Source: Halobacteriales archaeon YIM A00010 (lineage in GTDB: Archaea > Halobacteriota > Halobacteria > Halobacteriales > Haloarculaceae). Taken from it: a stretch of DNA of 64,000 nucleotides. A model generated the notes under the pieces. The model was not told where the DNA came from. It did not search any database and saw only the letters and a program-made list of their open reading frames with translations. Position 1 is the stretch's first letter. Each line of letters begins with the position of its first letter. The translations under genes were made by a program, and so were the position numbers. This document shows positions 1-64,000 of the stretch, one piece after another. The stretch is from contig JAKCFJ010000001.1 in the NCBI GenBank assembly GCA_025041175.1, positions 186,001 through 250,000 of the forward strand. Direction: 5' to 3'.

Positions 1-2
1 TG

Positions 3-917
3 GCGTTCGTGCTCGCCCACTCGTTCATCACGTTCGCGGCGATCATCGGGCTGCGGGCGATCGCCTCGACGTTCACGTCCGGCACGCAGGAAGCGTGGCT
101 GTACGAGACCCTGGAGATGGAAGACGGGAGCGATCGGTTCGCCCACCACGCGGGGCGTGCGGCTGCTCTCGGTGCGTTCGTTCAGGGCGGGGCCGCCGTG
201 CTCGGTGGCGTGCTCTACGCGTTCGATCCCGTGTTGCCGTGGCTGCTGGAGGGAGCGGTCGCCGCCAGCGGCGCGCTGATCGTTTGGACCGTTCCCGAGC
301 CGGATCGAGCGGGGACCGACGCCGAACGGCTCGGTCCCGCCCGCGCGCTCGCAACTACTCGGGAAGCGCTCTCGACCCGTGGGCTGGGCGTGCTGGTCGG
401 ATACACAGCGGTATTGTTCGGGGTGGGCAACACGCTCGAGATGTACGTCCAGCCCGTGAGTACCGCGGTCTTGGCCGTTCCACCCGCCAGGATCGGGCTG
501 CTGTACGCGGGGTTCACGGTGGTCACTGCGGTGCTCACGGCCAAATCAGGATGGCTCGAATCCCGCGTCGGCATCCGGCGCTGGTTCACCGTCGCGGTGC
601 CGCTGTTAGGGATTGTGCTTGTGGGAACCGCGTTCGTCCCGTTGCTCGCGCTGGTGGCGTTCGTGCTGACTCGCGGGATCGTGGCCGCGTCGCGCCCCCT
701 GTTTGGGCAGTACGTCAACGACCGGATCGGCTCCGAGAGTCGGGCGACCGTTCTCAGCGCGGCCGGGACCGTCCGGTCGCTCGCCACGGCACCGCTGAAC
801 GTGCTCGGTGGAGCACTCACCGGGATCACATCGCTCACGATCGGAATGAGCGTGCTCGGCATCGTGTTGCTCGCGTGTTCGGTGCTGGCCATCGCGGCGT
901 GGAAACGGGAACAGTAG
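3..917 (+). CDS. MFS-type transporter, 5' end cut by window edge
   Basis: Integral membrane transporter of the major facilitator type, judged from about nine alternating hydrophobic segments and short charged loops across the 305 codons present. The frame is open to the left edge, so the N-terminal helices are missing; a GTG at 9 is only an internal codon or a weak start. The conserved-looking stretch near the visible N-terminus (FTSGTQEAWLYETL) resembles the Asp/Glu-rich loop after TM4 of multidrug-type MFS proteins. It ends in WKREQ, followed by a stop and a 150-base gap to the next transcript. Substrate unknown. Confidence 0.75.
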   Translation, partial: AFVLAHSFITFAAIIGLRAIASTFTSGTQEAWLYETLEMEDGSDRFAHHAGRAAALGAFVQGGAAVLGGVLYAFDPVLPWLLEGAVAASGALIVWTVPEPDRAGTDAERLGPARALATTREALSTRGLGVLVGYTAVLFGVGNTLEMYVQPVSTAVLAVPPARIGLLYAGFTVVTAVLTAKSGWLESRVGIRRWFTVAVPLLGIVLVGTAFVPLLALVAFVLTRGIVAASRPLFGQYVNDRIGSESRATVLSAAGTVRSLATAPLNVLGGALTGITSLTIGMSVLGIVLLACSVLAIAAWKREQ

Positions 918-1039
918 AACGGAGCGAGCGACCGTTTTGTAACCGTGTTGGTGTTCGGAGTGCTGACAGCGGGGGTTGCGGATGCGAGGGTGGCCCCGTT
1001 ACTGTTATCGAACGAGCTTTTCATCTGACCAATAAATAA

Positions 1040-1047
1040 CTTTATAA
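1040..1047 (+). promoter_or_regulatory. TATA box for the structured leader and zinc-finger cassette
   Basis: CTTTATAA lies about 27-30 bases upstream of base 1071, where the predicted RNA structure begins. The paralogous locus has CTTTATGT (minus strand, about 52352-52359) at the same distance from its structure. That spacing is what archaeal TBP/TFB promoters need to start transcription at the 5' edge of the fold. Confidence 0.6.
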
Positions 1048-1070
1048 CTCATCGGGGAGCCAACGATAGA

Positions 1071-1153
1071 TGAGAACGCCAGTGACGCCGTGGGGCGTGT
1101 GCGTTCGTATTGAACGCGCCGGGTGATGGGACCACCCGACGCTGGGGTTCTCA
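1071..1153 (+). ncRNA. Structured RNA leader, four-way junction (copy 1)
   Basis: The closing stem pairs GAGAACGCCAG (1072-1082) with CTGGGGTTCTC (1142-1152), with one G opposite G. Inside are three hairpins: ACGCC/GGCGT (1085-1089/1094-1098), GCGTTC/GAACGC (1101-1106/1112-1117) and GGGTG/CACCC (1121-1125/1133-1137, extendable by C-G). The second copy (52246-52328, minus strand) folds identically. Differences between copies lie in the loops, or change A-U to G-U (1085/1098) and G-U to G-C (1107/1111), or turn the G-G mismatch into a bulge. The start codon of the 48-aa gene follows 18 bases later without a Shine-Dalgarno. It is not a tRNA and matches no RNA family I recognise. Cis-regulatory leader is the likeliest role; a processed small RNA is possible. 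Confidence 0.75.
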
Positions 1154-1170
1154 GACCGCGAGAACACCCC

Positions 1171-1317
1171 ATGCTTGGGGATGAATCAGAGACATGTAAC
1201 GGTGTCGAATCGTATAAGAAATATGAACAGTGTCCGCGCTGTCGTGTGTGTGGTCGGCCGGTTCGTACGCGTCTCGACCACCGGATGGGCTGCCCGCTGG
1301 GACGGTGGTGGCGATGA
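1171..1317 (+). CDS. 48-aa zinc-finger protein (copy 1)
   Basis: Very small protein with a likely single zinc site: Cys24-x2-Cys27-Gly, then His37 and Cys41 (C-x2-C-x9-H-x3-C), ending in GRWWR. Cys9 is also conserved. Its paralog at 52083-52229 has the same length and about 37 of 48 identical residues, with one change in the last 23. Conservation of frame, length and cysteines between the copies is strong evidence that it is translated. Its TGA overlaps the ATG of the next gene (ATGA, 1314-1317), implying translational coupling. It resembles the single-domain zinc-finger microproteins common in haloarchaea; function unknown, possibly nucleic-acid or partner binding. Confidence 0.8.
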   Translation: MLGDESETCNGVESYKKYEQCPRCRVCGRPVRTRLDHRMGCPLGRWWR

Positions 1318-1880
1318 GTTTGCCACTGTTTCAGTTCCGCGACCGGCGGGGAGAGGTACTGAACCTCTCGGCCATCGAGGATCGAGACGTGGTATCGAAA
1401 GCCGAACTGTATCACATCGTGGACGTGGCGGAGGGAGTCTGGTGTCGGCCATGCCAATCCACTGGTTGTGCCCACGCCACTCAGATCGAACAGGTGTTAG
1501 CCACCGCCGGGCTTGCTACCACACCGGGCGGCTACGACGAACTCCCCGGTATTGCGCGGTTCACGCGCTATGTCGCCACCGGTGAGACGGTGATCGAATG
1601 CTGGTTCGACAACGGCGCGTGCGTGCGCTTTCACGAACAGCGCGATGGTGACGTGATGCAGTCCGTGTTCACGCCCGACGACGCACGCGAACCGGCCGAG
1701 ATCACCGAGAAACCCGACGCCGACAGCGCTCCGGCCTGTCTTGTCGACACGCTGGTAACCTACTGCCAGTACCGACAGCGCGGGGATCTGGATGGCTTGC
1801 GCCAGCGTTTCCCCGAGCTGGCACGCGTCGTGGGTGAGGAGGCCGCTGGGGACGCCCAAACGACCGCCGAGAATCCGTAG
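1314..1880 (+). CDS. Cys/His-rich conserved protein, partner of the zinc microprotein (copy 1)
   Basis: A 188-residue soluble protein starting MSLPLFQF. It has a probable metal site CRPCQSTGCAH (C-x2-C-x4-C-x-H) near residues 44-54 and a second Cys/His cluster around CWFDNGACVRFH near 97-108. The C-terminal third is helical and acidic. The ATG overlapping the upstream stop is chosen because the paralog at 51529-52086 uses the same overlap and homology begins there. The two proteins are nearly collinear and highly similar, diverging only in the last ~10 residues. Family not recognised; metal binding is inferred from the motif. Confidence 0.8.
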   Translation: MSLPLFQFRDRRGEVLNLSAIEDRDVVSKAELYHIVDVAEGVWCRPCQSTGCAHATQIEQVLATAGLATTPGGYDELPGIARFTRYVATGETVIECWFDNGACVRFHEQRDGDVMQSVFTPDDAREPAEITEKPDADSAPACLVDTLVTYCQYRQRGDLDGLRQRFPELARVVGEEAAGDAQTTAENP

Positions 1881-1960
1881 CGAGCGGTCGCGGTGCGGTG
1901 TGGGGCGTGACCGACTGTCCCACGAGCGCAGTTCCCGCGAGCGGCTTTTTTTGCCTCCCG
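1878..1960 (+). repeat. Dispersed intergenic repeat, ends in poly-T
   Basis: The stretch carries GAGCGGTCGCGGTGCGG early and GCGAGCGGCTTTTTTTGCC at its end. The same start and end blocks recur downstream of other genes at about 44.03, 44.18, 51.4 (reversed) and 52.55 kb. Here it follows the Cys/His-rich gene and probably acts as its terminator through the T7 run. Confidence 0.55.
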
Positions 1961-1977
1961 ACTCCCGATATGGTAGT

Positions 1978-3069
1978 ATGGCAACGAGCACGGCGACGTG
2001 GGCCTACCGGGACGAGTTTCCTTCCTTCGCCCGCACGTACTTCCGGCGGTTTTCCGACTGCGTGGTGTCGAGCATCGGCGTGGGGACGTATCTGGGCGAG
2101 CCGACCGATTCGGTCGATTCGGCCTACCACGACGCCATCGTACGGGCACTCGACCACGGCGTCAACGTCGTTGACACGGCGATCAACTACCGCCACCAGC
2201 GCAGCGAGCGGGTTGTCGGCCGGGCGGTTCGGGACGCGGAAACCGATCGTGAAAGCGTGCTCGTGGCCACGAAAGGCGGGTTCGTGCCGTTCGAGGAGTC
2301 CCGCCCCGACGATCCTCGGGGCTACATCGAACGGGAATACCTCGACACCGGGATCGTCGATCCCGAGGAGCTGGCTCGGGGCGTCCACTGCATCCATCCC
2401 CGGTTCATCGACGACCAACTCGACCGGTCGCTCGACAACCTCGCTTTCGACGCGATCGATCTGTACTACGTCCACAACCCAGAGACACAGCTACAAACCA
2501 ACACCCAAAAAGCGGTGTACGACCAGCTAGAGGAGACGTTCACCCGGCTCGAAGAGCGCGCGCTGGCGGGCGACGTCCGCCACTACGGGCTGGCGACGTG
2601 GGAGTGCTTTCGCGTCCCATCGGACCACGACAGCTACCTCTCGCTCCCCGAAGTCGTCGAGCGCGCCCGTGCGGCCTCCGAACGGGCGGGAACCGACGCC
2701 ACCCACTTCCGGGCGATACAGCTCCCCTTCAACGTCCACATGGCCGACGCGTTCACCGTCGAGTCCCACGAGTCGAGCGAGGGACAGAAAAGCGCGCTCC
2801 AGTTCGCCCACGACGCCGGGCTGAGCGCGTTCACGAGCGCCTCCATCGGACAGGGCGATCTCGCGCGGAATGACGCGATTCCGGACGCTGTGGCCGCGAA
2901 ACTGAACGGCGACAGCGCCACGCAGCGGGCCATCAACTTCGCCCGGAGCGCACCGGGCGTTACCACCTCACTCGTCGGGATGGGGACGACCAAACACGTG
3001 GATGAGAACGTCGCCGCCGGAACGTTCGAACCGATGGGCGCACAGGCGTTCGACGCCACGTTCGAGTGA
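1978..3069 (+). CDS. Aldo/keto reductase family protein
   Basis: NAD(P)H-dependent oxidoreductase of the AKR TIM-barrel fold, 363 residues. The catalytic tetrad region is visible: VVDTAINYRHQRSE (Asp and Tyr, near residues 62-75), the ATKGG lysine (near 97) and the later active-site His/Trp segment HYGLATWE. The C-terminus carries SLVGMGTTKHVDEN, the usual cofactor-binding helix region. The ATG at 1978 gives the expected N-terminus (SSIGVGTYLGEP at about residue 30); an upstream in-frame extension would run into the preceding gene. Substrate cannot be inferred. The next gene, an MFS transporter, is 74 bases downstream. Confidence 0.88.
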   Translation: MATSTATWAYRDEFPSFARTYFRRFSDCVVSSIGVGTYLGEPTDSVDSAYHDAIVRALDHGVNVVDTAINYRHQRSERVVGRAVRDAETDRESVLVATKGGFVPFEESRPDDPRGYIEREYLDTGIVDPEELARGVHCIHPRFIDDQLDRSLDNLAFDAIDLYYVHNPETQLQTNTQKAVYDQLEETFTRLEERALAGDVRHYGLATWECFRVPSDHDSYLSLPEVVERARAASERAGTDATHFRAIQLPFNVHMADAFTVESHESSEGQKSALQFAHDAGLSAFTSASIGQGDLARNDAIPDAVAAKLNGDSATQRAINFARSAPGVTTSLVGMGTTKHVDENVAAGTFEPMGAQAFDATFE

Positions 3070-3142
3070 CCCACGCGCTACAGATCCCCACGCACTGACC
3101 GCTTTCGGAAGTGTTGATGAGGATCGACTCGGAACCACTGTC

Positions 3143-4336
3143 GTGTCACGCCGCCAATTGTTCGGTGCGTTGTGCTCGATGGTGTTCCTCGTGAACCTGG
3201 CCCGGGTGCTGTTCTCGCCGCTGCTCGAACCGCTGAAAGGAGCCTTCGGCGTGACCGACGCGACCGTCGGGCTGCTCGCAACGCTCGTGTGGTTCGGCAG
3301 CGCGAGCCCCCGCTTGCCCGTCGGCTATCTCCTCACGCGCGCCCCGCGCCACTACGTGGTGTTCGTCTCCGGTGGCGTCCTCACGGCGTCGGCGACCCTG
3401 TCCGCGGTTGCGGGAAGCATCGAGTGGCTGATGGTGGGTGCGTTCTGTCTCGGCGTATCGAGCGGCGCGTATTTCACCGCCGCGAACCCGCTCGTGACCG
3501 AACTCTTTCCCGATCGGGTCGGGGATGTGATCGGGATACACGGCATGTCGAGCCAATCCGCGGCCGTCGTCGCCGCGCCCCTCGTCGGCGGAGTGTTGCT
3601 CGTGGGATCGTGGCGGCTCGCGTTCTTCTTGCTCGCGGGCGTCGGAGCGCTCACGACGATCGTCCTCGTCGTGGCCGCGTACGCGACCGATCTGCCCGAA
3701 GCCGGCGTGGAGGACCGCGATTTCATCCATGCGGCACGCCGGCAGTGGCGGCTCATTCTCGTCGGCGTCGTGATCGTCGGCGTGACGGGATTCGTCTGGA
3801 ACAGCGTGTTCAACTTCTACGTCACGTATCTGATCACGACCAAAGCCCTCTCACAGCCGGCGGCACAAGGGCTGTTGACGGTGCTGTTCGGTGCCGGGAT
3901 CCCCGCGTTTCTCGTTACCGGCTACCTCGCCGAACGGCTTCCAAACGCTCCGCTCATGTTCGCCATCTGTGGCGTGTTCGCGTGCTGTCTCCTCGTGCTC
4001 ACTACCGCTTCGGGCTACCTCGCGCTGTTCGTGGTGAGCGCAGTGCTCGGGTACGTCATCCATGGGCTGTTTCCGACCATCGACACCTTCCTGCTCTCTT
4101 CGCTTCCGGACGAGAATCGAGCCAGCGCGTACGCGATTTACAGCGGGAGCATGATGCTCGTACAGGCCCCCGGAAGCTCCGTTCTTGGCGCGCTCGTCAG
4201 CGCCGGCTACGGGTTCGACGCCGTCTTTCGGGGATTCGCTGGCGTCATCGGTCTCGTCCTGTCGGTGCTCGTGGTGGTGTATCTCGCAGGGGGATTCCCC
4301 CATCCACGAACTGAGGCGCTCTCGATCGATCGATGA
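3143..4336 (+). CDS. MFS transporter
   Basis: About 397 residues with roughly 12 hydrophobic helices in two halves, typical of the major facilitator superfamily; the RLPVGYLL segment near residue 55 corresponds to the loop 2-3 region. The GTG at 3143 (VSRRQLFG) puts a short positively charged tail before TM1. Earlier in-frame codons would overlap the end of the aldo/keto reductase or add non-hydrophobic sequence. It probably shares a transcript with the reductase. The nitrate/oxalate-like MFS branch is a possible relative, but substrate is unknown. Confidence 0.8.
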   Translation: MSRRQLFGALCSMVFLVNLARVLFSPLLEPLKGAFGVTDATVGLLATLVWFGSASPRLPVGYLLTRAPRHYVVFVSGGVLTASATLSAVAGSIEWLMVGAFCLGVSSGAYFTAANPLVTELFPDRVGDVIGIHGMSSQSAAVVAAPLVGGVLLVGSWRLAFFLLAGVGALTTIVLVVAAYATDLPEAGVEDRDFIHAARRQWRLILVGVVIVGVTGFVWNSVFNFYVTYLITTKALSQPAAQGLLTVLFGAGIPAFLVTGYLAERLPNAPLMFAICGVFACCLLVLTTASGYLALFVVSAVLGYVIHGLFPTIDTFLLSSLPDENRASAYAIYSGSMMLVQAPGSSVLGALVSAGYGFDAVFRGFAGVIGLVLSVLVVVYLAGGFPHPRTEALSIDR

Positions 4337-4367
4337 GTCTTTTCCCGTCGTCGCACTAGTCTCCCCG

Positions 4368-5531
4368 ATGGAGTACGTTCAGGAGCGGATATCGACGCTA
4401 CACGATTTTACCGACACCGTTCCCGACGCGCCGACCGATCGGGCGAGCGTCGTCGTTCCGATGACCGGCCACGCTCACACCAGCCACGCCGCGGACCGGA
4501 TCCTGCGAACGCTCGAAGAAGTGGATCCCGCCCGCGTCGTGGTCGCGTTGCGCGCCGACGCGCCTGCTGTCGCGGCGATCCACGACTGGCTGGCTGGCTA
4601 CGACATCTCCGCTGAGACGATCTGGTGCAACGGACCGCGCGTGAACGAACTGCTCGAAGAGGCCGGCCTCGGCGGCCCAGGTGGAAAGGGACGGGACGTC
4701 TGGCTCGCGCTCGGTCTCGCAAGCGCTGGGGAGTACATCGTCGTTCACGACGCGGACAGTGAAACGTATTCAAATAGACATATAAATAGGCTGTTGTTCC
4801 CGCTCGACCACGGCCACTCGTTCGTGAAGGGGTATTACGCGCGGATCGAGCGAAACAGACTGTACGGGCGGCTGTTTCGTCTCTTTTACGCACCGCTAAT
4901 CCGTGCGCTTTCCCAGCGACACGCGGCACCGATCGTTTCGTATCTCGATGCGTTCCGGTACGCACTAGCTGGAGAGATGGCGATGACGGCTCCGCTCGCG
5001 CGCCGATTGCGGGTGCCCCCTGGCTGGGGGTTGGAAGTCGGGTCGCTTGGCACCGCGTTCGAGGTGGGCGGGTTCGAGGGGACCGCACAGATCGACCTCG
5101 GCGTTCACAAACACGACCACCGATCCGTCGGTGGTTCCGAGGGACTCGAGGACATGAGCGTCGAGGTCGGCGCGTCGCTGTTTTCCGTGCTCGAAGCCAA
5201 CGGGGTGGCTCCCGACTACGAGTCGCTGGGCGAGCGCTACCGGGCGAGCGCGAACCAACTCGTCGATCAGTACGCCACGGACGCGGCGTTCAACGGGCTG
5301 GACCACGACAGCGCGGCCGAACGCGATCAGGTCGAGGCGTACCTCCCGGCCGTGAAGTCGCCAGCAGGGGACACGCGCTTGCCTGCGTGGACCGACGTGC
5401 CAATCGAACCGCACGCGGTTCGAACGGCTACCCGGGCGGACATCAGTGATCTCGACGGTGTGCCCGATCCGGATCGTGAGAGCAACGGTGATGCCGACGC
5501 CGGCCGTGTCGATCTCGATACGGACAGATGA
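4368..5531 (+). CDS. GT81-like glycosyltransferase (glucosyl-3-phosphoglycerate synthase type)
   Basis: 387-residue GT-A fold enzyme. An N-terminal Rossmann-like strand (ASVVVPMTG) is followed by GGKGRDVWLAL near residue 105 and the metal-binding VVHDADSETY near 125, the DxD-type site for UDP-sugar. GWGLEVGSLG near 225 and the VHKHDH histidines near 247 match glucosyl-3-phosphoglycerate synthases. Those make glucosylglycerate precursors, a compatible solute or glycoconjugate building block. The C-terminal ~60 residues are acidic and poorly structured. Its stop overlaps the ATG of the next gene (ATGA). No glucosyl-phosphoglycerate phosphatase lies nearby, so the exact acceptor is inferred from family only. 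Confidence 0.75.
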   Translation: MEYVQERISTLHDFTDTVPDAPTDRASVVVPMTGHAHTSHAADRILRTLEEVDPARVVVALRADAPAVAAIHDWLAGYDISAETIWCNGPRVNELLEEAGLGGPGGKGRDVWLALGLASAGEYIVVHDADSETYSNRHINRLLFPLDHGHSFVKGYYARIERNRLYGRLFRLFYAPLIRALSQRHAAPIVSYLDAFRYALAGEMAMTAPLARRLRVPPGWGLEVGSLGTAFEVGGFEGTAQIDLGVHKHDHRSVGGSEGLEDMSVEVGASLFSVLEANGVAPDYESLGERYRASANQLVDQYATDAAFNGLDHDSAAERDQVEAYLPAVKSPAGDTRLPAWTDVPIEPHAVRTATRADISDLDGVPDPDRESNGDADAGRVDLDTDR

Positions 5532-5971
5532 CGCTCGAACTCTCCGCCGACGAACTCGCGGGCATCGTCGACCTGTTCCGTGTCCTCACGCGCGACGAAC
5601 TCGACGACGCGCTCACCGAGATCGCGTTCAAACGCGGCGAGGATCCTCCCGCCGGATCGATCGTCGAGGACGCCGTCGTGTCCTACCACCTCGTGGAATG
5701 TGAGGACGGGCTGGCCGTCGGTCCGACCGCCTTTCCGACGATCCCGGCCGGTGCGACCGACCTCCCACACATCATGTCGGTCGAACCGCGGGAGATCGAT
5801 CGGGATCGGCTGGCCCGGGCGGTCGAGGAGCGCTTTCGCGGAGAGACGGCGCGCGCCGTCGCTGCCGGTGACGACGACCGGATCGAGTATCTTCGCGACG
5901 TGAGCTACGATCTCGAAGCGTGGGGAGCGGTCGATCTGACGCGGGTCCGTGACCGGCTGCCGAGCCGCTGA
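5528..5971 (+). CDS. Conserved haloarchaeal hypothetical protein
   Basis: 147-residue acidic soluble protein beginning MTLELSADELAGIVDLF. It is translationally coupled to the glycosyltransferase by a 4-base overlap. The N-terminal half looks like a small helical, winged-helix-like module (TRDELDDALTEIAFKRGED); no catalytic motif is visible. The type is familiar from haloarchaeal genomes as an uncharacterised family. Coupling suggests a shared stoichiometry with the upstream enzyme, but I see nothing that gives a function. Confidence 0.75.
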   Translation: MTLELSADELAGIVDLFRVLTRDELDDALTEIAFKRGEDPPAGSIVEDAVVSYHLVECEDGLAVGPTAFPTIPAGATDLPHIMSVEPREIDRDRLARAVEERFRGETARAVAAGDDDRIEYLRDVSYDLEAWGAVDLTRVRDRLPSR

Positions 5972-6057
5972 GCCGGTCGAAGGCGTGGTGTATCCGGGTG
6001 TGGGAGACGACCACCAGCCACCACGAAAGATAAATTCGTTGGATGAGTGATGGGTGT

Positions 6058-6657
6058 ATGGACCTGGCACGGATCGGTGACCACGATCCGATCGTGGCGT
6101 GTACCGAGGAGCGCGAGGCGGCGGTGCTCGTTCCCGTCATCGCGCTGGAAGAAGGCGCACAGCTGTTGTTCACCGAGCGCGCCGACTATCTCAGCGAGCA
6201 CCCCGGTGAGATGAGCTTCCCCGGCGGTGGGCGAGAGAGCTACGACTCGAACCTTCGTGAGACCGCCCTCCGGGAGGCCCACGAGGAGGTCGGTCTCCGC
6301 CGGGCGGAGGCGGACGTGGTCGGGCGGCTTGACTGCATTCGGACGGTCACGCGCTACTCGGTGTGTCCGTTCGTGGCTCGGGTTCCCGATCGGACGTATC
6401 TCCCCGACGAGCACGAGGTGGCCGAAATCGTCCGTCTTTCGATCGATGCCCTCACCGACCGCTCGAACTACGACTCCGAACAGCGCGATCATCCGTATTA
6501 TGGAGATATCCGGCTGCATTACTTCCGCGTGAACGGGTACACCGTCTGGGGCGCGACCGCCCGCATTCTCGTGCAGTTCCTCGAACTCGTCACCGACTGG
6601 GAACGACCGCCCGAACCCGACCGCTGTGTCGATCCCGACGCCGACTTTCCGGTGTGA
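6058..6657 (+). CDS. NUDIX hydrolase (CoA pyrophosphatase-like)
   Basis: Hydrolyses nucleoside diphosphates linked to another moiety. The NUDIX box is complete: GGGRESYDSNLRETALREA followed by HEEVGL (G-x5-E-x7-RE-x2-EE-x-G). The preceding HPGEMSFPGG is typical of the NudL/CoA pyrophosphatase branch. An ATG exists at 6043, but the one at 6058 gives MDLARIGDHDP, the usual start in haloarchaeal relatives. It also lies about 25 bases after an A/T-rich TATA-like stretch (AAGATAAATT near 6026), consistent with a leaderless transcript. About 199 residues; substrate undefined. Confidence 0.85.
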   Translation: MDLARIGDHDPIVACTEEREAAVLVPVIALEEGAQLLFTERADYLSEHPGEMSFPGGGRESYDSNLRETALREAHEEVGLRRAEADVVGRLDCIRTVTRYSVCPFVARVPDRTYLPDEHEVAEIVRLSIDALTDRSNYDSEQRDHPYYGDIRLHYFRVNGYTVWGATARILVQFLELVTDWERPPEPDRCVDPDADFPV

Positions 6658-6674
6658 TCCGACGAGGAACAGGC

Positions 6675-7349
6675 TTATTCGTCGGATTTCCTGAACACGT
6701 GACAGTACGTGTGATCGTAGCCGTACCCAAAGCGTCCCCTTCTGTCGATCGGACTGTCCTCGCCCTCCCACGCGACGACGATTTCACCGTCGAAACCGAA
6801 CACGTTCGATACCCGATCGGCGATATCCCACGCGAGCGGTGTCACCGTTCCGTCGTCTTTCACGTTCACGACATCGACGATGACGTGCCCACCGGGTGCC
6901 AGCACGGCGTCGAGACGGGTGAACGCGGTTTCGATGTCGTCGAGGTAGTCGTCGTACGTGCTCCGTCCCGCGTAGTTCTCGAACGGGTTCTGCTCCATCG
7001 TTCGTGTCATGAACGGCGGGGAGGTGAAACAGCACTCACACGCCGGGAACCACGACGGCTGTAGCTCGAGCACCGATCCGTGCCGGACGTGTTCGGGTGT
7101 CGAGATCCGGTCTTCGATGTGAGCGACCCGGTCCGTCTCGTATTCGAGTCCGAACGGAACACGATCGAGGCGTTCGGCCACCGTGAGCGTCGTCCCGAAC
7201 CCGGCGAAGATGTCGATCACCCGATCGCCCGGCTCGGTGAACTCCCGCAAAAAACGGGCGACGAGGGCGTCGGGCGTTCGAACCTCGTTCGTGTATCCCG
7301 CTGGTAGCTCCTCGCGGTGGGCGTATTCGAGGGAGAAATGAGTGTCCAT
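6675..7349 (-). CDS. Solitary DNA N4/N6 methyltransferase
   Basis: 224-residue AdoMet-dependent amino-methyltransferase. Motif I DIFAGFGTT sits near residues 46-54 and the catalytic motif IV is TSPPF near 108-112, a form frequent in N4-cytosine enzymes. VIVDVVNVKDDG and YGYDHTYCHVFRK fit the later barrel strands. No restriction endonuclease or specificity subunit lies next to it, so it looks like an orphan modification enzyme. The order motif I then motif IV suggests the gamma/alpha-like arrangement. Recognition sequence unknown; an RNA or small-molecule target cannot be excluded from sequence alone. Confidence 0.75.
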   Translation of the reverse strand: MDTHFSLEYAHREELPAGYTNEVRTPDALVARFLREFTEPGDRVIDIFAGFGTTLTVAERLDRVPFGLEYETDRVAHIEDRISTPEHVRHGSVLELQPSWFPACECCFTSPPFMTRTMEQNPFENYAGRSTYDDYLDDIETAFTRLDAVLAPGGHVIVDVVNVKDDGTVTPLAWDIADRVSNVFGFDGEIVVAWEGEDSPIDRRGRFGYGYDHTYCHVFRKSDE

Positions 7350-7474
7350 GTGGTGTTTCTGGCTCAGTGAGGCGTTAAATTCGTTGATTTCAGGGTACTA
7401 ACTCATCATGAAATCGTTCGCGGCGTCAGAACCGTCATCAACATATACATCATCCATCCAACCGATCATAAACT

Positions 7475-7882
7475 GTGACTACTCGACAGTATTATTCGAA
7501 CTGGTGGTACGGCGTCGTGATCCCTCTCTTTGGAGCACTCGGATGGATGATCGTCATCCCGTTTCTCGAGAATTCAACCTATTTGGAACTGCCATTCTCT
7601 CGGATCATCTTTCTTGCCAGTGGGCTTATCATCGCCGTCACTTCTTTTCTTTCTCCCGTGTTCGTCGGTTGTCTGTGGCTCGACGCCCGGAAACTCCGTA
7701 ATAGTGATGCTCCGTGGTCACCGAACCCGTGGCTGTGGGGAACTGTTGGCGGCGTAGCTATGCTCGTCGGTGTTCTTCTCTCGTATCTCGGGCCGAAGAC
7801 CCTTGTCGCGCTCGGCTATCTGTACCGTCGACACAGCCGCGTCGGTCTGTTCGGGGACAGAGCCGTCACTGAGACGGAGTGA
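7475..7882 (+). CDS. Hypothetical membrane protein, three predicted TM helices
   Basis: 135 residues, GTG start (VTTRQYY). Hydrophobic spans near residues 12-30, 42-66 and 88-108 with a WLWGTVGG motif; the loop between TM2 and TM3 carries WLDARKLR and a Pro-rich APWSPNPW stretch. The charged C-terminal tail ends in TETE. No family recognised. It stands alone between the divergent methyltransferase and a convergent hypothetical gene; the 93-base leader is A/T-rich. Confidence 0.6.
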   Translation: MTTRQYYSNWWYGVVIPLFGALGWMIVIPFLENSTYLELPFSRIIFLASGLIIAVTSFLSPVFVGCLWLDARKLRNSDAPWSPNPWLWGTVGGVAMLVGVLLSYLGPKTLVALGYLYRRHSRVGLFGDRAVTETE

Positions 7883-8049
7883 TCGAGAACTCTCGGTGAA
7901 ACGGTAGCGGGGGGTTTCGTCCGGGTTGGTTCGTCACCGTGCTGTCGGAACTGCAGTCTGCTCGGCGGCAGAAGAGCGTCCTCAGGAGCACGATTGTGCG
8001 AAGACGATCAGCCGGCATCAGTGGTGGTCGCTTGATTCGCCAGCTGTAG

Positions 8050-8562
8050 TTAGCTGTTATCGTCGGCCGGAACGATCTCGATGCCGGCGTCTTCAAACGC
8101 TTGAATCGCTGCCTCTAACTGTTGGTCCCCGAGCTGATAGTAGGATAATGGGACTGGTCGGACGCCCGACCTCTCTCCGTCGTCAACAATAATCCGAAGC
8201 CTCGGAGAGATCACCCGCGAGCCAGTCGTGTATTCGACACGCTCAACGGCTGTACGGTCGAGTTCTGAAGCTGTCTGGATATTATTCATGAGCTTCGGGA
8301 GAATAGAGACAAGCGTGAAACTTGCAAGAATAAAAATGATGAAAATTCGTGAGAGTGTACGATAGTACGGAGAGGGATCTAAGATGAACACGACCACCGC
8401 CAGCACCACCACACCAATAAAGAACCCGACGAAGAGTTTGCTTTGCTGATAAAACCGTTTCAACGATCCAAATGGACCGATATCGATCTGTATGGTCTCG
8501 TCCGTGATCGTCACTGTCCCGCCACCGACCTCGATCGATGTCATAGAGTTACTATTAGGCAT
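8050..8562 (-). CDS. Hypothetical two-TM protein
   Basis: 170 residues. An N-terminal cytoplasmic segment (TITDETIQIDIGP) is followed by two closely spaced hydrophobic helices (about 45-62 and 72-90). A C-terminal cytoplasmic domain carries VEYTTGSRVISPRLRIIVDDG and ends in a small alpha/beta piece (AIQAFEDAGIEIVPADD). The layout resembles membrane-anchored PH-like (bPH2) proteins, which is a guess from topology. A second possible start (MTSIEVGG) lies 6 codons in. Composition is less GC-rich than the surrounding genes. Confidence 0.55.
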   Translation of the reverse strand: MPNSNSMTSIEVGGGTVTITDETIQIDIGPFGSLKRFYQQSKLFVGFFIGVVVLAVVVFILDPSPYYRTLSRIFIIFILASFTLVSILPKLMNNIQTASELDRTAVERVEYTTGSRVISPRLRIIVDDGERSGVRPVPLSYYQLGDQQLEAAIQAFEDAGIEIVPADDNS

Positions 8563-8630
8563 TCCCTACTTTCATATGGCTGTTTGTTTTGAAGCTAGAA
8601 AATAGTTCTGAAATCAGAATGATTCTATCT

Positions 8631-9197
8631 CTATCCAGCGCTAGCTCCAACGAGTCCCGCTATTCCTAACCCGGCGATAACGATACCTGGTCCTACAGAT
8701 AGTATAGCCGCAGCCGCAAGGACACCAACGGCCAGTACAATAGCGAACACTGCTTTAAGAATCGTATCGATCACAGAGTCCTTGTCTACTGCTTCATGCA
8801 ACTGGTTGAGCAAATCTTCTATCAAGGAGACAATGGCCTCGTAGGGGACTTCTGCGGCGTAGCACTCCGGAGTTCGAACGCACATCTCTGTCCCTGGACC
8901 TCCATCGACGCCAGCCCAAAAACACGTCCCATCTGGAGTATCTTCGAAGCCAACCCAGAGATCGAGATCGTAAGAGAATTCTTCTAAATTTTTTGCTCTT
9001 ATTGTAAGCGGGACCCACGTCAGGGGTGGGGTTTGATAGCCATTACACCATTTTCTTCCATAAATTTGGTCTTGTATATTTTTAGCCACCGCACATATCT
9101 TTCCTGCAGGTCCGGATATTATATCTAACATTGGTCGCCCAAAGTTCTGGTGAGTGACGACCGCTGGAATCCCTTGACAGTAGTTGATCCCCCCCAT
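8631..9197 (-). CDS. Hypothetical protein with glycine-rich C-terminal membrane segment
   Basis: 188 residues. Its ATG overlaps the TAA of the upstream Tat-exported repeat protein (TAATG), so the two are translationally coupled. The first ~125 residues contain seven cysteines, some possibly disulfide-forming if exported (CQG, ICAVAK, KWCNGYQ, TCFWAG, MCVRTPEC). The C-terminal ~35 residues are a continuous Ala/Gly/Ile/Val-rich hydrophobic stretch ending in GLVGASAG. There is no obvious N-terminal signal peptide. The cysteine number is unusual for an haloarchaeal cytosolic protein. Function unknown; likely a membrane-inserted partner of the repeat protein. Confidence 0.6.
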   Translation of the reverse strand: MGGINYCQGIPAVVTHQNFGRPMLDIISGPAGKICAVAKNIQDQIYGRKWCNGYQTPPLTWVPLTIRAKNLEEFSYDLDLWVGFEDTPDGTCFWAGVDGGPGTEMCVRTPECYAAEVPYEAIVSLIEDLLNQLHEAVDKDSVIDTILKAVFAIVLAVGVLAAAAILSVGPGIVIAGLGIAGLVGASAG

Positions 9198-11017
9198 TAT
9201 GCCTCACCCTCGTCTACCGCTGAGTCTGGATATGGTGTTTCTGCCGATACGACCGGTTTGTAGATGAGGTTGTTGAGGTTCATTTCCTGAGTACAGTCGT
9301 AGCCGTCCCGCCAGAACTGGAGTACGTTGGGCTCAGCCCACGTGAGGTTGCTGACGCCAATCACAATATCTTCGCTGATTCGTTGGATCACCGCTGGCGC
9401 CTCATCGACAGCGGAGACGCCGTGTGCGAGGTACAGTTCGAACCGATCCTCGACGGCGGTCGAGGTGAACACGATGCGGTCTTTGTTCGGATCCACGAGC
9501 GATTCCATAGCGAGTTCTTCCACGGTCGCGTCGGGGTGTTGGTTCTGGTCCGTCAGCCGCGGATACGGGGTTTCGAATTTGACCTTGATCGAGGTGGGGA
9601 AGATCACTTCGAGGAGATCGCCGGTAAAATCGAAGACGTCCGTTTTGCCAGTGACCTTGCCGGAGACCGTGTTGCCGTTGATCGTGGCGTCGTTGTTCGA
9701 ATCCGCTTTCGACAACTGCCCGCTGACAGTGATCTCGTAGCCATAGGGTGGATTGGCGCTGTCGGTGAGATCCCGGACGATGAGCTGCTGGTAGTCATGG
9801 TCGACATCCAGTTGGATACAGGTGAAGTCGCTGAGACTCTCCAGCCCGCCACAGTACAGATACTCGTCCGCACCGGTGTTGGCACCGTAACCGCGCCCGT
9901 AGCCGTTAGCGGCCCGATCACCACTGCTAGAATTGCCGAGCGGTCCGACTTCGAGATTGCCGGTAACGCTGAAGCCGTAATCCACCCGCTCTTGTCTGTC
10001 GACACTGATCGTCATCTTGTTGGGCAGCGTCTTCGGATCGAACTGCGCCTCGGGCAGCAACGAGCCAGGGGTGACCTCCGTTCCGTTTTTGAGCACTTGG
10101 ATGCTGGAGGGCATATCAATGGCTGTGATCTCGCCCGTGTAGGCGTAGCTGTCGCGCCCGCCGACGACGGAACCAGTCACCTCGCTGCCGTCGATGGTGT
10201 CGCCGTCGTTGATCGAGGCGTCGTAGGCGTCGGTTTTGGCCACGTCGGTCTCGACGGTGAACCCGTATTCCCGTGCGGTTTCACAGTCACAGCCGTCGAT
10301 CGTGATGATATCGCGCTCGAACTCCTGGTATTGGACGAGCTCGCCGTTGATGTACACCTCCAGCTCAGCATTGGCTTTGAGGTCGCTCACGTCGCCCGAG
10401 TAGAGGAAGCTATCAGTGCCGCCGTTGACCCATCCCTCGACGACGGTCTCGCCGCGCAGGTCCTCCTCGGTGCGGATGCTCGTATCCAGTCCATACTCCT
10501 TGGTCCGGCCGGAGATCTCATCGGAGTCACCGATCGTGCCGCCGAACTCAGTGCTTTTCAGCACTTCCCCGTCGACCCGTAGCCGGTAGTTCACGCCCCT
10601 GCCTGGCGGGTCTTTGATCGTGATGAGGTTGTTCAGCTCCTCGCCGTTCAAATAGAGCGTCAGCGCGTCGTAGTCGCCGGACCACGACGTGATCTCACCG
10701 CTGAACGTGTAACTGTCACGGCCACCACCGACGTGGCCCGACGCTGTGCTCCCCGAAATCTCGTCATGCCCGTGGATCGTGCCACCGAACGCTGTGCTTT
10801 TGTCCAGCTTCCCCTCGACGGTGAACTCGTAGTTCGTGGTTGAGCCAGGCCCCTCGATCGTCAACGTCCGGTGGACCCCGTCCGCACCACGAACGGCTGG
10901 CACGCCACCGAGCCCGGCGACGGCCGCCCCACCGACCAGTTTCAGGTACGAACGGCGGTCGACGTTCTCACGAGGTTGTTTTGTATTATTTTCTTCTTTA
11001 TCATCTGTTGGCTGCAC
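9197..11017 (-). CDS. Tat-exported protein with about five tandem beta-rich modules
   Basis: 606 residues with a twin-arginine signal (RRSYLKLVGGAAVAGLGG, residues ~21-38). The mature part is built from about five copies of a 70-95-residue module starting near residues 50, 135, 240, 335 and 420. Each copy has a hydrophobic TI..G opening, a YxFTVxGxLxKS-type strand, G-x-I-x-x-x-D-x-I-x-G and a GGxDSYxFSGEI turn. Copies 2 and 4 are the most degenerate; copy 2 carries an insert. After residue ~495 comes a non-repeated C-terminal domain with no anchor, followed by the coupled membrane protein. The modules look like small extracellular beta-sandwich or beta-hairpin repeats, suggesting a surface adhesin or binding protein; no enzyme motif is seen. 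Confidence 0.75.
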   Translation of the reverse strand: MQPTDDKEENNTKQPRENVDRRSYLKLVGGAAVAGLGGVPAVRGADGVHRTLTIEGPGSTTNYEFTVEGKLDKSTAFGGTIHGHDEISGSTASGHVGGGRDSYTFSGEITSWSGDYDALTLYLNGEELNNLITIKDPPGRGVNYRLRVDGEVLKSTEFGGTIGDSDEISGRTKEYGLDTSIRTEEDLRGETVVEGWVNGGTDSFLYSGDVSDLKANAELEVYINGELVQYQEFERDIITIDGCDCETAREYGFTVETDVAKTDAYDASINDGDTIDGSEVTGSVVGGRDSYAYTGEITAIDMPSSIQVLKNGTEVTPGSLLPEAQFDPKTLPNKMTISVDRQERVDYGFSVTGNLEVGPLGNSSSGDRAANGYGRGYGANTGADEYLYCGGLESLSDFTCIQLDVDHDYQQLIVRDLTDSANPPYGYEITVSGQLSKADSNNDATINGNTVSGKVTGKTDVFDFTGDLLEVIFPTSIKVKFETPYPRLTDQNQHPDATVEELAMESLVDPNKDRIVFTSTAVEDRFELYLAHGVSAVDEAPAVIQRISEDIVIGVSNLTWAEPNVLQFWRDGYDCTQEMNLNNLIYKPVVSAETPYPDSAVDEGEA

Positions 11018-11069
11018 TTGATAACAACAAATCCATTTCCAGTGACTTGTGGTATATGCTTTGTGTTTT

Positions 11070-11094
11070 ATAGATAATATTAATTATTATCTAT
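11070..11094. promoter_or_regulatory. Perfect 10-bp inverted repeat upstream of the Tat-repeat gene
   Basis: ATAGATAATA and TATTATCTAT are separated by TTAAT. The palindrome lies about 53 bases upstream of the start codon at 11017 (minus strand) in an A/T-rich promoter region. Its shape is that of an operator for a dimeric regulator. Confidence 0.5.
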
Positions 11095-11438
11095 TATAAT
11101 TTCTTCATATGAATCCCCGCTCATAGACGATTGGATAGCATTGTAGATCTATTGGCAGACAGTAGTGACAGACTGGGACAGGGAGCAACCACTCACGATT
11201 CTACGAGCATCAGTGGGCGGGTAGATCACGAGCAGGGGGAATACGAGCCGCTGTCGTCGAAATCGAAACGATTGCCGGCGTCAGCGTGCGATCGGTACGG
11301 ATGGAAACCCCACACCGTAACGCTCGCCCGGAGCGTCACGCTTTTGCGCCGGCCGAGCCAGAAGACAGTATGGTCGTTCTCACGGCTGATCGTGTTCCGC
11401 ACCGTCTATAGCCTTGCTACTAACGAAGAGGTGGTATC
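11095..11438. other. Intergenic stretch without a supported gene
   Basis: About 340 bases. A frame of ~100 codons from a TTG at 11131 shows no domain, no conserved start and a composition like non-coding DNA. The right end must hold the promoter of the gene at 11439. No repeat or RNA gene was recognised. Confidence 0.5.
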
Positions 11439-12239
11439 GTGACGACACAACAGCCCCGACAGCCGTTCGCTCGCGTCGGCTTCGATGCGATCGCGCTGAA
11501 ACCAGCAGAGTGCGACGTGTCCCGCGTTTCCGATTTCGCCGTCGACACGGTCGTGATCGATTACGAGGGCCGCGAGCACCTCCCGAGCGCGGACGCGCTT
11601 CGAACCCTCACAGACCGAGGAGCGGTCTACCTCACCACGCCCGTCCGCGCCGAGGGCTTCGATCCGTTGGGAGACAGCTCGCTGGTCCAGTGGATCCCTG
11701 AGGGGATCGGGCGCGTGTTCGTCGCCGGGCATTCGGCGTATCTGAGCGACACGGAACAGCGCCGAGCGGTCGCGCCGCGCCTCCGGAGCGCACTCGATTC
11801 GGCGTCCTCTCCGACGCCGTGGGTCGGCACCCAGGGCATCGAGCGGCTCGCGCTCGCCGCCGGCGGAGTCCAGTACGAGCTGCTCACGCGGAAGACGCGA
11901 AAATCGGTTCGGGCGCTTCGGGCGGCCGGCTACGACGGCGGCGTTGCGGTGTACGCGCCGACCGTCGTCTCAAGCGATAACGACGAGATCCTCGACGCCG
12001 TGGGCGGCTACGTCGCACGCCGGCAAGTGGTTCGGGAGGCGCTGACCGAACACACGGCCGACCCGCCGACCGACCACCGCGCGAGCGGAGCGGTCCGCGA
12101 TCGCCTCCTCACCGCCGCCCGGGAGTTCGCGCTCGTCGGGAACAGGGAGACGATCCGCCAGCGGATCAGTTCGCTCCACGACGCGGGGGTCGACACCGTT
12201 GTCGGCTATCCGGCTGCCGGACTCGGATCGCTTGGCTGA
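11439..12239 (+). CDS. Luciferase-like-monooxygenase-related conserved haloarchaeal protein
   Basis: 266 residues, GTG start (VTTQQPRQPFARVGFDAIALKP). The C-terminal half (ELLTRKTRKSVRALRAAGYDGGVAVYAPT near residue 150, later VGNRETIRQRISSLHDAGVDTVVGYPA) looks like the last strands and helices of F420-dependent luciferase-like monooxygenases. The N-terminal part does not keep a full barrel. It may be a degenerate, non-catalytic relative. Its last 34 bases overlap the convergent small heat-shock gene tail to tail. Confidence 0.6.
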   Translation: MTTQQPRQPFARVGFDAIALKPAECDVSRVSDFAVDTVVIDYEGREHLPSADALRTLTDRGAVYLTTPVRAEGFDPLGDSSLVQWIPEGIGRVFVAGHSAYLSDTEQRRAVAPRLRSALDSASSPTPWVGTQGIERLALAAGGVQYELLTRKTRKSVRALRAAGYDGGVAVYAPTVVSSDNDEILDAVGGYVARRQVVREALTEHTADPPTDHRASGAVRDRLLTAAREFALVGNRETIRQRISSLHDAGVDTVVGYPAAGLGSLG

Positions 12240-12688
12240 TCGTCCCCGGTGTCGCTCTCGTCATCCTCGTCCTCGCCGGCCGTGGTTTCGATCCGGATCG
12301 GCTCGTCCGACGGACCTGGTTCGGTTTTCGGGATTCGAACCTGCAGCGTTCCCGAGGCGGTGAGCGTCGCCGTCGCGGCGTCGGGGTCGACCGACGCCGA
12401 GGGAAGGGTCACGGAACCGGAACGATGCAGTCCCCGCCCGCGCATCAGGAGCTCGACCGATTCGCTTATATCACGAGTACGATATATCTCGACGCGTACC
12501 TCCGCGTCGTCGAACCGCACGTCGACGTCCTCGGACCGCACGCCCGGCGCGTCGAACACCGCGAGGAAGCTCTCTTCACTCTCCAGCAAGTCGACCGCCA
12601 GCGGCGTGTGCTCCTGTAACTGGCTCGTCGCACGGCCAACTCCCTCTAACACCGTCCGCTCGACGTACTTGCCGAATCTCCGTAACAT
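12206..12688 (-). CDS. Hsp20/alpha-crystallin family protein (GvpH-like)
   Basis: 160 residues. An N-terminal amphipathic region (LRRFGKYVERTVLEGVG) is followed by an alpha-crystallin domain: AVFDAPGVRSEDVDVRFDD, later SGSVTLPSASVDPDAATATL and SGTLQVRIPK. The IXI-type C-terminal segment is replaced by a long acidic tail (GEDEDDESDTGDD). Small heat-shock proteins bind unfolding clients without ATP; haloarchaeal members also include GvpH of gas vesicles, but no other gvp gene is near. The 3' end overlaps the convergent neighbour. Confidence 0.82.
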   Translation of the reverse strand: MLRRFGKYVERTVLEGVGRATSQLQEHTPLAVDLLESEESFLAVFDAPGVRSEDVDVRFDDAEVRVEIYRTRDISESVELLMRGRGLHRSGSVTLPSASVDPDAATATLTASGTLQVRIPKTEPGPSDEPIRIETTAGEDEDDESDTGDDQPSDPSPAAG

Positions 12689-12740
12689 ACTCCCAGTAGG
12701 AGCGGCGCGCGTTTACCAATTCTGAAACGTGTGTGATGTA

Positions 12741-12896
12741 TCAAACAACAATCTCTTCGAGCGCGTCCGAGCGACAGTACGGACAGACGAAATCGTTGAC
12801 GGTCGTTCCCTCGTCCATGTCGTACGTGTAGTGTAGCTCTACCATGTCCAGCTCGCAGTCGCCGTTCGTGCATTTGGCCTCAACCGTTTTGGGCAT
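12741..12896 (-). CDS. 51-aa zinc-ribbon protein
   Basis: Starts MPKTVEAKC at 12896; an upstream in-frame extension lacks cysteines and is unlikely. Two metal half-sites are visible: C-x4-C (CTNGDC, residues 8-13) and C-x2-C (CPYC, residues 38-41), separated by an acidic segment with LHYTYDMDEG. This is a one-domain zinc ribbon of a type widespread in haloarchaea and uncharacterised. It faces away from the oxidoreductase gene, with an A/T-rich spacer between. Confidence 0.75.
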   Translation of the reverse strand: MPKTVEAKCTNGDCELDMVELHYTYDMDEGTTVNDFVCPYCRSDALEEIVV

Positions 12897-13015
12897 ACCA
12901 CCGGCTACATTGCCAGCACTAATCAATACCGTGGCCGTCCCGACGGACATCCGAAACGCTCGCTATCCACGCCCATATTACGCACGTTTAAATGATGATT
13001 ACGTCCCAATTATAT

Positions 13016-13035
13016 ACTAATAGCTATATATTAGT
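13016..13035. promoter_or_regulatory. 7-bp inverted repeat in an A/T-rich promoter
   Basis: ACTAATA (13016-13022) and TATTAGT (13029-13035) with a 6-base centre GCTATA. It lies about 80 bases upstream of the saccharopine-dehydrogenase-like start. Position suggests an operator or upstream activating site; the partner protein is unknown. Confidence 0.4.
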
Positions 13036-13113
13036 TTGTATTTTCTTTCTGTTGCAGCAATATTCGTCGTAGTCGGCGTATAGATTATGGTAGTGGAGAG
13101 AAGTCACAGACAT

Positions 13114-14193
13114 ATGGGCGACTTTCTCGTGTACGGTTCGTACGGATACACCGGTCGTCTGGTGGTTGCGACCGCGATCGATCGGGGGATAGAGCCGGTG
13201 CTCGCCGGTCGTGATCTGTCCGAACTAGAGTCCCAAGCGTCGGAGTTGGGGGTTCCCTACCGCACGTTCGATCTGGAACGCCCCGGAATCGTCGAACAGC
13301 AGTTGTCGACAGTCGACGTTGTTCTCAACTGCGCCGGGCCGTTCGTTCACACCCACGAGCCGCTCGTCGAGGCGTGTCTCGAAACCGGTACGGACTATTT
13401 GGACATCACGGGCGAGATCGAGGTGTTCGAGTCGATTGCGGCCCGTGGCGAGCGGGCCACCGAGGCCGGTGTAACCCTCCTGCCGGGCGTGGGCTTCGAC
13501 GTGGTTCCCTCGGACTGTCTGGCCGCCCACCTCGAAGGCGCAGTGTCGGATCCGGCGCGGCTCGCGCTCGGATTCGAGAGCCTCGGCACTCCCTCGCGTG
13601 GCACCGCGTTGACGATGATCGATGGACTGGTCTCGGGCGGTGCCGTTCGGGAGGACGGCGAGATCCGGCGCGTCCCCTCGGGGTGGAACGCCCGCACGAT
13701 CGATTTCGGATCGGGCGAGCGCACAGCTGTCACGATCCCGTGGGGTGACGTTTCGACGGCGTACCACTCGACGGGGATCCCCAACGTCGAGTTTTACATG
13801 GCGTTACTACCGTGGGCCATCCGCGGGCTCCGCCTCTCCCGCCATCTCAGTCAGCTGCTGGGCGCAGCGCCGATCAAACGCGGTCTCGAGTCGATCGTCC
13901 GGCGAACGGTGGACGGACCGGATGCAACAGAACGCCAGCACGGTGAGACGCGGCTGTGGGGGGAAGTCACCGACAGCGAGGGCGAAGAAACGCGTGTTGC
14001 GCGGCTCAAAACCCCGAACGGCTACGCTTTGACCGCCAAAACGGCGGTCGAAAGCGTGCTGCGGACGCTCGATGGGGAGCCAGCCGCCGGGTTCCAGACG
14101 CCTTCGACCGCGTTTGGTCCCGAGTACGTGCTGGAGTTCGAGGGCGTGGTCAGACGGGACGCGATGGCTCCGGTATCGTCTCACGCTCAGTAG
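13114..14193 (+). CDS. Saccharopine dehydrogenase / trans-acting enoyl reductase-like oxidoreductase
   Basis: 359 residues. The N-terminal NAD(P)-binding Rossmann motif YGSYGYTG (residues ~6-13) is followed by LAGRD, VVLNCAGPF near residue 75 and YLDITGE near 100, the signature of the saccharopine-dehydrogenase-like family that includes mycobacterial trans-acting enoyl reductase. Archaeal members may act on lipid or isoprenoid intermediates, but this is inference. An ATG at 13087 would add nine residues; 13114 (MGDFLVYGSYGYTG) matches the family start. It overlaps the convergent pabC by 7 bases. Confidence 0.8.
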   Translation: MGDFLVYGSYGYTGRLVVATAIDRGIEPVLAGRDLSELESQASELGVPYRTFDLERPGIVEQQLSTVDVVLNCAGPFVHTHEPLVEACLETGTDYLDITGEIEVFESIAARGERATEAGVTLLPGVGFDVVPSDCLAAHLEGAVSDPARLALGFESLGTPSRGTALTMIDGLVSGGAVREDGEIRRVPSGWNARTIDFGSGERTAVTIPWGDVSTAYHSTGIPNVEFYMALLPWAIRGLRLSRHLSQLLGAAPIKRGLESIVRRTVDGPDATERQHGETRLWGEVTDSEGEETRVARLKTPNGYALTAKTAVESVLRTLDGEPAAGFQTPSTAFGPEYVLEFEGVVRRDAMAPVSSHAQ

Positions 14194-15053
14194 TGTCGCT
14201 CGACGAGATCGTCGTACAGCCGCGACAGCAGGCTCGTGATCGGTCCATCACCGACAGAGAGTCCGTCGATGCGCTCGATCGGCCGGATCTCCCACGTCGT
14301 GTTCGTGAGAAACGCCTCGTCGGCTGACCGAACGTCATCGAGCGTGTATCGGCCGGTTTCGACCGGAAACGTTTCATCGGCCGCGAGATCGAGGACGATA
14401 TCCCTCGTGATACCGGGCAGGATCGTTCCGACCTCTGGCGTTTTGAGCGCGCCTCCTTCGACGAAAAAGAGGTTGCTCGTCGTTCCTTCGGCGACGTAGC
14501 CGTCGGTGTCTCTGAGCAGCGCCTCGTCGGGCTGGTGGTCGTCGGTCGCCGCGCGCCGGAGTTCGAGCCGGGCGAGGATCCCGTTGAGGTAGTTGTTGGT
14601 CTTCGCTTCGACCGGGAGCGCGCTGTCGGGGATCCGTCGTGTCCCGACCGATTGGACGGCAGCGTGGTCGTCCCAGACGGGCTGTCCGTCCCGGCCGCCC
14701 CGGGGAAGCTCCTCGACCACGACGACGACGGTCGGATCGACCGCCGGATCGGGCGTGAGCTTTCCCGGTTGGACGCCCCGCGTCACAGACGCCCGGACGT
14801 ACGCGTCCTCGAGATCGTTCGCCTCGAGCGTCTCGTCGATCCGCTCCGCGAGATCGTCGGGCACCGCACCCGCCATTCCGAGCGTTTCGCAGCCGTTCAC
14901 GAGCCGCCGGCGGTGGGCTTCCCACGCGAACAGCTCCCCGCCGTAGGCCCGTATCGTTTCGAACGCCCCATCGCCGTAGCGAAAACCCCGATCGCGCACG
15001 CTCACCATCGCGTTCTCGGCAGAGACCAGCTGCCCGTCTACGTGGTAGTACAT
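14187..15053 (-). CDS. pabC: Class IV aminotransferase, aminodeoxychorismate lyase-like
   Basis: 288-residue PLP enzyme. The family start YYHVDGQLVSAENAMVSVRDRGFRYGDGAFETIR is present, the PLP lysine lies in VEAKTNNYLNGIL near residue 157, and ATDGY-type TDGYVAEGTTSNLFFV and LPGITRDIVLDL follow. Converts 4-amino-4-deoxychorismate to p-aminobenzoate plus pyruvate if PabC; D-amino-acid and branched-chain aminotransferases share the fold. Its start overlaps the 3' end of pabA by 16 bases, which supports the PabC call. Confidence 0.85.
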   Translation of the reverse strand: MYYHVDGQLVSAENAMVSVRDRGFRYGDGAFETIRAYGGELFAWEAHRRRLVNGCETLGMAGAVPDDLAERIDETLEANDLEDAYVRASVTRGVQPGKLTPDPAVDPTVVVVVEELPRGGRDGQPVWDDHAAVQSVGTRRIPDSALPVEAKTNNYLNGILARLELRRAATDDHQPDEALLRDTDGYVAEGTTSNLFFVEGGALKTPEVGTILPGITRDIVLDLAADETFPVETGRYTLDDVRSADEAFLTNTTWEIRPIERIDGLSVGDGPITSLLSRLYDDLVERHY

Positions 15054-15652
15054 CGTTTCGATTCTAGACAGCGCCGGCAGAACGTTTCGATCATGCGGTT
15101 CCCCGCGTCGGTCAGGATGCTTTCCGGATGGAACTGGACGCCTGCGTGGGGTTTTTCGCGGTGACGAACGCCCATGACGACGCGTCCGTCATCGGTGCGG
15201 GCGGTCTCGATCAGACACTCGGGCAGCTCATCGGTCACGGCCAGCGAGTGATACCGTCCGACCTCGATCTGCTCGGGGAGCCCGGCGAACACGCCTCGTT
15301 CGTCGTGGGTGATCGTCGAGGGTTTTCCGTGCACCACGGCGGGTGCGTGGCCCACGCTCACCCCGGCGGCAACGCACAGCGCCTGGTGCCCCAAACAGAC
15401 GCCCAGCGTCGGATACGACAGCTCGCTGAAGATGGGGATCGACACGCCCGCCGACGCGGGGGTTCCCGGGCCAGGCGACACGACGATCCCGTCCGGATCG
15501 AGCGCGCGGATGCCCGTAACGTCGATCTCGTCGTTGCGGCGGACGACGACTGGATCCCGTTCGTCGGGATCGATCGCGGACACCGACGCGCCGACGTACT
15601 GGACGAGGTTGTACGCGAACGAGTCGTAGTTGTCGATAACGAGGATCGTCAT
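15038..15652 (-). CDS. pabA: Glutamine amidotransferase subunit, PabA/TrpG type
   Basis: 204 residues, class I glutamine amidotransferase. ILVIDNYDSFAYNLVQYVG opens the protein, PGPGTP is the oxyanion region near residue 60, the nucleophile is in GVCLGHQAL (Cys near 82) and the His/Glu pair is in VQFHPESILT near 172. It supplies ammonia to the chorismate-binding subunit encoded 33 bases upstream and overlaps pabC downstream, so a pabB-pabA-pabC transcript is likely. Confidence 0.88.
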   Translation of the reverse strand: MTILVIDNYDSFAYNLVQYVGASVSAIDPDERDPVVVRRNDEIDVTGIRALDPDGIVVSPGPGTPASAGVSIPIFSELSYPTLGVCLGHQALCVAAGVSVGHAPAVVHGKPSTITHDERGVFAGLPEQIEVGRYHSLAVTDELPECLIETARTDDGRVVMGVRHREKPHAGVQFHPESILTDAGNRMIETFCRRCLESKRCTTT

Positions 15653-15685
15653 GTCGTTGTCGGGATCATGTCATGGGATTCGTCG

Positions 15686-17140
15686 TCACTGCACGGTGAA
15701 GCGGTGTGTCGTGTCGATCGCGTCGTCGATCGCGGTGATCAGCGCGCGGCCTTTCGCCAGCGTTTCCTCGTACTCGCGGTCGGGGATCGAGTCGTGGACG
15801 ATGCCCGCACCGACGCGGAGGTGGTACTCGTCTTCATGCCGGACAAGCGTTCGGATGATGATGGAAAGCGTCGCTCGGCCGTCGAACCCGAACGCCCCGA
15901 TGCTCCCGGTGTACGGTCCCCGGCGAGTCGCTTCCACCTCGTCGATGATCGCCATCGTTTTTGGTTTTGGCGCGCCGGTGATCGTTCCGCCCGGAAACAC
16001 CGCCGCGATCGCGTCCGCCAGATCGCAGTCATCACGGAGCCGACCCTCCACGAGCGACACGAGGTGCATCACCGCCGAGTAGCGATCGATCCGCCGGTAG
16101 TCGCTCACGGTGACGCTCCCGTACTCGCTCACCTTGCCGAGATCGTTCCGTTCCAGATCCACGAGCATTGCGTGCTCGGCCCGCTCTTTCGCGTCCGATC
16201 GGAGATCCGCCGCGAACGCTCGGTCTTTCTCTGTGGTCTCACCGCGCGGCCGGGTTCCGGCGATCGGTTCCGTGCGGAGCCGGTCGCCGTCGCGGTCTAA
16301 CAGGAGTTCCGGGCTCGCACTCACGAGATCACAGCTCGGGAACTCGAGTAGCCCCGAATACGGAGCCGGGTTGACGCGCCGGAGCGCCGCGTACGTCTCG
16401 ACCGGGTGGACCGTGGCGGGCGCACACAGCCGTTGGGAGACGTTCGCCTGAAACGTCTCTCCCTCCCGAATGCGCTCTTTCACCCGTCTGACGCGCTCTG
16501 AGAATTCTGCTCGGCCGCAGTCGCTTTCGAACCGGACTGATCTCCCATCCGGGTTGACTGACGGGGATTCGACCGCGGGATCACCGGTGTCGATCGCTCG
16601 TGCGAGCGCGAGCGCCCGCTCCCGGCCGCGGTCGTACGCCGCCTCGCGTCGCTCATTGGAACCGACGCGGGGACACGCCGTGATCCGGAGGTCGACCGCC
16701 CTGTCGTTGGCTCGCCACGCCGCCACGCGGTCGTAGACGCCGATTTCGAGCCGGGGGAGCCGGCGGTCGTCGGCCGTAGTCGTCGGGATCGATTCGAGTT
16801 CACGAGCGACATCGTAGGACAGCCAGCCGAACGCGCCACAGGGGTACGGGATCTCACAGCCCCCTCGAACGAGCGTCTCCTCGTCAAGCCGGTCGACGAG
16901 CGCCGCGAGAGCGCTTTCCTCGTCGGGACCGACGGTAACCCGATCGATCGGATCGACGGCGAAATACCCCCATCCGTCCTGCCCGCCCGTCGTCTCCAAA
17001 TACACGCCGCCATCGCCGCGGCGAGCCCGGCGGTAGGCGACGAAGGGATCGTCGACGGACGCGCGAACCTCGACTGGAACGCGCACGCCCGGACGCGCGA
17101 CCCGACAGAACGCCGCCCGGTCGGTCACGACGGTGTTCAT
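15686..17140 (-). CDS. pabB: Chorismate-binding aminodeoxychorismate/anthranilate synthase component I
   Basis: 484 residues with the chorismate-binding fold in the C-terminal half: [44 protein letters not shown], the [15 protein letters not shown] signature, and [14 protein letters not shown]. The start [11 protein letters not shown] at 17140 is preferred; 15 extra codons upstream have no family similarity. The active-site motif reads PIAGT, the form usual in anthranilate synthase, whereas E. coli PabB has PIKGT. The adjacent pabC-like gene favours p-aminobenzoate synthesis, but TrpE-type activity cannot be excluded. Confidence 0.85.
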
Positions 17141-17181
17141 CACCGGAGTGTTGTGACGAGCGGTTAATCCTCTTGCGGTGC

Positions 17182-17772
17182 TCACCGACGCTCTGCGCGG
17201 CCCACCCAGCGTTCGACCCGCTTTGCAGAGATCTCCGTCTCCTCTGCCAACGCATCCGGATCGGCAGCCGCGAGCTCGTCGATCGTCTCGATGTCCGCTT
17301 CACCCAGCCGCTCGGCGTACGTCGCCCCAACCCCCTTGATAACGTTTACCGGCTCCGACTCGATCGTTTCTGCGTCCGAAGTCGCTTCCGTGTCGGTCTG
17401 GGCGTCCGTGTCGGTCTCGGTTCCCATTTCCGTCTGGGCTTCGGCTTCCGTCTCGGCTTCCGTCTGGGTGTCCGGTTCGGAATTCACCTCGTTCCCCGGT
17501 TCGGTATCGGCATCTGGTGTAACCACGGTCTCACTACTGGCGTCGTCCGCGTCGGCTTCGGCCTCTTCAACCTCGGTTAGGGTTTCCCGGGGGGATCCCG
17601 TTTTGGCTTCGGTGTCCGCCGAGTCGGATTCCGTGTCAACTGTCCCGTTACCACTAGGGTCGGAACTGTTCGATTCGTACGATGAACCGTCGGACGCGGC
17701 GGTTCTGTTGGTCGGTTTCGATTCGCCGCTATCGATGTTGAGAATCGATTTGATCTTATCGAGCAGGTTCAT
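17182..17772 (-). CDS. Acidic linker protein with C-terminal helix-hairpin-helix domain
   Basis: 196 residues starting [13 protein letters not shown]. Residues ~15-135 are low-complexity and rich in Ser, Thr, Glu and Asp (repeats such as [10 protein letters not shown]). The last ~55 residues form a helix-hairpin-helix pair of the Pol-beta/topoisomerase kind ([27 protein letters not shown]), a non-specific DNA-binding or protein-docking module. It sits in the same direction between aroE (50 bases upstream) and pabB (41 bases downstream), an odd place for a DNA-binding protein. Haloarchaea have many such HhH proteins of unknown role. Confidence 0.75.
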
Positions 17773-17822
17773 GGACGGTGATAGTGAGTCCCAGTACTTA
17801 AATACGCACCTGATCGGTCGCG

Positions 17823-18614
17823 CTACAGCTGTGCCCGGAGCGCGTCGTTCATGGCGTCGATCGGTGCGTCGTGGTCGGTCCACTGTTCGAACGCCGCCGC
17901 GCCCTGGTAGAGGAGCATCCAGCCGCCGTCGACGGTCGTTGCGCCCGCCTCGTTCGCCGCTCGGAGGAGCCGCGTTTCGATCGGGGTGTACACCGCATCC
18001 AGCACCGCGAGATCCGAATGGAGCGCCGCCACTGGAACCGGGGAGGTGTCTTCGTCCATCCCGACGCTCGTGGCGTTGACGAGCACGTCGGCGTCTGCAA
18101 GCAGCTCAGCCAGCGAGTTGAGTCCGTGCCCGGACGCGTCGGGAACCTCCGCGGCGAGTTCGTGCGCCCGCTCGACCGTTCGGTTGGCGATTCGAACGGT
18201 CATCCCGGCGTCTGCGAGCCCGAACGCGATGGCTCGCCCGGCACCGCCCGCACCCACGACGACCGCCGTCCCCGACAGCCCCACGCCGTGAGAGCGCAAC
18301 GCCCGCACCGCCCCCACCGCGTCGGTGTTGTAGCCGGTGTTGGTCGAGAGATCGATCGTGTTGACCGCCCCGATGCGGGCGGCGAGGGGATCGGGTTCGA
18401 CGATCGAGAGCACGTCCCGTTTGAACGGGATCGTTACGTTGAGACCGACGATACCGAGCGCCCGAGCGCCCGTGATCGCGCGTTCGAGCGAAGCGGGATC
18501 GGGTTCGAACGTGACGTACCGCGCGTCCATCCCGAGCGCGTCGTACGCGCGCTCGTGCATGGGCGGTGACAGCGAGTGACCGACAGGGTTGCCGACGAGT
18601 CCGAAGACGTGCAT
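17823..18614 (-). CDS. aroE: Shikimate dehydrogenase
   Basis: 263 residues. [21 protein letters not shown] binds shikimate, the catalytic lysine is in [11 protein letters not shown] near residue 66, the NADP-binding glycine loop is [13 protein letters not shown] near 125 with the NRT basic patch after it, and [12 protein letters not shown] closes the domain. Reduces 3-dehydroshikimate in the chorismate route, which fits the downstream pab genes that use chorismate. A likely operon aroE-HhH-pabB-pabA-pabC follows. Confidence 0.93.
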
Positions 18615-18701
18615 ACCACTGGTTCACACCGGCTCCAAATCAGTTGCCGGGTACGGTCGTCGTCCCGATGGGCTTTACCCCTGTGGCCGTCGACTGTGCG
18701 T

Positions 18702-20105
18702 GTGATCGGAATCGTCGTTAGCCGCGCCGACCGGGCGAGCGTCCACATCGGCGAACAGCTCCGTACGCTCGAACCGTGGCGCGAGGAACGCGACGACTCG
18801 CGCCCTGACGCCGACGGCGGGGAAACGGTGTACCGTCTCGACGACGCCGAACTCCGCGAGTTCGAGGAGCTGCATCTCCACCTCGACGGCGTGGACCGCG
18901 CGTTTTCGGACATCGATCTGCTCGTTTTCGCTTCCCGACACGCCGGCGAGACGGGACCGTTGCTGACGGCCCACCCCACGGGCAACTTCGGTCCGGCCGA
19001 GTTCGGCGGCCACGACCGATCGTTAGCGCGAGCCGCACCCAGCGTGCAGTCGCGGGCGCTCACCGCGCTCACCGAACACGCCCCTGACGGCTACGCCGTC
19101 GGACTGGAAGGGACCCACCACGGACCGACCGAACTCGCCACCCCCTCGCTGTTCGTGGAACTCGGGAGTGACGAACCACAGTGGGACGATCCAGAGGGGG
19201 CACAGGCGGTCGCACGGGCCATCCTTGCGCTGCGTGGCGTCGATCCGAACGCCGACAAAACGCTCGTCGGGTTCGGTGGTGGCCATTACGTCCCGCGGTT
19301 CGAACGCGTCGTTCGGGAAACAGAGTGGGCGGTGGGCCACGTCGGCGTCGACTGGGCGCTCGAAGCGGTGGAACCGTCCGAGACCCGATCTATCGTCGAA
19401 CGAGCGTTCGAACGAAGCGGAACGGCCTACGCGCTGACCGACGGCGTTCCCGGTCTCGAACGAACGATCGAGGAACTGGGCTACCGGGCTGTCAGTGAAA
19501 CGTGGGTGCGAGAAACCGATGGCGTCCCACTTTCCCTCGTGAACCACCTCGAACGATCCGTCTGCCCGGTCTCCGTGGGTCTCAGGTTCGGCGACCGACG
19601 CCCACCGACCGCCACCGGGAACGCCGACCCAGACACTACCGCGCAGCGTCGCTACGAGAACGAACTGTCACGGATCGAGATACCCACGGATCTCCTCGCG
19701 GAAGTGAACGGGATCGACCACGAGCGGACGCTTTCGGCCGTCCGTTCACACGCCGTCGCTGTCACCACCACTGAGAACGGAACGAAACTCGACGGAACGG
19801 TCGTTCTCCCACCCGCGGTGGATCGAAATGATCTTATGGCAGCGTTCGTGACTATCCTCGAACGCAAATACGACGATATCGAGCGCGACGGCGACACCGT
19901 CGTCGCCCGCGAGGTCGCGTTTTCGCCCTCGCTGGCCCAACGACTGGGCGTTCCGGAGGGGCCGGCGTTCGGTCGTCTCTCGAACGGAGAGACCGTCGAG
20001 ATCGACGATACGATCGTAACCCCCGACGACGTTCGTGAACGAAAGACGCATATGTTTTCATCTATATGGTTGTCTGACACACGTCACACTGGTGGCGAAA
20101 GATAG
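18702..20105 (+). CDS. dtdA: D-aminoacyl-tRNA deacylase (archaeal type)
   Basis: 467 residues, GTG start [18 protein letters not shown]-like CTTTACC lies ~30 bases upstream, so the message may be leaderless. The DtdA core is visible: [20 protein letters not shown] near residue 70-90, [15 protein letters not shown], and [12 protein letters not shown], whose histidines bind zinc. It hydrolyses D-aminoacyl-tRNAs and prevents D-residue misuse. The ~180-residue C-terminal extension beyond the core is common in haloarchaeal homologs. It is divergent from aroE and 29 bases ahead of ftsZ1. Confidence 0.88.
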
Positions 20106-20134
20106 TTATCCGACGTTGCTGTTATCCAACGCAC

Positions 20135-21322
20135 ATGGACTCGATCATCGAGGACGCGATCAACGAGGCCGAGGGTGAGTCGGAGTCCGGGGAGGTGGAG
20201 GAGTCCCAACGGGAGAATGGGGCCGAAGCCGACGTGACGGCTGCCGAGGCCAACACCACCGTCACCACGTCCGGCACGATGACCGACGACGAGCTCGCGG
20301 ACATTGTCAGCGAATTAGAGACGAACATCGCGGTGTTCGGGTGTGGTGGGGCCGGTGGAAACACCGTCACCCGGATGGCAGAAGAGGGCATCCACGGCGC
20401 GACGCTCATCGCCACCAACACCGACGCCCAACACCTCTCTGAACAGGTGACCGCGGACTCGAAGATCCTCATCGGTCGCAAGCAGACCGGCGGTCGTGGT
20501 GCCGGTTCCGTTCCCCAGATCGGTGAGCAGGCCGCCCTCGAGAACAAAGACGACATCGACGCCGCCATCGGTGACTCGGACATGGTGTTCATCACCGCTG
20601 GACTCGGCGGTGGGACGGGGACCGGATCGGCCCCGGTGGTCGCGGAAGCCGCCCAGGAGGCCGGCGCGCTCACCATTGCGGTCGTGACCATCCCGTTTAC
20701 TGCCGAGGGCAAACGACGCCGATCGAACGCCGACGCCGGGTTGGAACGGCTGCGGTCGGTGGCTGATACGGTCATCGTCATCCCGAACGACCGGCTGCTC
20801 GAATACGCCCCGAACCTGCCGCTCCAGGACGCGTTCAAGATCTGCGATCGCGTGTTGATGCGCTCGGTGAAAGGCATGACCGAACTCATCACCAAACCCG
20901 GTCTCGTGAACGTGGATTTCGCTGACGTGAAAGCGATCATGGAAAACGGCGGAGTGGCGATGATCGGTCTCGGGGAATCGGAATCCGACAACAAGGCGCG
21001 GGATTCGATCCGGTCCGCGCTCCGGTCGCCGCTGCTCGACGTGGAGTTTTCGAACGCCACCAGCGCGCTCATCAACGTCGTCGGCGGTCCCGGCATGAGC
21101 ATCGAGGAGGCGGAAGGCGTCGTCGAGGAGATCTACGAGCGCATCGACAACGACGCGCGCATCATTTGGGGTGCCTCGGTCGACGCCGATTTCGAACAGC
21201 GAATGGAGACGATGGTCGTGGTCACTGGCGTCGAATCTCCACAGATCTACGGCAAGAGCGAGGCCGACCGGGAGGCACGATCGCGGTCGTCGGCCAACGA
21301 CTCCATCGACTACATCGAGTGA
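20135..21322 (+). CDS. ftsZ1: Cell division protein FtsZ1
   Basis: 395-residue tubulin-superfamily GTPase. After a ~55-residue acidic N-terminal tail come the GTP-binding GCGGAGGNT (near residue 70), the signature [10 protein letters not shown] near 155, and the T7 loop region [14 protein letters not shown]-terminus [15 protein letters not shown] and C-terminus DSIDYIE match the FtsZ1 branch. In Haloferax volcanii FtsZ1 assembles first at midcell, positions the division ring and also affects shape. Followed by secE and spt5, the conserved haloarchaeal order. Confidence 0.96.
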
Positions 21323-21443
21323 TGTCACAGCCCCCTCGGTCCTGGTTCGTATCGGTTCCTTGCTTTTCATTCGATCGGTCCCGTGCGTTCCGATGGATAG
21401 CGCGGTAGAAAGATAGAAAAACGCGCATCCGCAAGATCCGATT

Positions 21444-21617
21444 ATGAACATCCCGACAGACCTCTCCTCATACATCCGTGTGCTCAAGCTCGCCAGCACA
21501 CCGTCGAGAGAGGAGTTCTCCCAAGTGTCGCTCGTCGCGGGTGCGGGTATTGTACTGGTCGGCCTTCTCGGATTCACCATCTACATAATCATGCAGTTCC
21601 TTCCGGGTGGTGTCTGA
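21444..21617 (+). CDS. secE: Sec61-gamma/SecE preprotein translocase subunit
   Basis: 57 residues starting [18 protein letters not shown], an amphipathic cytoplasmic helix followed by TPSREEFSQ and a single C-terminal transmembrane helix (about residues 29-52). This is the clamp subunit that wraps SecY in the membrane. Its TGA overlaps the ATG of spt5 (TGATG). The short length is normal for archaeal SecE. Its position between ftsZ1 and spt5 is conserved in haloarchaea. Confidence 0.93.
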
Positions 21618-22054
21618 TGTCGATCTACGCCGTCAAAACGACCGCAAGCCAGGAGCGAACCGTTGCGGACATGATCATGAACCGCGAGGAATCGTCGGTC
21701 CACGCGGCGCTCGCGCCCGACTCGCTCACGAGCTACGTGATGGTCGAAGCCGAGGAGGCGAGCGTGTTCGACCGGATTCTCGACGAGATCCCCCACGCCC
21801 GGGGGTTGGTCGAGGGCGAATCCTCGATCGTAGAGGTCGAACACTTCCTCTCGCCAAAGCCCGACGTCGAGGGGATCGCGGAAGGCGACATTGTGGAACT
21901 CATCGCCGGTCCGTTCAAAGGCGAGAAGGCACAGGTCCAGCGCATCGACGAAAGCAAAGACCAGGTCACCGTCGAGCTGTACGAGGCAACCGTTCCGATC
22001 CCGGTGACCGTCCGCGGCGACCAGATCCGCGTGCTCGACAGCGAGGATCGGTAG
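21617..22054 (+). CDS. spt5: Transcription elongation factor Spt5 (NusG)
   Basis: 145 residues. NGN domain at the N-terminus (SIYAVKTTASQERTVADMI) contacts the RNA polymerase clamp; the C-terminal KOW domain begins at EGDIVELIAGPFKGEKAQV near residue 93. With Spt4 it makes a processivity factor and couples transcription to translation. Overlaps secE by one base. Confidence 0.95.
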   Translation: MSIYAVKTTASQERTVADMIMNREESSVHAALAPDSLTSYVMVEAEEASVFDRILDEIPHARGLVEGESSIVEVEHFLSPKPDVEGIAEGDIVELIAGPFKGEKAQVQRIDESKDQVTVELYEATVPIPVTVRGDQIRVLDSEDR

Positions 22055-22124
22055 CGCTGGCGGTCGTTTTCCACCGTTCGGACGGAACGGCATCGTTATC
22101 AATCGACTGCGAGTATCCAGCATT

Positions 22125-22886
22125 GTGACGGGACTAGAGGATGGGGTTCGCATCGACATGCACGTGAAGATTCTAGACGAATCGGTTGTCGAGCGAGCGA
22201 AAGCACGCGGTCTCGACGCGCTCGTGTATGCGCCTCATTTCACTCGCTTCCCGACCGTTCGAGCGAAAGCGGAGGCGTTCTCCGATGAGACCCTCTCCGT
22301 CTTTCCCGCCCGAGAGATATTCACGGGGACGTGGCGTAACCGAAAGCACGTGCTTGCGGTCGGGTTGGAGGAGCCGGTTCCGGATTTCATCACGCTCTCG
22401 GGTGCGATGGCGGAACTCCACCGACAGGACGCGGCGATTTTGGCTCCTCACCCCGAATTTCTCAACGTCAGCCTCGACGCTGCGGACGTCCGTCGCTACG
22501 ACGTTCACGCCGTGGAGACGTACAACCCGAAACACTGGACCATCCACAACGAGCGCGCCCAAGCGATCGCTAGCGAGACTGAGCGTCCCGGGTTTGCCTC
22601 TTCGTACGCCCATCTCTCCGGAACGATCGGGGAAGCGTGGACCACGTTCGAGGAGCCGATCGACGACGTTGGAGATTTCACGGCCGCGCTAAAAGACCAT
22701 ACACCGCGGCGAACTCTCCACCGGTCGGGGTTCGAGCACAACGTCCGCTGTGGCGTGGAGTTCGGACACCTCATCTACGAGAACACGTGGGGCAAGATCG
22801 ATCGCACGTTTCTTTCGGGCACCGAACCAACTCACCCCGGACACATCGCCTACGAACGGCGATTCGAAGACGTTCGCGTCTACTGA
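22125..22886 (+). CDS. PHP-like metal-dependent hydrolase family protein
   Basis: 253 residues, GTG start. Metal-binding elements of the PHP type are scattered as expected: IDMHVK near residue 11, VYAPHFTRFP, LAPHPEFLNV near 110, VETYNPK and SSYAHLSGT. The first motif reads MHVK, with only one His where classical PHP domains have HxH, so activity may be altered. The C-terminus (GHLIYENTWGKIDRTFLSGTEPTHP) is strongly conserved in haloarchaeal members. Role unknown; RNA or nucleotide phosphatase activity is a family-level guess. Confidence 0.7.
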   Translation: MTGLEDGVRIDMHVKILDESVVERAKARGLDALVYAPHFTRFPTVRAKAEAFSDETLSVFPAREIFTGTWRNRKHVLAVGLEEPVPDFITLSGAMAELHRQDAAILAPHPEFLNVSLDAADVRRYDVHAVETYNPKHWTIHNERAQAIASETERPGFASSYAHLSGTIGEAWTTFEEPIDDVGDFTAALKDHTPRRTLHRSGFEHNVRCGVEFGHLIYENTWGKIDRTFLSGTEPTHPGHIAYERRFEDVRVY

Positions 22887-22915
22887 TCGTCGCCCCCCGC
22901 CTCGATTTGTCCCGA

Positions 22916-23392
22916 TCACTGCGCGAGTGGTGCCAGCGACCAACCGTACCGTCCGAATCCGTACACGATGGCGTACCCCACGAGTAGTTCGCTAGCGGTG
23001 ATGAACAGCGTGACGACGTTCGTGTACTGGCTTTTGGTTGCTACCCCGGTGGGGAATCCGTACTCCTGTGTGTACGGATAGAACAGCGCGATCCCCCGTT
23101 TGCTGCCGACCATATCCAGAACGTAGTGGGTGAGCACGCCGATCCAGACGTAGTTGAGGTTACCGAAGACGACCGGGAACGCGATGAACAGCCCCAGAAC
23201 CGGGAGGTTGTGGAGGGTTTTCCGGTGGCGACCGAACTCCGTGTCGATATCGGGGACCAGCGCCCCGAGGGTGACCGGCACCGCCACCGCGACGATCGTC
23301 TGGAGGGTTTCGACGTTCCCAATCGGTGCGAGGATGAACCCCACCCCCACACCGAGCAACAAACCGTTGAGCACGTGTCCGTGTTTGTTCAT
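22916..23392 (-). CDS. Membrane-bound metal-dependent hydrolase (YdjM-like)
   Basis: 158 residues from MNKHGHVLNGLLLGVG. About four hydrophobic spans carry the family's His/Asp motifs: NKHGHVLNG at the start, LVPDIDTEFGRHRKTLH near residue 47-63 and LTHYVLDMVGSKRG near 85. The family is annotated as inner-membrane metal-dependent hydrolase with unknown substrate. A longer in-frame start at 23437 would add an uncharacteristic N-terminus. Convergent with the PHP gene, 29 bases apart. Confidence 0.8.
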   Translation of the reverse strand: MNKHGHVLNGLLLGVGVGFILAPIGNVETLQTIVAVAVPVTLGALVPDIDTEFGRHRKTLHNLPVLGLFIAFPVVFGNLNYVWIGVLTHYVLDMVGSKRGIALFYPYTQEYGFPTGVATKSQYTNVVTLFITASELLVGYAIVYGFGRYGWSLAPLAQ

Positions 23393-23554
23393 AACTGATT
23401 GAATTTCGGAGCAGCGTAGAAACAGTTTCTGTTTCACTCCGATCCGGTCGGCCTACCGGCCTGCTCGTTCGCGTCGGGAGTCCGAGCCACTCGGTGAACC
23501 AGACGTACATTGTCGGTGAAATCCTCTTCGGAAAAGAGCTTGTACTGACTGGGC

Positions 23555-23737
23555 ATGTCAGCAGAGATGATGGTGGATTTTTTGGAAATACAGGATCGAT
23601 GCGAGCCCGCCGACTACGAGTATCACCCAGCTTCGTCCGACGTAGACGTGTTACTCGACCGGACGGAGGTGTTCGTTGAGAACATGGCTGACTTGCTCGA
23701 CGATGTGGAGGTGAACACGACGGACGCCGACCCATGA
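23555..23737 (+). CDS. Small acidic hypothetical protein
   Basis: 60 residues, MSAEMMVDFLEIQDRCEPADY, strongly acidic and helical, no cysteines beyond one, no TM. The third position is GC-biased and the acidic composition matches haloarchaeal coding DNA, which is the main support. A second ATG at 23567 is possible. No family recognised. Confidence 0.45.
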   Translation: MSAEMMVDFLEIQDRCEPADYEYHPASSDVDVLLDRTEVFVENMADLLDDVEVNTTDADP

Positions 23738-23806
23738 GCGACGTATCCTCTTACAGCAGATGTACACTCACGAAACGCTTTCTTCGTCCGTCTTCGTACC
23801 GTGGGT

Positions 23807-24013
23807 ATGGCAACGACCGTTAGGACACCCGAGACGGACGAGCAGTGTGCGTACTGTGGCTCGCGTATTTTCGATCACGATCCCGTCTGCGTGCGCGACT
23901 GTACCGACGACTGTGGCTCACCCACCTACTTCTGCAACTACGCGTGTCTGTCGGCGTACGTCGAGGAGAACGAGCTGGCTACGGGCGATACGTGCGAGTG
24001 GCGACCCGAATGA
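23807..24013 (+). CDS. 68-aa zinc-finger protein
   Basis: MATTVRTPETDEQCAYCGSR opens the protein. It contains CAYC, then VCVRDC, DDCG, FCNYAC, giving a treble-clef-like series of cysteines with FCNYACLSAYVEE as the second knuckle and helix. Similar small proteins are common in haloarchaea without known function. A GTG at 23801 could add two residues. Hairpin array A starts 55 bases after its stop. Confidence 0.7.
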   Translation: MATTVRTPETDEQCAYCGSRIFDHDPVCVRDCTDDCGSPTYFCNYACLSAYVEENELATGDTCEWRPE

Positions 24014-24068
24014 GGCGGTCACAGTGCCGTTTTGAGAGACGGCCGCTTCGTGCTGCGACTCGCTGTCA

Positions 24069-24257
24069 CCAGAAGCCGGAGGCTTCTGGCTGCTGACCAG
24101 ATGTCTCCGACATCTGGTGATGTCGTCGGGCTGCGACTGCTAACCGAGCTTCGCTCGGTGATGTCACCAGAACGCGAAGCGTTCTGGTTGCTAACCGGAA
24201 CTCTTCGAGTTCCGGTGATGTTGTCGGGTTACACCCGACTGCCCGAGACGCGTAGTG
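24069..24257. repeat. Hairpin array A: eight tandem short palindromes
   Basis: Units with 3-base loops: CCAGAAGCC/GGCTTCTGG (24069-24089), CCAGATGTC/GACATCTGG (24097-24117), a decayed GTCGGGC unit (about 24125-24137), CCGAGC/GCTCGG (24144-24158), CCAGAACGC/GCGTTCTGG (24167-24187), CCGGAACTC/GAGTTCCGG (24195-24215), GTCGGGT/ACCCGAC (24223-24239) and a mismatched GAGACGC/GTGCCTC (24241-24257 region). Linkers alternate between a CTGCTRA type and a TGATGTC type. Stem sequences differ yet remain complementary in six of eight. No protein-coding frame explains it. Array B at 33252-33496 is the same element reversed. Confidence 0.85.
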
Positions 24258-24269
24258 CCTCTCTGATCC

Positions 24270-24319
24270 TCCACTCGCTCCGCTCGCGGGGACGGGGGAC
24301 AAGTCGATCTACAGTCGTC
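24270..24319 (-). repeat. Degenerate tRNA-Tyr fragment with flank
   Basis: Bases 24291-24317 match the anticodon-arm part of tRNA-Tyr (28978-29003), including the GTA anticodon on the minus strand. The left flank (CCACTCGCTCCGCTCGCGG) resembles the sequence just beyond the real tRNA 3' end, but the T arm and acceptor are deleted. It marks an old attachment-site duplication. Confidence 0.6.
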
Positions 24320-24339
24320 TGTGAATCGCTAGAAGAACG

Positions 24340-24402
24340 AATCCGCTCTCCTCGATTTGAACGCGAGGACTTCGCTCCGCTCGTCCTCTGACTCAAATCG
24401 GG
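24340..24402. repeat. tRNA-Tyr 3'-end fragment plus palindrome (att remnant 1)
   Basis: Begins with the acceptor/T-arm sequence ATCCGCTCTC-CTCGATTTGA and then leaves the tRNA. An imperfect inverted repeat follows: CGATTTGA (24353-24360) with TCAAATCG (24393-24400), and inside it GAGGAC (24365-24370) with GTCCTC (24383-24388). A near-identical copy is at 26579-26640. It lies 65 bases before the integrase remnant at 24467. Confidence 0.65.
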
Positions 24403-24466
24403 GAAACGTCATCGTAATTTACCGCTACGATCGGTCTCTTCGACGTTTATTCCGATTCGGAGAACT

Positions 24467-24745
24467 ATGGCAAACGGATTAGAACTACTCTCGCCGGATG
24501 CGGCGAAGCAGATGTACCTCGATGCTCGAAGACACGAGGTATCGCAGGGAACGCTCGATGGATACCACTATTGCCTCAAGCATTTCATCCGATGGTGCGA
24601 CAGCGAGGGAATCGAGAATATGAATACCCATTGCCGCAAAGAATGCATCCGAGACTTTCGTGAGGAGCCGACGAGCCGATTGGAGCACTCAACCTGGTCA
24701 TCGATCAGGAGGTTTCGAACTGTGGTAAAGTGTCTTCTGACCTAG
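24467..24745 (+). pseudogene. Truncated tyrosine recombinase, N-terminal domain only (copy 1)
   Basis: The first ~53 codons (MANGLELLSPDAAKQMYLDA onward, to IENMN near 24625) match the SAM-like core-binding domain of haloarchaeal XerC/D-type integrases, including VSQGTLDGYHYCLKHFIRWC. After that the frame diverges into unrelated sequence, and no catalytic domain (Arg, His-x-x-Arg, Tyr) follows. The second remnant at 26738 has about 75 percent identical residues over the shared part by eye. A deletion fused this piece to other DNA; its last bases overlap the convergent propeller gene. Confidence 0.75.
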
Positions 24746-26292
24746 TCGCGCTTTCCCGTGCAGCGTCGCCAGCCAGCGAGTCCGAGTCCGAGGAGTGCAG
24801 CTGGCATCCCAAAGCCGGGGCCGTTGGCGGTAGTGGTTTCCTCGTCAGGTGCTGGTGTGTCGGTGGTAGTTGTGGACTCTGGGCGATCGCTCGACGATTG
24901 CATTGTGGACGGGGTTTCGTCACCATCCGGAGATGTGGTTGTCTCCGTTGATTTCTCAGGTGCTGTCTCGGTGGAGGTCGCCGTCGGCGTTGCTGTCTCG
25001 ATGGGAGTCGCCGTCTGTGTTGATTCGCCTTCGAGGACGATGAGATCCCGACCACCAAGAAACAGCTTTCCGGCGGCGACAGCCTCAAGCCGGTATCTGG
25101 TCATCGGCCTGGTTTCGATTTCGAACGACTGTTGGACCGTCCCTGTCGCCGGATCGATGATGGTGGCTCCGGCGTACAACAGCGAACCGACACGGGCGAT
25201 GATTCCTCGTGGGACCGACGTTGGCGGTCGTTCGTCTGGGGAGCCTTTGGGGAGCCTACTTCGCCACTGTTCGGAGCCATCGGTTCGATTGAGCGCAATG
25301 ATGTCGCTGACATTCTCGCCGCGAGCGTTCTTGAGATAGAGCCGTTTCGCGTCGATCGTCATTCCAGAGACGTAGCCGTTCTTCGAAAACGCCTGCTTCC
25401 ATTGCTGTGAACCACTCTCGGCGTCGAGAGCGATGACTGTCACTCCTGGGTCGATGCTTTCACTTACGTACACCGTTCCGTCGACGACGAGGCCCGTGTC
25501 GATGGTGGCTACGTTTGGAAGTGCTGACCAGACTTCCTCTCCGGTCCCTGCGTCGTATGCAACGACACCGTTCGATGGGGTAACGAACACCAGATCGTTT
25601 GCGACGAGTGGCTCGGTTGCGATCATGGGATCGTCACCGGGGATTTCTTGTCGCCACTTGACAGCACCGTCATCGGGCTGCAGACAGTAAATGTACGTTC
25701 CGTCACTCCCGTCGGTATCTGGCCCTTCGACGTACAGATTACCGTCTGCCACCGTCACCGAGGACAGTGCAGCGTCGACCGGAAAGTCGATCCGCCACTG
25801 TTTCTCCCCGTTGTCGGCATCGAGCGCGACGAGCGCGGTCTGTTCGTGATCGAATGCATCGAACACGCCGTAGTGGATCGGTGCATACACGGTTCCGTCG
25901 ACGACCGTCGGCGGCTCGACATCCGGTTCATCGCCTTCGTTTGTTGGCTCCGGTGGCGGTCCACCCGTGTAAGTCCAGCGCTCTGTCCCGTCTTCGATGT
26001 CGAACGCACCGAGGCGCTCACCAGTCGCGTAGACCGTGTCGCCGACGACCGCGCCCACCGCAACCCCGTTCCGCCACGCACTTACGCCACCGCTCCAGGC
26101 CTTTGAGAGCGCCCCGGTGGGGCCCACACCATCGATGGCGCTGTGTGTGTGGGCGTTATCTCCGCCTGGCTGTCTCCATGCAGCGTCGTTTGAATCGGCT
26201 CCGGCCGAGACCCCCGTCGCACCGAGCAACAGCCCGCCGCCTACCACACCAAGGAACTCCCGCCGAGTCTGCATTCTGTTTGCATCCGTCAT
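24742..26292 (-). CDS. Tat-exported PQQ-type beta-propeller protein with PGF-CTERM anchor (1)
   Basis: 516 residues. Tat motif RREFLGVVGGG near residues 10-20. Residues ~40-420 contain repeated propeller blades of the PQQ-repeat kind (DIEDGTERWTY, DADNGEKQWRI, DAGTGEEVWSA, DAESGSQQWKQ). A Thr/Ser/Pro-rich stalk (~430-485) leads to PGFGMPAALLGLGLAGWRR, the PGF-CTERM sorting signal cleaved by archaeosortase A with lipid attachment. Exported, surface-anchored protein; quinone binding is not implied, such propellers often bind proteins or glycans. It is a paralog of 27168-28796 and lies in the tRNA-Tyr island. Confidence 0.85.
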   Translation of the reverse strand: MTDANRMQTRREFLGVVGGGLLLGATGVSAGADSNDAAWRQPGGDNAHTHSAIDGVGPTGALSKAWSGGVSAWRNGVAVGAVVGDTVYATGERLGAFDIEDGTERWTYTGGPPPEPTNEGDEPDVEPPTVVDGTVYAPIHYGVFDAFDHEQTALVALDADNGEKQWRIDFPVDAALSSVTVADGNLYVEGPDTDGSDGTYIYCLQPDDGAVKWRQEIPGDDPMIATEPLVANDLVFVTPSNGVVAYDAGTGEEVWSALPNVATIDTGLVVDGTVYVSESIDPGVTVIALDAESGSQQWKQAFSKNGYVSGMTIDAKRLYLKNARGENVSDIIALNRTDGSEQWRSRLPKGSPDERPPTSVPRGIIARVGSLLYAGATIIDPATGTVQQSFEIETRPMTRYRLEAVAAGKLFLGGRDLIVLEGESTQTATPIETATPTATSTETAPEKSTETTTSPDGDETPSTMQSSSDRPESTTTTDTPAPDEETTTANGPGFGMPAALLGLGLAGWRRCTGKRD

Positions 26293-26578
26293 TTCCTGTT
26301 GATTTCTCCAACCCCATAATGTGTCTTCTGGCCTGCGTCCCGATCCACAGAATTTCGAATGCTACACCGTTGGGTGAAAATGTTGGTTGCGGAATCTTTT
26401 ATCAGGGCGTGAAAGGGCGAAAACTTCACTTCCTCCCGAGCCGACAGATAGCTCTTTCCGGCATTTGCAACGAGAAGTATCCGCTATCGATACGAGCCAG
26501 TGGAGGTGTCGACGACGGAAGGTGAAACCCAGATAGCACGCGCTTTGTTCATCCGCTTGCTCAAATCAAAGCCACAGA
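26293..26578. other. Intergenic stretch upstream of propeller gene 1
   Basis: Holds the promoter of the minus-strand propeller gene. The string TGTGTCTTCTGGCC near its start recurs upstream of propeller gene 2 (about 28825-28841), consistent with duplication of the whole unit. No gene seen. Confidence 0.45.
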
Positions 26579-26640
26579 AATCCGCTCTCCCCGATTTGAA
26601 CGCGAGGACTTCGCTTCGCTCGTCCTCTGGCTCAAATCGG
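26579..26640. repeat. tRNA-Tyr 3'-end fragment plus palindrome (att remnant 2)
   Basis: Near-identical to 24340-24402: the tRNA acceptor/T-arm sequence followed by the GAGGAC...GTCCTC and CGATTTGA...TCAAATCG inverted repeat. It marks the right end of the first integrase-propeller unit. The two copies are 2239 bases apart, in direct orientation. Confidence 0.65.
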
Positions 26641-26670
26641 ATCGATTGGATTTCTTGACCCCTCATCACG

Positions 26671-26736
26671 CTCGCTTCGCTCGCGGATTCGGAGACAAAG
26701 AAATCCGCTCTCCCCGATTTGAACGGGGGGCAAGTC
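26671..26736. repeat. 66-bp direct repeat, attachment-site copy
   Basis: Matches 28926-28991 at 64 of 66 positions by eye. The right 36 bases equal the 3' half of tRNA-Tyr from the acceptor to the anticodon stem; the left 30 bases equal the sequence downstream of the tRNA. Identity stops exactly at CAAGTC in the anticodon arm, the kind of boundary left by a tRNA-targeting integrase. The integrase remnant starts two bases later. Confidence 0.8.
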
Positions 26737-26737
26737 T

Positions 26738-27298
26738 ATGGAATTAACCGTAGTGGGTCCTGAGGTCGTCGATCCTCCGCGTTTCAGTGTGATGAAGAAA
26801 ACGAACGCGCTCGACCCAATCGATCCCAGTACAGCGAAGCAGATGTATCTCGACTCCCGGAGGCACGAAGTCTCCCAAGGGACCATAGACGGCTATCACT
26901 ATCGGCTCAAGCATTTCATCCGGTGGTGTGACACGGAGGGGATCAACAACATGAACGATCTCTCCGGCCGGGATCTCCATCAGTACAAGACATGGCACAG
27001 AGATGACGGCGATCTCACGCCGCTCTCACTCGGAAGTCAGCTCGATACACTCCGAATGTTCATCCGGTGGTGTGAGTCAATCGATGCAGTCGAAGAAAAG
27101 CTTCACAAGATAACCGATACGCCGATTCCGACGCTCATCAAATCACCTCTGGCACTTCGTGGACTGCTCAGCGGTCTCGGCTTCGCAACCAGCTTCCGAC
27201 ACCGATCCCGGCGGCTCCAGCAAGCACACCGAAGCCTGGACCGGTTGTGGCGGTGGAGTCGTCATCACTGCTGGACTCCTGTGGTGTCGAGCCGTTAG
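26738..27298 (+). pseudogene. Truncated tyrosine recombinase, N-terminal domain only (copy 2)
   Basis: An ATG directly abuts the att copy; the family-like start is the ATG at 26792 (MKKTNALDPIDPSTAKQMYL). Core-binding domain residues continue through GYHYRLKHFIRWCDTEG, GRDLHQYKTWHRDDGDL and LRMFIRWCESIDAVEEKL to about 27110. Beyond that the frame reads backwards through the 3' end of the propeller gene, so the catalytic domain is missing. Longer than the 24467 remnant but equally inactive. Confidence 0.78.
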
Positions 27299-28796
27299 TT
27301 GTGCCGGATGGATTGTCTGCAGTGTCCGCCGTCTCTGACGGCGCACTCGGTTCTGCCTGTTGGGTCGTCGTTGCGGTGGATCCCCTATCATCGGTTACAG
27401 TCGTCGAATCTTCACTCTCGTCGGCTTCGGTCTGTGTGTCAGTCGTTGGTGGCGATGCGGTCTGTGTGTCGGTCGTCGGTGGTGATGCGGTCTGGGTTTC
27501 CGATCCCTTCACAACTAGTAGCCCTTCGCCACCGAAGTACAGCTGTCCCCCAGCAACCGCATTGAGTCGATACGGGGCCGTCCACGGCCCTTCGATCCCG
27601 TACTCGGACCGAATTGATCCATCGGATGGATCGAGGACGAATCCACCGGCGTACAACAGAGAGCCGACCCGTGCCATCCCCCACGCTGGATCCGGTCTCC
27701 CCGTCTGTGGTTCGGTATCTGACTCCTCTGGCCACGTCGTAACGGATGTCTGCCAATTTTCCGTGCCGTCAGTTCGATCGAGTGCGATGATGGCTGCATC
27801 GCTCTGTCCCTTCGCAATGTACACCTGTTCTGCGTCCACGGTTGCTACCCGAATTCTGATGCGTTCCCCGTCGTAGGACTGCTTCCACTGTTGTTCGCCC
27901 GTGGAGGCGTCGAGCACGATGATCGTCGCACCCGGTGTACTCTCCTCGCTCACGAACAGAGTCCCATCAGCAACCATCGCCACGTGGGGTGCTTTCACGC
28001 GAGGGAGCGCCTTCCAGAGGCGATCACCATTCTCCACGTCGAGCGCGACGACACCGTTTCGCTCGGCGACGTACAGACGACCGCTTTCGATGGCTGGCGT
28101 GTTCGACTCAGCCCGGCCAATATCGACCGACTGGCGCCAGCCTATCGTGCCGTCGGACGGGTTCAACTGGTAGATGTACCTGGTGTCACTGCCGTCCAGA
28201 TCGGGACCACAGACATAGCACATTCCGTCTGATATCCTCACGTGTGAGAACTCGATTACGCTCGGGGTCCCGATCTCCCAGAGCTTCTCGCCGCTCTCTG
28301 CGTCGACACCCATCAGTTTCGCGTACTCAGCCCCATCTCCATCCCAGACACCGATGCGCACCGGTGCAACGACAACCCCGTCCACGTACGTTGGCCGTTC
28401 GATATCTATCGCTGCGCCGTCTGGATAGTCGATGTCGGGGACCGATGTCTGAGCACTCCATAGTGTTGTTCCATCAACCGCGTTCTTGGCGACTAGAACG
28501 GTCCCAGACGCATACACCGTGCCGTCGACGACCGCGCCGACACGAGTATCACCGAAATAGGCACTAAGACCACCTTGCCAGGCCGTTGAGAGTTTCCCTG
28601 CAGGTCCCGTTGCGGATATCTGTGCGTTGGTCCCCGCTGCGTTCGCGCCGGGCTGTGTCCAGGTTTCATCACCCGACTGTGTAGACATACCCCCGGTGAT
28701 ACCCACCCCTGCAGTGGTGATTACTCCGGCTGTCACTAGTCCGGCGACACCTGAGAAAAACGTCCGACGAGAGAACTCATTGGTTCTGTTGTCCAT
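27168..28796 (-). CDS. Tat-exported PQQ-type beta-propeller protein with PGF-CTERM anchor (2)
   Basis: 542 residues. Tat motif SRRTFFSGVAG near residue 9-19. Propeller blades repeat as in its paralog (NAVDGTTLWSA, DAESGEKLWEI, DVENGDRLWKA, DASTGEQQWKQ, DRTDGTENWQT). A Thr/Ser-rich stalk with a duplicated TASPPTTDTQ motif precedes GPGFGVLAGAAGIGVGSWLR, the PGF-CTERM tripartite signal. The gene ends inside the integrase remnant on the other strand. The second unit of the tandem island, directly adjacent to the intact tRNA-Tyr. Confidence 0.85.
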   Translation of the reverse strand: MDNRTNEFSRRTFFSGVAGLVTAGVITTAGVGITGGMSTQSGDETWTQPGANAAGTNAQISATGPAGKLSTAWQGGLSAYFGDTRVGAVVDGTVYASGTVLVAKNAVDGTTLWSAQTSVPDIDYPDGAAIDIERPTYVDGVVVAPVRIGVWDGDGAEYAKLMGVDAESGEKLWEIGTPSVIEFSHVRISDGMCYVCGPDLDGSDTRYIYQLNPSDGTIGWRQSVDIGRAESNTPAIESGRLYVAERNGVVALDVENGDRLWKALPRVKAPHVAMVADGTLFVSEESTPGATIIVLDASTGEQQWKQSYDGERIRIRVATVDAEQVYIAKGQSDAAIIALDRTDGTENWQTSVTTWPEESDTEPQTGRPDPAWGMARVGSLLYAGGFVLDPSDGSIRSEYGIEGPWTAPYRLNAVAGGQLYFGGEGLLVVKGSETQTASPPTTDTQTASPPTTDTQTEADESEDSTTVTDDRGSTATTTQQAEPSAPSETADTADNPSGTTNGSTPQESSSDDDSTATTGPGFGVLAGAAGIGVGSWLRSRDR

Positions 28797-28925
28797 CTAT
28801 GGCAACCATATCAGTTCTCCTGACATGTGTCTTCTGGCCCAGTGTACGTGGCAGTTCGAATCTCATAAGATGGTCCCGGGATGCTCTCTTCGCTGGTGTC
28901 CCGGGTGCGACTCGCTGATTCCCCA
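28797..28925. other. Spacer between propeller gene 2 and the att repeat
   Basis: Promoter region of the minus-strand propeller gene. Carries ATGTGTCTTCTGGCCC, also found upstream of propeller gene 1. No coding sequence recognised. Confidence 0.4.
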
Positions 28926-28991
28926 CTCGCTTCGCTCACGGATTCGGAGACAAAGACATCCGCTCTCCCCGATTTGAACGGGGGGCAAGTC
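28926..28991. repeat. 66-bp direct repeat containing the tRNA-Tyr 3' half
   Basis: Partner of 26671-26736 (two mismatches). Spans the tRNA 3' half plus ~33 bases downstream of it. With the left copy it delimits a 2255-bp repeat-to-repeat unit holding integrase remnant 2 and propeller gene 2. Confidence 0.8.
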
Positions 28992-29032
28992 GATCTACAG
29001 TCGACTGCTCTGCCAGACTGAGCTAAGAGCGG
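28959..29032 (-). tRNA. tRNA-Tyr (GTA)
   Basis: 74 bases. Acceptor CCGCTCT/AGAGCGG with discriminator A, D stem GCTC/GAGC, anticodon stem GTCGA/TCGAC with loop CTGTAGA (anticodon GTA), T stem CCCCG/CGGGG with loop TTCAAAT. The C1-G72 pair is the archaeal tyrosine identity. No intron, no encoded CCA. A TTAAA box about 30 bases upstream on the minus strand (near 29062) can serve as promoter. Its 3' half is the target of the island integrations. Confidence 0.96.
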
Positions 29033-29172
29033 TCACTCTTTCGTATGCCCATTCTCCATTTAACGCTTTCTGTTCCGACCGAAACCACCCGACACTCGCG
29101 GTGTCTCGTACACCTGATAGATGTCTGACGCTGGCACGAACGTTGATATGGATTGGCAACCAACAGCCATTG

Positions 29173-29724
29173 ATGAGTAAGATCACGTTTCGCGCTGACG
29201 ACGAGTTGATCGCGCAACTGGAGGAGTTCGAGGCCTCCAAGAGCGCGATCATGCGCGAAGCGCTTCGCACCTATCTCAACACTCATATGAGCGGCTCCGG
29301 ACCAGCCAAGAGCCACCCGACAGTGGAGTTCGAGGACGAACGCTGGGTGGACCACGTGGTTCGAGAACGCGTCGAGGAACTCGTCGGAGAAGGCGACAGC
29401 GCGTTTACACGGCCAGAACCCAAGGATATCAACGTAAATATCTCTGTAGAGGGTGAACCACAGACGACAGTCACCGAGGACTCCTCGTCCTCCGATCAGT
29501 GTAAGACGCGTGCTTCGAATACAGGGGACACCGGGACGGAACAAACCCAGTGTGCTCAATGCGGGGAAACACACGCGGAATCACACGTGTACTGCCCCAA
29601 CTGCGGAGAAAAATCGGTTCAACAGGTCGCCTGCGAATGTGGTGCCGAAATCGATACCGAATGGTCGTTTTGCCCGGCGTGTGGCCGCCGTACCCCGGCT
29701 GAGTCCGATCTCGATCGGTCGTAG
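29173..29724 (+). CDS. cdrL: Ribbon-helix-helix double-zinc-ribbon regulator, CdrL-like
   Basis: 183 residues. The N-terminus MSKITFRADDELIAQLEEFE is a ribbon-helix-helix DNA-binding domain (strand plus SKSAIMREALRTYL helix). A linker of ~85 residues follows, then two zinc ribbons: CAQCGETH...YCPNCGEK (near 119-141) and CECGAEIDTEWSFCPACGRR. In haloarchaea this long RHH protein (cell division regulator, long) lies next to cdrS-ftsZ2 and acts on that promoter. The ATG at 29173 is chosen because the RHH strand begins there. Confidence 0.85.
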   Translation: MSKITFRADDELIAQLEEFEASKSAIMREALRTYLNTHMSGSGPAKSHPTVEFEDERWVDHVVRERVEELVGEGDSAFTRPEPKDINVNISVEGEPQTTVTEDSSSSDQCKTRASNTGDTGTEQTQCAQCGETHAESHVYCPNCGEKSVQQVACECGAEIDTEWSFCPACGRRTPAESDLDRS

Positions 29725-29865
29725 CCGATGATGCCACGCGGTAAGCGATCGTATACGCCAAAAACCCCCGCGACACGCTCTGAACGAGTCATTTATGGAA
29801 TAGAATCCATCCGTGTCATACATGGGGCAAAGATTTATTACACCGGCGATAATCAACACACCTGC

Positions 29866-29970
29866 GTAAGACGACCGTCTTACATGGTGTCGCGTTCGTG
29901 GTAATACGGCCGCACTCGTGCGGTTTCGCTGTGTAAGACGCGGGGCGGACCACCGCCCATCTCGTCTTAC
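29866..29970 (+). promoter_or_regulatory. Inverted-repeat cluster in the cdrS-ftsZ2 control region
   Basis: GTAAGAC/GTCTTAC with a 4-base centre (29866-29883); CCGCAC/GTGCGG (29910-29923); and GTAAGACG (29933-29940) with CGTCTTAC (29963-29970) enclosing GGGCGG/CCGCCC (29943-29948/29953-29958). The 8-mer GTAAGACG or its complement thus occurs four times. A TATA-like ATTTATTA lies near 29832. They may be operators for the RHH regulators or a folded 5' leader of the cdrS message. Confidence 0.6.
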
Positions 29971-29987
29971 CGGAAAAGGGGAAAACC

Positions 29988-30167
29988 ATGGAGCGTGTGA
30001 CACTACGGATTCCAAAACAACAGGTCGAAGCAGTCGAGCAACTGGTCGAGACGGGTGAGTTTCCCAACCGGAGTGAAGCGATTCGATCGGCTGTTCGTGA
30101 GATGATCAACGAAGAGAACACAGAGCGTCAGCGGCGGGAGAGCAAGCGTCAGTGGGCGCGTGTCTGA
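29988..30167 (+). CDS. cdrS: Ribbon-helix-helix regulator CdrS
   Basis: 59 residues, [20 protein letters not shown]. One ribbon-helix-helix domain: beta strand RVTLRIP, helix [12 protein letters not shown], turn FPNRSE and helix [13 protein letters not shown], then a basic tail. In Halobacterium and Haloferax the short RHH protein is a cell-division regulator co-transcribed with ftsZ2. The stop is 2 bases before the ftsZ2 ATG, so the two are one operon. Confidence 0.92.
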
Positions 30168-30169
30168 CG

Positions 30170-31333
30170 ATGCAAGAACTCGTCAACGACGCGCTCGAAC
30201 ACGCTGAAGACGAAGAGCGCCAAGCGGCTGACGCGGAGGACATCGACGAGTTTGGTGATCCTCGTATCGTGGTCGTTGGCGCTGGCGGTGCTGGGAACAA
30301 CACTGTCAACCGACTCTACAACATCGGCGTCGACGGCGCTGATACGGTTGCGATCAACACGGACAAACAGCACCTTCAGATGATCGAAGCCGACACGAAG
30401 GTGCTCGTCGGGAAGACGCTCACCCAGGGTCTCGGTGCCGGTGGCGATCCCGCGATGGGGGAGCGAGCGACCGAAATGGCCCGTGGGACGATCAAAGACG
30501 TGCTGTCGGGCGCTGATCTCGTGTTCGTTACGGCTGGCATGGGTGGCGGAACGGGCACGGGTGCGGCGCCCGTCATCTCGAAGATCGCAAAGGAGTTGGG
30601 TGCGATCGTTGTCGGCATGGTGTCGACCCCGTTCAACGTCGAACGGGCGCGAACCGTGAAAGCCGAGGAAGGGCTCGAACAGCTCCGCAACGAGGCGGAT
30701 TCGATCATCGTTCTGGACAACAATCGATTGCTCGATTACGTCCCGAACCTTCCGATCGGCAAGGCGTTCTCGGTGATGGATCAGATCATCGCCGAAACGG
30801 TCAAGGGTATTTCCGAGACGATCACCCAACCGTCGCTCATCAATCTCGATTACGCGGATATGACCGCCATCATGGGGCAAGGCGGCGTCGCGGTCATGCT
30901 CGTGGGCGAGACCCAGGACAAGAACAAAACCGATGAAGTCGTTCGGGATGCGATGAGCCATCCCCTCCTTGATGTCGACTACCGAGGGGCGACCGGGGGG
31001 TTGGTCCACATCACCGGTGGTCCCGACCTCACGCTCAAGGAGGCCGAAGGGATCGCCCAACAGATCACCGAACGACTCGAAGCCGACGCGAACGTCATCT
31101 GGGGTGCCCGGATCCAACAGGAGTACAAGGGTAAAGTCCGCGTGATGGCGATCATGACGGGGGTACAGAGCGCACAGATTCTCGGCCCAACTACACAAAA
31201 GCAGGCAGACGCCTCCCGCCGTGCGGCACTCGACCGAGTGGACACCGACTCGGAGTCCAACTACGGTAGCGCACAGTCCGACGGCGGACAGGATTCTGTC
31301 GAGACCAACAACGGTCTCGATGTCATTAGATGA
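30170..31333 (+). CDS. ftsZ2: Cell division protein FtsZ2
   Basis: 387-residue tubulin-superfamily GTPase. GTP-binding [13 protein letters not shown] near residue 41, INTDKQHL, signature [10 protein letters not shown] near 125, and [13 protein letters not shown] for the T7 loop. N-terminus [16 protein letters not shown] and the conserved [20 protein letters not shown]-terminal part identify the FtsZ2 branch, the constriction motor in Haloferax. The ATG at 30170 is preferred to an in-frame GTG at 30152 that lies inside cdrS. Only 9 kb from ftsZ1 here. Confidence 0.96.
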
Positions 31334-31465
31334 GTGATGAACTAACTGACCGACGAGGCTATCGCTTACGGAATTAATTTTCGATATGTCCTGGATATAT
31401 ACTATGTATTATTTATTACCATCGTATATCACTGGACAGTTGAGCGAGCGTCGGTGATTCACTCG

Positions 31466-32455
31466 CTACGTCGCGTGGATCGATTCGACGAGCTGGCATT
31501 TTCGACAGAGTCGGTTCGTCGTCGCCGCGCCACACCGTTCGCAGTCGGTGGCGTCGGATGGTGATCCTTGTCGGTACTGTTCGGCGGCGATGCCAGCGAG
31601 ATCCTCGTACCCGGCCATGATCGAGTGGCGTGTGCCCGGGTGGTTCTCCTCGAGTTCGAGGAGGAGGCGCTGGATCTCACCGCGGTAGGCCTCGCTCGCG
31701 TGCGGGCATTCGGCCATATGAACGGGGAGTTCCTTGAGGTGTGCAAACAGCGCGACCTCCTTTTCCGGGACGTCCCGAAGCGGTTTCGCGCGCGGGACGA
31801 ACGCATCGGATTCGGTGCGCGTTTGCCGGTCGTCGCCGCCTGTGTGCTCGAACGGCCCGAGGCTAGCGTCGAAGTGCTTTGCGATCTGTTCGACGTCGCC
31901 TTCGAGGACGTTCATGAGCGCTGTTTGGGCCTCGTCGTCGAGGTTGTGGCCGGTAAGCAGCTTATCCGCCCCGAATTCGTCCGCGTATCGGGAGAGGACG
32001 TCCCGGCGGAAAACGCCACAGTACGCACACGGGGCCATGTTCTCCGGGTCGCTTTCGGCCACGTCGTCCATCTCGAGGTCGAACTCTTCCTCGTAGGCGA
32101 CGACCTCGTGTCGGATGCCCATCTCTTCGGTCAGCTCGAGACAGGCGTCGACGGAGGCGTCCCGGTATCCTTCGATTCCCTCGTGGATCGTGAGTGCGAC
32201 CAGTTCGATCCGGGGATCCTTGGCGAACGTATCATACAGGAGGTGTGTGAGAACGACGCTGTCTTTCCCGCCCGAGAGACCGATCACCCACGTCTCGGGA
32301 TCGTCGGGCGAGATGTTCTCGCCGATGAGTGCGTCCTCTCGGATCCGCCGTCTGACGCGCTTTTCGACCGAGCGAAAGAAATGACGCTCACAGAGATGCA
32401 GCCCGGAGTACTCGGCGTGTAGCACCGCCGGATCTCCGCATTTGTCACACTCCAT
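31466..32455 (-). CDS. ncsA: tRNA 2-thiolation enzyme NcsA (Ncs6/TtuA family)
   Basis: 329 residues. N-terminal zinc ribbon MECDKCGDP...LCERHF, ATP-binding P-loop GLSGGKDSVVL near residue 60, catalytic CAYCGVFRRDVL near 143, TGHNLDDEAQT, and C-terminal zinc ribbon CERCGAATTNRLCRKC. It adenylates and thiolates U34 of Lys/Glu/Gln tRNAs using a SAMP ubiquitin-like sulfur carrier in Haloferax. Convergent with ftsZ2, the same neighbourhood as in H. volcanii. Confidence 0.94.
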   Translation of the reverse strand: MECDKCGDPAVLHAEYSGLHLCERHFFRSVEKRVRRRIREDALIGENISPDDPETWVIGLSGGKDSVVLTHLLYDTFAKDPRIELVALTIHEGIEGYRDASVDACLELTEEMGIRHEVVAYEEEFDLEMDDVAESDPENMAPCAYCGVFRRDVLSRYADEFGADKLLTGHNLDDEAQTALMNVLEGDVEQIAKHFDASLGPFEHTGGDDRQTRTESDAFVPRAKPLRDVPEKEVALFAHLKELPVHMAECPHASEAYRGEIQRLLLELEENHPGTRHSIMAGYEDLAGIAAEQYRQGSPSDATDCERCGAATTNRLCRKCQLVESIHAT

Positions 32456-32684
32456 ACGCGGACTTACGGACTCGGAGAAATAACCCTGTTGTGAGCGTGG
32501 TTTCTCGTTCGACGCATCGGAGACTCATACTGTCGGTCATACGTACGTGAATCGACAGTGGCGTTGTCGGGGACATGGAGTAATTTCCTGACTGAACTGG
32601 CCATCGAGTGTTCAACGATTCATGACCGACAGCATCACCCCCCGAAGCGAAACGAATATCGTGTGAGGTGTATATTAATTATAC

Positions 32685-33116
32685 ATGTCCTTGGAGAACC
32701 GTATCGAACGGGGTGGTCGTCGGATCCTCAGTTCGCCGCTCTGGCTGGGGCTTTTGATCACTGCGTTTCTCGTGATTCCAGTGTTCTTCACACCGGAGGT
32801 TCCGCTGTGGGTGGGGATCGTTTCGCTCACTACCCTTTTGCCGACCGTGTTGGGGTGTACGTATCTCGCTGACTACCTCTACCGGCGCGCGGTAGGCTCG
32901 GATGAATCCGACGCCCCATCTCCCGATCCGTCCGTCACCGAGGAGGAACCGACGGCGATCGAGCGGCTTCGGCACGCGTACGCGACGGGTGACATCAGCG
33001 AGGAGACGTTCGAACGAAAACTCGATCGGCTGCTCGAAACTGAAGACATCGAAACGCGACGGCCCCGAAACAGAAGCGACGGGGTGAACCAGGAAACGGA
33101 CCTCCTCACGGAGTGA
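32685..33116 (+). CDS. SHOCT-domain membrane protein
   Basis: 143 residues. Two transmembrane helices (about residues 18-35 and 40-62), then a cytoplasmic linker with SDESDAPSPDPS and a SHOCT short helical domain: AIERLRHAYATGDISEETFERKLDRLLE. SHOCT modules usually sit at protein ends and mediate oligomerisation or nucleic-acid contacts. An A/T-rich TATATTAATTATA stretch abuts the ATG. Function unknown. Confidence 0.8.
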   Translation: MSLENRIERGGRRILSSPLWLGLLITAFLVIPVFFTPEVPLWVGIVSLTTLLPTVLGCTYLADYLYRRAVGSDESDAPSPDPSVTEEEPTAIERLRHAYATGDISEETFERKLDRLLETEDIETRRPRNRSDGVNQETDLLTE

Positions 33117-33205
33117 GCCGCGTTCACGGGACTCTACGCTCAGCTGGCTTTTTTGATCCACTCAGCTGCACACGCGCAACTGGAAGCCAGCACGAGCGGC
33201 GTCGA

Positions 33206-33251
33206 AGCGGTGGCGGTGCGGTAACGTGAGTACACTCACCGCGAGCGCAGC
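33206..33251. repeat. Dispersed intergenic repeat, left block, entering hairpin array B
   Basis: GTGGCGGTGCGGTAACGTGAGTACACTCACCGCGAGCG: the palindromic core GTGAGT-AC-ACTCAC is also present near 51478 (reversed) and, mutated, near 44205. The right block (AGCGAGCGGTTTTTCC, 33501-33516) is separated from it by the hairpin array, unlike in the other copies. Confidence 0.6.
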
Positions 33252-33496
33252 GAGGCGCTACGTGCCTCAAGCAGCGAGGAACAACGTTCCTCGGGCAACC
33301 GGCCTACGGCCGGTGACAGTCGGGCTGCGCCCGACGACATCACCAGATGCGGAGCATCTGGTTAGCAGCCAGACTCTACGAGTCTGGCGACATTCACGAG
33401 AGCTATGCTCTCGTGAGTCAACCAGATTCCGATGGAATCTGGTGACATCGCCAAAACCGAAGTTTTGGCTAGCAGCCAGAAGCCGAAGGCTTCTGG
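33252..33496. repeat. Hairpin array B: ten tandem short palindromes
   Basis: Stems: GAGGCGC/GTGCCTC, GAGGAAC/GTTCCTC, CCGGCC/GGCCGG, GTCGGGC/GCCCGAC, CCAGATGC/GCATCTGG, CCAGACTC/GAGTCTGG, CACGAGAGC/GCTCTCGTG, CCAGATTCC/GGAATCTGG, CCAAAAC/GTTTTGG and CCAGAAGCC/GGCTTCTGG. Nine have 3-base loops, one has four. All are fully complementary except one G-T pair in the first. Linkers of 5-8 bases alternate between GACATCA-like and TTAGCAG-like. Read on the minus strand, the order starts and ends with the same hairpins as array A. It ends 43 bases before the gene at 33540. Confidence 0.88.
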
Positions 33497-33539
33497 CGAC
33501 AGCGAGCGGTTTTTCCACGTCGGGGGTGTACGACGGCGT

Positions 33540-34190
33540 ATGTCACAGCTCTCCCGGTCGGCGGCCGTCGACCGCCTCGAACGCCTCGTCGAGACGGTCG
33601 AGCAGGAGCCGATGCCCGTTCCAGTGCGGGAGGTGTGGGTGTACGGTGATCTCGCGCTCGGCGTCGATCCCGTCGACCGGCTCAACGTCTATCTCACCAA
33701 GGAACTCCTGTTTCACGGGGACGCGAGCCGCGAATCCGAGTTCGTCGAATCACACGGGATCGAGGGTGTCGGGAAAACCGTCAGCGCCGAGTGGGCCGAG
33801 ACCCATCCCGAAGCCCTCCGCGCGAACGCGAACGGCTACGCCGCACCCGAACGGTGTCTGGCCGCCCATCTAGTTGATGAAGAATCGATCCATCTCGAAG
33901 TGTGTAACACCGGCTTCGAGCAGAACGTCACCCAACGGCTGAAGGGAGCGATTGCCCAGGACGACTACGAGCAGATCCTCGATCCGCGTGGGGCCTGTCT
34001 CTGGGTCGCGGGCACGCGCAGCGAGACAGCGTTCGAAAAACTCCGGGCTGGCGAGCTGGTGTTCCCGACGCTCCCGAACGCCCTCGAATCCCTCGGGATG
34101 GAGTCTGAAGCCGCGGCCGAGGCCGCTGACGCGGTGACCCGCTACCGCGAGCGTCAAACCGGCGCGACGGTTCGGGGCGACGTCGTGTGA
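33540..34190 (+). CDS. Conserved haloarchaeal hypothetical protein
   Basis: 216 residues, MSQLSRSAAVDRLERLVETV. The N-terminal half has MPVPVREVWVYGDLALGVDPVDRLNVYLTKELL, a conserved block recalling nucleotidyltransferase-like GD and Asp motifs but without the full GSx10DxD. The C-terminal part is helical (AAAEAADAVTRYRERQTG). A conserved family known only from haloarchaea; the rest of the protein has no recognisable catalytic site. Hairpin array B forms its upstream region. Confidence 0.75.
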   Translation: MSQLSRSAAVDRLERLVETVEQEPMPVPVREVWVYGDLALGVDPVDRLNVYLTKELLFHGDASRESEFVESHGIEGVGKTVSAEWAETHPEALRANANGYAAPERCLAAHLVDEESIHLEVCNTGFEQNVTQRLKGAIAQDDYEQILDPRGACLWVAGTRSETAFEKLRAGELVFPTLPNALESLGMESEAAAEAADAVTRYRERQTGATVRGDVV

Positions 34191-34329
34191 CCGCAACCGA
34201 TCCCCATTCGAGAAGAGACTCCACAAACCGGATCACGAGCGCGAAGCCGAAATCACGGACCCCGACCTAGCCGCGAGAAGATAGAACAGACGGTTGTGGG
34301 GTGAGTGGAACGAAACGGTGTCGCCTCGT

Positions 34330-35184
34330 TCACGCGCCGCCTTGTTCGATGGGAGCGTCGACGAGGTTGCCCCATTCCGTCCACGAACCGTCGTAGTTGA
34401 CGGCCTCATCGTAGCCGAGCAGCTCATGGAGCGCGAACCACGCGATCGAGGAGCGCTCACCGATCCGGCAGTAGGCGATGACCTCCTCGTCTCCGATGTC
34501 TTCCTCCCCGTACAGATCGCTCAGCTCGTCGGCGCTTTTGAACCGGCCGTCGTCTTGCACGACGGCAGCCCACGAGACGTTGCTCGCACCGGGGATGTGG
34601 CCGCCGCGCTGGGCGGTCTCTTGCAGTCCGGGCGGTGCGAGGATCTCGCCGCTGAACTCCTCGGGAGACCGTACGTCGACGAGCGGAACGCTGTCGCCGA
34701 GCGCCGCTTCAACGTCGGACCTGTACGCACGAATCGACTCGTCGGGTTCGCTCGCGGTGTAACCCTGCTCCGGGAAGTCGGGTTCCTCCTCGGTCAACGG
34801 GTAGTCGTTGTCGAGCCAGTAATCCCGACCGCCGTCGAGCAAGCGCACGTCGTCGTGCCCGTAGTATTTGAACTGCCAGTACGTGTACGCTGCAAACCAG
34901 TTCGAGTTGTCACCGTACAGGACAACCGTCGAATCGTTGCTGATACCGTGCTCGCCCAGCAACGACCCGAAATCCTCCTTCGAAAGCAGATCCCGGCGCG
35001 TCTGGTCTTGCAACTGGGTCTCCCAGTTGAAACCGATTGCCCCCGGCGCGTGACCGTCGCTGTAGGCCTCGGTGTCTACGTCCACTTCGACGAGACGATA
35101 CTCCGGGTCGTCGTCCTGAAACGCGTCCAGGCGCTCCTCGACCCAATCAGCAGAAACGAGTACGTCCTTCGCGTAGTCGCTCAT
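34330..35184 (-). CDS. Two-domain rhodanese sulfurtransferase (1)
   Basis: 284 residues, tandem rhodanese domains: N-terminal inactive (VEVDVDTEAYSDGHAPGAIGF, VVLYGDNSNWFAA) and C-terminal catalytic with VDVRSPEEFSGE near residue 170 and the active-site loop AYCRIGERSS (Cys near 240). Thiosulfate or 3-mercaptopyruvate sulfurtransferase; donates sulfur to cyanide or protein thiols. A second, divergently transcribed paralog starts 242 bases away. Confidence 0.9.
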   Translation of the reverse strand: MSDYAKDVLVSADWVEERLDAFQDDDPEYRLVEVDVDTEAYSDGHAPGAIGFNWETQLQDQTRRDLLSKEDFGSLLGEHGISNDSTVVLYGDNSNWFAAYTYWQFKYYGHDDVRLLDGGRDYWLDNDYPLTEEEPDFPEQGYTASEPDESIRAYRSDVEAALGDSVPLVDVRSPEEFSGEILAPPGLQETAQRGGHIPGASNVSWAAVVQDDGRFKSADELSDLYGEEDIGDEEVIAYCRIGERSSIAWFALHELLGYDEAVNYDGSWTEWGNLVDAPIEQGGA

Positions 35185-35426
35185 GATACACTCACACTCA
35201 ACGCCCGACCGATATATTCGTATTACTGTCGGCCCGTTTCGCCGCTCATTGTCTGTATAGGAAATTTTTTCGTGTTAAGGCATGAATATATACTGATTAC
35301 ATCTTTAGTTCACCCCTGGTGGCGGATTGACGGTCTAGTTCCGCATTGGTTGCGGTGGTATTTGCTGGTAACTCCGAGCAGTGTTGATAGTGAAGACTTC
35401 AAGTTGAGACGCGCATAGCGGTTGAC

Positions 35427-36266
35427 ATGGATGTACTCGTGGAGTCGGACCGGATTGCCGCCCGTCTGGATGGCACGGATGGAGAGACGGATGGAAGTGA
35501 GCGGTCGGGTGATGGGGACGGGGATGCGCTCCGGATCGTGGACGTTCGGGATGAGTGGGAGTACGACGGCATCGGTCATCTGCCGAGCGCGGTGAACGTT
35601 CCGTTCGATTCATTCCGCTCGGAGGACGGCGGAGAGGCGGGGATGCTTCCGGGAGCGGCTGCGTTTTCGTCACTGCTGGGCGAGGTCGGGATCGAAGCCG
35701 GCGATCGGATCGTCGCGTACGACGACATGCACGGCGTGTTCGCCGCCCGGTTTCTGGTCACGTGTGAGCTGTACGGTCACTCCCGCGATCGGCTGCATTT
35801 GTTGGACGGCGATTACAGCGCGTGGAGTCGCCAGCAGCCGGTGAGCAACGACGTGCCCGACCCGACACCCACAGAGTACGGTGGGGCGTTCGTCGAGGGC
35901 GGACCGCTCGTCGGGTTGGAGACCGTCGAACGGTCGATGGACGATCCCGACGCGGTGCTCGTCGACACGCGAGAGAAAGCGGAGTTCGAGGACGGCCACA
36001 TCCCCGGAGCAGTCCGGCTCGATTGGCTCGATCTCGTGGACGAAACGGGGCGGGGGGTGCAGCCCGAGCCGGAGCTCCGGTCGACGTTGGAAACGCGGGG
36101 AATCACGCCCGAGCGTTCTATCGTGCTGTACTGCAACACCGCTCGGCGCATCAGCCATACGTACACCGTGCTCCGGCATCTGGGCTACGAGCAGCTTGCG
36201 TTCTACGAGGGGAGCCTCACCGAGTGGAAGCAAGAAGGTGGGCCGCTAACCACCGGATCGGAGTGA
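35427..36266 (+). CDS. Two-domain rhodanese sulfurtransferase (2)
   Basis: 279 residues. N-terminal domain with IVDVRDEWEYDGIGHLPSA and IVAYDDMHGVFAARF (Asp at the catalytic position, inactive), C-terminal domain with VLVDTREKAEFEDGHIPGA and active-site loop YCNTARRISHT (Cys near 233). The acidic insert near residue 12-35 (DGETDGSERSGDGDG) is haloarchaeal. Only moderately similar to the divergent paralog, so the pair probably differ in substrate. Confidence 0.88.
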   Translation: MDVLVESDRIAARLDGTDGETDGSERSGDGDGDALRIVDVRDEWEYDGIGHLPSAVNVPFDSFRSEDGGEAGMLPGAAAFSSLLGEVGIEAGDRIVAYDDMHGVFAARFLVTCELYGHSRDRLHLLDGDYSAWSRQQPVSNDVPDPTPTEYGGAFVEGGPLVGLETVERSMDDPDAVLVDTREKAEFEDGHIPGAVRLDWLDLVDETGRGVQPEPELRSTLETRGITPERSIVLYCNTARRISHTYTVLRHLGYEQLAFYEGSLTEWKQEGGPLTTGSE

Positions 36267-36278
36267 CTCCGATCGGGA

Positions 36279-36692
36279 TCACTGTTTTTTTGCCGACGTT
36301 CGGCGGGTTTCGGCGAGCAACACGGTGAGCGAGAAACACGCAAGAGCGCCGAGGGTTGCCATTTCGGTCGAGAGCAGCGGCGCGACGAGAACTCCATAAC
36401 CGAGCCCGTACAGCCCGAACGTGAGCGCCTCGGTCGTCTCTCCACAGCCGGCGGCTATCAGTCCGAGCACGAGCAGCCCCGAGACGACGTAGCCGTCCAG
36501 AAACTGGTCGCGGGGAAAATCCGCGATGAGTTCCGGTTGCCAAAGGAGGATGGCACCCGCTCCGACGGCGAACGCCACTAGTCCCCCACGGATCGCGCGG
36601 CGCTGGCGACACCACACCCCCGAGTCATACCGATTGAGGAGTTCGCTGCCGTTCCGTCGCAGACGGCGGAGTCGCTGTCGGTGGGGATCCAT
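36279..36692 (-). CDS. Hypothetical membrane protein
   Basis: 137 residues. Arg-rich cytoplasmic N-terminus (HRQRLRRLRRNG), then about four hydrophobic helices near 35-50, 66-84, 89-106 and 110-126, ending in RRTSAKKQ. No family recognised. Convergent with rhodanese 2, 12 bases apart. Confidence 0.6.
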   Translation of the reverse strand: MDPHRQRLRRLRRNGSELLNRYDSGVWCRQRRAIRGGLVAFAVGAGAILLWQPELIADFPRDQFLDGYVVSGLLVLGLIAAGCGETTEALTFGLYGLGYGVLVAPLLSTEMATLGALACFSLTVLLAETRRTSAKKQ

Positions 36693-36879
36693 ACTGACGC
36701 TTTTCGATCCGATCTAAAGGCAGTATCGGCTTGGGACGTCGCTACTGAAGCACCCTTCGGCTGATTGACAGCTGAGCTTGCTGATGGATATCAATTGTAC
36801 AGGGGTGCCGCCTTTCTTGGAATAATTTCGTGTGCTTTTGAATTATTGGAGGTCGACGGTTTCGGTGTTAGCCAGACAC

Positions 36880-37662
36880 TCAGTCGTCGGGCGTCGCCGG
36901 TGAAGCGCCGGTGTCGTCAGTATCATCCGCATCGTCCGCATCATCGGTGTCGTCAGTGTCGTTCGCATCGTCCTGATCGTCGTCAGTGTCGTTCGCATCG
37001 TCCGCATCATCGGTGTCGTCAGTGTCGCTCGCATCGTCCGCGTCGTCAGTATCGTCCGCATCGTCCTGATCGTCGTCTTCATCGTCTCCGTCGATATCGT
37101 CACCCACATCGGAGCCTGCAACATCTGTTGCGAGTTCGATCATCTCGGGTGTCGTCAGCGACTCGATTCGGTCGCGGAGTTCACCGAATCGCTGGTCCGA
37201 GAGGTCGTTCGAGGAGCGAAGCGCTGGTGGAAGTGTTTTTGCACTGCGGTTGACGCGCTCGAATCGCCGTTCGAGCGCCCGGCTTTGGGCGACGAACGAC
37301 GTTATCTGTGCGCGGTTGTCGTCATCGACCTCCTCGAAGCCGGCCTTTGTGGTCTCCAGGGCCTCCAGCTTCGATTCGATCCGATCGGTTTCGGCCGCGA
37401 TAATCTTCGCACGCGATTCGTTGCTCGAGGCTTGGGAGAGTCGGCTCTCGAACGAGCGTGACTGGTACTCCTCGCGGAGTTCGGCGTCTTGGGCCCCGAC
37501 GACGCCAGCGTAGCCGTTGCCCGTTCCGTTGTGCGAGTCGTTTCCGGGTCGATCGAACGGCTCGCCGCCGATGTCGAACGCCAGCACACCGGCGAGTACC
37601 CCACAGACGACGCCGAGCGCGATCAGCGCGTTGGCCATCGTTCTCGTGGATAGCGGTCTCAC
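36880..37662 (-). CDS. Secreted/anchored acidic protein with Asp-rich C-terminal repeats
   Basis: 260 residues. N-terminal hydrophobic segment (ALIALGVVCGVLAGVLAF, residues ~11-28) acts as signal or anchor. Residues ~60-180 are helical with a predicted coiled coil (RIESKLEALETTKAGFEEVDDD). The C-terminal ~75 residues are a DD-T/A-DDA repeat. Its ATG overlaps the stop of the upstream membrane regulator (ATGA), so it is co-translated with it. It may be a partner of that protein's extracellular domain. Confidence 0.75.
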   Translation of the reverse strand: MRPLSTRTMANALIALGVVCGVLAGVLAFDIGGEPFDRPGNDSHNGTGNGYAGVVGAQDAELREEYQSRSFESRLSQASSNESRAKIIAAETDRIESKLEALETTKAGFEEVDDDNRAQITSFVAQSRALERRFERVNRSAKTLPPALRSSNDLSDQRFGELRDRIESLTTPEMIELATDVAGSDVGDDIDGDDEDDDQDDADDTDDADDASDTDDTDDADDANDTDDDQDDANDTDDTDDADDADDTDDTGASPATPDD

Positions 37663-38708
37663 GGCGACTCACCTCCGTCCTTGTCGGTCACCGTGAGAAC
37701 GTTCTCGTTGCCGAGCCGGAACCGCTCTATTTCGCCGCGTTCGCGCAAGGCGCTGACGCCGCGGCTGACTTTCGAATCGCTCCACCCGAGCGCCGTGACG
37801 AGGTCCTGTTGTTTGACGCGACCACCACGCTGGTTGATCTCCCAGAGGATCCGCTCTTCGTTGCTCATCAGCTCCGGATCTACGCTCGTGGTGGTCGGTT
37901 CCGTGGGGGCGTGCTCGTCTGCTGGCTCCGTCGTGTGATCGTCCGCCGACGGGCCTATTGGTAGCCACCGCATCACACGTCCGTTGCTGTGCCACAAGAC
38001 GACACCACCCGCGACGCACAACAGACCGACGGTGAGCAACGCCACCGGGATGGTGTCGATTGGAACGCCGTTTCTGGCGAGAACGATTCGGGGCCCTCCG
38101 CGGTCGAACCACGTCGGTCCGGTCCAGATCGCCGCTCGATCCCGGGTTTCACTGGCGCTGTCGTGGACGGTTCGAGTGTGATAGCCCTCCGGCCAGGAAA
38201 TTTGCAGCCGACTCTTGTCGTCGAGATAGAGGCCTGCCAGGGCGTCGCCAATCCTGATACGATCGTTTTCGACGGCTGCGAACCCGTTCCAGGTGTACGT
38301 GTAGTTCACGACGCCGTAGGGTTGTGGGAGTTGGCGCGTTTCTGCATGCACCGTCACGTTCTGTACATCCATTACGCGCGACGAGGAGTTGTTCGCCGTT
38401 TGGACGGTCTGATTGATGCGTCGTTCGAAGCGGTCGAGATACGCCGTCTGATCCGCTTCGATGTCGCGCTGGAGGTTCTCGAACGCGGCCGTGCTGTTCG
38501 ATCGATTGAGTGCGAATCGATATTCGATGTGCGCGATCGCGCTGCCGTCGTCGCGGACGTCGAACCGGAGCAACACTCGGTCGGCGTCGAAGCCGGACTC
38601 CTGAATCTGCGTCTTTTCTACGGGTTTGACATCACTAGTGGGGACGGTCCCACCGACCGGTGCAGTGACGATCGCCAGTAGAACCGAGACGTAGATGGCC
38701 AGTTGCAT
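37659..38708 (-). CDS. Membrane-spanning winged-helix regulator
   Basis: 349 residues. Signal peptide (about residues 1-20), an extracellular ~190-residue domain (VLLRFDVRDDGSAIAHIEYRF, later FYT-like NYTYTWNGFAAV), a transmembrane helix near 221-243 (VALLTVGLLCVAGGVVLW), an acidic linker, then a cytoplasmic winged helix-turn-helix (SNEERILWEINQRGGRVKQQD, LGWSDSKVSRGVSALRERGEI). This is a one-component sensor with DNA-binding domain attached to the membrane, a haloarchaeal type. Likely couples a surface signal to transcription; the downstream acidic protein is probably part of it. Confidence 0.8.
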   Translation of the reverse strand: MQLAIYVSVLLAIVTAPVGGTVPTSDVKPVEKTQIQESGFDADRVLLRFDVRDDGSAIAHIEYRFALNRSNSTAAFENLQRDIEADQTAYLDRFERRINQTVQTANNSSSRVMDVQNVTVHAETRQLPQPYGVVNYTYTWNGFAAVENDRIRIGDALAGLYLDDKSRLQISWPEGYHTRTVHDSASETRDRAAIWTGPTWFDRGGPRIVLARNGVPIDTIPVALLTVGLLCVAGGVVLWHSNGRVMRWLPIGPSADDHTTEPADEHAPTEPTTTSVDPELMSNEERILWEINQRGGRVKQQDLVTALGWSDSKVSRGVSALRERGEIERFRLGNENVLTVTDKDGGESP

Positions 38709-38905
38709 GCGCGCTTCGAATCTGAATTACGATATTGATGGTGTAGATAAAGGCCCATCGATCGTTTCGAGCTGCAGGCGTTTCGATCGGTTTTCAGCGA
38801 TTGCAAACTCGTGCAAATCGGCGCAAACAGGTCTCAAACCCATGAAATCAGCCATAACGACATTGGGTGTATTTGGGAGTGAGGTGCGTTCGGACAACTG
38901 CAACG

Positions 38906-39265
38906 ATGCGACAAAAGACGATCGTGCTCCTGATCGCTGCGGTGCTGTTGATCGGGGGCGGTACGGCTGCAGCGCTTGGTGGAAGCCAAGCCCAGAATGT
39001 TGGAGAATCGACTTCGCAGTTCGACGCGGACGACCGTGACGACGCTGATGACCGTGATGATGCGGACGACCGTGATGACGCTGATGACCGTGACGATGCG
39101 GACGATCGTGATGACGCTGATGACCGTAATGATGCGGACGATCGTGATGACGCTGATGACCGTAATGATGCGGACGATCGTGACGACGCTGATGACCGTG
39201 ACGACGCGGATGACCGTGATGACGACGACGAAGACGACGACCGTGACGACGCCGACGACAATTAG
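38906..39265 (+). CDS. Exported Asp-rich repeat protein
   Basis: 119 residues: MRQKTIVLLIAAVLLIGGGT is a signal peptide or anchor, and from residue ~43 the protein is a run of DDRDDA hexapeptides (with two Arg-Asn variants) to the end. At DNA level the repeat is an 18/36-base unit alternating GACGCTGATGACCGT- and GATGCGGACGACCGT-like blocks, so length is likely variable between strains. The acidic charge suggests cation binding at the surface. A start at 38867 would precede the signal peptide and is unlikely. Confidence 0.75.
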   Translation: MRQKTIVLLIAAVLLIGGGTAAALGGSQAQNVGESTSQFDADDRDDADDRDDADDRDDADDRDDADDRDDADDRNDADDRDDADDRNDADDRDDADDRDDADDRDDDDEDDDRDDADDN

Positions 39266-39370
39266 ACAGTTCGTCTGACGCGTCCGACCGTCTTCAGTCG
39301 GTCATTTTTTCTTCGACGGACGACTGATCGGACACTGATCAGACGGACGTCACGAAACGGATCCGCCCGG

Positions 39371-41506
39371 TTAGTCGTCGGCTGGTGCGGTCGACGCCGC
39401 GGAGAAACTCGAAGCTGAGCCGGCAGCGACAGCTTCCGCGAGCAGTTCGGAGAGTCCAACGATCTCGATCTCTTCCTCGAAGCCGCCGGTTTTCCGGCCG
39501 TCCTCGTACATCGTCATACACATCGGGCAGGCGACGACGAACTTCTCGACGGCACCACCGGCGTCGGTGTCTTCGAGCGCTTCCCGCAAGCGCTCCTCGC
39601 TGGGTTTCGTTTCCTCTTCGAGATCCATCCAGAGACCGCCGCCACCGCCGCCACAACAGAAGGAGTTGGCGCGGTTGCGCGGCATCTCGTGCAGCTCACA
39701 CCCTGTTTCGCGCACGAGCGCGCGTGGGGCCTCGTACTCGTCGTTGAACCGGCCGAGGTGACACGGGTCGTGGTAAGTGACTGTGTGATCGAGTTCCGTG
39801 CCGGTCAGTCCGAGTTCCGGAACGAGCTCCTGGACGACCTGGGTGTAGTGGGACACGTCGATCTCGCCGTCCTCGTTCCAGCCGAACTCCGGATACTCGT
39901 TTTTGAACGTGTTGTAGCTGTGGGGATCGGTGCAGACGAGCTGCTCGAACTCACACTCCTCGAACAGCGCGGTGTTGTCCTCGACCAACATCTCGTACAG
40001 CCCCTCCTCGCCGACGCGCCGGACGTCGTTGCCGTCGTTTTGCTCGTCGTCATACAGGATTCCGTAGCTCACGTCGGCGTGGTGGAACAGCGTTGCGAGC
40101 GATTTTGCGATCTGCTGGTTGCGCTCGTCGTAGCTGGGGTAATCGCCGACGTACCAGAGGTATTCGACAGGCTCCTCGCGGGCGTCGGGCACCTCGAAAT
40201 CCAGATCCTCGACCCAGTCGGGGCGCTTGCGCTCGGGATCGCCGAACGTGTTGCCGTTCTGGAATACGTTCATCATCGCCTCCTGGACGGTTTCTTCCAT
40301 CTGCCCGGATTCGGTCAGCCGGCGGTTCATCTCCGTGAACTGGGTCACGTGTTCGATGTCGACCGGGCAGGCGTCCATGCAGGCCATACACGCCATACAC
40401 GAATCCATCGTTTCGCTGTCGATGACGCTCGTTCCGCCGTCCGCGATGATTGGCTGTTCCTCGGTGCGTCCGGCGTCCCGATCCATCCGGTACTGTTTCA
40501 GATCGAGGATGACGTTGCGCGGATCGAGCGGTCGACCCGACGCTTTCGCCGGACAGACCGAGGAACAGCGCCCACACTTCGTACAGGCGTCGTGATCGAG
40601 CAGCTGCTTCCACGAGAAATCGTCGATGTCGCTCGTCCCGATCTCCTCGGGCGATGCGTCGTCCGGAACGCCCGGCAGCCGGACGCCCGCCTTCTCGTCG
40701 CGGGTGACGACGTTCGCGAAGCTCGAGATCATGTGGAACGGTTTCCCGAGCGGGATCGAGGCGATGAACACGAACGCGAGCACCGCATGGGACCACCACG
40801 CCACCGGATACGCCGCGCGGGCCATCGACTCGGTCATCCCGGCGATCTGGAACACGTCGGCAACGAACCAGCCGACGAAGCTCACCGTCTCGAACGCCGG
40901 GAATCCGGTGCCCAGAATCCGAATTCCCTCAACGAGATACCCACCGACGCCCAGCAAGAACAGCATCCAGACGAGATAGGCGTCCTCGAAGCTCGTGTGG
41001 CGATCCCAGAGCCGCTCGTTGCGCGTGACGTACCGCCGGTAGAGCGCGACGCCCAGCCCGACGACGAACAACAGCCCCATCGCGTCCATCACGAAGGAGT
41101 AGGATAGGTAGAACGCGCCCTCGAAAAACGACTGTTTCGTTCCGAACGCCGCTGTCACTTTCTGGTAGATGTCCATGTCGATCGCAAGGATCGTGGTTCC
41201 CATGAACAGCGTCAGAAAGCCCCAGAAGATGAAGGCGTGCATGAGTCCGCCCACGAAGTCCCTGTTGAACTGCTGTTCGTTCGAACCGGCGATCTTCGCC
41301 GCGCGAACGATGCGCGTCCCCAGCTCGTCGAGGCGCGCGAACGGATCCTCGCTGCCCCGAGCGTACCGCGCGAACCGACGGTACGCGAGCATCCCGAACA
41401 CGAGGAGCGTGACGGCAGCGAGGTAGTAAAACACCGCCTCGCCGGTCGGCCCGATGAGCCAGAACGTCTCGCGCGTGAGGGTATCGGCCTGCAGCAGGTG
41501 TATCAT
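39371..41506 (-). CDS. Membrane heterodisulfide-reductase-like iron-sulfur oxidoreductase
   Basis: 711 residues. About five to six N-terminal transmembrane helices resembling the nitrate-reductase gamma/HdrE heme-b module. Two 4Fe-4S ferredoxin motifs follow: CTKCGRCSSVCPAKA near residue 308 and CMACMACMDACPV near 373. The C-terminal half has two CCG-type domains, DPCHLGRFNDEY and CCGGGGGGLWMD near 640. Fe-S/heme electron-transfer protein between a soluble donor and the quinone pool. Relatives accept electrons from ETF or lactate oxidation, but no partner subunit is next to it here. Confidence 0.88.
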   Translation of the reverse strand: MIHLLQADTLTRETFWLIGPTGEAVFYYLAAVTLLVFGMLAYRRFARYARGSEDPFARLDELGTRIVRAAKIAGSNEQQFNRDFVGGLMHAFIFWGFLTLFMGTTILAIDMDIYQKVTAAFGTKQSFFEGAFYLSYSFVMDAMGLLFVVGLGVALYRRYVTRNERLWDRHTSFEDAYLVWMLFLLGVGGYLVEGIRILGTGFPAFETVSFVGWFVADVFQIAGMTESMARAAYPVAWWSHAVLAFVFIASIPLGKPFHMISSFANVVTRDEKAGVRLPGVPDDASPEEIGTSDIDDFSWKQLLDHDACTKCGRCSSVCPAKASGRPLDPRNVILDLKQYRMDRDAGRTEEQPIIADGGTSVIDSETMDSCMACMACMDACPVDIEHVTQFTEMNRRLTESGQMEETVQEAMMNVFQNGNTFGDPERKRPDWVEDLDFEVPDAREEPVEYLWYVGDYPSYDERNQQIAKSLATLFHHADVSYGILYDDEQNDGNDVRRVGEEGLYEMLVEDNTALFEECEFEQLVCTDPHSYNTFKNEYPEFGWNEDGEIDVSHYTQVVQELVPELGLTGTELDHTVTYHDPCHLGRFNDEYEAPRALVRETGCELHEMPRNRANSFCCGGGGGGLWMDLEEETKPSEERLREALEDTDAGGAVEKFVVACPMCMTMYEDGRKTGGFEEEIEIVGLSELLAEAVAAGSASSFSAASTAPADD

Positions 41507-41601
41507 GGATTATCAGCGTAGAAGCAGAAGGTTAAGTCTTATCAACAGTGTATGCGGAGAGAGGAGTTGTTTCTGGCGGTTTGGGCGTGATTCCGTGTCA
41601 T

Positions 41602-42285
41602 TTAGTGTCGCGTGTGGGCGACGAACCGCTCGATGACCTTTCGTTCTGCTTTGCGGAGGTGTTCCGAAACCGTTCCGGATGAACAGCCCAACTCTCTTGC
41701 GATCTCCTCCATCGATCCCTGACTGGGGACGTCGTAGTAGCCCGCTTCGAGTGCCGTCACGAGCGCTTCGTACTGGCGGTCGGTGACGCCCGGATCGAAC
41801 GCCTCCTCGTATCGGTCGTACTCGCCGATCCGTTCGACGTCGACGTGAACGCCGTCCGGAACCATATCGAGCGCAGCCTCGAGTGCCGTCGGCTCTCCGA
41901 GCACGGTCAGCCGAGCCGTTCCATTCCCGAGAAAATCGACTGGTGGAACGATGATGACGCCGTCGCGCGTGAACGCGCCGAACAGTTCCTCGTCGGTCTC
42001 GCTCGGCTCCTGTTTGACGTACGCGTAGAATTCCTCACAGTGTTCGTCCGTATCGGTGCCCTCTATCGGGGTGATCTCATAACTGCTGATCTCTGGCACC
42101 CGATCGAGGGCGCTGGCGTACGCGTCCATCTCACCCTCGACGTAGAACAAAAACGAGTCCACTGCGTTCGTCCTGTTGCCGTGGAGCAGCTGGTCTTTCA
42201 CCATCGCGTCGTCCTCCGTGATGCATTGGTGCACGGGATGGATCATCGAGTCCGAGAACCGGAGCGTGCAGCGGACGTACTTCAT
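41602..42285 (-). CDS. Bat-type helix-turn-helix transcriptional regulator
   Basis: 227 residues. N-terminal ~160 residues form the haloarchaeal sensor-like domain found with bacterio-opsin activator proteins; the C-terminal part is the Bat-type HTH: LTDRQ-like VTDRQYEALVTALEAGYYDVP, then GSMEEIARELGCSSGTVSEHLRKAE. One-component regulator; target genes unknown. Transcribed in the same direction as the HdrD-like gene, 95 bases upstream of it. Confidence 0.88.
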   Translation of the reverse strand: MKYVRCTLRFSDSMIHPVHQCITEDDAMVKDQLLHGNRTNAVDSFLFYVEGEMDAYASALDRVPEISSYEITPIEGTDTDEHCEEFYAYVKQEPSETDEELFGAFTRDGVIIVPPVDFLGNGTARLTVLGEPTALEAALDMVPDGVHVDVERIGEYDRYEEAFDPGVTDRQYEALVTALEAGYYDVPSQGSMEEIARELGCSSGTVSEHLRKAERKVIERFVAHTRH

Positions 42286-42372
42286 CGTGGGAGCGTTCTG
42301 TTCGAACAGTCATAAATGACCTAGCGCGTTCGGCAGAAACCGCGTCTCCGAACGGATCGAAGGCCGAATGGA

Positions 42373-44011
42373 ATGCACGCTCCCACGGCAGAGCCATCTC
42401 GACGAGAAGAACAGGCCGATATCCAGTCGTTCGTGATCGGCCGCGAAACACACCGCAACGCCGAGGCAATCGTGATTCGCCCCGACGACGTCCAGTCCGT
42501 GCTGGGTCGGCTCCGCGATCGGGCGGGATACGACCACTGTTCGTGTGTGACGGCCCAGGAGTACCCCAACCGATACGAGACGATCTATCACCTACGGAAG
42601 TACGACGATCCGACCGAAGAGCTGAGCGTCGTGGTGCCGACGAGCGTGAGCAAGCCGGCGAGCCAGAGCGGGGAGACGGTGTACCGGACGGCCGACTGGC
42701 ACGAGCGGGAGGCGTACGATCTCGTCGGGATCGACTACGAGGACCACCCGGATCTGCGCCGGATCCTTCTGCCCGAAACGTGGCAGGGTCACCCGCTGCG
42801 CGAGGCGTACGACCAGGAACGATCTCAGGTCGTCCCGCTGGCCGAGCACGCGAATCCGTTACAGGAGGATCACCGTGAGGAAACGGACACGATGTTCCTC
42901 AACGTCGGTCCCCACCACCCCGCCACCCACGGCGTGTTGCACTTACAGGTCACGCTCGACGGGGAGCAGGTGGCGGCTGTGGAGCCGGATCTGGGCTATA
43001 TCCACCGGTGTGAAGAGCAGATGTGCCAGTCCGGAACGTATCGCCACCAGATCATGCCCTACCCCGATCGGTGGGACTGGGGCGGCGGTGGATTGTTGAA
43101 CGAGTGGGCGTACGCCCGCACGGCGGAGGATCTCGCGGATCTGGACGTGCCCGAGTACGCACAGATCATCCGCACGATGAGCGCGGAGTTGTGCCGGATC
43201 GCGGTCCCACCTGCTCGCGGTCGGCACGTTCGCGCTCGACGTGACCGGCGAGTTCACGGCCACGTTCATGTACGCGATTCGGGACCGGGAGGTCGTTCAG
43301 GACATCCTCGAGGATCTCACCGGTCAGCGGCTGATGTTCAACTACTTCCGGCTGGGCGGCGTGGCGTGGGATCTGCCCGAACCCCGCGAGGAGTTCTTCG
43401 AGAAGACGTGGGATTTTCTCGATGGGCTACCGGGCAGGCTCGAGGAGCACCACGACCTGCTCACGAAAAACGAGATCTTTCAGCTCCGGTGTTTGGACAC
43501 GGGTGTGCTCGATCCGGCGATGGTCAAACAGTACGGCTGTACAGGACCGGTCGCCCGCGGGTCGGGGGTGGAGTACGATCTCCGCCGTGACGATCCGTAC
43601 GGCTACTACGACCGACTCGACTGGGACGTGGTGACCGAAGACGGCTGTGACAACTACGCACGGGTGTTGGTACGGCTCCGCGAGATCGAAGAGAGCGCGA
43701 AGATCATCCGCCAGTGTCTCGACCTGCTTGAGGAATGGCCCGCCGAGGAACGGGAGATCCAGAGCAACGTCCCACGGACGCTCAAACCCGATCTCGGCGC
43801 CGAAATCTATCGGGCTGTCGAGGGCGCCAAAGGTGAACTCGGCATCTACATCCGGAGCGACGGCACCGACACCCCCGCTCGCTTCAAGATTCGTGGACCC
43901 TCCTTCTCGAATCTCCAAGCACTGCCGGAGATGGCCCAAGGGGAGTACGTTCCCGACCTGGTCGCAACGCTGGGGAGCCTCGACACGATCATGGGCGAGG
44001 TCGATCGGTGA
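42373..44011 (+). pseudogene. nuoCD: NuoCD fusion, broken by one frameshift
   Basis: Complex I subunits C and D fused, the haloarchaeal arrangement, ~546 residues if repaired. The first frame (42373-43203) covers NuoC with YHLRKYDDP and HEREAYDLVGIDYEDHPDLRRIL, then FLNVGPHHPATHGVLHLQV and IHRCEEQM of NuoD. After ELCRIA a single extra G at 43203/43204 shifts the frame; from there the +1 frame (43205-44011) continues SHLLAVGTFALD, DLRRDDPYGYYDR and ends NLQALPEMAQ...GEVDR. Everything else is intact, so the break is recent or a sequencing error. No other nuo gene flanks it. Confidence 0.85.
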
Positions 44012-44312
44012 GCGAATTGTCGAGCGGTCGCGGTGGCGGAGCGGTGAGTCCACTCCCCGCGAACGGAGCGAGCGGTTTTTTAGTCCAGGTTTTTCCGCTC
44101 GAATGAGCAAACTCACCACCCGCACAAAAAATGTAGAACACGATCATGGGCGAGGCCGATCGGTAAGCGGATTGTCGAGCGGTCGCGGTGCGGAAATGTG
44201 AATACACTCACCGCGAGCGGAACGGAGTGGAGCGAGCGGCTTTTTTTGCCCCATCTTTTTTGTCCGAGTGGTGCGCACAGCGCACCCGAGGACAAAAAAG
44301 GTGGGGGAACAG
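43983..44312 (+). repeat. Tandem duplication of the nuoCD 3' end with dispersed repeat and hairpins
   Basis: ACACGATCATGGGCGAGG...CGATCGG...GTCGAGCGGTCGCGGTG appears at 43983 and again at 44137, period 154 bases. The second copy reads TCGGTAAGC where the first has the stop TCGGTGA. Each copy then runs into the dispersed intergenic repeat; the second ends in a long hairpin TTTTTTGTCC...GTGCGC/GCGCAC...GGACAAAAAA (about 44261-44304) that is likely a bidirectional terminator. Confidence 0.7.
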
Positions 44313-44346
44313 ATTCAAATAGTCGTGTGCTCTCTGGATAGTCCTG

Positions 44347-44937
44347 ATGAACGAAAAAACTGCCGAACTCCGGGACATCTTCATGGATGTGACCGACGAC
44401 GACACGATCACGGAAGAACAAGAGGTGACCAGGGGCTCGCTCACCGAGAACGAACGGGAGATCAAAACCAAGCTTCGAGCCACCATCGAGCAGATGCGCG
44501 GGCAACTGTCGTTCGACACCGATCTCACGATCGACGAGTACGAAACGATCGTGCGCGGGTTCTACGACGAGGCAGGGGATACGTCGCTCGCTGATCGCAT
44601 CGGCCGCGACCGAGACACGGTCGTCCGGGCGCGCCACGACCTCCATCTCGTCCGGGAGGCAGAAACCGCGTCCGATGCGGACGCATTTCGGCGGCTGAGT
44701 ACTGATGGACGGACGGACGAAGCGATTGCTGACCGCCTCGACATCCCCGAATCCGCCGTCAGCGACTACCGGCGCGTCGTCGAGACCGAAGACGAAATCC
44801 GCCGCGTCAACAGCCGGTACACCGGCGAGTTCGAGGAGCTACTCACCGACGCCGATCTCGAAGAACACACCGACGACGTGACCGAAACCGGACTCGAAGA
44901 CGCGACTGAAGGGATGGAAACGAACGTTTCCATGTGA
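44347..44937 (+). CDS. Conditioned-medium-induced protein 4-like HTH protein
   Basis: 196 residues, MNEKTAELRDIFMDVTDDDT. The start and body match the haloarchaeal family annotated after conditioned-medium induction in Natrialba. Two helix-turn-helix-like modules are visible: TSLADRIGRDRDTVVRARHDLH near residue 78 and TDEAIADRLDIPESAVSDYRRV near 120. Probably a DNA-binding regulator linked to growth phase; the name comes from expression, not biochemistry. Starts 35 bases after the terminator hairpin. Confidence 0.78.
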   Translation: MNEKTAELRDIFMDVTDDDTITEEQEVTRGSLTENEREIKTKLRATIEQMRGQLSFDTDLTIDEYETIVRGFYDEAGDTSLADRIGRDRDTVVRARHDLHLVREAETASDADAFRRLSTDGRTDEAIADRLDIPESAVSDYRRVVETEDEIRRVNSRYTGEFEELLTDADLEEHTDDVTETGLEDATEGMETNVSM

Positions 44938-45136
44938 ATCCGTCTCTTCGTCGTGGTTGGCGATCTGTTTTCTACCGGCGAACGGCGGCACACGGATGAC
45001 GAGGCGGAGTGAAATGACGATGAGAGTTGGGAATGACGGAGCGCAGCGAGCCACCGGTGATCACTCCTCAGCAACGCCACCAGGAATGATACTATCGTTC
45101 GAAATATATTTAAAAATGACTTCTCCATTTCGTACT

Positions 45137-45439
45137 ATGGCGAAAAAGGGGTACGTTACGTGGCACGATTACGAAAATCATCGAGCGATGAATCTTATGG
45201 GCGGCGCTGCTCTATTCGTTGGATCCGTATATCTTGTACTGGGATTCTATAATCCACACGGCAGATCGGTCGCCGGAGGGCTCCTACTCTTCCTTGGGGG
45301 ATGCTTTGGCGTTCCCCGGCTGCGACGATGGGTCACGCGCGGTCGGTTGTCGAACGTTCCCGTCTGGGATCGAATCATCGGCCGTACGCTTTTCATGCTG
45401 TTTTCAGCCATTGGATATCTGTATTTCATTTATCAATAG
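45137..45439 (+). CDS. Hypothetical membrane protein, three TM helices
   Basis: 100 residues from MAKKGYVTWHDYENHRAMN. An ATG at 45116 (MTSPFRT) is possible, but a TATA-like TTTAAA at 45109-45114 lies 25 bases before 45137, fitting a leaderless start. Hydrophobic spans near 20-38, 45-58 and 80-98. No family recognised. Confidence 0.6.
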   Translation: MAKKGYVTWHDYENHRAMNLMGGAALFVGSVYLVLGFYNPHGRSVAGGLLLFLGGCFGVPRLRRWVTRGRLSNVPVWDRIIGRTLFMLFSAIGYLYFIYQ

Positions 45440-45513
45440 CTTGGTTTCTATTCTGACCTCTTGAGCCAATACGTCCGTTGGGCAGGTGTCCGTGATCGAC
45501 CGAACGTTCAAAT

Positions 45514-46188
45514 ATGAAACGGCGGCCACCCCCACGCGTGTACGCGTTTACCGACATCGCGCTGGCGGCGTACTGCCCACGAAAGCTGTACTACCGCCAG
45601 CGCGAAGCGGAGTACGAGCCGCCCGAGCGCGCTGGCTTCGAACTCGCCTTCCAGTATCCGTCGCTGCTCGATCCGGAGACGGCGTTGGACACCGAACCCA
45701 TCGCCGTCACACCGGTGGTGTACCGCCGGAATCTGGGCTGTTCGAAGGCACGAATCGGGGCGTTCGAGGCGCTCTGTGATCCGACGGACCGGGGGGTGTT
45801 TCTCGCGGGACGCCGTGCGTGGGGGATCGCGCACAAGGTGCTCAAGACGCCGCTCGCTCCGTCGATCGTCTCGGTGGGTGAACCACCCGACACGGGCGTG
45901 TGGGAGTCCCACGCGGTGCGCGCCGTCGCGGCGGCGAAAGCGCTTGCGTTCGAGCGCGAGACGAGCGTGGAACGGGCGTTCGTCGAGTACGCGACCCACG
46001 GCGTAATCCGCGAGATCGGGCTGACTGCCCGCCGCGTGGGCCAGTATCGCCGGGCGCTGCGGACGGCGGCGAGCATCGACGGCCCACCGCCCCGGACGCG
46101 AAACACCGACAAATGCGGGTCGTGTGAGTATCGCGCTCAGTGTGGGGTGCGAACGCGGTCGCTACGATCGCTGCTCGGCGGCCGATAG
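45514..46188 (+). CDS. Cas4-like RecB-family nuclease, iron-sulfur
   Basis: 224 residues. N-terminal TDIALAAYCPRKLYYRQRE gives the first cysteine of a Fe-S cluster, and the C-terminus CGSCEYRAQCG gives the other three, the four-cysteine pattern of Cas4/AddB exonucleases. The central RecB motifs are weak: the usual Asp and Glu-x-Lys of the PD-(D/E)XK site are not clearly present, so it may be a structural relative. No cas genes or CRISPR repeats are nearby. Overlaps convergent sua5 by 27 bases. Confidence 0.75.
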   Translation: MKRRPPPRVYAFTDIALAAYCPRKLYYRQREAEYEPPERAGFELAFQYPSLLDPETALDTEPIAVTPVVYRRNLGCSKARIGAFEALCDPTDRGVFLAGRRAWGIAHKVLKTPLAPSIVSVGEPPDTGVWESHAVRAVAAAKALAFERETSVERAFVEYATHGVIREIGLTARRVGQYRRALRTAASIDGPPPRTRNTDKCGSCEYRAQCGVRTRSLRSLLGGR

Positions 46189-46758
46189 CCACGCTTCGAT
46201 CTCCGGGGCGAGCGCCCCCCGGCGGTGGATCGTCTCCGCGGACACGTCGACAACAGTGCTCTCAGTGCCTGGTGTGGGTCCTTCATCCAGAACCAGATCG
46301 ACGGCGTCCCGGACGTTCGCGTCGATCTCCTCGACCCGGCGGGCGCTCCCGGCGCCGCTCCGGTTCGCGCTCGTGGCCGTGAGCGGTGCGATCCGCTGTA
46401 ACAGCGCAAGCGCGGTCGGATGCTCCGGAATCCGGACGCCGACCCGATCGCTGCCGGCGGTGAGCACGTCGGGGACCACCGATCGGCGTTCGAGCACGAC
46501 AGTGACCGGCCCGGGGAGGAACGCCTCCATGAACGCGCGCTCGCGGTCGGTCGGCCGCGTGTACTCGCTGGCAGCGTCGATGTCCGGAACAGCGAGGGAG
46601 ATCGGTTCGTCCCGTGACCGGCCCTTGAGTTCGAAGACGCGCTCGATCGCAGCCGGCGCGAGCGCGTCGGCCGCGAGACCGTAGACGGTTTCGGTCGGGT
46701 AGACGACACGCGCCGCCTCCCGCTCGCGGAGGAGTTTCGCGGCTCGATCGACCATCAT
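46162..46758 (-). CDS. L-threonylcarbamoyladenylate synthase (Sua5/YrdC family)
   Basis: 198 residues. VVYPTETVYGLAADA near residue 18, ELKGRSRDEPISL near 43, LPGPVTVVLERR and SANRSGAGSA carry the ATP, threonine and bicarbonate sites of YrdC. Makes threonylcarbamoyl-AMP for t6A37 modification of ANN-decoding tRNAs together with the KEOPS complex. It overlaps the redoxin gene upstream by 4 bases. Lacks the extra C-terminal Sua5 domain, so YrdC-type in length. Confidence 0.9.
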   Translation of the reverse strand: MMVDRAAKLLREREAARVVYPTETVYGLAADALAPAAIERVFELKGRSRDEPISLAVPDIDAASEYTRPTDRERAFMEAFLPGPVTVVLERRSVVPDVLTAGSDRVGVRIPEHPTALALLQRIAPLTATSANRSGAGSARRVEEIDANVRDAVDLVLDEGPTPGTESTVVDVSAETIHRRGALAPEIEAWLSAAEQRS

Positions 46759-47267
46759 AGCTCCTCAATCGCTGCCTCGATCTCGTCGTAGTCGGGAAAC
46801 GCCGGCCACTCCGTCCCGACCCACGCGTACTGGATGGTACCGGAGCCATCGATGAGAAAGGCCGCGGGACGTGGCTCCTCGATCCCAGTCATACCGTCGA
46901 GATCGTGGGCAATGCCGTATCGCTCGGCCACCTCGTTCGACGGATCGGAGAACAGCCGTGCGTCTACGTCGCGCGCCTCGATGAGCCGTTTGTGCGCGTA
47001 GGGAGACGAGATCGACAGTCCCACGGCCTGGACCCGCTCGTGGTCGTCGATACCCCGCTCGCGGAGTTCGTTCCAGAGATACGTCGCCGGAAACGCCCCG
47101 TCCATCGGGTGAAACAGCAACAACACGGGACCGGCCTCGTACAACGCAGACAGCGACACGTCCTCCCAGAGCTCGCCGTTCACGAGCGGTCGGGTGAAAT
47201 CCGGTGCCTGCTCACCGTCGGTGGGGTGATCTGCCGGCCCGAGATCGACGACGTCGAACTCCACCAT
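46755..47267 (-). CDS. Redoxin-domain protein without the peroxidatic cysteine
   Basis: 170 residues, thioredoxin-like AhpC/TSA fold: GEQAPDFTRPLVNGE near residue 18, VLLLFHPMDGAFPATYLWNEL near 50, and FLIDGSGTIQYAWVG near 138. In active peroxiredoxins the loop after the strand reads P-x3-TxxC; here the position corresponding to Cys is Ala (MDGAFPAT). No other Cys is seen. It may be a redox-inactive relative or use another residue. Between glutaredoxin (2 bases upstream) and sua5. Confidence 0.8.
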   Translation of the reverse strand: MVEFDVVDLGPADHPTDGEQAPDFTRPLVNGELWEDVSLSALYEAGPVLLLFHPMDGAFPATYLWNELRERGIDDHERVQAVGLSISSPYAHKRLIEARDVDARLFSDPSNEVAERYGIAHDLDGMTGIEEPRPAAFLIDGSGTIQYAWVGTEWPAFPDYDEIEAAIEEL

Positions 47268-47269
47268 CG

Positions 47270-47539
47270 CTATGTACCCCCTGACTCGCCGTAGGTGCGT
47301 TCGAGATACTCGACGATGTTTTCGCTTTCGGCCATCGTGAGGCCCGTGTTCCGATCGACGATAGCCGGCACGGTGCGCACGCCACAGACGCGTTTGACGG
47401 CGTTGCGCGCCGAATGCATCGGTTCGACGTACCGGGAACGATAGTCGAGATCCAATTCGGTGAGTGTTCTGACGACGCGTTCACAGAACGGACACGCTTG
47501 CAACCGGTAGATCGTGATCGGTGGATCCGATTCGTTCAT
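47270..47539 (-). CDS. Glutaredoxin / GST N-terminal-like protein
   Basis: 89 residues from MNESDPPITIYRLQACPFCE. The CPFC motif near residues 16-19 is the redox site; VRTVPAIVDRNTGLTMAESENIVEYLE carries the cis-proline and the glutathione-site acidic pair. Haloarchaea use gamma-glutamylcysteine rather than glutathione, so the co-thiol is probably that. An upstream ATG at 47560 adds 7 residues. First gene of a likely three-gene operon with the redoxin and sua5. Confidence 0.88.
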   Translation of the reverse strand: MNESDPPITIYRLQACPFCERVVRTLTELDLDYRSRYVEPMHSARNAVKRVCGVRTVPAIVDRNTGLTMAESENIVEYLERTYGESGGT

Positions 47540-47622
47540 ACCTGCGAATTCAGTCGTCACGGCCTAAACGCTTCGCCTCCATGACAACCTTTAATTTTCC
47601 GGACTGAGAAGACTGGTCGGGA

Positions 47623-49020
47623 ATGGGCCAAATTCCATCAGCCGTGCATGTCTCTGCTGTGCCGTCGAACGTCGATATCGTCGTGGCACAACTAGACCTC
47701 TTCGGTGTGGTCACGCTCGGGACCGACGCCACCGCTGCCCTTGGTGCCGTGAGTATCCTCGGACTCCTCGGCTTGTCGGCGTTTTTCTCCTCCTCGGAGA
47801 TCGCCATGTTCTCGCTCGCGTCCCACCGGGTCGAAGCACTCGCCCAGGAGCAAGCGGTGGGACGAACGCTACAGCAGCTCAAAACGGATCCACACCGGCT
47901 CCTCGTGACGATCCTTGTCGGAAACAACCTCGTGAACATTGCGATGTCCTCCATTGCGACCGGGCTGCTCGCCCAACACGTTTCCCAGAGTGCGGCCGTT
48001 GCCATCGCCACGTTCGGAATCACTGCGCTCGTGCTCCTGTTCGGTGAAAGCGCCCCCAAATCCTACGCCATCGAGAACACCGAATCCTGGGCGCTGAGGG
48101 TGACGAGGCCACTGAAAATCGCTGAATACGTGTTGTGGCCGCTCGTCGTTACGTTCGATTTCCTCACCAGACTGGTGAACCGAGTGACGGGAGGCCGTGC
48201 CGCGATCGAAACGTCGTACGTTACCCGACAGGAGATCGTCGACATCATCGAAACCGGCGAGCGCGAGGGCGTACTCGATGCCGAAGAGCGGGACATCCTC
48301 CAGCGGACGCTCCGGTTCAACGACACCATCGCAAAGGAGGTGATGACGCCCCGACTCGACGTGACCGCACTGTCCAACGACGCCAGTATCGAAGAAGGGA
48401 TCGAACGGTGTATTCAAAGCGGTCACGCCCGGCTGCCCGTCTACAGCGGCGAACTCGACAACATCATCGGCGTCGTTCACATCCGCGACCTCGTTCGTGA
48501 TCGCACCTACGGAGAGACCGACGGTCTCGAACTGGACGATCTCATCCAGCCCGTGTTGCACGTCCCCGAATCGAAAAACGTCGACGAACTCCTGCGCGAA
48601 ATGCGCGAAAACCGAATGCACATGGTCGTCGTCATCGACGAGTTCGGCACCACCGAAGGACTCATCACCATGGAAGACGCGGTCGAGGAAATCGTTGGCG
48701 AAATCCTCGAAGGAGAAGAGGACGAACCGGTCGAGTTCGTCGACGACAACGTGGCGCTCGTTCGGGGGGAGGTGAACATCGAGGTGGTGAACGAGGCGCT
48801 CGATATCGACCTCCCCGAAGGCGAGGAGTTCGAAACTATCGCTGGCTTCGTTTTCAACCGGGCCGGACGGCTCGTCGAACCCGGCGAATCGATCCAGTAC
48901 GACGGGGTCACGATCCACGTCGAACAGGTCGACAACACGCGCATCATGAAAGCGCGGATCGTCTGCGATCCCGACCACCACCGCGAATTCACCGAACCTG
49001 ATTCACACCAAACAGAATAA
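47623..49020 (+). CDS. CNNM/CorC-type membrane protein (DUF21-CBS-CorC)
   Basis: 465 residues. N-terminal DUF21 domain with four hydrophobic helices (AFFSSSEIAMFSLASHRVEA, LVGNNLVNIAMSSI, LLFGESAPKSYAIENTE). Two CBS domains follow, beginning at VMTPRLDVTAL near residue 241 and VLHVPESKNVDELL near 315, then a CorC_HlyC domain (IEVVNEALDIDLPEGEEFETIAGF). Magnesium/metal transport or efflux-linked, cytoplasmic CBS domains bind nucleotides. Divergent from glutaredoxin. Confidence 0.92.
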   Translation: MGQIPSAVHVSAVPSNVDIVVAQLDLFGVVTLGTDATAALGAVSILGLLGLSAFFSSSEIAMFSLASHRVEALAQEQAVGRTLQQLKTDPHRLLVTILVGNNLVNIAMSSIATGLLAQHVSQSAAVAIATFGITALVLLFGESAPKSYAIENTESWALRVTRPLKIAEYVLWPLVVTFDFLTRLVNRVTGGRAAIETSYVTRQEIVDIIETGEREGVLDAEERDILQRTLRFNDTIAKEVMTPRLDVTALSNDASIEEGIERCIQSGHARLPVYSGELDNIIGVVHIRDLVRDRTYGETDGLELDDLIQPVLHVPESKNVDELLREMRENRMHMVVVIDEFGTTEGLITMEDAVEEIVGEILEGEEDEPVEFVDDNVALVRGEVNIEVVNEALDIDLPEGEEFETIAGFVFNRAGRLVEPGESIQYDGVTIHVEQVDNTRIMKARIVCDPDHHREFTEPDSHQTE

Positions 49021-49198
49021 TTGGAAATCATACACTATCGGGTGTGGTACAGTGCGTGTGTGATGAGGACGGCGGCCGTGGAGACGGTGTTTCCATGGCA
49101 GGATCCCGATCAGTAGATGGACCGTTCGGTTGCCAGACGCGCGATCGATCGAGGTTGCTCTCGAAATATTGATGGGTCCGGAGCTGATAGCGCCCCCA

Positions 49199-50680
49199 AT
49201 GAGTACGCGGGTCACGGAGGGCGGATCGGTCCACGTCGTGGGCACGGCCCACGTTTCGCAAGAAAGCGTCGAGGAGGTTGAGGAGGTCATCGAGGAGGAA
49301 CGCCCGGACATCGTCGCCGTAGAACTGGACGAGGGGCGGTACCGACAGATGAAGGGCGAGCAGCCCGATGATCTCGATGCGAGTGATCTTCTCCACGGGA
49401 ACACGGTGTTTCAGTTTCTGGCGTACTGGATGCTGTCGTACGTCCAGTCTCAGCTCGGGGACGAGTTCGACATCGATCCTGGTGCGGAGATGATGGCCGC
49501 CGTCGATACGGCAGAAGCGCTCGGGGTGGGCGTCGCGCTCGTCGATCGGGACATCCAGGTCACCATCCAGCGGTTTTGGGCACGGCTGTCGCTGCGGGAG
49601 AAGCTGCGGCTGGTCGGCGAGCTAGGGTTCGGTTTGGCTGGTGGACCTGTGGTCGGTCTGTACGTCGGGTTGGTTGTCGGGGTGTTCGGTGCTTTCATCG
49701 CGGAGGCGATCGCCGGGCCGTTCGTTCTCGCCTCGTTTGGGACGGGACCGCTCGTGGGCGTGTTTGACACCATTATCGTCGCGCTTGCCGCGGGCTCTGT
49801 GATCGGTCTCGCACTCACCCTGCTGTTCAGTGTGGGACACGAGCCGGCCGATGTCGAAGAGGTCGAGGAGTTCGATCTGGCGGAGCTAACCGACGGCGAC
49901 GTCGTGACCGCTATGATGGAGGAGTTCCGTCGGTTCTCCCCTGGGGGAGCGGAGGCGCTCATCGACGAGCGCGACGCGTACATCGCCCACAAGCTGGTGT
50001 CCCTCCGGGAGTCGGGACGGGACGTGGTGGCAGTCGTGGGTGCGGGCCACCGGGCGGGGATCGAGGGGTATCTCGACGCTCCCGAGACGCTTCCCCCGAT
50101 GGAATCGCTCGTCGGGCAACAGGAAGGCTCGCGCTTTTCGTGGTATAAGCTGGTCGGCTACCTCCTCACCTTCGTGTTTCTCGCCTTTTTCGTCCTGATC
50201 GCAATGGCTGGTGTCCGGAGCGCGTTTTTTCTGAAGCTCGTCGGCGCGTGGTTTCTGTTCAACGGACTGATCACGTTCGCGCTCTCGCGGCTGGGTGGTG
50301 CCCACTGGTCGAGTGCTGCCGTCGGCGGCGCGCTGGCGTGGTTGACCTCCCTCAACCCGCTGCTCGCGCCCGGCTGGTTCGCGGGCTACGTCGAACTGCG
50401 CTACACCACGGTGAACGTCGCCGATATTTCCACGCTGAACGAGATCCTGGACGACGAAGAAAGTCCCTTGATGGATCTCTTCGCCCGCATGCGCCAAGTG
50501 CCGCTGTTCAAACTCATCCTCGTTGTGGCCCTGACGAACGTCGGGAGCTTCCTTGGAACCTGGCTGTTCGTGGCGGCGATCCCCTACATCTTCGGGGACG
50601 TGTCGGTCGTGCAACTGATGATGGAGGGCGCCCAACGAAGCTTTGAGATAGTCATGAACGGACTCGGTGGTGTGCTGTAA
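49199..50680 (+). CDS. TraB/PrgY family membrane protein
   Basis: 494 residues. MSTRVTEGGSVHVVGTAHVS starts the TraB domain; conserved VAVELDEGRYRQMK near residue 40-54 and AVVGAGHRAGIEGYL near 280 are the family's GxxH and ExxR-type metal-site segments. The C-terminal half contains about six transmembrane helices. An ATG at 49172 gives 9 more residues; TCGAAATATTG near 49160 as a TATA box favours 49199. Family proposed to be membrane peptidases or pheromone-shutdown factors. Its TAA overlaps the ATG of the downstream protease (TAATG). Confidence 0.85.
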   Translation: MSTRVTEGGSVHVVGTAHVSQESVEEVEEVIEEERPDIVAVELDEGRYRQMKGEQPDDLDASDLLHGNTVFQFLAYWMLSYVQSQLGDEFDIDPGAEMMAAVDTAEALGVGVALVDRDIQVTIQRFWARLSLREKLRLVGELGFGLAGGPVVGLYVGLVVGVFGAFIAEAIAGPFVLASFGTGPLVGVFDTIIVALAAGSVIGLALTLLFSVGHEPADVEEVEEFDLAELTDGDVVTAMMEEFRRFSPGGAEALIDERDAYIAHKLVSLRESGRDVVAVVGAGHRAGIEGYLDAPETLPPMESLVGQQEGSRFSWYKLVGYLLTFVFLAFFVLIAMAGVRSAFFLKLVGAWFLFNGLITFALSRLGGAHWSSAAVGGALAWLTSLNPLLAPGWFAGYVELRYTTVNVADISTLNEILDDEESPLMDLFARMRQVPLFKLILVVALTNVGSFLGTWLFVAAIPYIFGDVSVVQLMMEGAQRSFEIVMNGLGGVL

Positions 50681-51336
50681 TGCATCAGCGACAGAGGGAC
50701 GATGGAATTCGATTCAGCGGGCGTGAGATCCGCGACCTGGGGGCGGCGTGGCTCGCGCTCGGCGTTGCGTTCACGTTCTTTTTCAGGCGCGAGGTGGCGT
50801 TCGGGCTGCTCGGTACCACCGGTGGGTTTCCGGTCGACACCGCGGTCGTGACGCTCCTGATAAGCATGGGCACCGTCGGCGTCGGCTTTTTGCTCCACGA
50901 ACTCGCTCACAAGATCGTCGCTATCCGGTTCGGTCGCATTGCGGAGTTTCGCGCGGATTATAAGATGCTCGCGGTTGCGATCGGCGCGGGGCTGGCGGGC
51001 TTTCTGTTTGCCGCCCCCGGCGCGGTCTACCACGCGGGTCGGGAAATCACCCCCCGACAGAACGGTCTCATCGCCGTCGCCGGGCCGGTGACGAACCTCC
51101 TGCTCGCGGCGGCGTTTTTCCCGCTCGTCGTGGTGGCGTCCGAGGGGGTGCTGTTACAGGCGGGTCAGCTCGGGGTCTCCGTCAATCTGATCCTGGCTGG
51201 CTTTAACATGCTCCCGTTCGGCCCGCTCGACGGCCGAACAGTGCTCAGTTGGAGCATCCTCGTGTTCGCGTTCGTGTTCACCGTCTCCGTCGTGCTCACC
51301 GTCTGGGCGGTGTTGTTCGTCGGCTTCGGGTTGTGA
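50680..51336 (+). CDS. Site-2-protease-like M50 metallopeptidase
   Basis: 218 residues, about five TM helices. Zinc motif HELAH (HExxH) in FLLHELAHKIVAIRFG near residue 73; the second metal site is NMLPFGPLDGRTVLSW near 181. This is the intramembrane metalloprotease fold that cuts transmembrane substrates. Coupled to the TraB-family gene by a one-base overlap, hinting that they act on the same membrane process. Confidence 0.9.
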   Translation: MHQRQRDDGIRFSGREIRDLGAAWLALGVAFTFFFRREVAFGLLGTTGGFPVDTAVVTLLISMGTVGVGFLLHELAHKIVAIRFGRIAEFRADYKMLAVAIGAGLAGFLFAAPGAVYHAGREITPRQNGLIAVAGPVTNLLLAAAFFPLVVVASEGVLLQAGQLGVSVNLILAGFNMLPFGPLDGRTVLSWSILVFAFVFTVSVVLTVWAVLFVGFGL

Positions 51337-51347
51337 GATCGGCTTCT

Positions 51348-51520
51348 CCGTTACCCACCCACCTTTTTTCCGCTCGGGTGAGCGGAGCTCACCCTCGCGC
51401 AAAAAACGTGGGCGAAAAAAGGCCGCTCGCTGGCTCCCGCTCGCTATGCTCGCGGGAGCTGCGCTCGCGGTGAGTGTACTCACGTACCGCGACCGCACCG
51501 CTTCCGCGCCGCTCGCTCCG
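51348..51520 (-). repeat. Dispersed intergenic repeat (reverse copy) with hairpin terminator
   Basis: Read on the minus strand it runs from CGGTCGCGGTACGTGAGTACACTC through GCGAGCGG, poly-T, and an inverted repeat GGGTGAGC/GCTCACCC flanked by T6 and A6. It parallels 44171-44312 and 52553-52681. Lies between the M50 gene and the Cys/His-rich gene, both convergent here. Confidence 0.6.
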
Positions 51521-51528
51521 ATTCTCTG

Positions 51529-52086
51529 TCAGTCGTCGGTGGTGGGTTCAGCGGCAGCCGCACCGACGACGCGCGCCAGCTCGGGGTGATGCTGCCGTAA
51601 TCCAGCGATATCGTCGCGCTGGCGATACTGACAGTACTCTACGAGCGTGTCGACCAGACAGGCCGGGGCACTCTCCGTATCCGGTTTGTCCGTGATATCG
51701 GCCGGCTCGCGTGCGTCGTCGGGGGTGAACACGGACTGGACCACGTCGCCATCGCGCTGTTCGTGAAATCTGACGCACGCGCCGTTGTCGAACCAGCATT
51801 CCACGATCATCTCACCAGTGGCGCAGTAGCGCGTGAACCGCGCAATGCCGGGCAACTCGTCGTACCCCCCCGCTCGTGGCGTTCCGAGGCCAGCGGTCGC
51901 CAGTATCTGCTCGATCTGGGTGGCGTGTGCGCACCCGGTGGACTGGCAGGGTCTACACCACAGCCCTTCCCCGACATCGATGCTGTGGTACAACTCCGTC
52001 GTCACGATCTCATCCCGATCCTCGATGGCCGAGAGGTTCACGACCTCACCCTGCTGATTCCGGAACTGAAATAGTGGCAACGTCAT
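51529..52086 (-). CDS. Cys/His-rich conserved protein, partner of the zinc microprotein (copy 2)
   Basis: 185 residues from MTLPLFQFRNQQGEV. Paralog of 1314-1880: same CRPCQSTGCAH metal site, ELPGIARFTRY, CWFDNGACVRFHEQRDGDV and ACLVDTLVEYCQYRQRDDI. Differences cluster in the N-terminal 35 residues and the last 10. Start ATG overlaps the zinc-microprotein stop exactly as in copy 1. Function unknown. Confidence 0.8.
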   Translation of the reverse strand: MTLPLFQFRNQQGEVVNLSAIEDRDEIVTTELYHSIDVGEGLWCRPCQSTGCAHATQIEQILATAGLGTPRAGGYDELPGIARFTRYCATGEMIVECWFDNGACVRFHEQRDGDVVQSVFTPDDAREPADITDKPDTESAPACLVDTLVEYCQYRQRDDIAGLRQHHPELARVVGAAAAEPTTDD

Positions 52087-52229
52087 CGCCACCACCGCCC
52101 CAACGGACACCCCATCCGGTGTTCGAGGCGCGTACGAACCGGCCGGCCACACACCGGGCAGCGCGTTCTCTGGTTGTCTTTCTGATACGATGCGACACCG
52201 TTACATGCCTCTGATTCGTTCCCTGTCAT
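52083..52229 (-). CDS. 48-aa zinc-finger protein (copy 2)
   Basis: MTGNESEACNGVASYQKDNQ opens the protein, which ends HRMGCPLGRWWR. Zinc residues Cys24, Cys27, His37 and Cys41 match copy 1 position by position; Cys9 is also shared, while Cys21 of copy 1 is Arg here. Its TGA overlaps the downstream ATG. Too short for routine gene finders but identical in length to copy 1, with the structured leader ending 17 bases before its start. Confidence 0.8.
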   Translation of the reverse strand: MTGNESEACNGVASYQKDNQRTRCPVCGRPVRTRLEHRMGCPLGRWWR

Positions 52230-52245
52230 GGGTTTGCTCGTCTAA

Positions 52246-52328
52246 CGAGAACCCAGCGTCGGGTGCTAGAGTCACCCGGCGCGTTCGACACGAACGCACA
52301 CGCCCTCACGGCGCCACTGGCGTTCTCA
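52246..52328 (-). ncRNA. Structured RNA leader, four-way junction (copy 2)
   Basis: Minus-strand copy of the 1071-1153 element. Closing stem GAGAAC-G-CCAG with CTGG-GTTCTC (the G is a bulge), then hairpins GCGCC/GGCGT, GCGTTCG/CGAACGC and GGGTG/CACCC. The conserved GCCAACGATAGA just upstream and a TATA-like box on the minus strand near 52352-52359 keep the same distances as copy 1. Confidence 0.75.
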
Positions 52329-52359
52329 TCTATCGTTGGCTGCCCCATCACACATAAAG

Positions 52360-52552
52360 GTACTGATGGAACGAATAATGTTATATCGTACTAACAGATA
52401 ATTCCGTCAGCCGTTGCTCGGAGAGTGGCAACGAGCCGCCGGCCTCGGACGTTATTACTGGTTGAAGTGAATTTCTGCCGAATAGTCACTCCGAGGCGGT
52501 GAAGGGAGAGGGTCTCCTCCGTGAGTGATTGCATGCGGTAGCGGAATGGTGT
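52360..52552. other. Intergenic stretch, nothing recognised
   Basis: About 190 bases upstream of the structured leader (minus strand) and downstream of the PhoU terminator. No coding frame or known RNA; the right side runs into the dispersed repeat. Confidence 0.5.
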
Positions 52553-52681
52553 CGGTGCGGTCGCGGTGCGGCCGGCAGAAACTACCGTGCTGCCCCGCGA
52601 GCGCCAGCGAGCGGCTTTTTTAGTCCAGATTTTTTGTGTGAGTGGTGGGCGAAGCCCACCCGAACACAAAAAAGGTGGGTT
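52553..52681 (+). repeat. Dispersed intergenic repeat with T6-hairpin-A6
   Basis: GTGCGGTCGCGGTGCGG...CAGCGAGCGGCTTTTTTAGTCC, followed by TTTTTTGTGT, GTGGGC-GAA-GCCCAC and CACAAAAAA (about 52631-52674). Same architecture as 44171-44312. The hairpin flanked by T6 and A6 can terminate transcription from both sides, including the phoU-like gene on the minus strand. Confidence 0.65.
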
Positions 52682-53716
52682 CTACTTGATCGTGGTGTAC
52701 TCCGATTCCTCGTTGAGCGCGAGGTTCGTCGCAATCTCCGCGTTTCGGACCGCGTATTGGGCGGTCTGTTGGAGGCTCACCAGCACCTCGCGGACGCGGA
52801 GCAGATCCTGGTTGGGCATCTCGTCGATGTCGTTCAGGATCTCCTGTTCTTTGTCTTTGATCTCGGTGAACAGCCGCCGAACGTCGAGGGCCGTCTCGTA
52901 ATCGTTCTCGACGGCACACGCCACGCCCTTTTCGGTGATCTCGTCCACCTGATCGGTGAACTCTCGGATACGGCGCATCATGGTGTCGTCCACATCGAGC
53001 GTGTGACCCTCCGCGTTGAGCGCGATCTCCGCGATGTCCTCGGCGTTGTCCGCCGTTAGTTCGAGATTCTTGGCGATGGAGCGATACCCGATGAGCGCGA
53101 ACCCGTCGTCGAGATCGAGCGCCCGAGTCAGGTTCGGGTTCTGGTGGGCGGTGAAGATGAGCCGGAGAAGAAGCACGAAGATCTTGTTTGCCTGTCGTTC
53201 GCGGTTCAGCGCGCGTTGTGCGAGGTCGGGATTGCCGTGGGCTAACGCCCGAATCGCCTCGTTTCGCATGGTTCTCCCCGTCGATTCCAGCCGCTCGATG
53301 AGATCCGAGAGGGTGAAATCCTCCGGATCGACCGAACACCGGATCGTGATGCGCTCGGGCGTTTCCTCGATGACACCGAGACCCATGAGCTGGGTCTCGG
53401 CGTTGTACACGGCGTTGATCGTCGTGCTCTCTAACGAGTCGTCGTCGTCGCACTCGACTTGAATGATTCGCCGGCCGAGCACGTACTGAGCGAGGATCGC
53501 CCGCTCGACCGCGTCCGCTTCGAGGCTGTCGGCGTGAATGATCGCCTCTGACTCCTCCTGTTGGACGGATTCGGGCATCACGGCCAACATCCCTTTTCCC
53601 CCCATGCGAAGGGAGACTTCGTCTCCCTTGTTCACGTCGTACTCCTTGGCCCACTCGGCGGGCAGCGTCATCGCTAGCGTAGAGGGACCGAGACGTTGGA
53701 CCTTGCGCGTTTCCAT
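52682..53716 (-). CDS. PhoU-family phosphate regulator with AbrB-type N-terminal domain
   Basis: 344 residues from METRKVQRLGPSTLAMTLPA, a SpoVT/AbrB swapped-hairpin DNA-binding domain (residues ~1-45). Two PhoU helical bundles follow (ALAHGNPDLAQRALNRERQANK, ALIGYRSIAKNLELTADNAED; ALDVRRLFTEIKDKEQEIL). Haloarchaeal phosphate-uptake regulators have this AbrB-PhoU architecture and usually lie near pst genes, but none are here. A longer start at 53728 adds four residues. Confidence 0.9.
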   Translation of the reverse strand: METRKVQRLGPSTLAMTLPAEWAKEYDVNKGDEVSLRMGGKGMLAVMPESVQQEESEAIIHADSLEADAVERAILAQYVLGRRIIQVECDDDDSLESTTINAVYNAETQLMGLGVIEETPERITIRCSVDPEDFTLSDLIERLESTGRTMRNEAIRALAHGNPDLAQRALNRERQANKIFVLLLRLIFTAHQNPNLTRALDLDDGFALIGYRSIAKNLELTADNAEDIAEIALNAEGHTLDVDDTMMRRIREFTDQVDEITEKGVACAVENDYETALDVRRLFTEIKDKEQEILNDIDEMPNQDLLRVREVLVSLQQTAQYAVRNAEIATNLALNEESEYTTIK

Positions 53717-53824
53717 ACCGCGAGTCATCCCTCCACACCCTTAAGGATATCTCAATGTCAGTGAATGCCTCGTGGGGGTGTATACTGAGGATGAATCCCC
53801 CTTGATAATATTACTGATACTAAT

Positions 53825-54910
53825 TCACACGATTTCGAGCAGTCGGTGTTCGAACCGACCGGCACGAACCTTCTGCCACCCGCGTAGTTCCTCGTTGAGG
53901 TCGGGATCACCGGTGTCGACCCGGAGCACGCCGAGGTCGTCGAGCTTGGCGTTCGAGGCGACGACCACGACGTCGGATCGGCGGATCACCGCCGGTGAGA
54001 GCTGTTGATTGCCGCGTCCGAACACGAACCCCTGGCCGCCGATCGGAGAGACGACGACAGCGTTGCGCTCGCCCAGCGCCTCGAGAATCTCGGCTTCGCT
54101 GCCGTCACGAACGCACATTCCATCGGTCGACGCACCCGCCCGCCACACGTCGACGCCGAGCGGCGAGCCGTCGATTCCGAGCCGGCGTTCGATCGCTCCA
54201 ACGGTGCTGCCCGGACCGAACACGTACGTCGTTCCGGGGTCGATGTCGGCCGCGAATCCCGCAGCGAGGCTGTCGACGCTGCCCCCACCGAGCTGTTTGC
54301 TCGGTTGCACGTCGTCGCCCACGGGAACCGAGACGACCGCTTTGAGCTCCGGATTGACCTCACCGGATCGGTAGTTGTCCTCGTCGATGTCGTTCACTTC
54401 GCGCCGTTCGGTCCGGTCGTACGTGACAGCGATCCGACCGGCTGCTCGTGGGGTGACTGCGAACACCGACGAATAGATCTTGACGCCCGCCGGCACCCCG
54501 AGCATCGGCGTGTCGGTTTCGGCATCGGTGATCGTTTCGGCCACGTCGACAGCAGTGCCGTCGCCTCCGACGAACAACACGAGATCCACTCCGTGATCGA
54601 GAAACGCCGCGACCGCCCGTCGCGTGTCTTCGGCGGTCGTCTCCGTTGTCGCCTCCGCGGGGTGGACCACGGTCGGGGAACGATCCAGGCTTTCTCGAAC
54701 CGCCGCTGCGCCCATCTCGCCGCCGGCGGTCGTGATCCGGAGTTCCCCTGCGTGCGATCCGAGCGATTCGAGGGCGGTCTGCGCCCGCTCGGGTGCGCGT
54801 GGTTCTGCCCCCCGCGACCGGGCCTCCGCGACCTTGTCGTCGGTTCCCTTCAATCCGACCCGGCCGCCCATTCCCGCGATCGGATTCACCACGACACCGA
54901 TGTGTTTCAC
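53825..54910 (-). CDS. ATP-NAD kinase-like (AcoX-type) protein
   Basis: 361 residues from a GTG (VKHIGVVVNPIAGMGGRVGL). NPIAGMGG near residue 9, DLVLFVGGDGTAVDVAE with GGDGT near 122, and PAGVKIYSSVFAVTP near 150 are the NAD-kinase-superfamily signatures. The C-terminal part differs from true NAD kinase, as in AcoX-like relatives found in archaea. An ATG at 54943 adds 11 residues. Substrate uncertain. Confidence 0.8.
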   Translation of the reverse strand: MKHIGVVVNPIAGMGGRVGLKGTDDKVAEARSRGAEPRAPERAQTALESLGSHAGELRITTAGGEMGAAAVRESLDRSPTVVHPAEATTETTAEDTRRAVAAFLDHGVDLVLFVGGDGTAVDVAETITDAETDTPMLGVPAGVKIYSSVFAVTPRAAGRIAVTYDRTERREVNDIDEDNYRSGEVNPELKAVVSVPVGDDVQPSKQLGGGSVDSLAAGFAADIDPGTTYVFGPGSTVGAIERRLGIDGSPLGVDVWRAGASTDGMCVRDGSEAEILEALGERNAVVVSPIGGQGFVFGRGNQQLSPAVIRRSDVVVVASNAKLDDLGVLRVDTGDPDLNEELRGWQKVRAGRFEHRLLEIV

Positions 54911-55013
54911 GGTGTCGTGTACGCCGTGATGGATGAAAAGCACCTCGGACCGGTGGCCGGGAGTGTGAGCGTGAACCCCTGCGTTTTATGCGCTTTTGGT
55001 TCCATCGGGAGGC

Positions 55014-55151
55014 ATGGACGCGAACCTCCTGTTGCAGTCGACGACGTATCCGGGACTCGTCAACGGCGCGGGCTACCTGCTGTTTTTCGGCGGGCTCGTG
55101 CTCATCGGCGCGTGGCTGTCCTCGCTCACGCGGTCACGACCCGCTCGGTGA
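55014..55151 (+). CDS. 45-aa single-TM hypothetical protein
   Basis: MDANLLLQSTTYPGLVNGAG is followed by one hydrophobic helix (about residues 18-37) and a basic tail LTRSRPAR. A TATA-like TTTTATG ends ~27 bases before the ATG, consistent with a leaderless transcript. Overlaps the convergent MoaB/CinA-like gene by 26 bases. No family recognised. Confidence 0.5.
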   Translation: MDANLLLQSTTYPGLVNGAGYLLFFGGLVLIGAWLSSLTRSRPAR

Positions 55152-55812
55152 GCCATTCGGCGGCTTCGTTCACGGTGGTTTCGTCGGTCCCCCGGATTTT
55201 GACCCGGACGTGCTCGCCGGGGTAGCTTCCCACGGCCACATCGAATCGGTCTGTGAGTTCCTCGAACCGGTCGAGCAGCGCGCTTTCGGGTTCGTCGGCG
55301 GTCACGGTTGTGACGTGCGTCACCGATCCCGAAAAGTCCGATTCGATCCGTTCGAACATCGCTTTCATTTCCTCGGGAACGCCCGGCAGGACGTACACCG
55401 AGCCGACGACACAGCCCGGTGCGACGCCGGCCTCGTTGTGTAACGGCTGGGCACCGCGAGGGAGGTCGGTGGTCCCCGCCGCGAGATCGTCACGGGCGTA
55501 GCCGCCCTGTGTTTCGAGCCACGTCAGCACGGCATCGCTCGGTTTGAGCGAGCGTCCGAAGGCGGCTGCGACGCCGGCCATCGTGCGATCGTCGTGTGTC
55601 GGGCCGAGCCCGCCCGTGACGAGGACGGCGTCGTACTCGGCGTTGTGTTCGTTGACGACGCGGGCGATGTCGGCGACACGGTCGGGGACGGTCGTGATCC
55701 GCTCGACGTCGACCCCGCGAGCCACGAGCTGCTCGGCCAACCACGTGGCGTTGGTGTCGACCGTCTCTCCTGCGAGCAGCTCGTCCCCGACCGTGACGAT
55801 GGCGGCCTGCAT
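55126..55812 (-). CDS. MoaB/CinA-type molybdopterin-binding-domain protein
   Basis: 228 residues from MQAAIVTVGDELLAGETVDT. The MPT-binding fold shows TVGDELL near residue 7, VLVTGGLGPTHDDRT near 66-80 and VYVLPGVPEEMKAMF near 140. Found in MoaB, MogA and CinA (where it is joined to a pyrazinamidase domain absent here). In archaea often annotated as nicotinamide-nucleotide/molybdopterin-binding protein; substrate unsettled. Located between argS and the small membrane gene. Confidence 0.85.
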   Translation of the reverse strand: MQAAIVTVGDELLAGETVDTNATWLAEQLVARGVDVERITTVPDRVADIARVVNEHNAEYDAVLVTGGLGPTHDDRTMAGVAAAFGRSLKPSDAVLTWLETQGGYARDDLAAGTTDLPRGAQPLHNEAGVAPGCVVGSVYVLPGVPEEMKAMFERIESDFSGSVTHVTTVTADEPESALLDRFEELTDRFDVAVGSYPGEHVRVKIRGTDETTVNEAAEWLTERVVTA

Positions 55813-55876
55813 GCCTGCGGGTAGGCGCGTCTCCGTCAAAAATCTGGAGGGCGAGTCTGCTACAACCGATTCGGAT

Positions 55877-57703
55877 TCACATCCGCCGAAGCATCGGAAT
55901 CCCGGTAACCTCGAACGCGGTTTCGAACACCTCGACGGTGGCCGCCACGAGCGCGAGCCGGCGCTCGCGGGACTGATCGGCGTCGAGCACGCGGTTTTCG
56001 TGGTATAACTTGTTGAACACTCGTGCCAGATCCAACAGATACTGGGCCAGCGGTGCGGGATCGTACCGCTCCTCACAGCGTTCCAACACGAGCGGGTAGC
56101 GCGCCAACTGGACGGCGAGCTGGTGGTCGAACTCGTTGAACGGCTGGTCCGCCACTACACCCGGTTCGGGAACCTCATCGGCTTCGAGCAGGATGTTCAG
56201 CCCGCGCGTCGCCGCGTACTGGACGTACGGGCCGGTGTCCCCCTCGAGCGACGTCGCCCGTTCGGTGTCGAAGGTCGTGTTTTTCGTCCGGCGCTTGGCG
56301 ATGTTCTCGAACCGAACAGTGCCCAGAGCAACGCCGTCGGCGATCTCGCTGGTCGTTGGCGCATCCAGCGCGGGATCGTTCTCTTCGACCACCGAACGCG
56401 CGTTCTCGCGCACCTGGTCGAGCACGTCTTCCGCGGTGATGAGCCGTCCCGCGCGGGTCGACATGCTCCCCTCGGGGAGATCGATCAGCCCGTAGTCGAC
56501 GTGGGTAAACCGAACATCGGTGTAGCCGAGCTTTCTGGCCGCGGCGAACAGCTGCTGGAAATACTCGCGCTGCTCGCTGCCGACCACGTAAAACAGCTCG
56601 TCGTACCCCTGCTCGACGCGGTAGGCGATCGTGGCGAGATCCCGGGTACCGTACGTCGTCGTCCCGTCGCGTTTCGTGATCACGAACGCCTCGTGGTCGG
56701 TATCGTCCTCGGCAACGTCCGCGTCGGTGCGGACGTCGGCGCGCTCGGGATCCTCGACAGCCGTGAGATCGTCGTCGAAGACCGGAATGACGGACGCCCC
56801 ATCGTCGGTCTCGACGGCGATTCCGCTCTCGGTGGCGCGCTCCCGAACCCGGCTCGTCCAGCTTTCCGTCACGTAAAAGCTCTCGCCGTGCCACGTGTCG
56901 AAATCGACGCCAAGCCCGTCGTAGGTGGTCTCGAACCGGTCCCGGCTCGCTTCGGAAAACTGCTCCCACAGCGCTCGCAGCTCCTCCTCGCCCGCCTCGA
57001 GCCGTGCGAAATACTCCCGGCCCGTATCCCGCAGCTGCTCCAGATCGTCCGTTCGGTCTTTCTCTTCGAGCTCGGCCTCGTGGCGGCCGTACCGCTGGTA
57101 CAGCTCCAGCAGGTAGTCGATCGGTTCGGACTCGAACCGATCGGTGTCCTCGGCCTGCTCGAACTCGTACAAGATGTGGCCGAACTGCACGCCCCAGTCA
57201 CCGATGTGGTTGTCCCGAACGAGATCGTACCCTCGCGCCTCGAGAACGTTTCCCAGCACGTCGCCGAGCACCGTGTTCCGGAGGTGCCCGATGTGCATCG
57301 GTTTGGCGATGTTCGGCGAGGAGAACTCGAACAGCGCCGACTCGACGGTGTCCTCGACGACGCCGTATTCGGCGTCTTCCTCGAGGATCACTTCGAGCGT
57401 TCGGGTCGTGAACGCCTCGTCGACGTGGAAATTGATGTACCCACCGACGGTTTCGATGGTGTCGATCCCCCCGATCGGACCGCGGTCCCGGAACGCCGCG
57501 GCGAGATCCGCCGCGATGTCGGCCGGCGGCCGGCCGAGCTCCGAAGCGAGCTGAAACGCGACGGGCGTCGCCACCAGCCCTTTCTCTTCGTCTGTGTACT
57601 CGTTGATCTCGACAGGATTGGCCACAGCCACCGCTTCACAGCCCCACTCTTCGAGTATCGCCGTCATATCCTCGATGATACGATCACGTAGAACCTGCAG
57701 CAT
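55877..57703 (-). CDS. argS: Arginyl-tRNA synthetase
   Basis: 608 residues. N-terminal Add-1 domain, class I HIGH motif MHIGHLRNTVLGDVLG near residue 137, the KMSKS region in a reduced form (EGSMSTRAGRLI near 417), and a C-terminal alpha-helical anticodon-binding domain with DLARVFNKLYHENRVLD near 555. Start MLQVLRDRIIED at 57703; a longer upstream frame has no family similarity. Confidence 0.96.
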   Translation of the reverse strand: MLQVLRDRIIEDMTAILEEWGCEAVAVANPVEINEYTDEEKGLVATPVAFQLASELGRPPADIAADLAAAFRDRGPIGGIDTIETVGGYINFHVDEAFTTRTLEVILEEDAEYGVVEDTVESALFEFSSPNIAKPMHIGHLRNTVLGDVLGNVLEARGYDLVRDNHIGDWGVQFGHILYEFEQAEDTDRFESEPIDYLLELYQRYGRHEAELEEKDRTDDLEQLRDTGREYFARLEAGEEELRALWEQFSEASRDRFETTYDGLGVDFDTWHGESFYVTESWTSRVRERATESGIAVETDDGASVIPVFDDDLTAVEDPERADVRTDADVAEDDTDHEAFVITKRDGTTTYGTRDLATIAYRVEQGYDELFYVVGSEQREYFQQLFAAARKLGYTDVRFTHVDYGLIDLPEGSMSTRAGRLITAEDVLDQVRENARSVVEENDPALDAPTTSEIADGVALGTVRFENIAKRRTKNTTFDTERATSLEGDTGPYVQYAATRGLNILLEADEVPEPGVVADQPFNEFDHQLAVQLARYPLVLERCEERYDPAPLAQYLLDLARVFNKLYHENRVLDADQSRERRLALVAATVEVFETAFEVTGIPMLRRM

Positions 57704-57835
57704 ACACGTGGTGGCGCTTTGGGTGCTTATCGGTTTTAATCTATGGAAACGGGTCCGCAAATGACATAATTAATACTATTCTGGGGCAGCTGAAGAGTCC
57801 GACAAGATAAAGCGGCCGGTCTCGGAACGATCGGT

Positions 57836-60271
57836 ATGGAGTATTACGAGGCCGCGAACTTCCTGTTCGACCTCAAGCGATACCCATCGCGCAAGGGGAC
57901 AGAGGCGACGCGCGCACTGTTGGCCGCGCTGGACGATCCACACGACGGACTCGCGTGCGTACAGATCGCTGGATCGAACGGGAAGGGGAGCACTGCACGG
58001 ATGGTCGAGCGGGTGCTCCGGGAAGCCGGTCTTTCGGTGGGGCTGTTCACCTCGCCCCACCTCACCGACGTGCGAGAGCGGGTCCGGGTGAACGGTCGCA
58101 AGATCACGAAGGAGGCAACCACGACGTTCGTCGGCGAGATCCGCGAATACGTCCTCGACGCGTCGAGCCGGGGAGCGGCGCCGACGTTTTTCGAGACCCA
58201 GACGGCGCTGGCGCTGTGGGAGTTCGCCCGCCAGGACGTAGACGTCGCCGTGCTGGAGGTCGGCATCGGCGGCCACCACGACGCGACGAGCGTCGTCGAT
58301 CCCGTGGCCAGCGCCGTCACGTCGGTGACGCTCGAACACACGGAGATGCTCGGTGAGACGCGCGAGGAGATCGCCCGTGACAAGGCCCACGTCGCCGGCG
58401 AGCAGCCGTTAGTGACGAGCGAGTCGGGATCGACGCTCGACGTGATCCGGGAGGTCGCCGACGGAGTTCTCACCGTCGGGGAGCCGGGGAACGACCCCGA
58501 CATCGTGGCCCGCTACGATGGACGGGACGGGCTGACCGGTGCGATCGCGCTCACAGGATCGGATTGGTCGGTCGAGGCGTCGCTCCCCCAACTCGGCGCA
58601 CACCAGGCGGTGAACGCCGGAATCGCCACGGCGCTGTGTCGACAGATAACGGACGTCACCGAGCAGGAACTCGTTCGCGGGTTGGAAACGGCCCACTGGC
58701 CGGGTCGGTTCGAAATCATGGGCGAGGAGCCGCTGGTGGTGTTGGACGGCGCACACAACCCTGGCGGCTGTGCAACGACGGCCGGAACGCTCGATTCGTT
58801 CGAGTACGACAATCTCCACCTCGTGTTCGGAGCGCTGAGCGACAAGAACCACGCGCGGATGGCCGAGGCGCTTCCGGCACCGTCGGCCGTCTACGCCTGT
58901 GAGCCGGCGGTCGACCGCGCGGAGGACGCCGACGCGCTCGCCCGGACGTTCGACGCCGACGCCGACGTGACCGTTCGCGTCGTCCGTTCGGTCGTTTCCG
59001 CGCTCGAATCAGCGCTCGAAGCGGCCTCTTCCGAGGATTGCGTGCTTGTGGCGGGATCGCTGTACACCGTGGCCCAAGCCCGACACCGGTGGGTTGGAAC
59101 CCAAACGCCAAAGCGGGTTTCCACGCTCGAGGACGCACGCGCCGTGCTCACCGACGCGGACGTGACACGGGCCGGCGTCTGGCGGATGCGGGGCAAGGGC
59201 GTCCACCGGGTGGTCGAGCTGCGCGTCCAGCCCAGACAGGCCCGCTTTCTCAAAGAGGAGCTGCTCAGCCTCGGTGGGGAGTGTGCGATCTCGGGGTGTT
59301 CCTCTCCCACCCACGAGCCGCGGTATCTGGACGTGGTGTTGATGGGGACGCTCGCCCAGTTCAAGCGGCTGATCGAGAAGCTCGACGCACAGCCCTACGG
59401 GCTGTCGTCGGTCGGAAACGATCTCGAACGGACGCTCGACATCGGGACCGACGCCGAGGAGCGAGGGTACCCGTGGGACGACCGCGTGGCGGTGATGGGG
59501 ATCGTCAACGTCACCCCTGACAGCTTCCACGACGGCGGGGCGTACGACTCCGTCGAGACCGCCGTCGCCCGCGCACAGACGCTCGTCGAGGAGGGCGCGG
59601 ACATCCTCGACGTGGGTGGAGAAAGCACCCGTCCCGGTGCCGATCCCGTCCCGACCGAGACCGAAATCGAACGCGTCGTACCGGTGGTCGAACAGCTCAC
59701 CGAACTCGACGCGCTGGTGTCGGTCGACACGCGCAAGGCGGCGGTCGCGCGGGCGGCGCTCGACGCCGGCGCGGACATCCTCAACGACGTGTCCGGGCTG
59801 GGCGATCCCGAGATGCGCCACGTGGCGGCCGACTACGACGCGCCGATCGTCGTCATGCACAGCATCGAAACCCCGGTCGATCCCGACACGGACGTGGCGT
59901 ACGACGACGTGGTTTCTGACACCATCGACGCGCTCAGCGAACGCGTGTTGCTCGCCGAAAAGGCCGGACTCGACCGCGAACAGATCATCATCGATCCCGG
60001 TATCGGGTTCGGCAAGTCGGCGGCAGAAAGCTTCGAACTCCTCGGCCGCGTCGGAGAGTTCCACGCGCTTGGCTGTCCCGTGCTCGTCGGTCACTCGCAC
60101 AAATCGATGTTCGACCGCGTCGACCGCGAGACCGGGGAACGCCTCCACGCCACCGTCGCCGCCACCGCCATCGCGGCCGAACGCGGGGCCGACATTGTCC
60201 GCGTCCACGACGTTCCCGAAAACGTCGCCGCCGTCCGAACCCAACGGGAAGCGTCCAATCGGAACTCCTAA
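57836..60271 (+). CDS. folCP: Folylpolyglutamate synthase / dihydropteroate synthase fusion
   Basis: 811 residues. FolC part: QIAGSNGKGSTARMV near residue 42, LTSPHL-like LFTSPHLTDVRERV, EVGIGGHHDATSVVDP near 142, ending near residue 440. A ~110-residue linker precedes FolP: MGIVNVTPDSFHDGG near 555, DVGGESTRPGADPV near 592, NDVSGLGD, DPGIGFGKSA near 721, VGHSHKSMF and VRVHDV. The fusion makes dihydropteroate and adds glutamate, and is known in Haloferax volcanii. It fits the pabBAC genes 40 kb away in supplying p-aminobenzoate. Divergent from argS, 132 bases between. Confidence 0.94.
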   Translation: MEYYEAANFLFDLKRYPSRKGTEATRALLAALDDPHDGLACVQIAGSNGKGSTARMVERVLREAGLSVGLFTSPHLTDVRERVRVNGRKITKEATTTFVGEIREYVLDASSRGAAPTFFETQTALALWEFARQDVDVAVLEVGIGGHHDATSVVDPVASAVTSVTLEHTEMLGETREEIARDKAHVAGEQPLVTSESGSTLDVIREVADGVLTVGEPGNDPDIVARYDGRDGLTGAIALTGSDWSVEASLPQLGAHQAVNAGIATALCRQITDVTEQELVRGLETAHWPGRFEIMGEEPLVVLDGAHNPGGCATTAGTLDSFEYDNLHLVFGALSDKNHARMAEALPAPSAVYACEPAVDRAEDADALARTFDADADVTVRVVRSVVSALESALEAASSEDCVLVAGSLYTVAQARHRWVGTQTPKRVSTLEDARAVLTDADVTRAGVWRMRGKGVHRVVELRVQPRQARFLKEELLSLGGECAISGCSSPTHEPRYLDVVLMGTLAQFKRLIEKLDAQPYGLSSVGNDLERTLDIGTDAEERGYPWDDRVAVMGIVNVTPDSFHDGGAYDSVETAVARAQTLVEEGADILDVGGESTRPGADPVPTETEIERVVPVVEQLTELDALVSVDTRKAAVARAALDAGADILNDVSGLGDPEMRHVAADYDAPIVVMHSIETPVDPDTDVAYDDVVSDTIDALSERVLLAEKAGLDREQIIIDPGIGFGKSAAESFELLGRVGEFHALGCPVLVGHSHKSMFDRVDRETGERLHATVAATAIAAERGADIVRVHDVPENVAAVRTQREASNRNS

Positions 60272-60318
60272 CCGCTGGCGGGATCGGTCGGTCTCGAAGG
60301 GGATCCTCCCGCCTCACC

Positions 60319-61722
60319 CTACTCCCAGTAGAAAATTCGATCGCCGCGGAGCCAGCCGACGGCGAGCTGCCAGAGGAGTCCGAGTCCCGCGGCGGTGCCA
60401 CACAGGATGGCGAGCAGTTGTGGCAGCCGAATCCATCTCAGAAAGACGAAGCCCACCCACGATTTGATCCATTGAATGCGGGCAGTGATCGGGTGGCTCT
60501 CCTCGTTGTCGCCTTCGTGCTTGCTGCCCTCGTGTGCCGGGACTTCGGTCGGCTCTTCGGGGACGCCGAGCCGGTCGGCCTCGTAGACGATCCCCCGTCT
60601 ATCCCCGAGAGAATGCTGCCAGACCACCGACCCTTCGGGATCGACCTCCAGGACACGGAAGTTTCGTGAATCGGTGATGAGGGTGTTCCCGTTCGGAAGC
60701 CGATCGGCATCGCGGGGCCACTGGAGTCCACGGTCGGAGGGTCCCTCGTACAACCACTGTTCGGTCTCGGTGTCGGCGTCGATCTCGACCACACGGTTGT
60801 TCCCGCTGTCAGCGACGAGGAGCGTGTTCTCATCGAGCCGGTGGGGGTTGTGTTGGTGGTTCAGTGTTGCGGTGTCGTCGGGACGGCCGACGAGGTCCAC
60901 GATGTCGTTCGTCTCGGGATCGACCTCGAGCACCGTATCGAAGTTTCGTACCGAGAGCTGGAAATTCCCGTTCGGGAGCTGATCGATGTCGTTCATGTGG
61001 GTCCAATCGGACTCCGGGTGCTCCCGTTCTGGCCCGCCGTACCGGTCTCGGAACGCGGTCCCAGCGCCGAGATGCTCGGTTGCGTTCCACGACCACGTGA
61101 TCTCCCCGTCACGATCGACGGTGAACGCGCGGTCGTTTCCCATGTCGACGATCGCTGTTTGGCCGTCGTCGAGCCGATCGGCGTCGTGGACCTCGTGATG
61201 GTGGGCGAACGCGTCGTACCAGTCGTACTCCCACACCACGGCGTTGTTCGCCGGATCGAGCTCCACGATGCGGTTGTGGACACAGCCGTCCTCGTCGTCG
61301 GCACGGTAGGCCGCCGGACAGTCCTCCCGCGGCGTTTGTGTCGCAACCGTCGCGAGCACCGTGTCGTCGTCCGTCATCTCCGCGTCGAAGACGCGCGATT
61401 CCGGTGGGTCGTAGGTCCAGACCGTCGTTCCGTTCGGAGTGACGATCTGCGCCGCGCCGTTGTTCGAGCCGAACCAGCCGTACGCTTGAACGGTGATCAG
61501 CGTGTTCCCCGCCGAGAGCACGTCCGTGGCGTTCTCGGGCGTGGCGGGCGGCGTATCGCTCGTCGCGGGCGATCGATCACCGCCCACGCCTCCGACGACG
61601 AGAACGACACCGCAGAGGAGAACGATAGCCCCGAGCACGAAGACGCGACGGCGACGGTCGATGGGTTCCGACGGATCGGACTGCCGAGCGGGAAACCAAC
61701 GATCCGGCTCCATACCTTCCAT
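60319..61722 (-). CDS. Membrane-anchored arylsulfotransferase-like beta-propeller protein
   Basis: 467 residues from MEGMEPDRWFPARQSD. An N-terminal TM helix (VFVLGAIVLLCGVVLVVGG), an ASST-type propeller with repeated LDPANNAVVWEYDWY, DRDGEITWSWNAT, DPETNDIVDLVG, DADTETEQWLYEG and DPEGSVVWQ blades, and the conserved His-rich FAHHHEVHDAD. A second TM helix near the C-terminus (LLAILCGTAAGLGLLW). The family transfers sulfate between aryl compounds in bacteria; activity in archaea is unproven. Confidence 0.8.
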   Translation of the reverse strand: MEGMEPDRWFPARQSDPSEPIDRRRRVFVLGAIVLLCGVVLVVGGVGGDRSPATSDTPPATPENATDVLSAGNTLITVQAYGWFGSNNGAAQIVTPNGTTVWTYDPPESRVFDAEMTDDDTVLATVATQTPREDCPAAYRADDEDGCVHNRIVELDPANNAVVWEYDWYDAFAHHHEVHDADRLDDGQTAIVDMGNDRAFTVDRDGEITWSWNATEHLGAGTAFRDRYGGPEREHPESDWTHMNDIDQLPNGNFQLSVRNFDTVLEVDPETNDIVDLVGRPDDTATLNHQHNPHRLDENTLLVADSGNNRVVEIDADTETEQWLYEGPSDRGLQWPRDADRLPNGNTLITDSRNFRVLEVDPEGSVVWQHSLGDRRGIVYEADRLGVPEEPTEVPAHEGSKHEGDNEESHPITARIQWIKSWVGFVFLRWIRLPQLLAILCGTAAGLGLLWQLAVGWLRGDRIFYWE

Positions 61723-61812
61723 TGACCAGTGTGAACACCTTCCGTATTTCGACCGGGCGAAAAGGTTGGAGACCGAGATGTTCATGGTCGTGCTCCGGAT
61801 CTATATGGCTGT

Positions 61813-62826
61813 ATGCTCGATGGGAATACCCGGTCGATCATCGCTGGGTTCGTCGGTTCGCTTGTCGTTCTCGCGGCGATGTACTGGTTCATCGGCGTCG
61901 ACCAAACCGTCTCGAAGCTTTCGATGGCCGACACCGGGATCCTGGTGCTCGTGTTCGTGGGTGCGACCTGCTGGATCGTCTCGTGGGGATTGGCGCTCCG
62001 GACGGTGCTCGGGGTGCTCGGCTCGACGATCTCTCCACTAAAATCGACAGCGGTCTTCTCGGGCGTGCTCTTTGCGAACAACGTCACCCCGTTCGGACAG
62101 GCTGGCGGCGAGCCGATCAGCGGCCTGTTGATCTCTCGCGCCACTGATCGGCGCTACGAAACCGGGCTTGCAGCGATCGCAAGCGTCGACGCGCTCAACT
62201 TCGTGCCTTCGATCATTCTCGCTGTGTGTGGCATGGGCTATCTCTTCGTGACCACCACGTTCGTCGGAGATCTCTGGTACGCCGCGGGCACGGTCCTCGC
62301 GCTCGCGGTGCTCGTCCCAGCGATTGCCTATCTGGGGTGGCAGTACCGCTACCGCCTCCAACGCGCCGTCGTTGCTGTCGTGGCACCCGTGGTGCGGACC
62401 GTCCGACACACGCTGTTGCGGCGCAAACCCCTCGGGCAAGCGGCGATCGAGCGGCGCATCCAGGGATTTTTCACCGCCATCGAACGCGTCGGATCAACAC
62501 CACGGGAACTGGGGCTCGCGCTCGGACTGTCGTCGCTCGGGTGGCTCGCCCAAGCGGCCTGTCTGTGGCTGTCGCTGCTCGCACTCGATCACGTCGTCTC
62601 CCCTGGCGTCGTGCTCATCGCAATCCCCCTCGGCGCAATTGCCGGTGTAACACCACTCCCTGGGGGACTCGGCGGCGTCGATCTCGTGCTCATCGGCGTT
62701 CTCCACGAACTAGTAACGATCAATCAGCCAACCATTGCGGCTGCCGTTCTCATTCACCGCTCCGCAATCTATCTGTTTCCAACGATCGTCGGCGGCGGAG
62801 TCACAGCCGCTATCGCCAGCCGGTGA
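61813..62826 (+). CDS. UPF0104/LPG-synthase-like membrane protein
   Basis: 337 residues with about eight to nine transmembrane helices. Motifs of the lysylphosphatidylglycerol-synthase TM (flippase) family: NVTPFGQAGGEP near residue 89, VSPGVVLIAIPLGAIAGVTPLPGGLGGVDLVL near 263, and AAVLIHRSAIYLFPTIVGG near 311. In Haloferax one member (AglD) acts in glycan transfer, others are unassigned. Convergent with the zinc-ribbon gene, 9 bases apart. Confidence 0.82.
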   Translation: MLDGNTRSIIAGFVGSLVVLAAMYWFIGVDQTVSKLSMADTGILVLVFVGATCWIVSWGLALRTVLGVLGSTISPLKSTAVFSGVLFANNVTPFGQAGGEPISGLLISRATDRRYETGLAAIASVDALNFVPSIILAVCGMGYLFVTTTFVGDLWYAAGTVLALAVLVPAIAYLGWQYRYRLQRAVVAVVAPVVRTVRHTLLRRKPLGQAAIERRIQGFFTAIERVGSTPRELGLALGLSSLGWLAQAACLWLSLLALDHVVSPGVVLIAIPLGAIAGVTPLPGGLGGVDLVLIGVLHELVTINQPTIAAAVLIHRSAIYLFPTIVGGGVTAAIASR

Positions 62827-62835
62827 CACTCCCTG

Positions 62836-63825
62836 TCAGTTGAGCTGTCGTCGGACGCTCGATGTGAGCCGCTCGAACACGGAGGAGGGGCGTTCGGTGC
62901 GTGTCGCCGTGGTGTACTCCCGTTGTAGCGTGCCGTCCTGTTGGTAGCTCACCACTCCGACGCTGTGCGTTTGTGCGAACTCTTCGGCTCGTTCGGTGAT
63001 CGTTCCGGAGGTCGAGACCAGCACGCTGCGCGCGTCGACCGCCGCTGCGATTTCGTGGAGTCGTTCCACGGCGTCGTGGTCGGGTCGCTCGTGAACAGCG
63101 CCAACGACGCGGTCACCGAGCAGTTCCTCCTCCCCGTACAGATGAACGGGGCGCTCCCGTCCGTCGTTGCCAACGACCGTATCGGTGTCGACCGCGAACC
63201 CTCGATCGGCCAGCATCTCGGCCAACGCCTGCCGTGCCGACAGCTGTGTCGTGAGCCACTGGCGGCCGTGTTGTTCGAATCCGTAGCTGTAGAGCACCCA
63301 CTCGATCGCCTCCCGCGGTTCGTACACCGACGCACACTCCCGACACTGCAGGGCACCCACCGAACCGGCGGCAGACGCTCCACACGTCTGACACACGTGC
63401 TGGCGCAACATCTCCGTCTGTTCCGGACGGACCGCGAGTTCACACTCCGGGCAGACGTACTCGCCGTCGGCCGCCTGAAACTGCTTTTCCGGCGCGAGGC
63501 CACCACACTCCACGTGTTCGAGCAGTTCCTGCTCGATCGTGTTCTGTGACCCACACTCCGCACAGATCGTCGTGTACGTCATCCCGTCCGCGCCACACTC
63601 CGGGCAGACGTAGGCTTTCTCCTGAAACTCCCGATACAGTATCTCCCGATGGGCCAGCGATTCCAACACCGAATAGGAATCCCCATCACACGCATCGAGA
63701 TGACGCTCGACGTCCGGATAGCTCACCCCTCCGTCTTCGGTGATCACCGGCGAAAACTCCTCGACTGTTCCGTCTGCCAACTCCTCTAACAGACGAAGTA
63801 CCCCTGGTGTGGCCATGCGTTTCAT
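62836..63825 (-). CDS. Multi-zinc-ribbon protein, TackOD1-like
   Basis: 329 residues from MKRMATPGVLRLLEELADGT, a winged-helix-like N-terminal part. Three or more zinc ribbons: CPECGADG...CAECGS (near 74-95), VCPECEL...VCQTCGAS and CRECAS near 162. The rest resembles the Thaumarchaeal output domain TackOD1, seen after response-regulator-type modules. The C-terminal ~90 residues (DARSVLVSTSGTITERAEEFAQ) look like a small sensory or Rossmann-like domain. An extended start at 63885 lacks support. Confidence 0.75.
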   Translation of the reverse strand: MKRMATPGVLRLLEELADGTVEEFSPVITEDGGVSYPDVERHLDACDGDSYSVLESLAHREILYREFQEKAYVCPECGADGMTYTTICAECGSQNTIEQELLEHVECGGLAPEKQFQAADGEYVCPECELAVRPEQTEMLRQHVCQTCGASAAGSVGALQCRECASVYEPREAIEWVLYSYGFEQHGRQWLTTQLSARQALAEMLADRGFAVDTDTVVGNDGRERPVHLYGEEELLGDRVVGAVHERPDHDAVERLHEIAAAVDARSVLVSTSGTITERAEEFAQTHSVGVVSYQQDGTLQREYTTATRTERPSSVFERLTSSVRRQLN

Positions 63826-64000
63826 TATTCGATGGCCCTCCAACCTATTAATTCCTATTCCATGATCTCTGATAGAATTTTTCATGGCTGTGATTTAAAA
63901 ATTGATTGGGGATGTGCAGGGGTTAGAACCAACCCATCGGCGGGTTTTCCTTCCTCGCACGCGACTGGGTGATTGATGAGCGCCGATAGCGGGCCACGGG
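63826..64000. other. Window edge, intergenic
   Basis: About 175 bases containing the minus-strand promoter of the zinc-ribbon gene, with A/T-rich TTAATAGG-like and TTTAAAAATT stretches (63850-63905). No gene or RNA recognised to the edge. Confidence 0.4.

Follow-up and report, generated by a model that had tools for sequence, protein, structure and literature searches.

A hairpin array in a haloarchaeal genome is probably a pile-up of a small two-hairpin mobile element

Results

Main finding

Array A, a row of short palindromes in Halobacteriales archaeon YIM A00010, is probably a tandem set of four copies of a mobile, non-autonomous element; each copy, about 53 bp long, is made of two hairpins and flanked by a YG repeat, and two of the copies have partly decayed. 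The window, i.e., the whole stretch of DNA analysed, is 64,000 nt long (contig JAKCFJ010000001.1, positions 186,001 to 250,000). Sequence comparison showed that the pair of hairpins is the unit, that it inserts cleanly and sits beside or inside earlier pairs, that its stems covary and that its loops outpace both stems and flanks.

Structure and surroundings of array A

Eight hairpins were found within 193 bases (window 24069-24261), six perfect and two decayed. The number of hairpins and the 3-nt loops agreed with the initial annotation, but the arms, then given as 6-9 bp, measured 7-10 bp in the six perfect hairpins. As read from the sequence, H3 had lost GCCC from one arm and H8 carried one mismatch and one G.T, and both were therefore counted as decayed. 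The outer bases CCAGA/TCTGG, earlier called often constant, were present in H1, H2 and H5 but in none of the other hairpins. As first reported, the linkers alternated between two types, TGCTA inside pairs and GATGTC between pairs, so that array A resolves into four tandem pairs of hairpins. The features are listed below, with strand where one was assigned.

24064-24068: left boundary TG-TCA, with one TG copy flanking array A (GACTCGC-TG-TCA), from the sequence and the look-alike in genome G004
24069-24089: H1, pair 1, CCAGAAGCC gga GGCTTCTGG
24096-24118: H2, pair 1, ACCAGATGTC tcc GACATCTGGT
24119-24124: between-pair linker GATGTC (GA-TG-TC by the TG duplication rule)
24125-24137: H3, pair 2, decayed GTCGGGCTGCGAC, for which relatives have the intact sequence GTCGGGCtgcGCCCGAC; array B contains the intact form
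24143-24159: H4, pair 2, ACCGAGC ttc GCTCGGT
24160-24165: between-pair linker GATGTC
24166-24188: H5, pair 3, ACCAGAACGC gaa GCGTTCTGGT, a stem found across Halobacteria
24194-24216: H6, pair 3, ACCGGAACTC ttc GAGTTCCGGT
24217-24222: between-pair linker GATGTT
24223-24239: H7, pair 4, GTCGGGT tac ACCCGAC
24245-24261: H8, pair 4, decayed GAGACGC gta GTGCCTC
24262-24270: right boundary in the context TCTG-ATCC, TG being the matching flank copy
33275-33497: array B, a row of nine hairpins like those of array A, in opposite orientation
51880-52033, minus strand: site in a multi-copy gene, empty here but holding a hairpin pair in other paralogues of the genome (L008_658 compared with window 52033)

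The folding energy of array A was far lower than that of shuffled sequences, both as RNA (z -8.0) and as DNA (z -8.0), and runs of at least three such hairpins numbered zero in 400 kb of Markov control sequence. A scan of window 22000-32000 with the Rfam 15 covariance models returned only a tRNA at 28959-29032 and no family match. Array A was not convincingly coding, as had been stated before. A CRISPR reading, already set aside in the initial annotation, was rejected because the hairpins vary and the linkers are short and constant, whereas a CRISPR has a constant repeat and unique spacers; a terminator reading was rejected on structure.

Array A lies between a small zinc-finger-like gene (start 23807) and an integrase-like fragment (24467-24745). 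Beside this fragment, a stretch on the minus strand (24292-24400) resembles the 3' part of a tRNA (GTTCAAATC). Similar repeats are present in both G003 and G004, and the stretch may be what is left of the attachment site at which an element had integrated. One integrase-like N-terminal domain occurs in two truncated copies (26738-27298 and 24467-24745) that adjoin genes at 24742-26292 and 27168-28796 for two related PQQ-like-repeat proteins, an arrangement that points to duplication in tandem.

A dispersed family of hairpin pairs

The pair, of about 53 bp, had the layout T(C/T)-hp1-linker-hp2-(G)A, with linkers of 4-7 nt, 3-nt loops and a flanking 2-nt direct repeat, YG. When array A was searched by BLAST against its own whole genome, 45 matches were obtained; at the 20 places whose sequence was retrieved, a small repertoire of stems was combined in differing order into arrays or pairs. 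A two-hairpin covariance model gave 122 matches in the same genome, including pair 3 itself (G000:C1:210162-210219, E 4.5e-15), and 6-48 in each of six other Halocatena genomes, both strands being counted throughout. The pair was thus present in 7/7 Halocatena genomes (G003 is Halocatena salina).

In a sample of the phylum, 26 of the 28 genomes positive with the covariance model came from the same order (Halobacteriales); the other two (G431 and G438, same phylum, other order) had weak matches, with E about 3e-5 to 5e-5. The stem CCAGAACGCnnnGCGTTCTGG was found in pairs of Halorubrum, Halolamina, Halorientalis, Natrialba, Haloferax and others, and the pair occurred in many haloarchaeal families. 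The locus collection was seeded with one stem (CCAGAACGC), and many counts come from related copies. Matches from named bacteria were single hairpins. In plasmid records, pairs were mostly outside listed genes; phage records gave no match, and no pairs were found in Haloquadratum plasmid PL47. The stem words CCAGAACGC/GCGTTCTGG were not found among the haloarchaeal papers listed by a search of open-access literature; an earlier description elsewhere is possible. In G025, a 6-hairpin array was contained in a non-coding repeat of about 290 bp present in several copies (L206 982-1258, L207 798-1082), so that copying of an entire array as part of a larger repeat is also possible.

Two further kinds of array were observed. 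A second, related pair family had symmetric ends CAC..GTG, the linker AGGCCT and a GGC/GCC repeat (L142 7108, L085 1244), and adjoined TnpB-coding DNA. Other stem words and longer linkers were seen at L066 12680-12774 (CGTCAGAC, GCAAAGC) and L298 2158-2254 (CGAAACGGC, GCGGAGG), which perhaps form another related family.

Empty and filled sites

Judged from the DNA compared, the pair is mobile. Flanking sequences were joined and searched among the haloarchaeal loci, and many unoccupied sites were found. At one TnpB site there were 20 distinct empty homologues (like GGTGGGACGTTGAACGG) versus 9 filled by a pair; the filled ones carried a clean insertion, of 55 bp in 8/9, the 2-nt duplication included. 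A further empty and filled TnpB example was found at GGCGT/CAAC (L085, L025).

A multi-copy gene had the hairpin pair in several of its paralogues in the same genome and lacked it in others, among them window 51880-52033. The left flanks of the filled copies had diverged from each other about as much as from the empty copies, while three of the pairs were identical, which suggests independent insertions at one site; conversion is an alternative. The multi-copy protein family at window 51529-52152 (minus strand, EGLWCRPCQSTG ... CWFDNGACVRFHEQRDGDVVQSVFTPDDAREPADI) has many paralogues in this genome, several with the hairpin pair at the same codon.

For array A itself, orthologous arrays were sought in congeners with protein and DNA. 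The neighbouring gene was present in G001 and G004, and no array followed that of G004. A look-alike of the flanks without an array was found in G004, GACTCGCTG-ATCC (GACTCGC-TG-ATCC), 87% identical over 105 bp on the right side and with about 9 matching bases on the left, and is suggestive of an empty version of the array A site. A search for an empty version of the IS605-end site GATTCACGCC gave nothing clear, so the pair may be a fixed part there.

Target repeat and landing sites

The left flanks of pairs read YGT and the right flanks AYG. The two YG were coupled in 97 of 103 informative cases, from copies that are partly related to each other (87 C/C, 10 T/T and 6 discordant, P=3e-9). Because a left TGT goes with a right ATG and not with ACA, YG is a direct repeat and not an inverted tag. 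In such flanks, a 2-nt duplication cannot be told apart from recombination at a matching core dinucleotide. At L113, the linker of one pair was split by another pair and TG was duplicated, so arrays look as if insertions had piled up, each landing beside or within an earlier one. The hairpins do stand in a row, as the term tandem array had implied, but as accumulated insertions and not as one functional array.

The haloarchaeal loci, 577 kb in all, contained 87 arrays; 24 of these lay inside TnpB-coding DNA, which made up 4.7% of the sequence, 11 further arrays were at most 600 bp from TnpB, and 45 had no TnpB in the locus. This bias may reflect tolerance rather than targeting.

The coupled repeat bears on the reading that pairs belong to REPs or PATEs of archaea and that their mover is a HUH (Y1) transposase of the IS200/IS605 type, which would recognise hairpins in single-stranded DNA. 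The two subterminal hairpins and the IS605 contexts would suit such an enzyme, as would GNA loops (described below), which favour single-stranded DNA. Y1_Tnp genes were found in G000, G003, G004 and G005, which had more pairs on average than the genomes without them. However, G001, G002 and G006 had 6-19 matches despite lacking Y1_Tnp (PF01797), and target duplication is not a feature of IS605-type elements or PATEs (PMC3119063). A plain HUH mechanism is disfavoured by the 2-nt duplication, and this reading is unlikely.

Evolution of stems and loops

Both arms had been said to change together from unit to unit, and paired changes were indeed observed between homologous insertions (L092 versus L097 and L142; TCAGAACGC..GCGTTCTGA versus CCAGAACGC..GCGTTCTGG). 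In 18 aligned pairs of equal length, both members changed in 16 of 20 base pairs, and the covariation score was 0.62 versus 0.22 after shuffling; these pairs were chosen as perfect palindromes, which inflates the pairing. When the search was relaxed to at most 4 mismatches per stem, 965 cells were conserved, 50 were changed-and-paired and 29 were unpaired; the stems came mostly from one IS605-end context, and two L115 rows that are probably spurious raise the unpaired count. The comparison of stems for paired substitutions returned unpaired intermediates as well (T.G in L260 and L270 beside T-A in L246, L247 and L257), indicating that stems are not strictly corrected. The paired variation still requires arm-to-arm copying, selection for folding or both, as originally argued.

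At one homologous site, divergence was 16.6% in flanks, 5.7% in stems and 62% in loops. The loop was closed by a C-G pair in 498 of 510 family hairpins, compared with 581 of 1671 in the background. GNA/TNC loops accounted for 333 of 510 family hairpins (65%) versus 186 of 1671 background hairpins (11%, P=3e-125). The motif d(C-GNA-G), as in GCGAAGC, is an extraordinarily stable DNA mini-hairpin. This class of mini-hairpin is described in PMC10527192. In our reading, extruded DNA hairpins, or possibly RNA, were subject to selection or to a mutational bias that produced this loop bias. GNA loops were carried by either strand (105 versus 100), and a strand preference pointing to a single transferred strand was therefore rejected.

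At the homologous site with the divergence values given above, whole stem types were swapped (CCAGAACGC versus CCAGAAATC, AACGC versus AAATC), with a second case in L048 versus L008. These swaps would be consistent with a scheme without a dedicated enzyme, in which replication template switching through 2-3 nt of microhomology copies pairs and fold-back synthesis makes the arms complementary; microhomology fits the short YG repeats, and C-GNA-G is a good fold-back nucleus. However, the length, termini and linker of the unit are too uniform for this scheme and the same site was used repeatedly, making it rather doubtful. Least probable is that the hairpins are kept as RNA, i.e., as transcribed structures that stabilise or process transcripts and covary under RNA selection, for although RNA folding is strong, stems covary and most plasmid copies are outside listed genes, pairs are found in either orientation, also within genes, and in arbitrary order in arrays, have no Rfam match and no strand bias of GNA loops, and leave abundant empty sites.

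Discussion

Relation to known repeats

Array A had been described as unlike REP sequences, a view that did not hold, for its basic unit is a mobile, dispersed hairpin pair working much like a REP dimer. CGTC-tagged REPs, including Neisseria dRS3 and Rickettsia RPE-4/RPE-6, have been reported from bacteria only and have no known dedicated transposase (Di Nocera, De Gregorio and Rocco 2013, PMC3733652). They resemble the pairs in being short, transposase-free hairpins with an outer CGTC/TGTC motif (here CGTC or TGTC/TGTT before hp1 in most pairs, and TGTC/TGTT in array A). They also mostly form head-to-head dimers with tags outside and often two different hairpins, as here a pair with unlike stems is the unit, and have some clusters and some copies inside genes or other palindromes. 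However, their stems are 8-9 bp with A/T in the first two pairs, whereas stems here are 7-10 bp and start with ACC, GCC, CCAG, ACGAG or GTCGG. Their loops are 4-5 nt, compared with loops here that are mostly 3 nt although 3-5 were allowed, and C-GNA-G biased; in place of an unpaired tail CCA there are inner linkers TGCTA, TGGCA, TGTGCGA and TGCC. Finally, their hosts are bacterial, and in the haloarchaeal pairs the outer motif resolves into the 2-nt target repeat plus TC.

The small mobile repeats SMR-A of Haloquadratum are about 110 bp, transposase-free and mobilised in an unexplained way (Dyall-Smith et al. 2011, PMC3119063). They share with the pairs a haloarchaeal host, the lack of a transposase and inverted ends (here TCAC..GTGA). 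SMR-A strongly prefer IS605-type elements, with their palindromes, and PATEs; of the 87 arrays here, 24 were inside TnpB-coding DNA, 11 were within 600 bp of it and 45 had no TnpB in the locus. However, SMR-A make no target duplication, whereas a pair of about 53 bp (55-bp insertion) has two hairpins and a 2-nt duplication. PATEs are palindrome-associated transposable elements derived from IS605 ends, without target duplication and some only 52 bp long (PMC3119063). Near-terminal palindromes, the 52-bp size of some and the IS605 link recall the pairs, but a 52-bp PATE keeps one 22-bp palindrome, whereas a pair has two different hairpins and the coupled YG repeat (P=3e-9). REPINs/BIMEs with RAYT (PMC3116915) likewise replicate as a hairpin doublet and form mosaic arrays; they differ in the GTAG tag, absent here (flanks YGT, AYG), while the pairs have different stems in the two palindromes and 3-nt loops, and the Y1 transposase (PF01797) is missing in carriers G001, G002 and G006. 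Since the pair lacks some defining features of CGTC-REPs, of SMR-A and of PATEs, our best call is that it represents REP-like miniature mobile palindromes in a new form, particular to haloarchaea and outside these three families.

Possible mechanism

No transposase or autonomous partner of the pair was found. We propose that hairpins extruded from the DNA are the form in which the pair moves or is recognised, and that extrusion would keep the arms complementary and favour C-GNA-G loops. Arm-to-arm template switching would then spread changes and swap stem types. A putative trans-acting enzyme would join the pair to YG dinucleotides, preferring IS605/TnpB elements and sites adjoining earlier copies; a DDE enzyme that makes a 2-nt repeat would fit, as would a recombinase of the IS607 or IS110 type that relies on matching core dinucleotides. 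A bolder version, offered tentatively, is a class-wide archaeal element defined by folded DNA and not by sequence, with both arms rewritten together by arm-to-arm copying, 3-nt tips re-made at each move, and insertion at YG by a putative enzyme; the re-making of tips would account for loops that are hypervariable yet C-GNA-G.

Significance

What moves the CGTC-REPs (2013) and the "enigmatic" SMR-A (2011) becomes a testable question in genetically tractable archaea, because haloarchaeal pairs have empty sites that are clean and a 2-nt target repeat that can be measured. The pairs further suggest a reading of the CGTC tag in bacterial REPs, which may likewise consist of TC preceded by a 2-nt target repeat. 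Frozen stems against hypervariable loops, together with the C-GNA-G bias, would serve as a natural archive of how hairpins are extruded from DNA in vivo.
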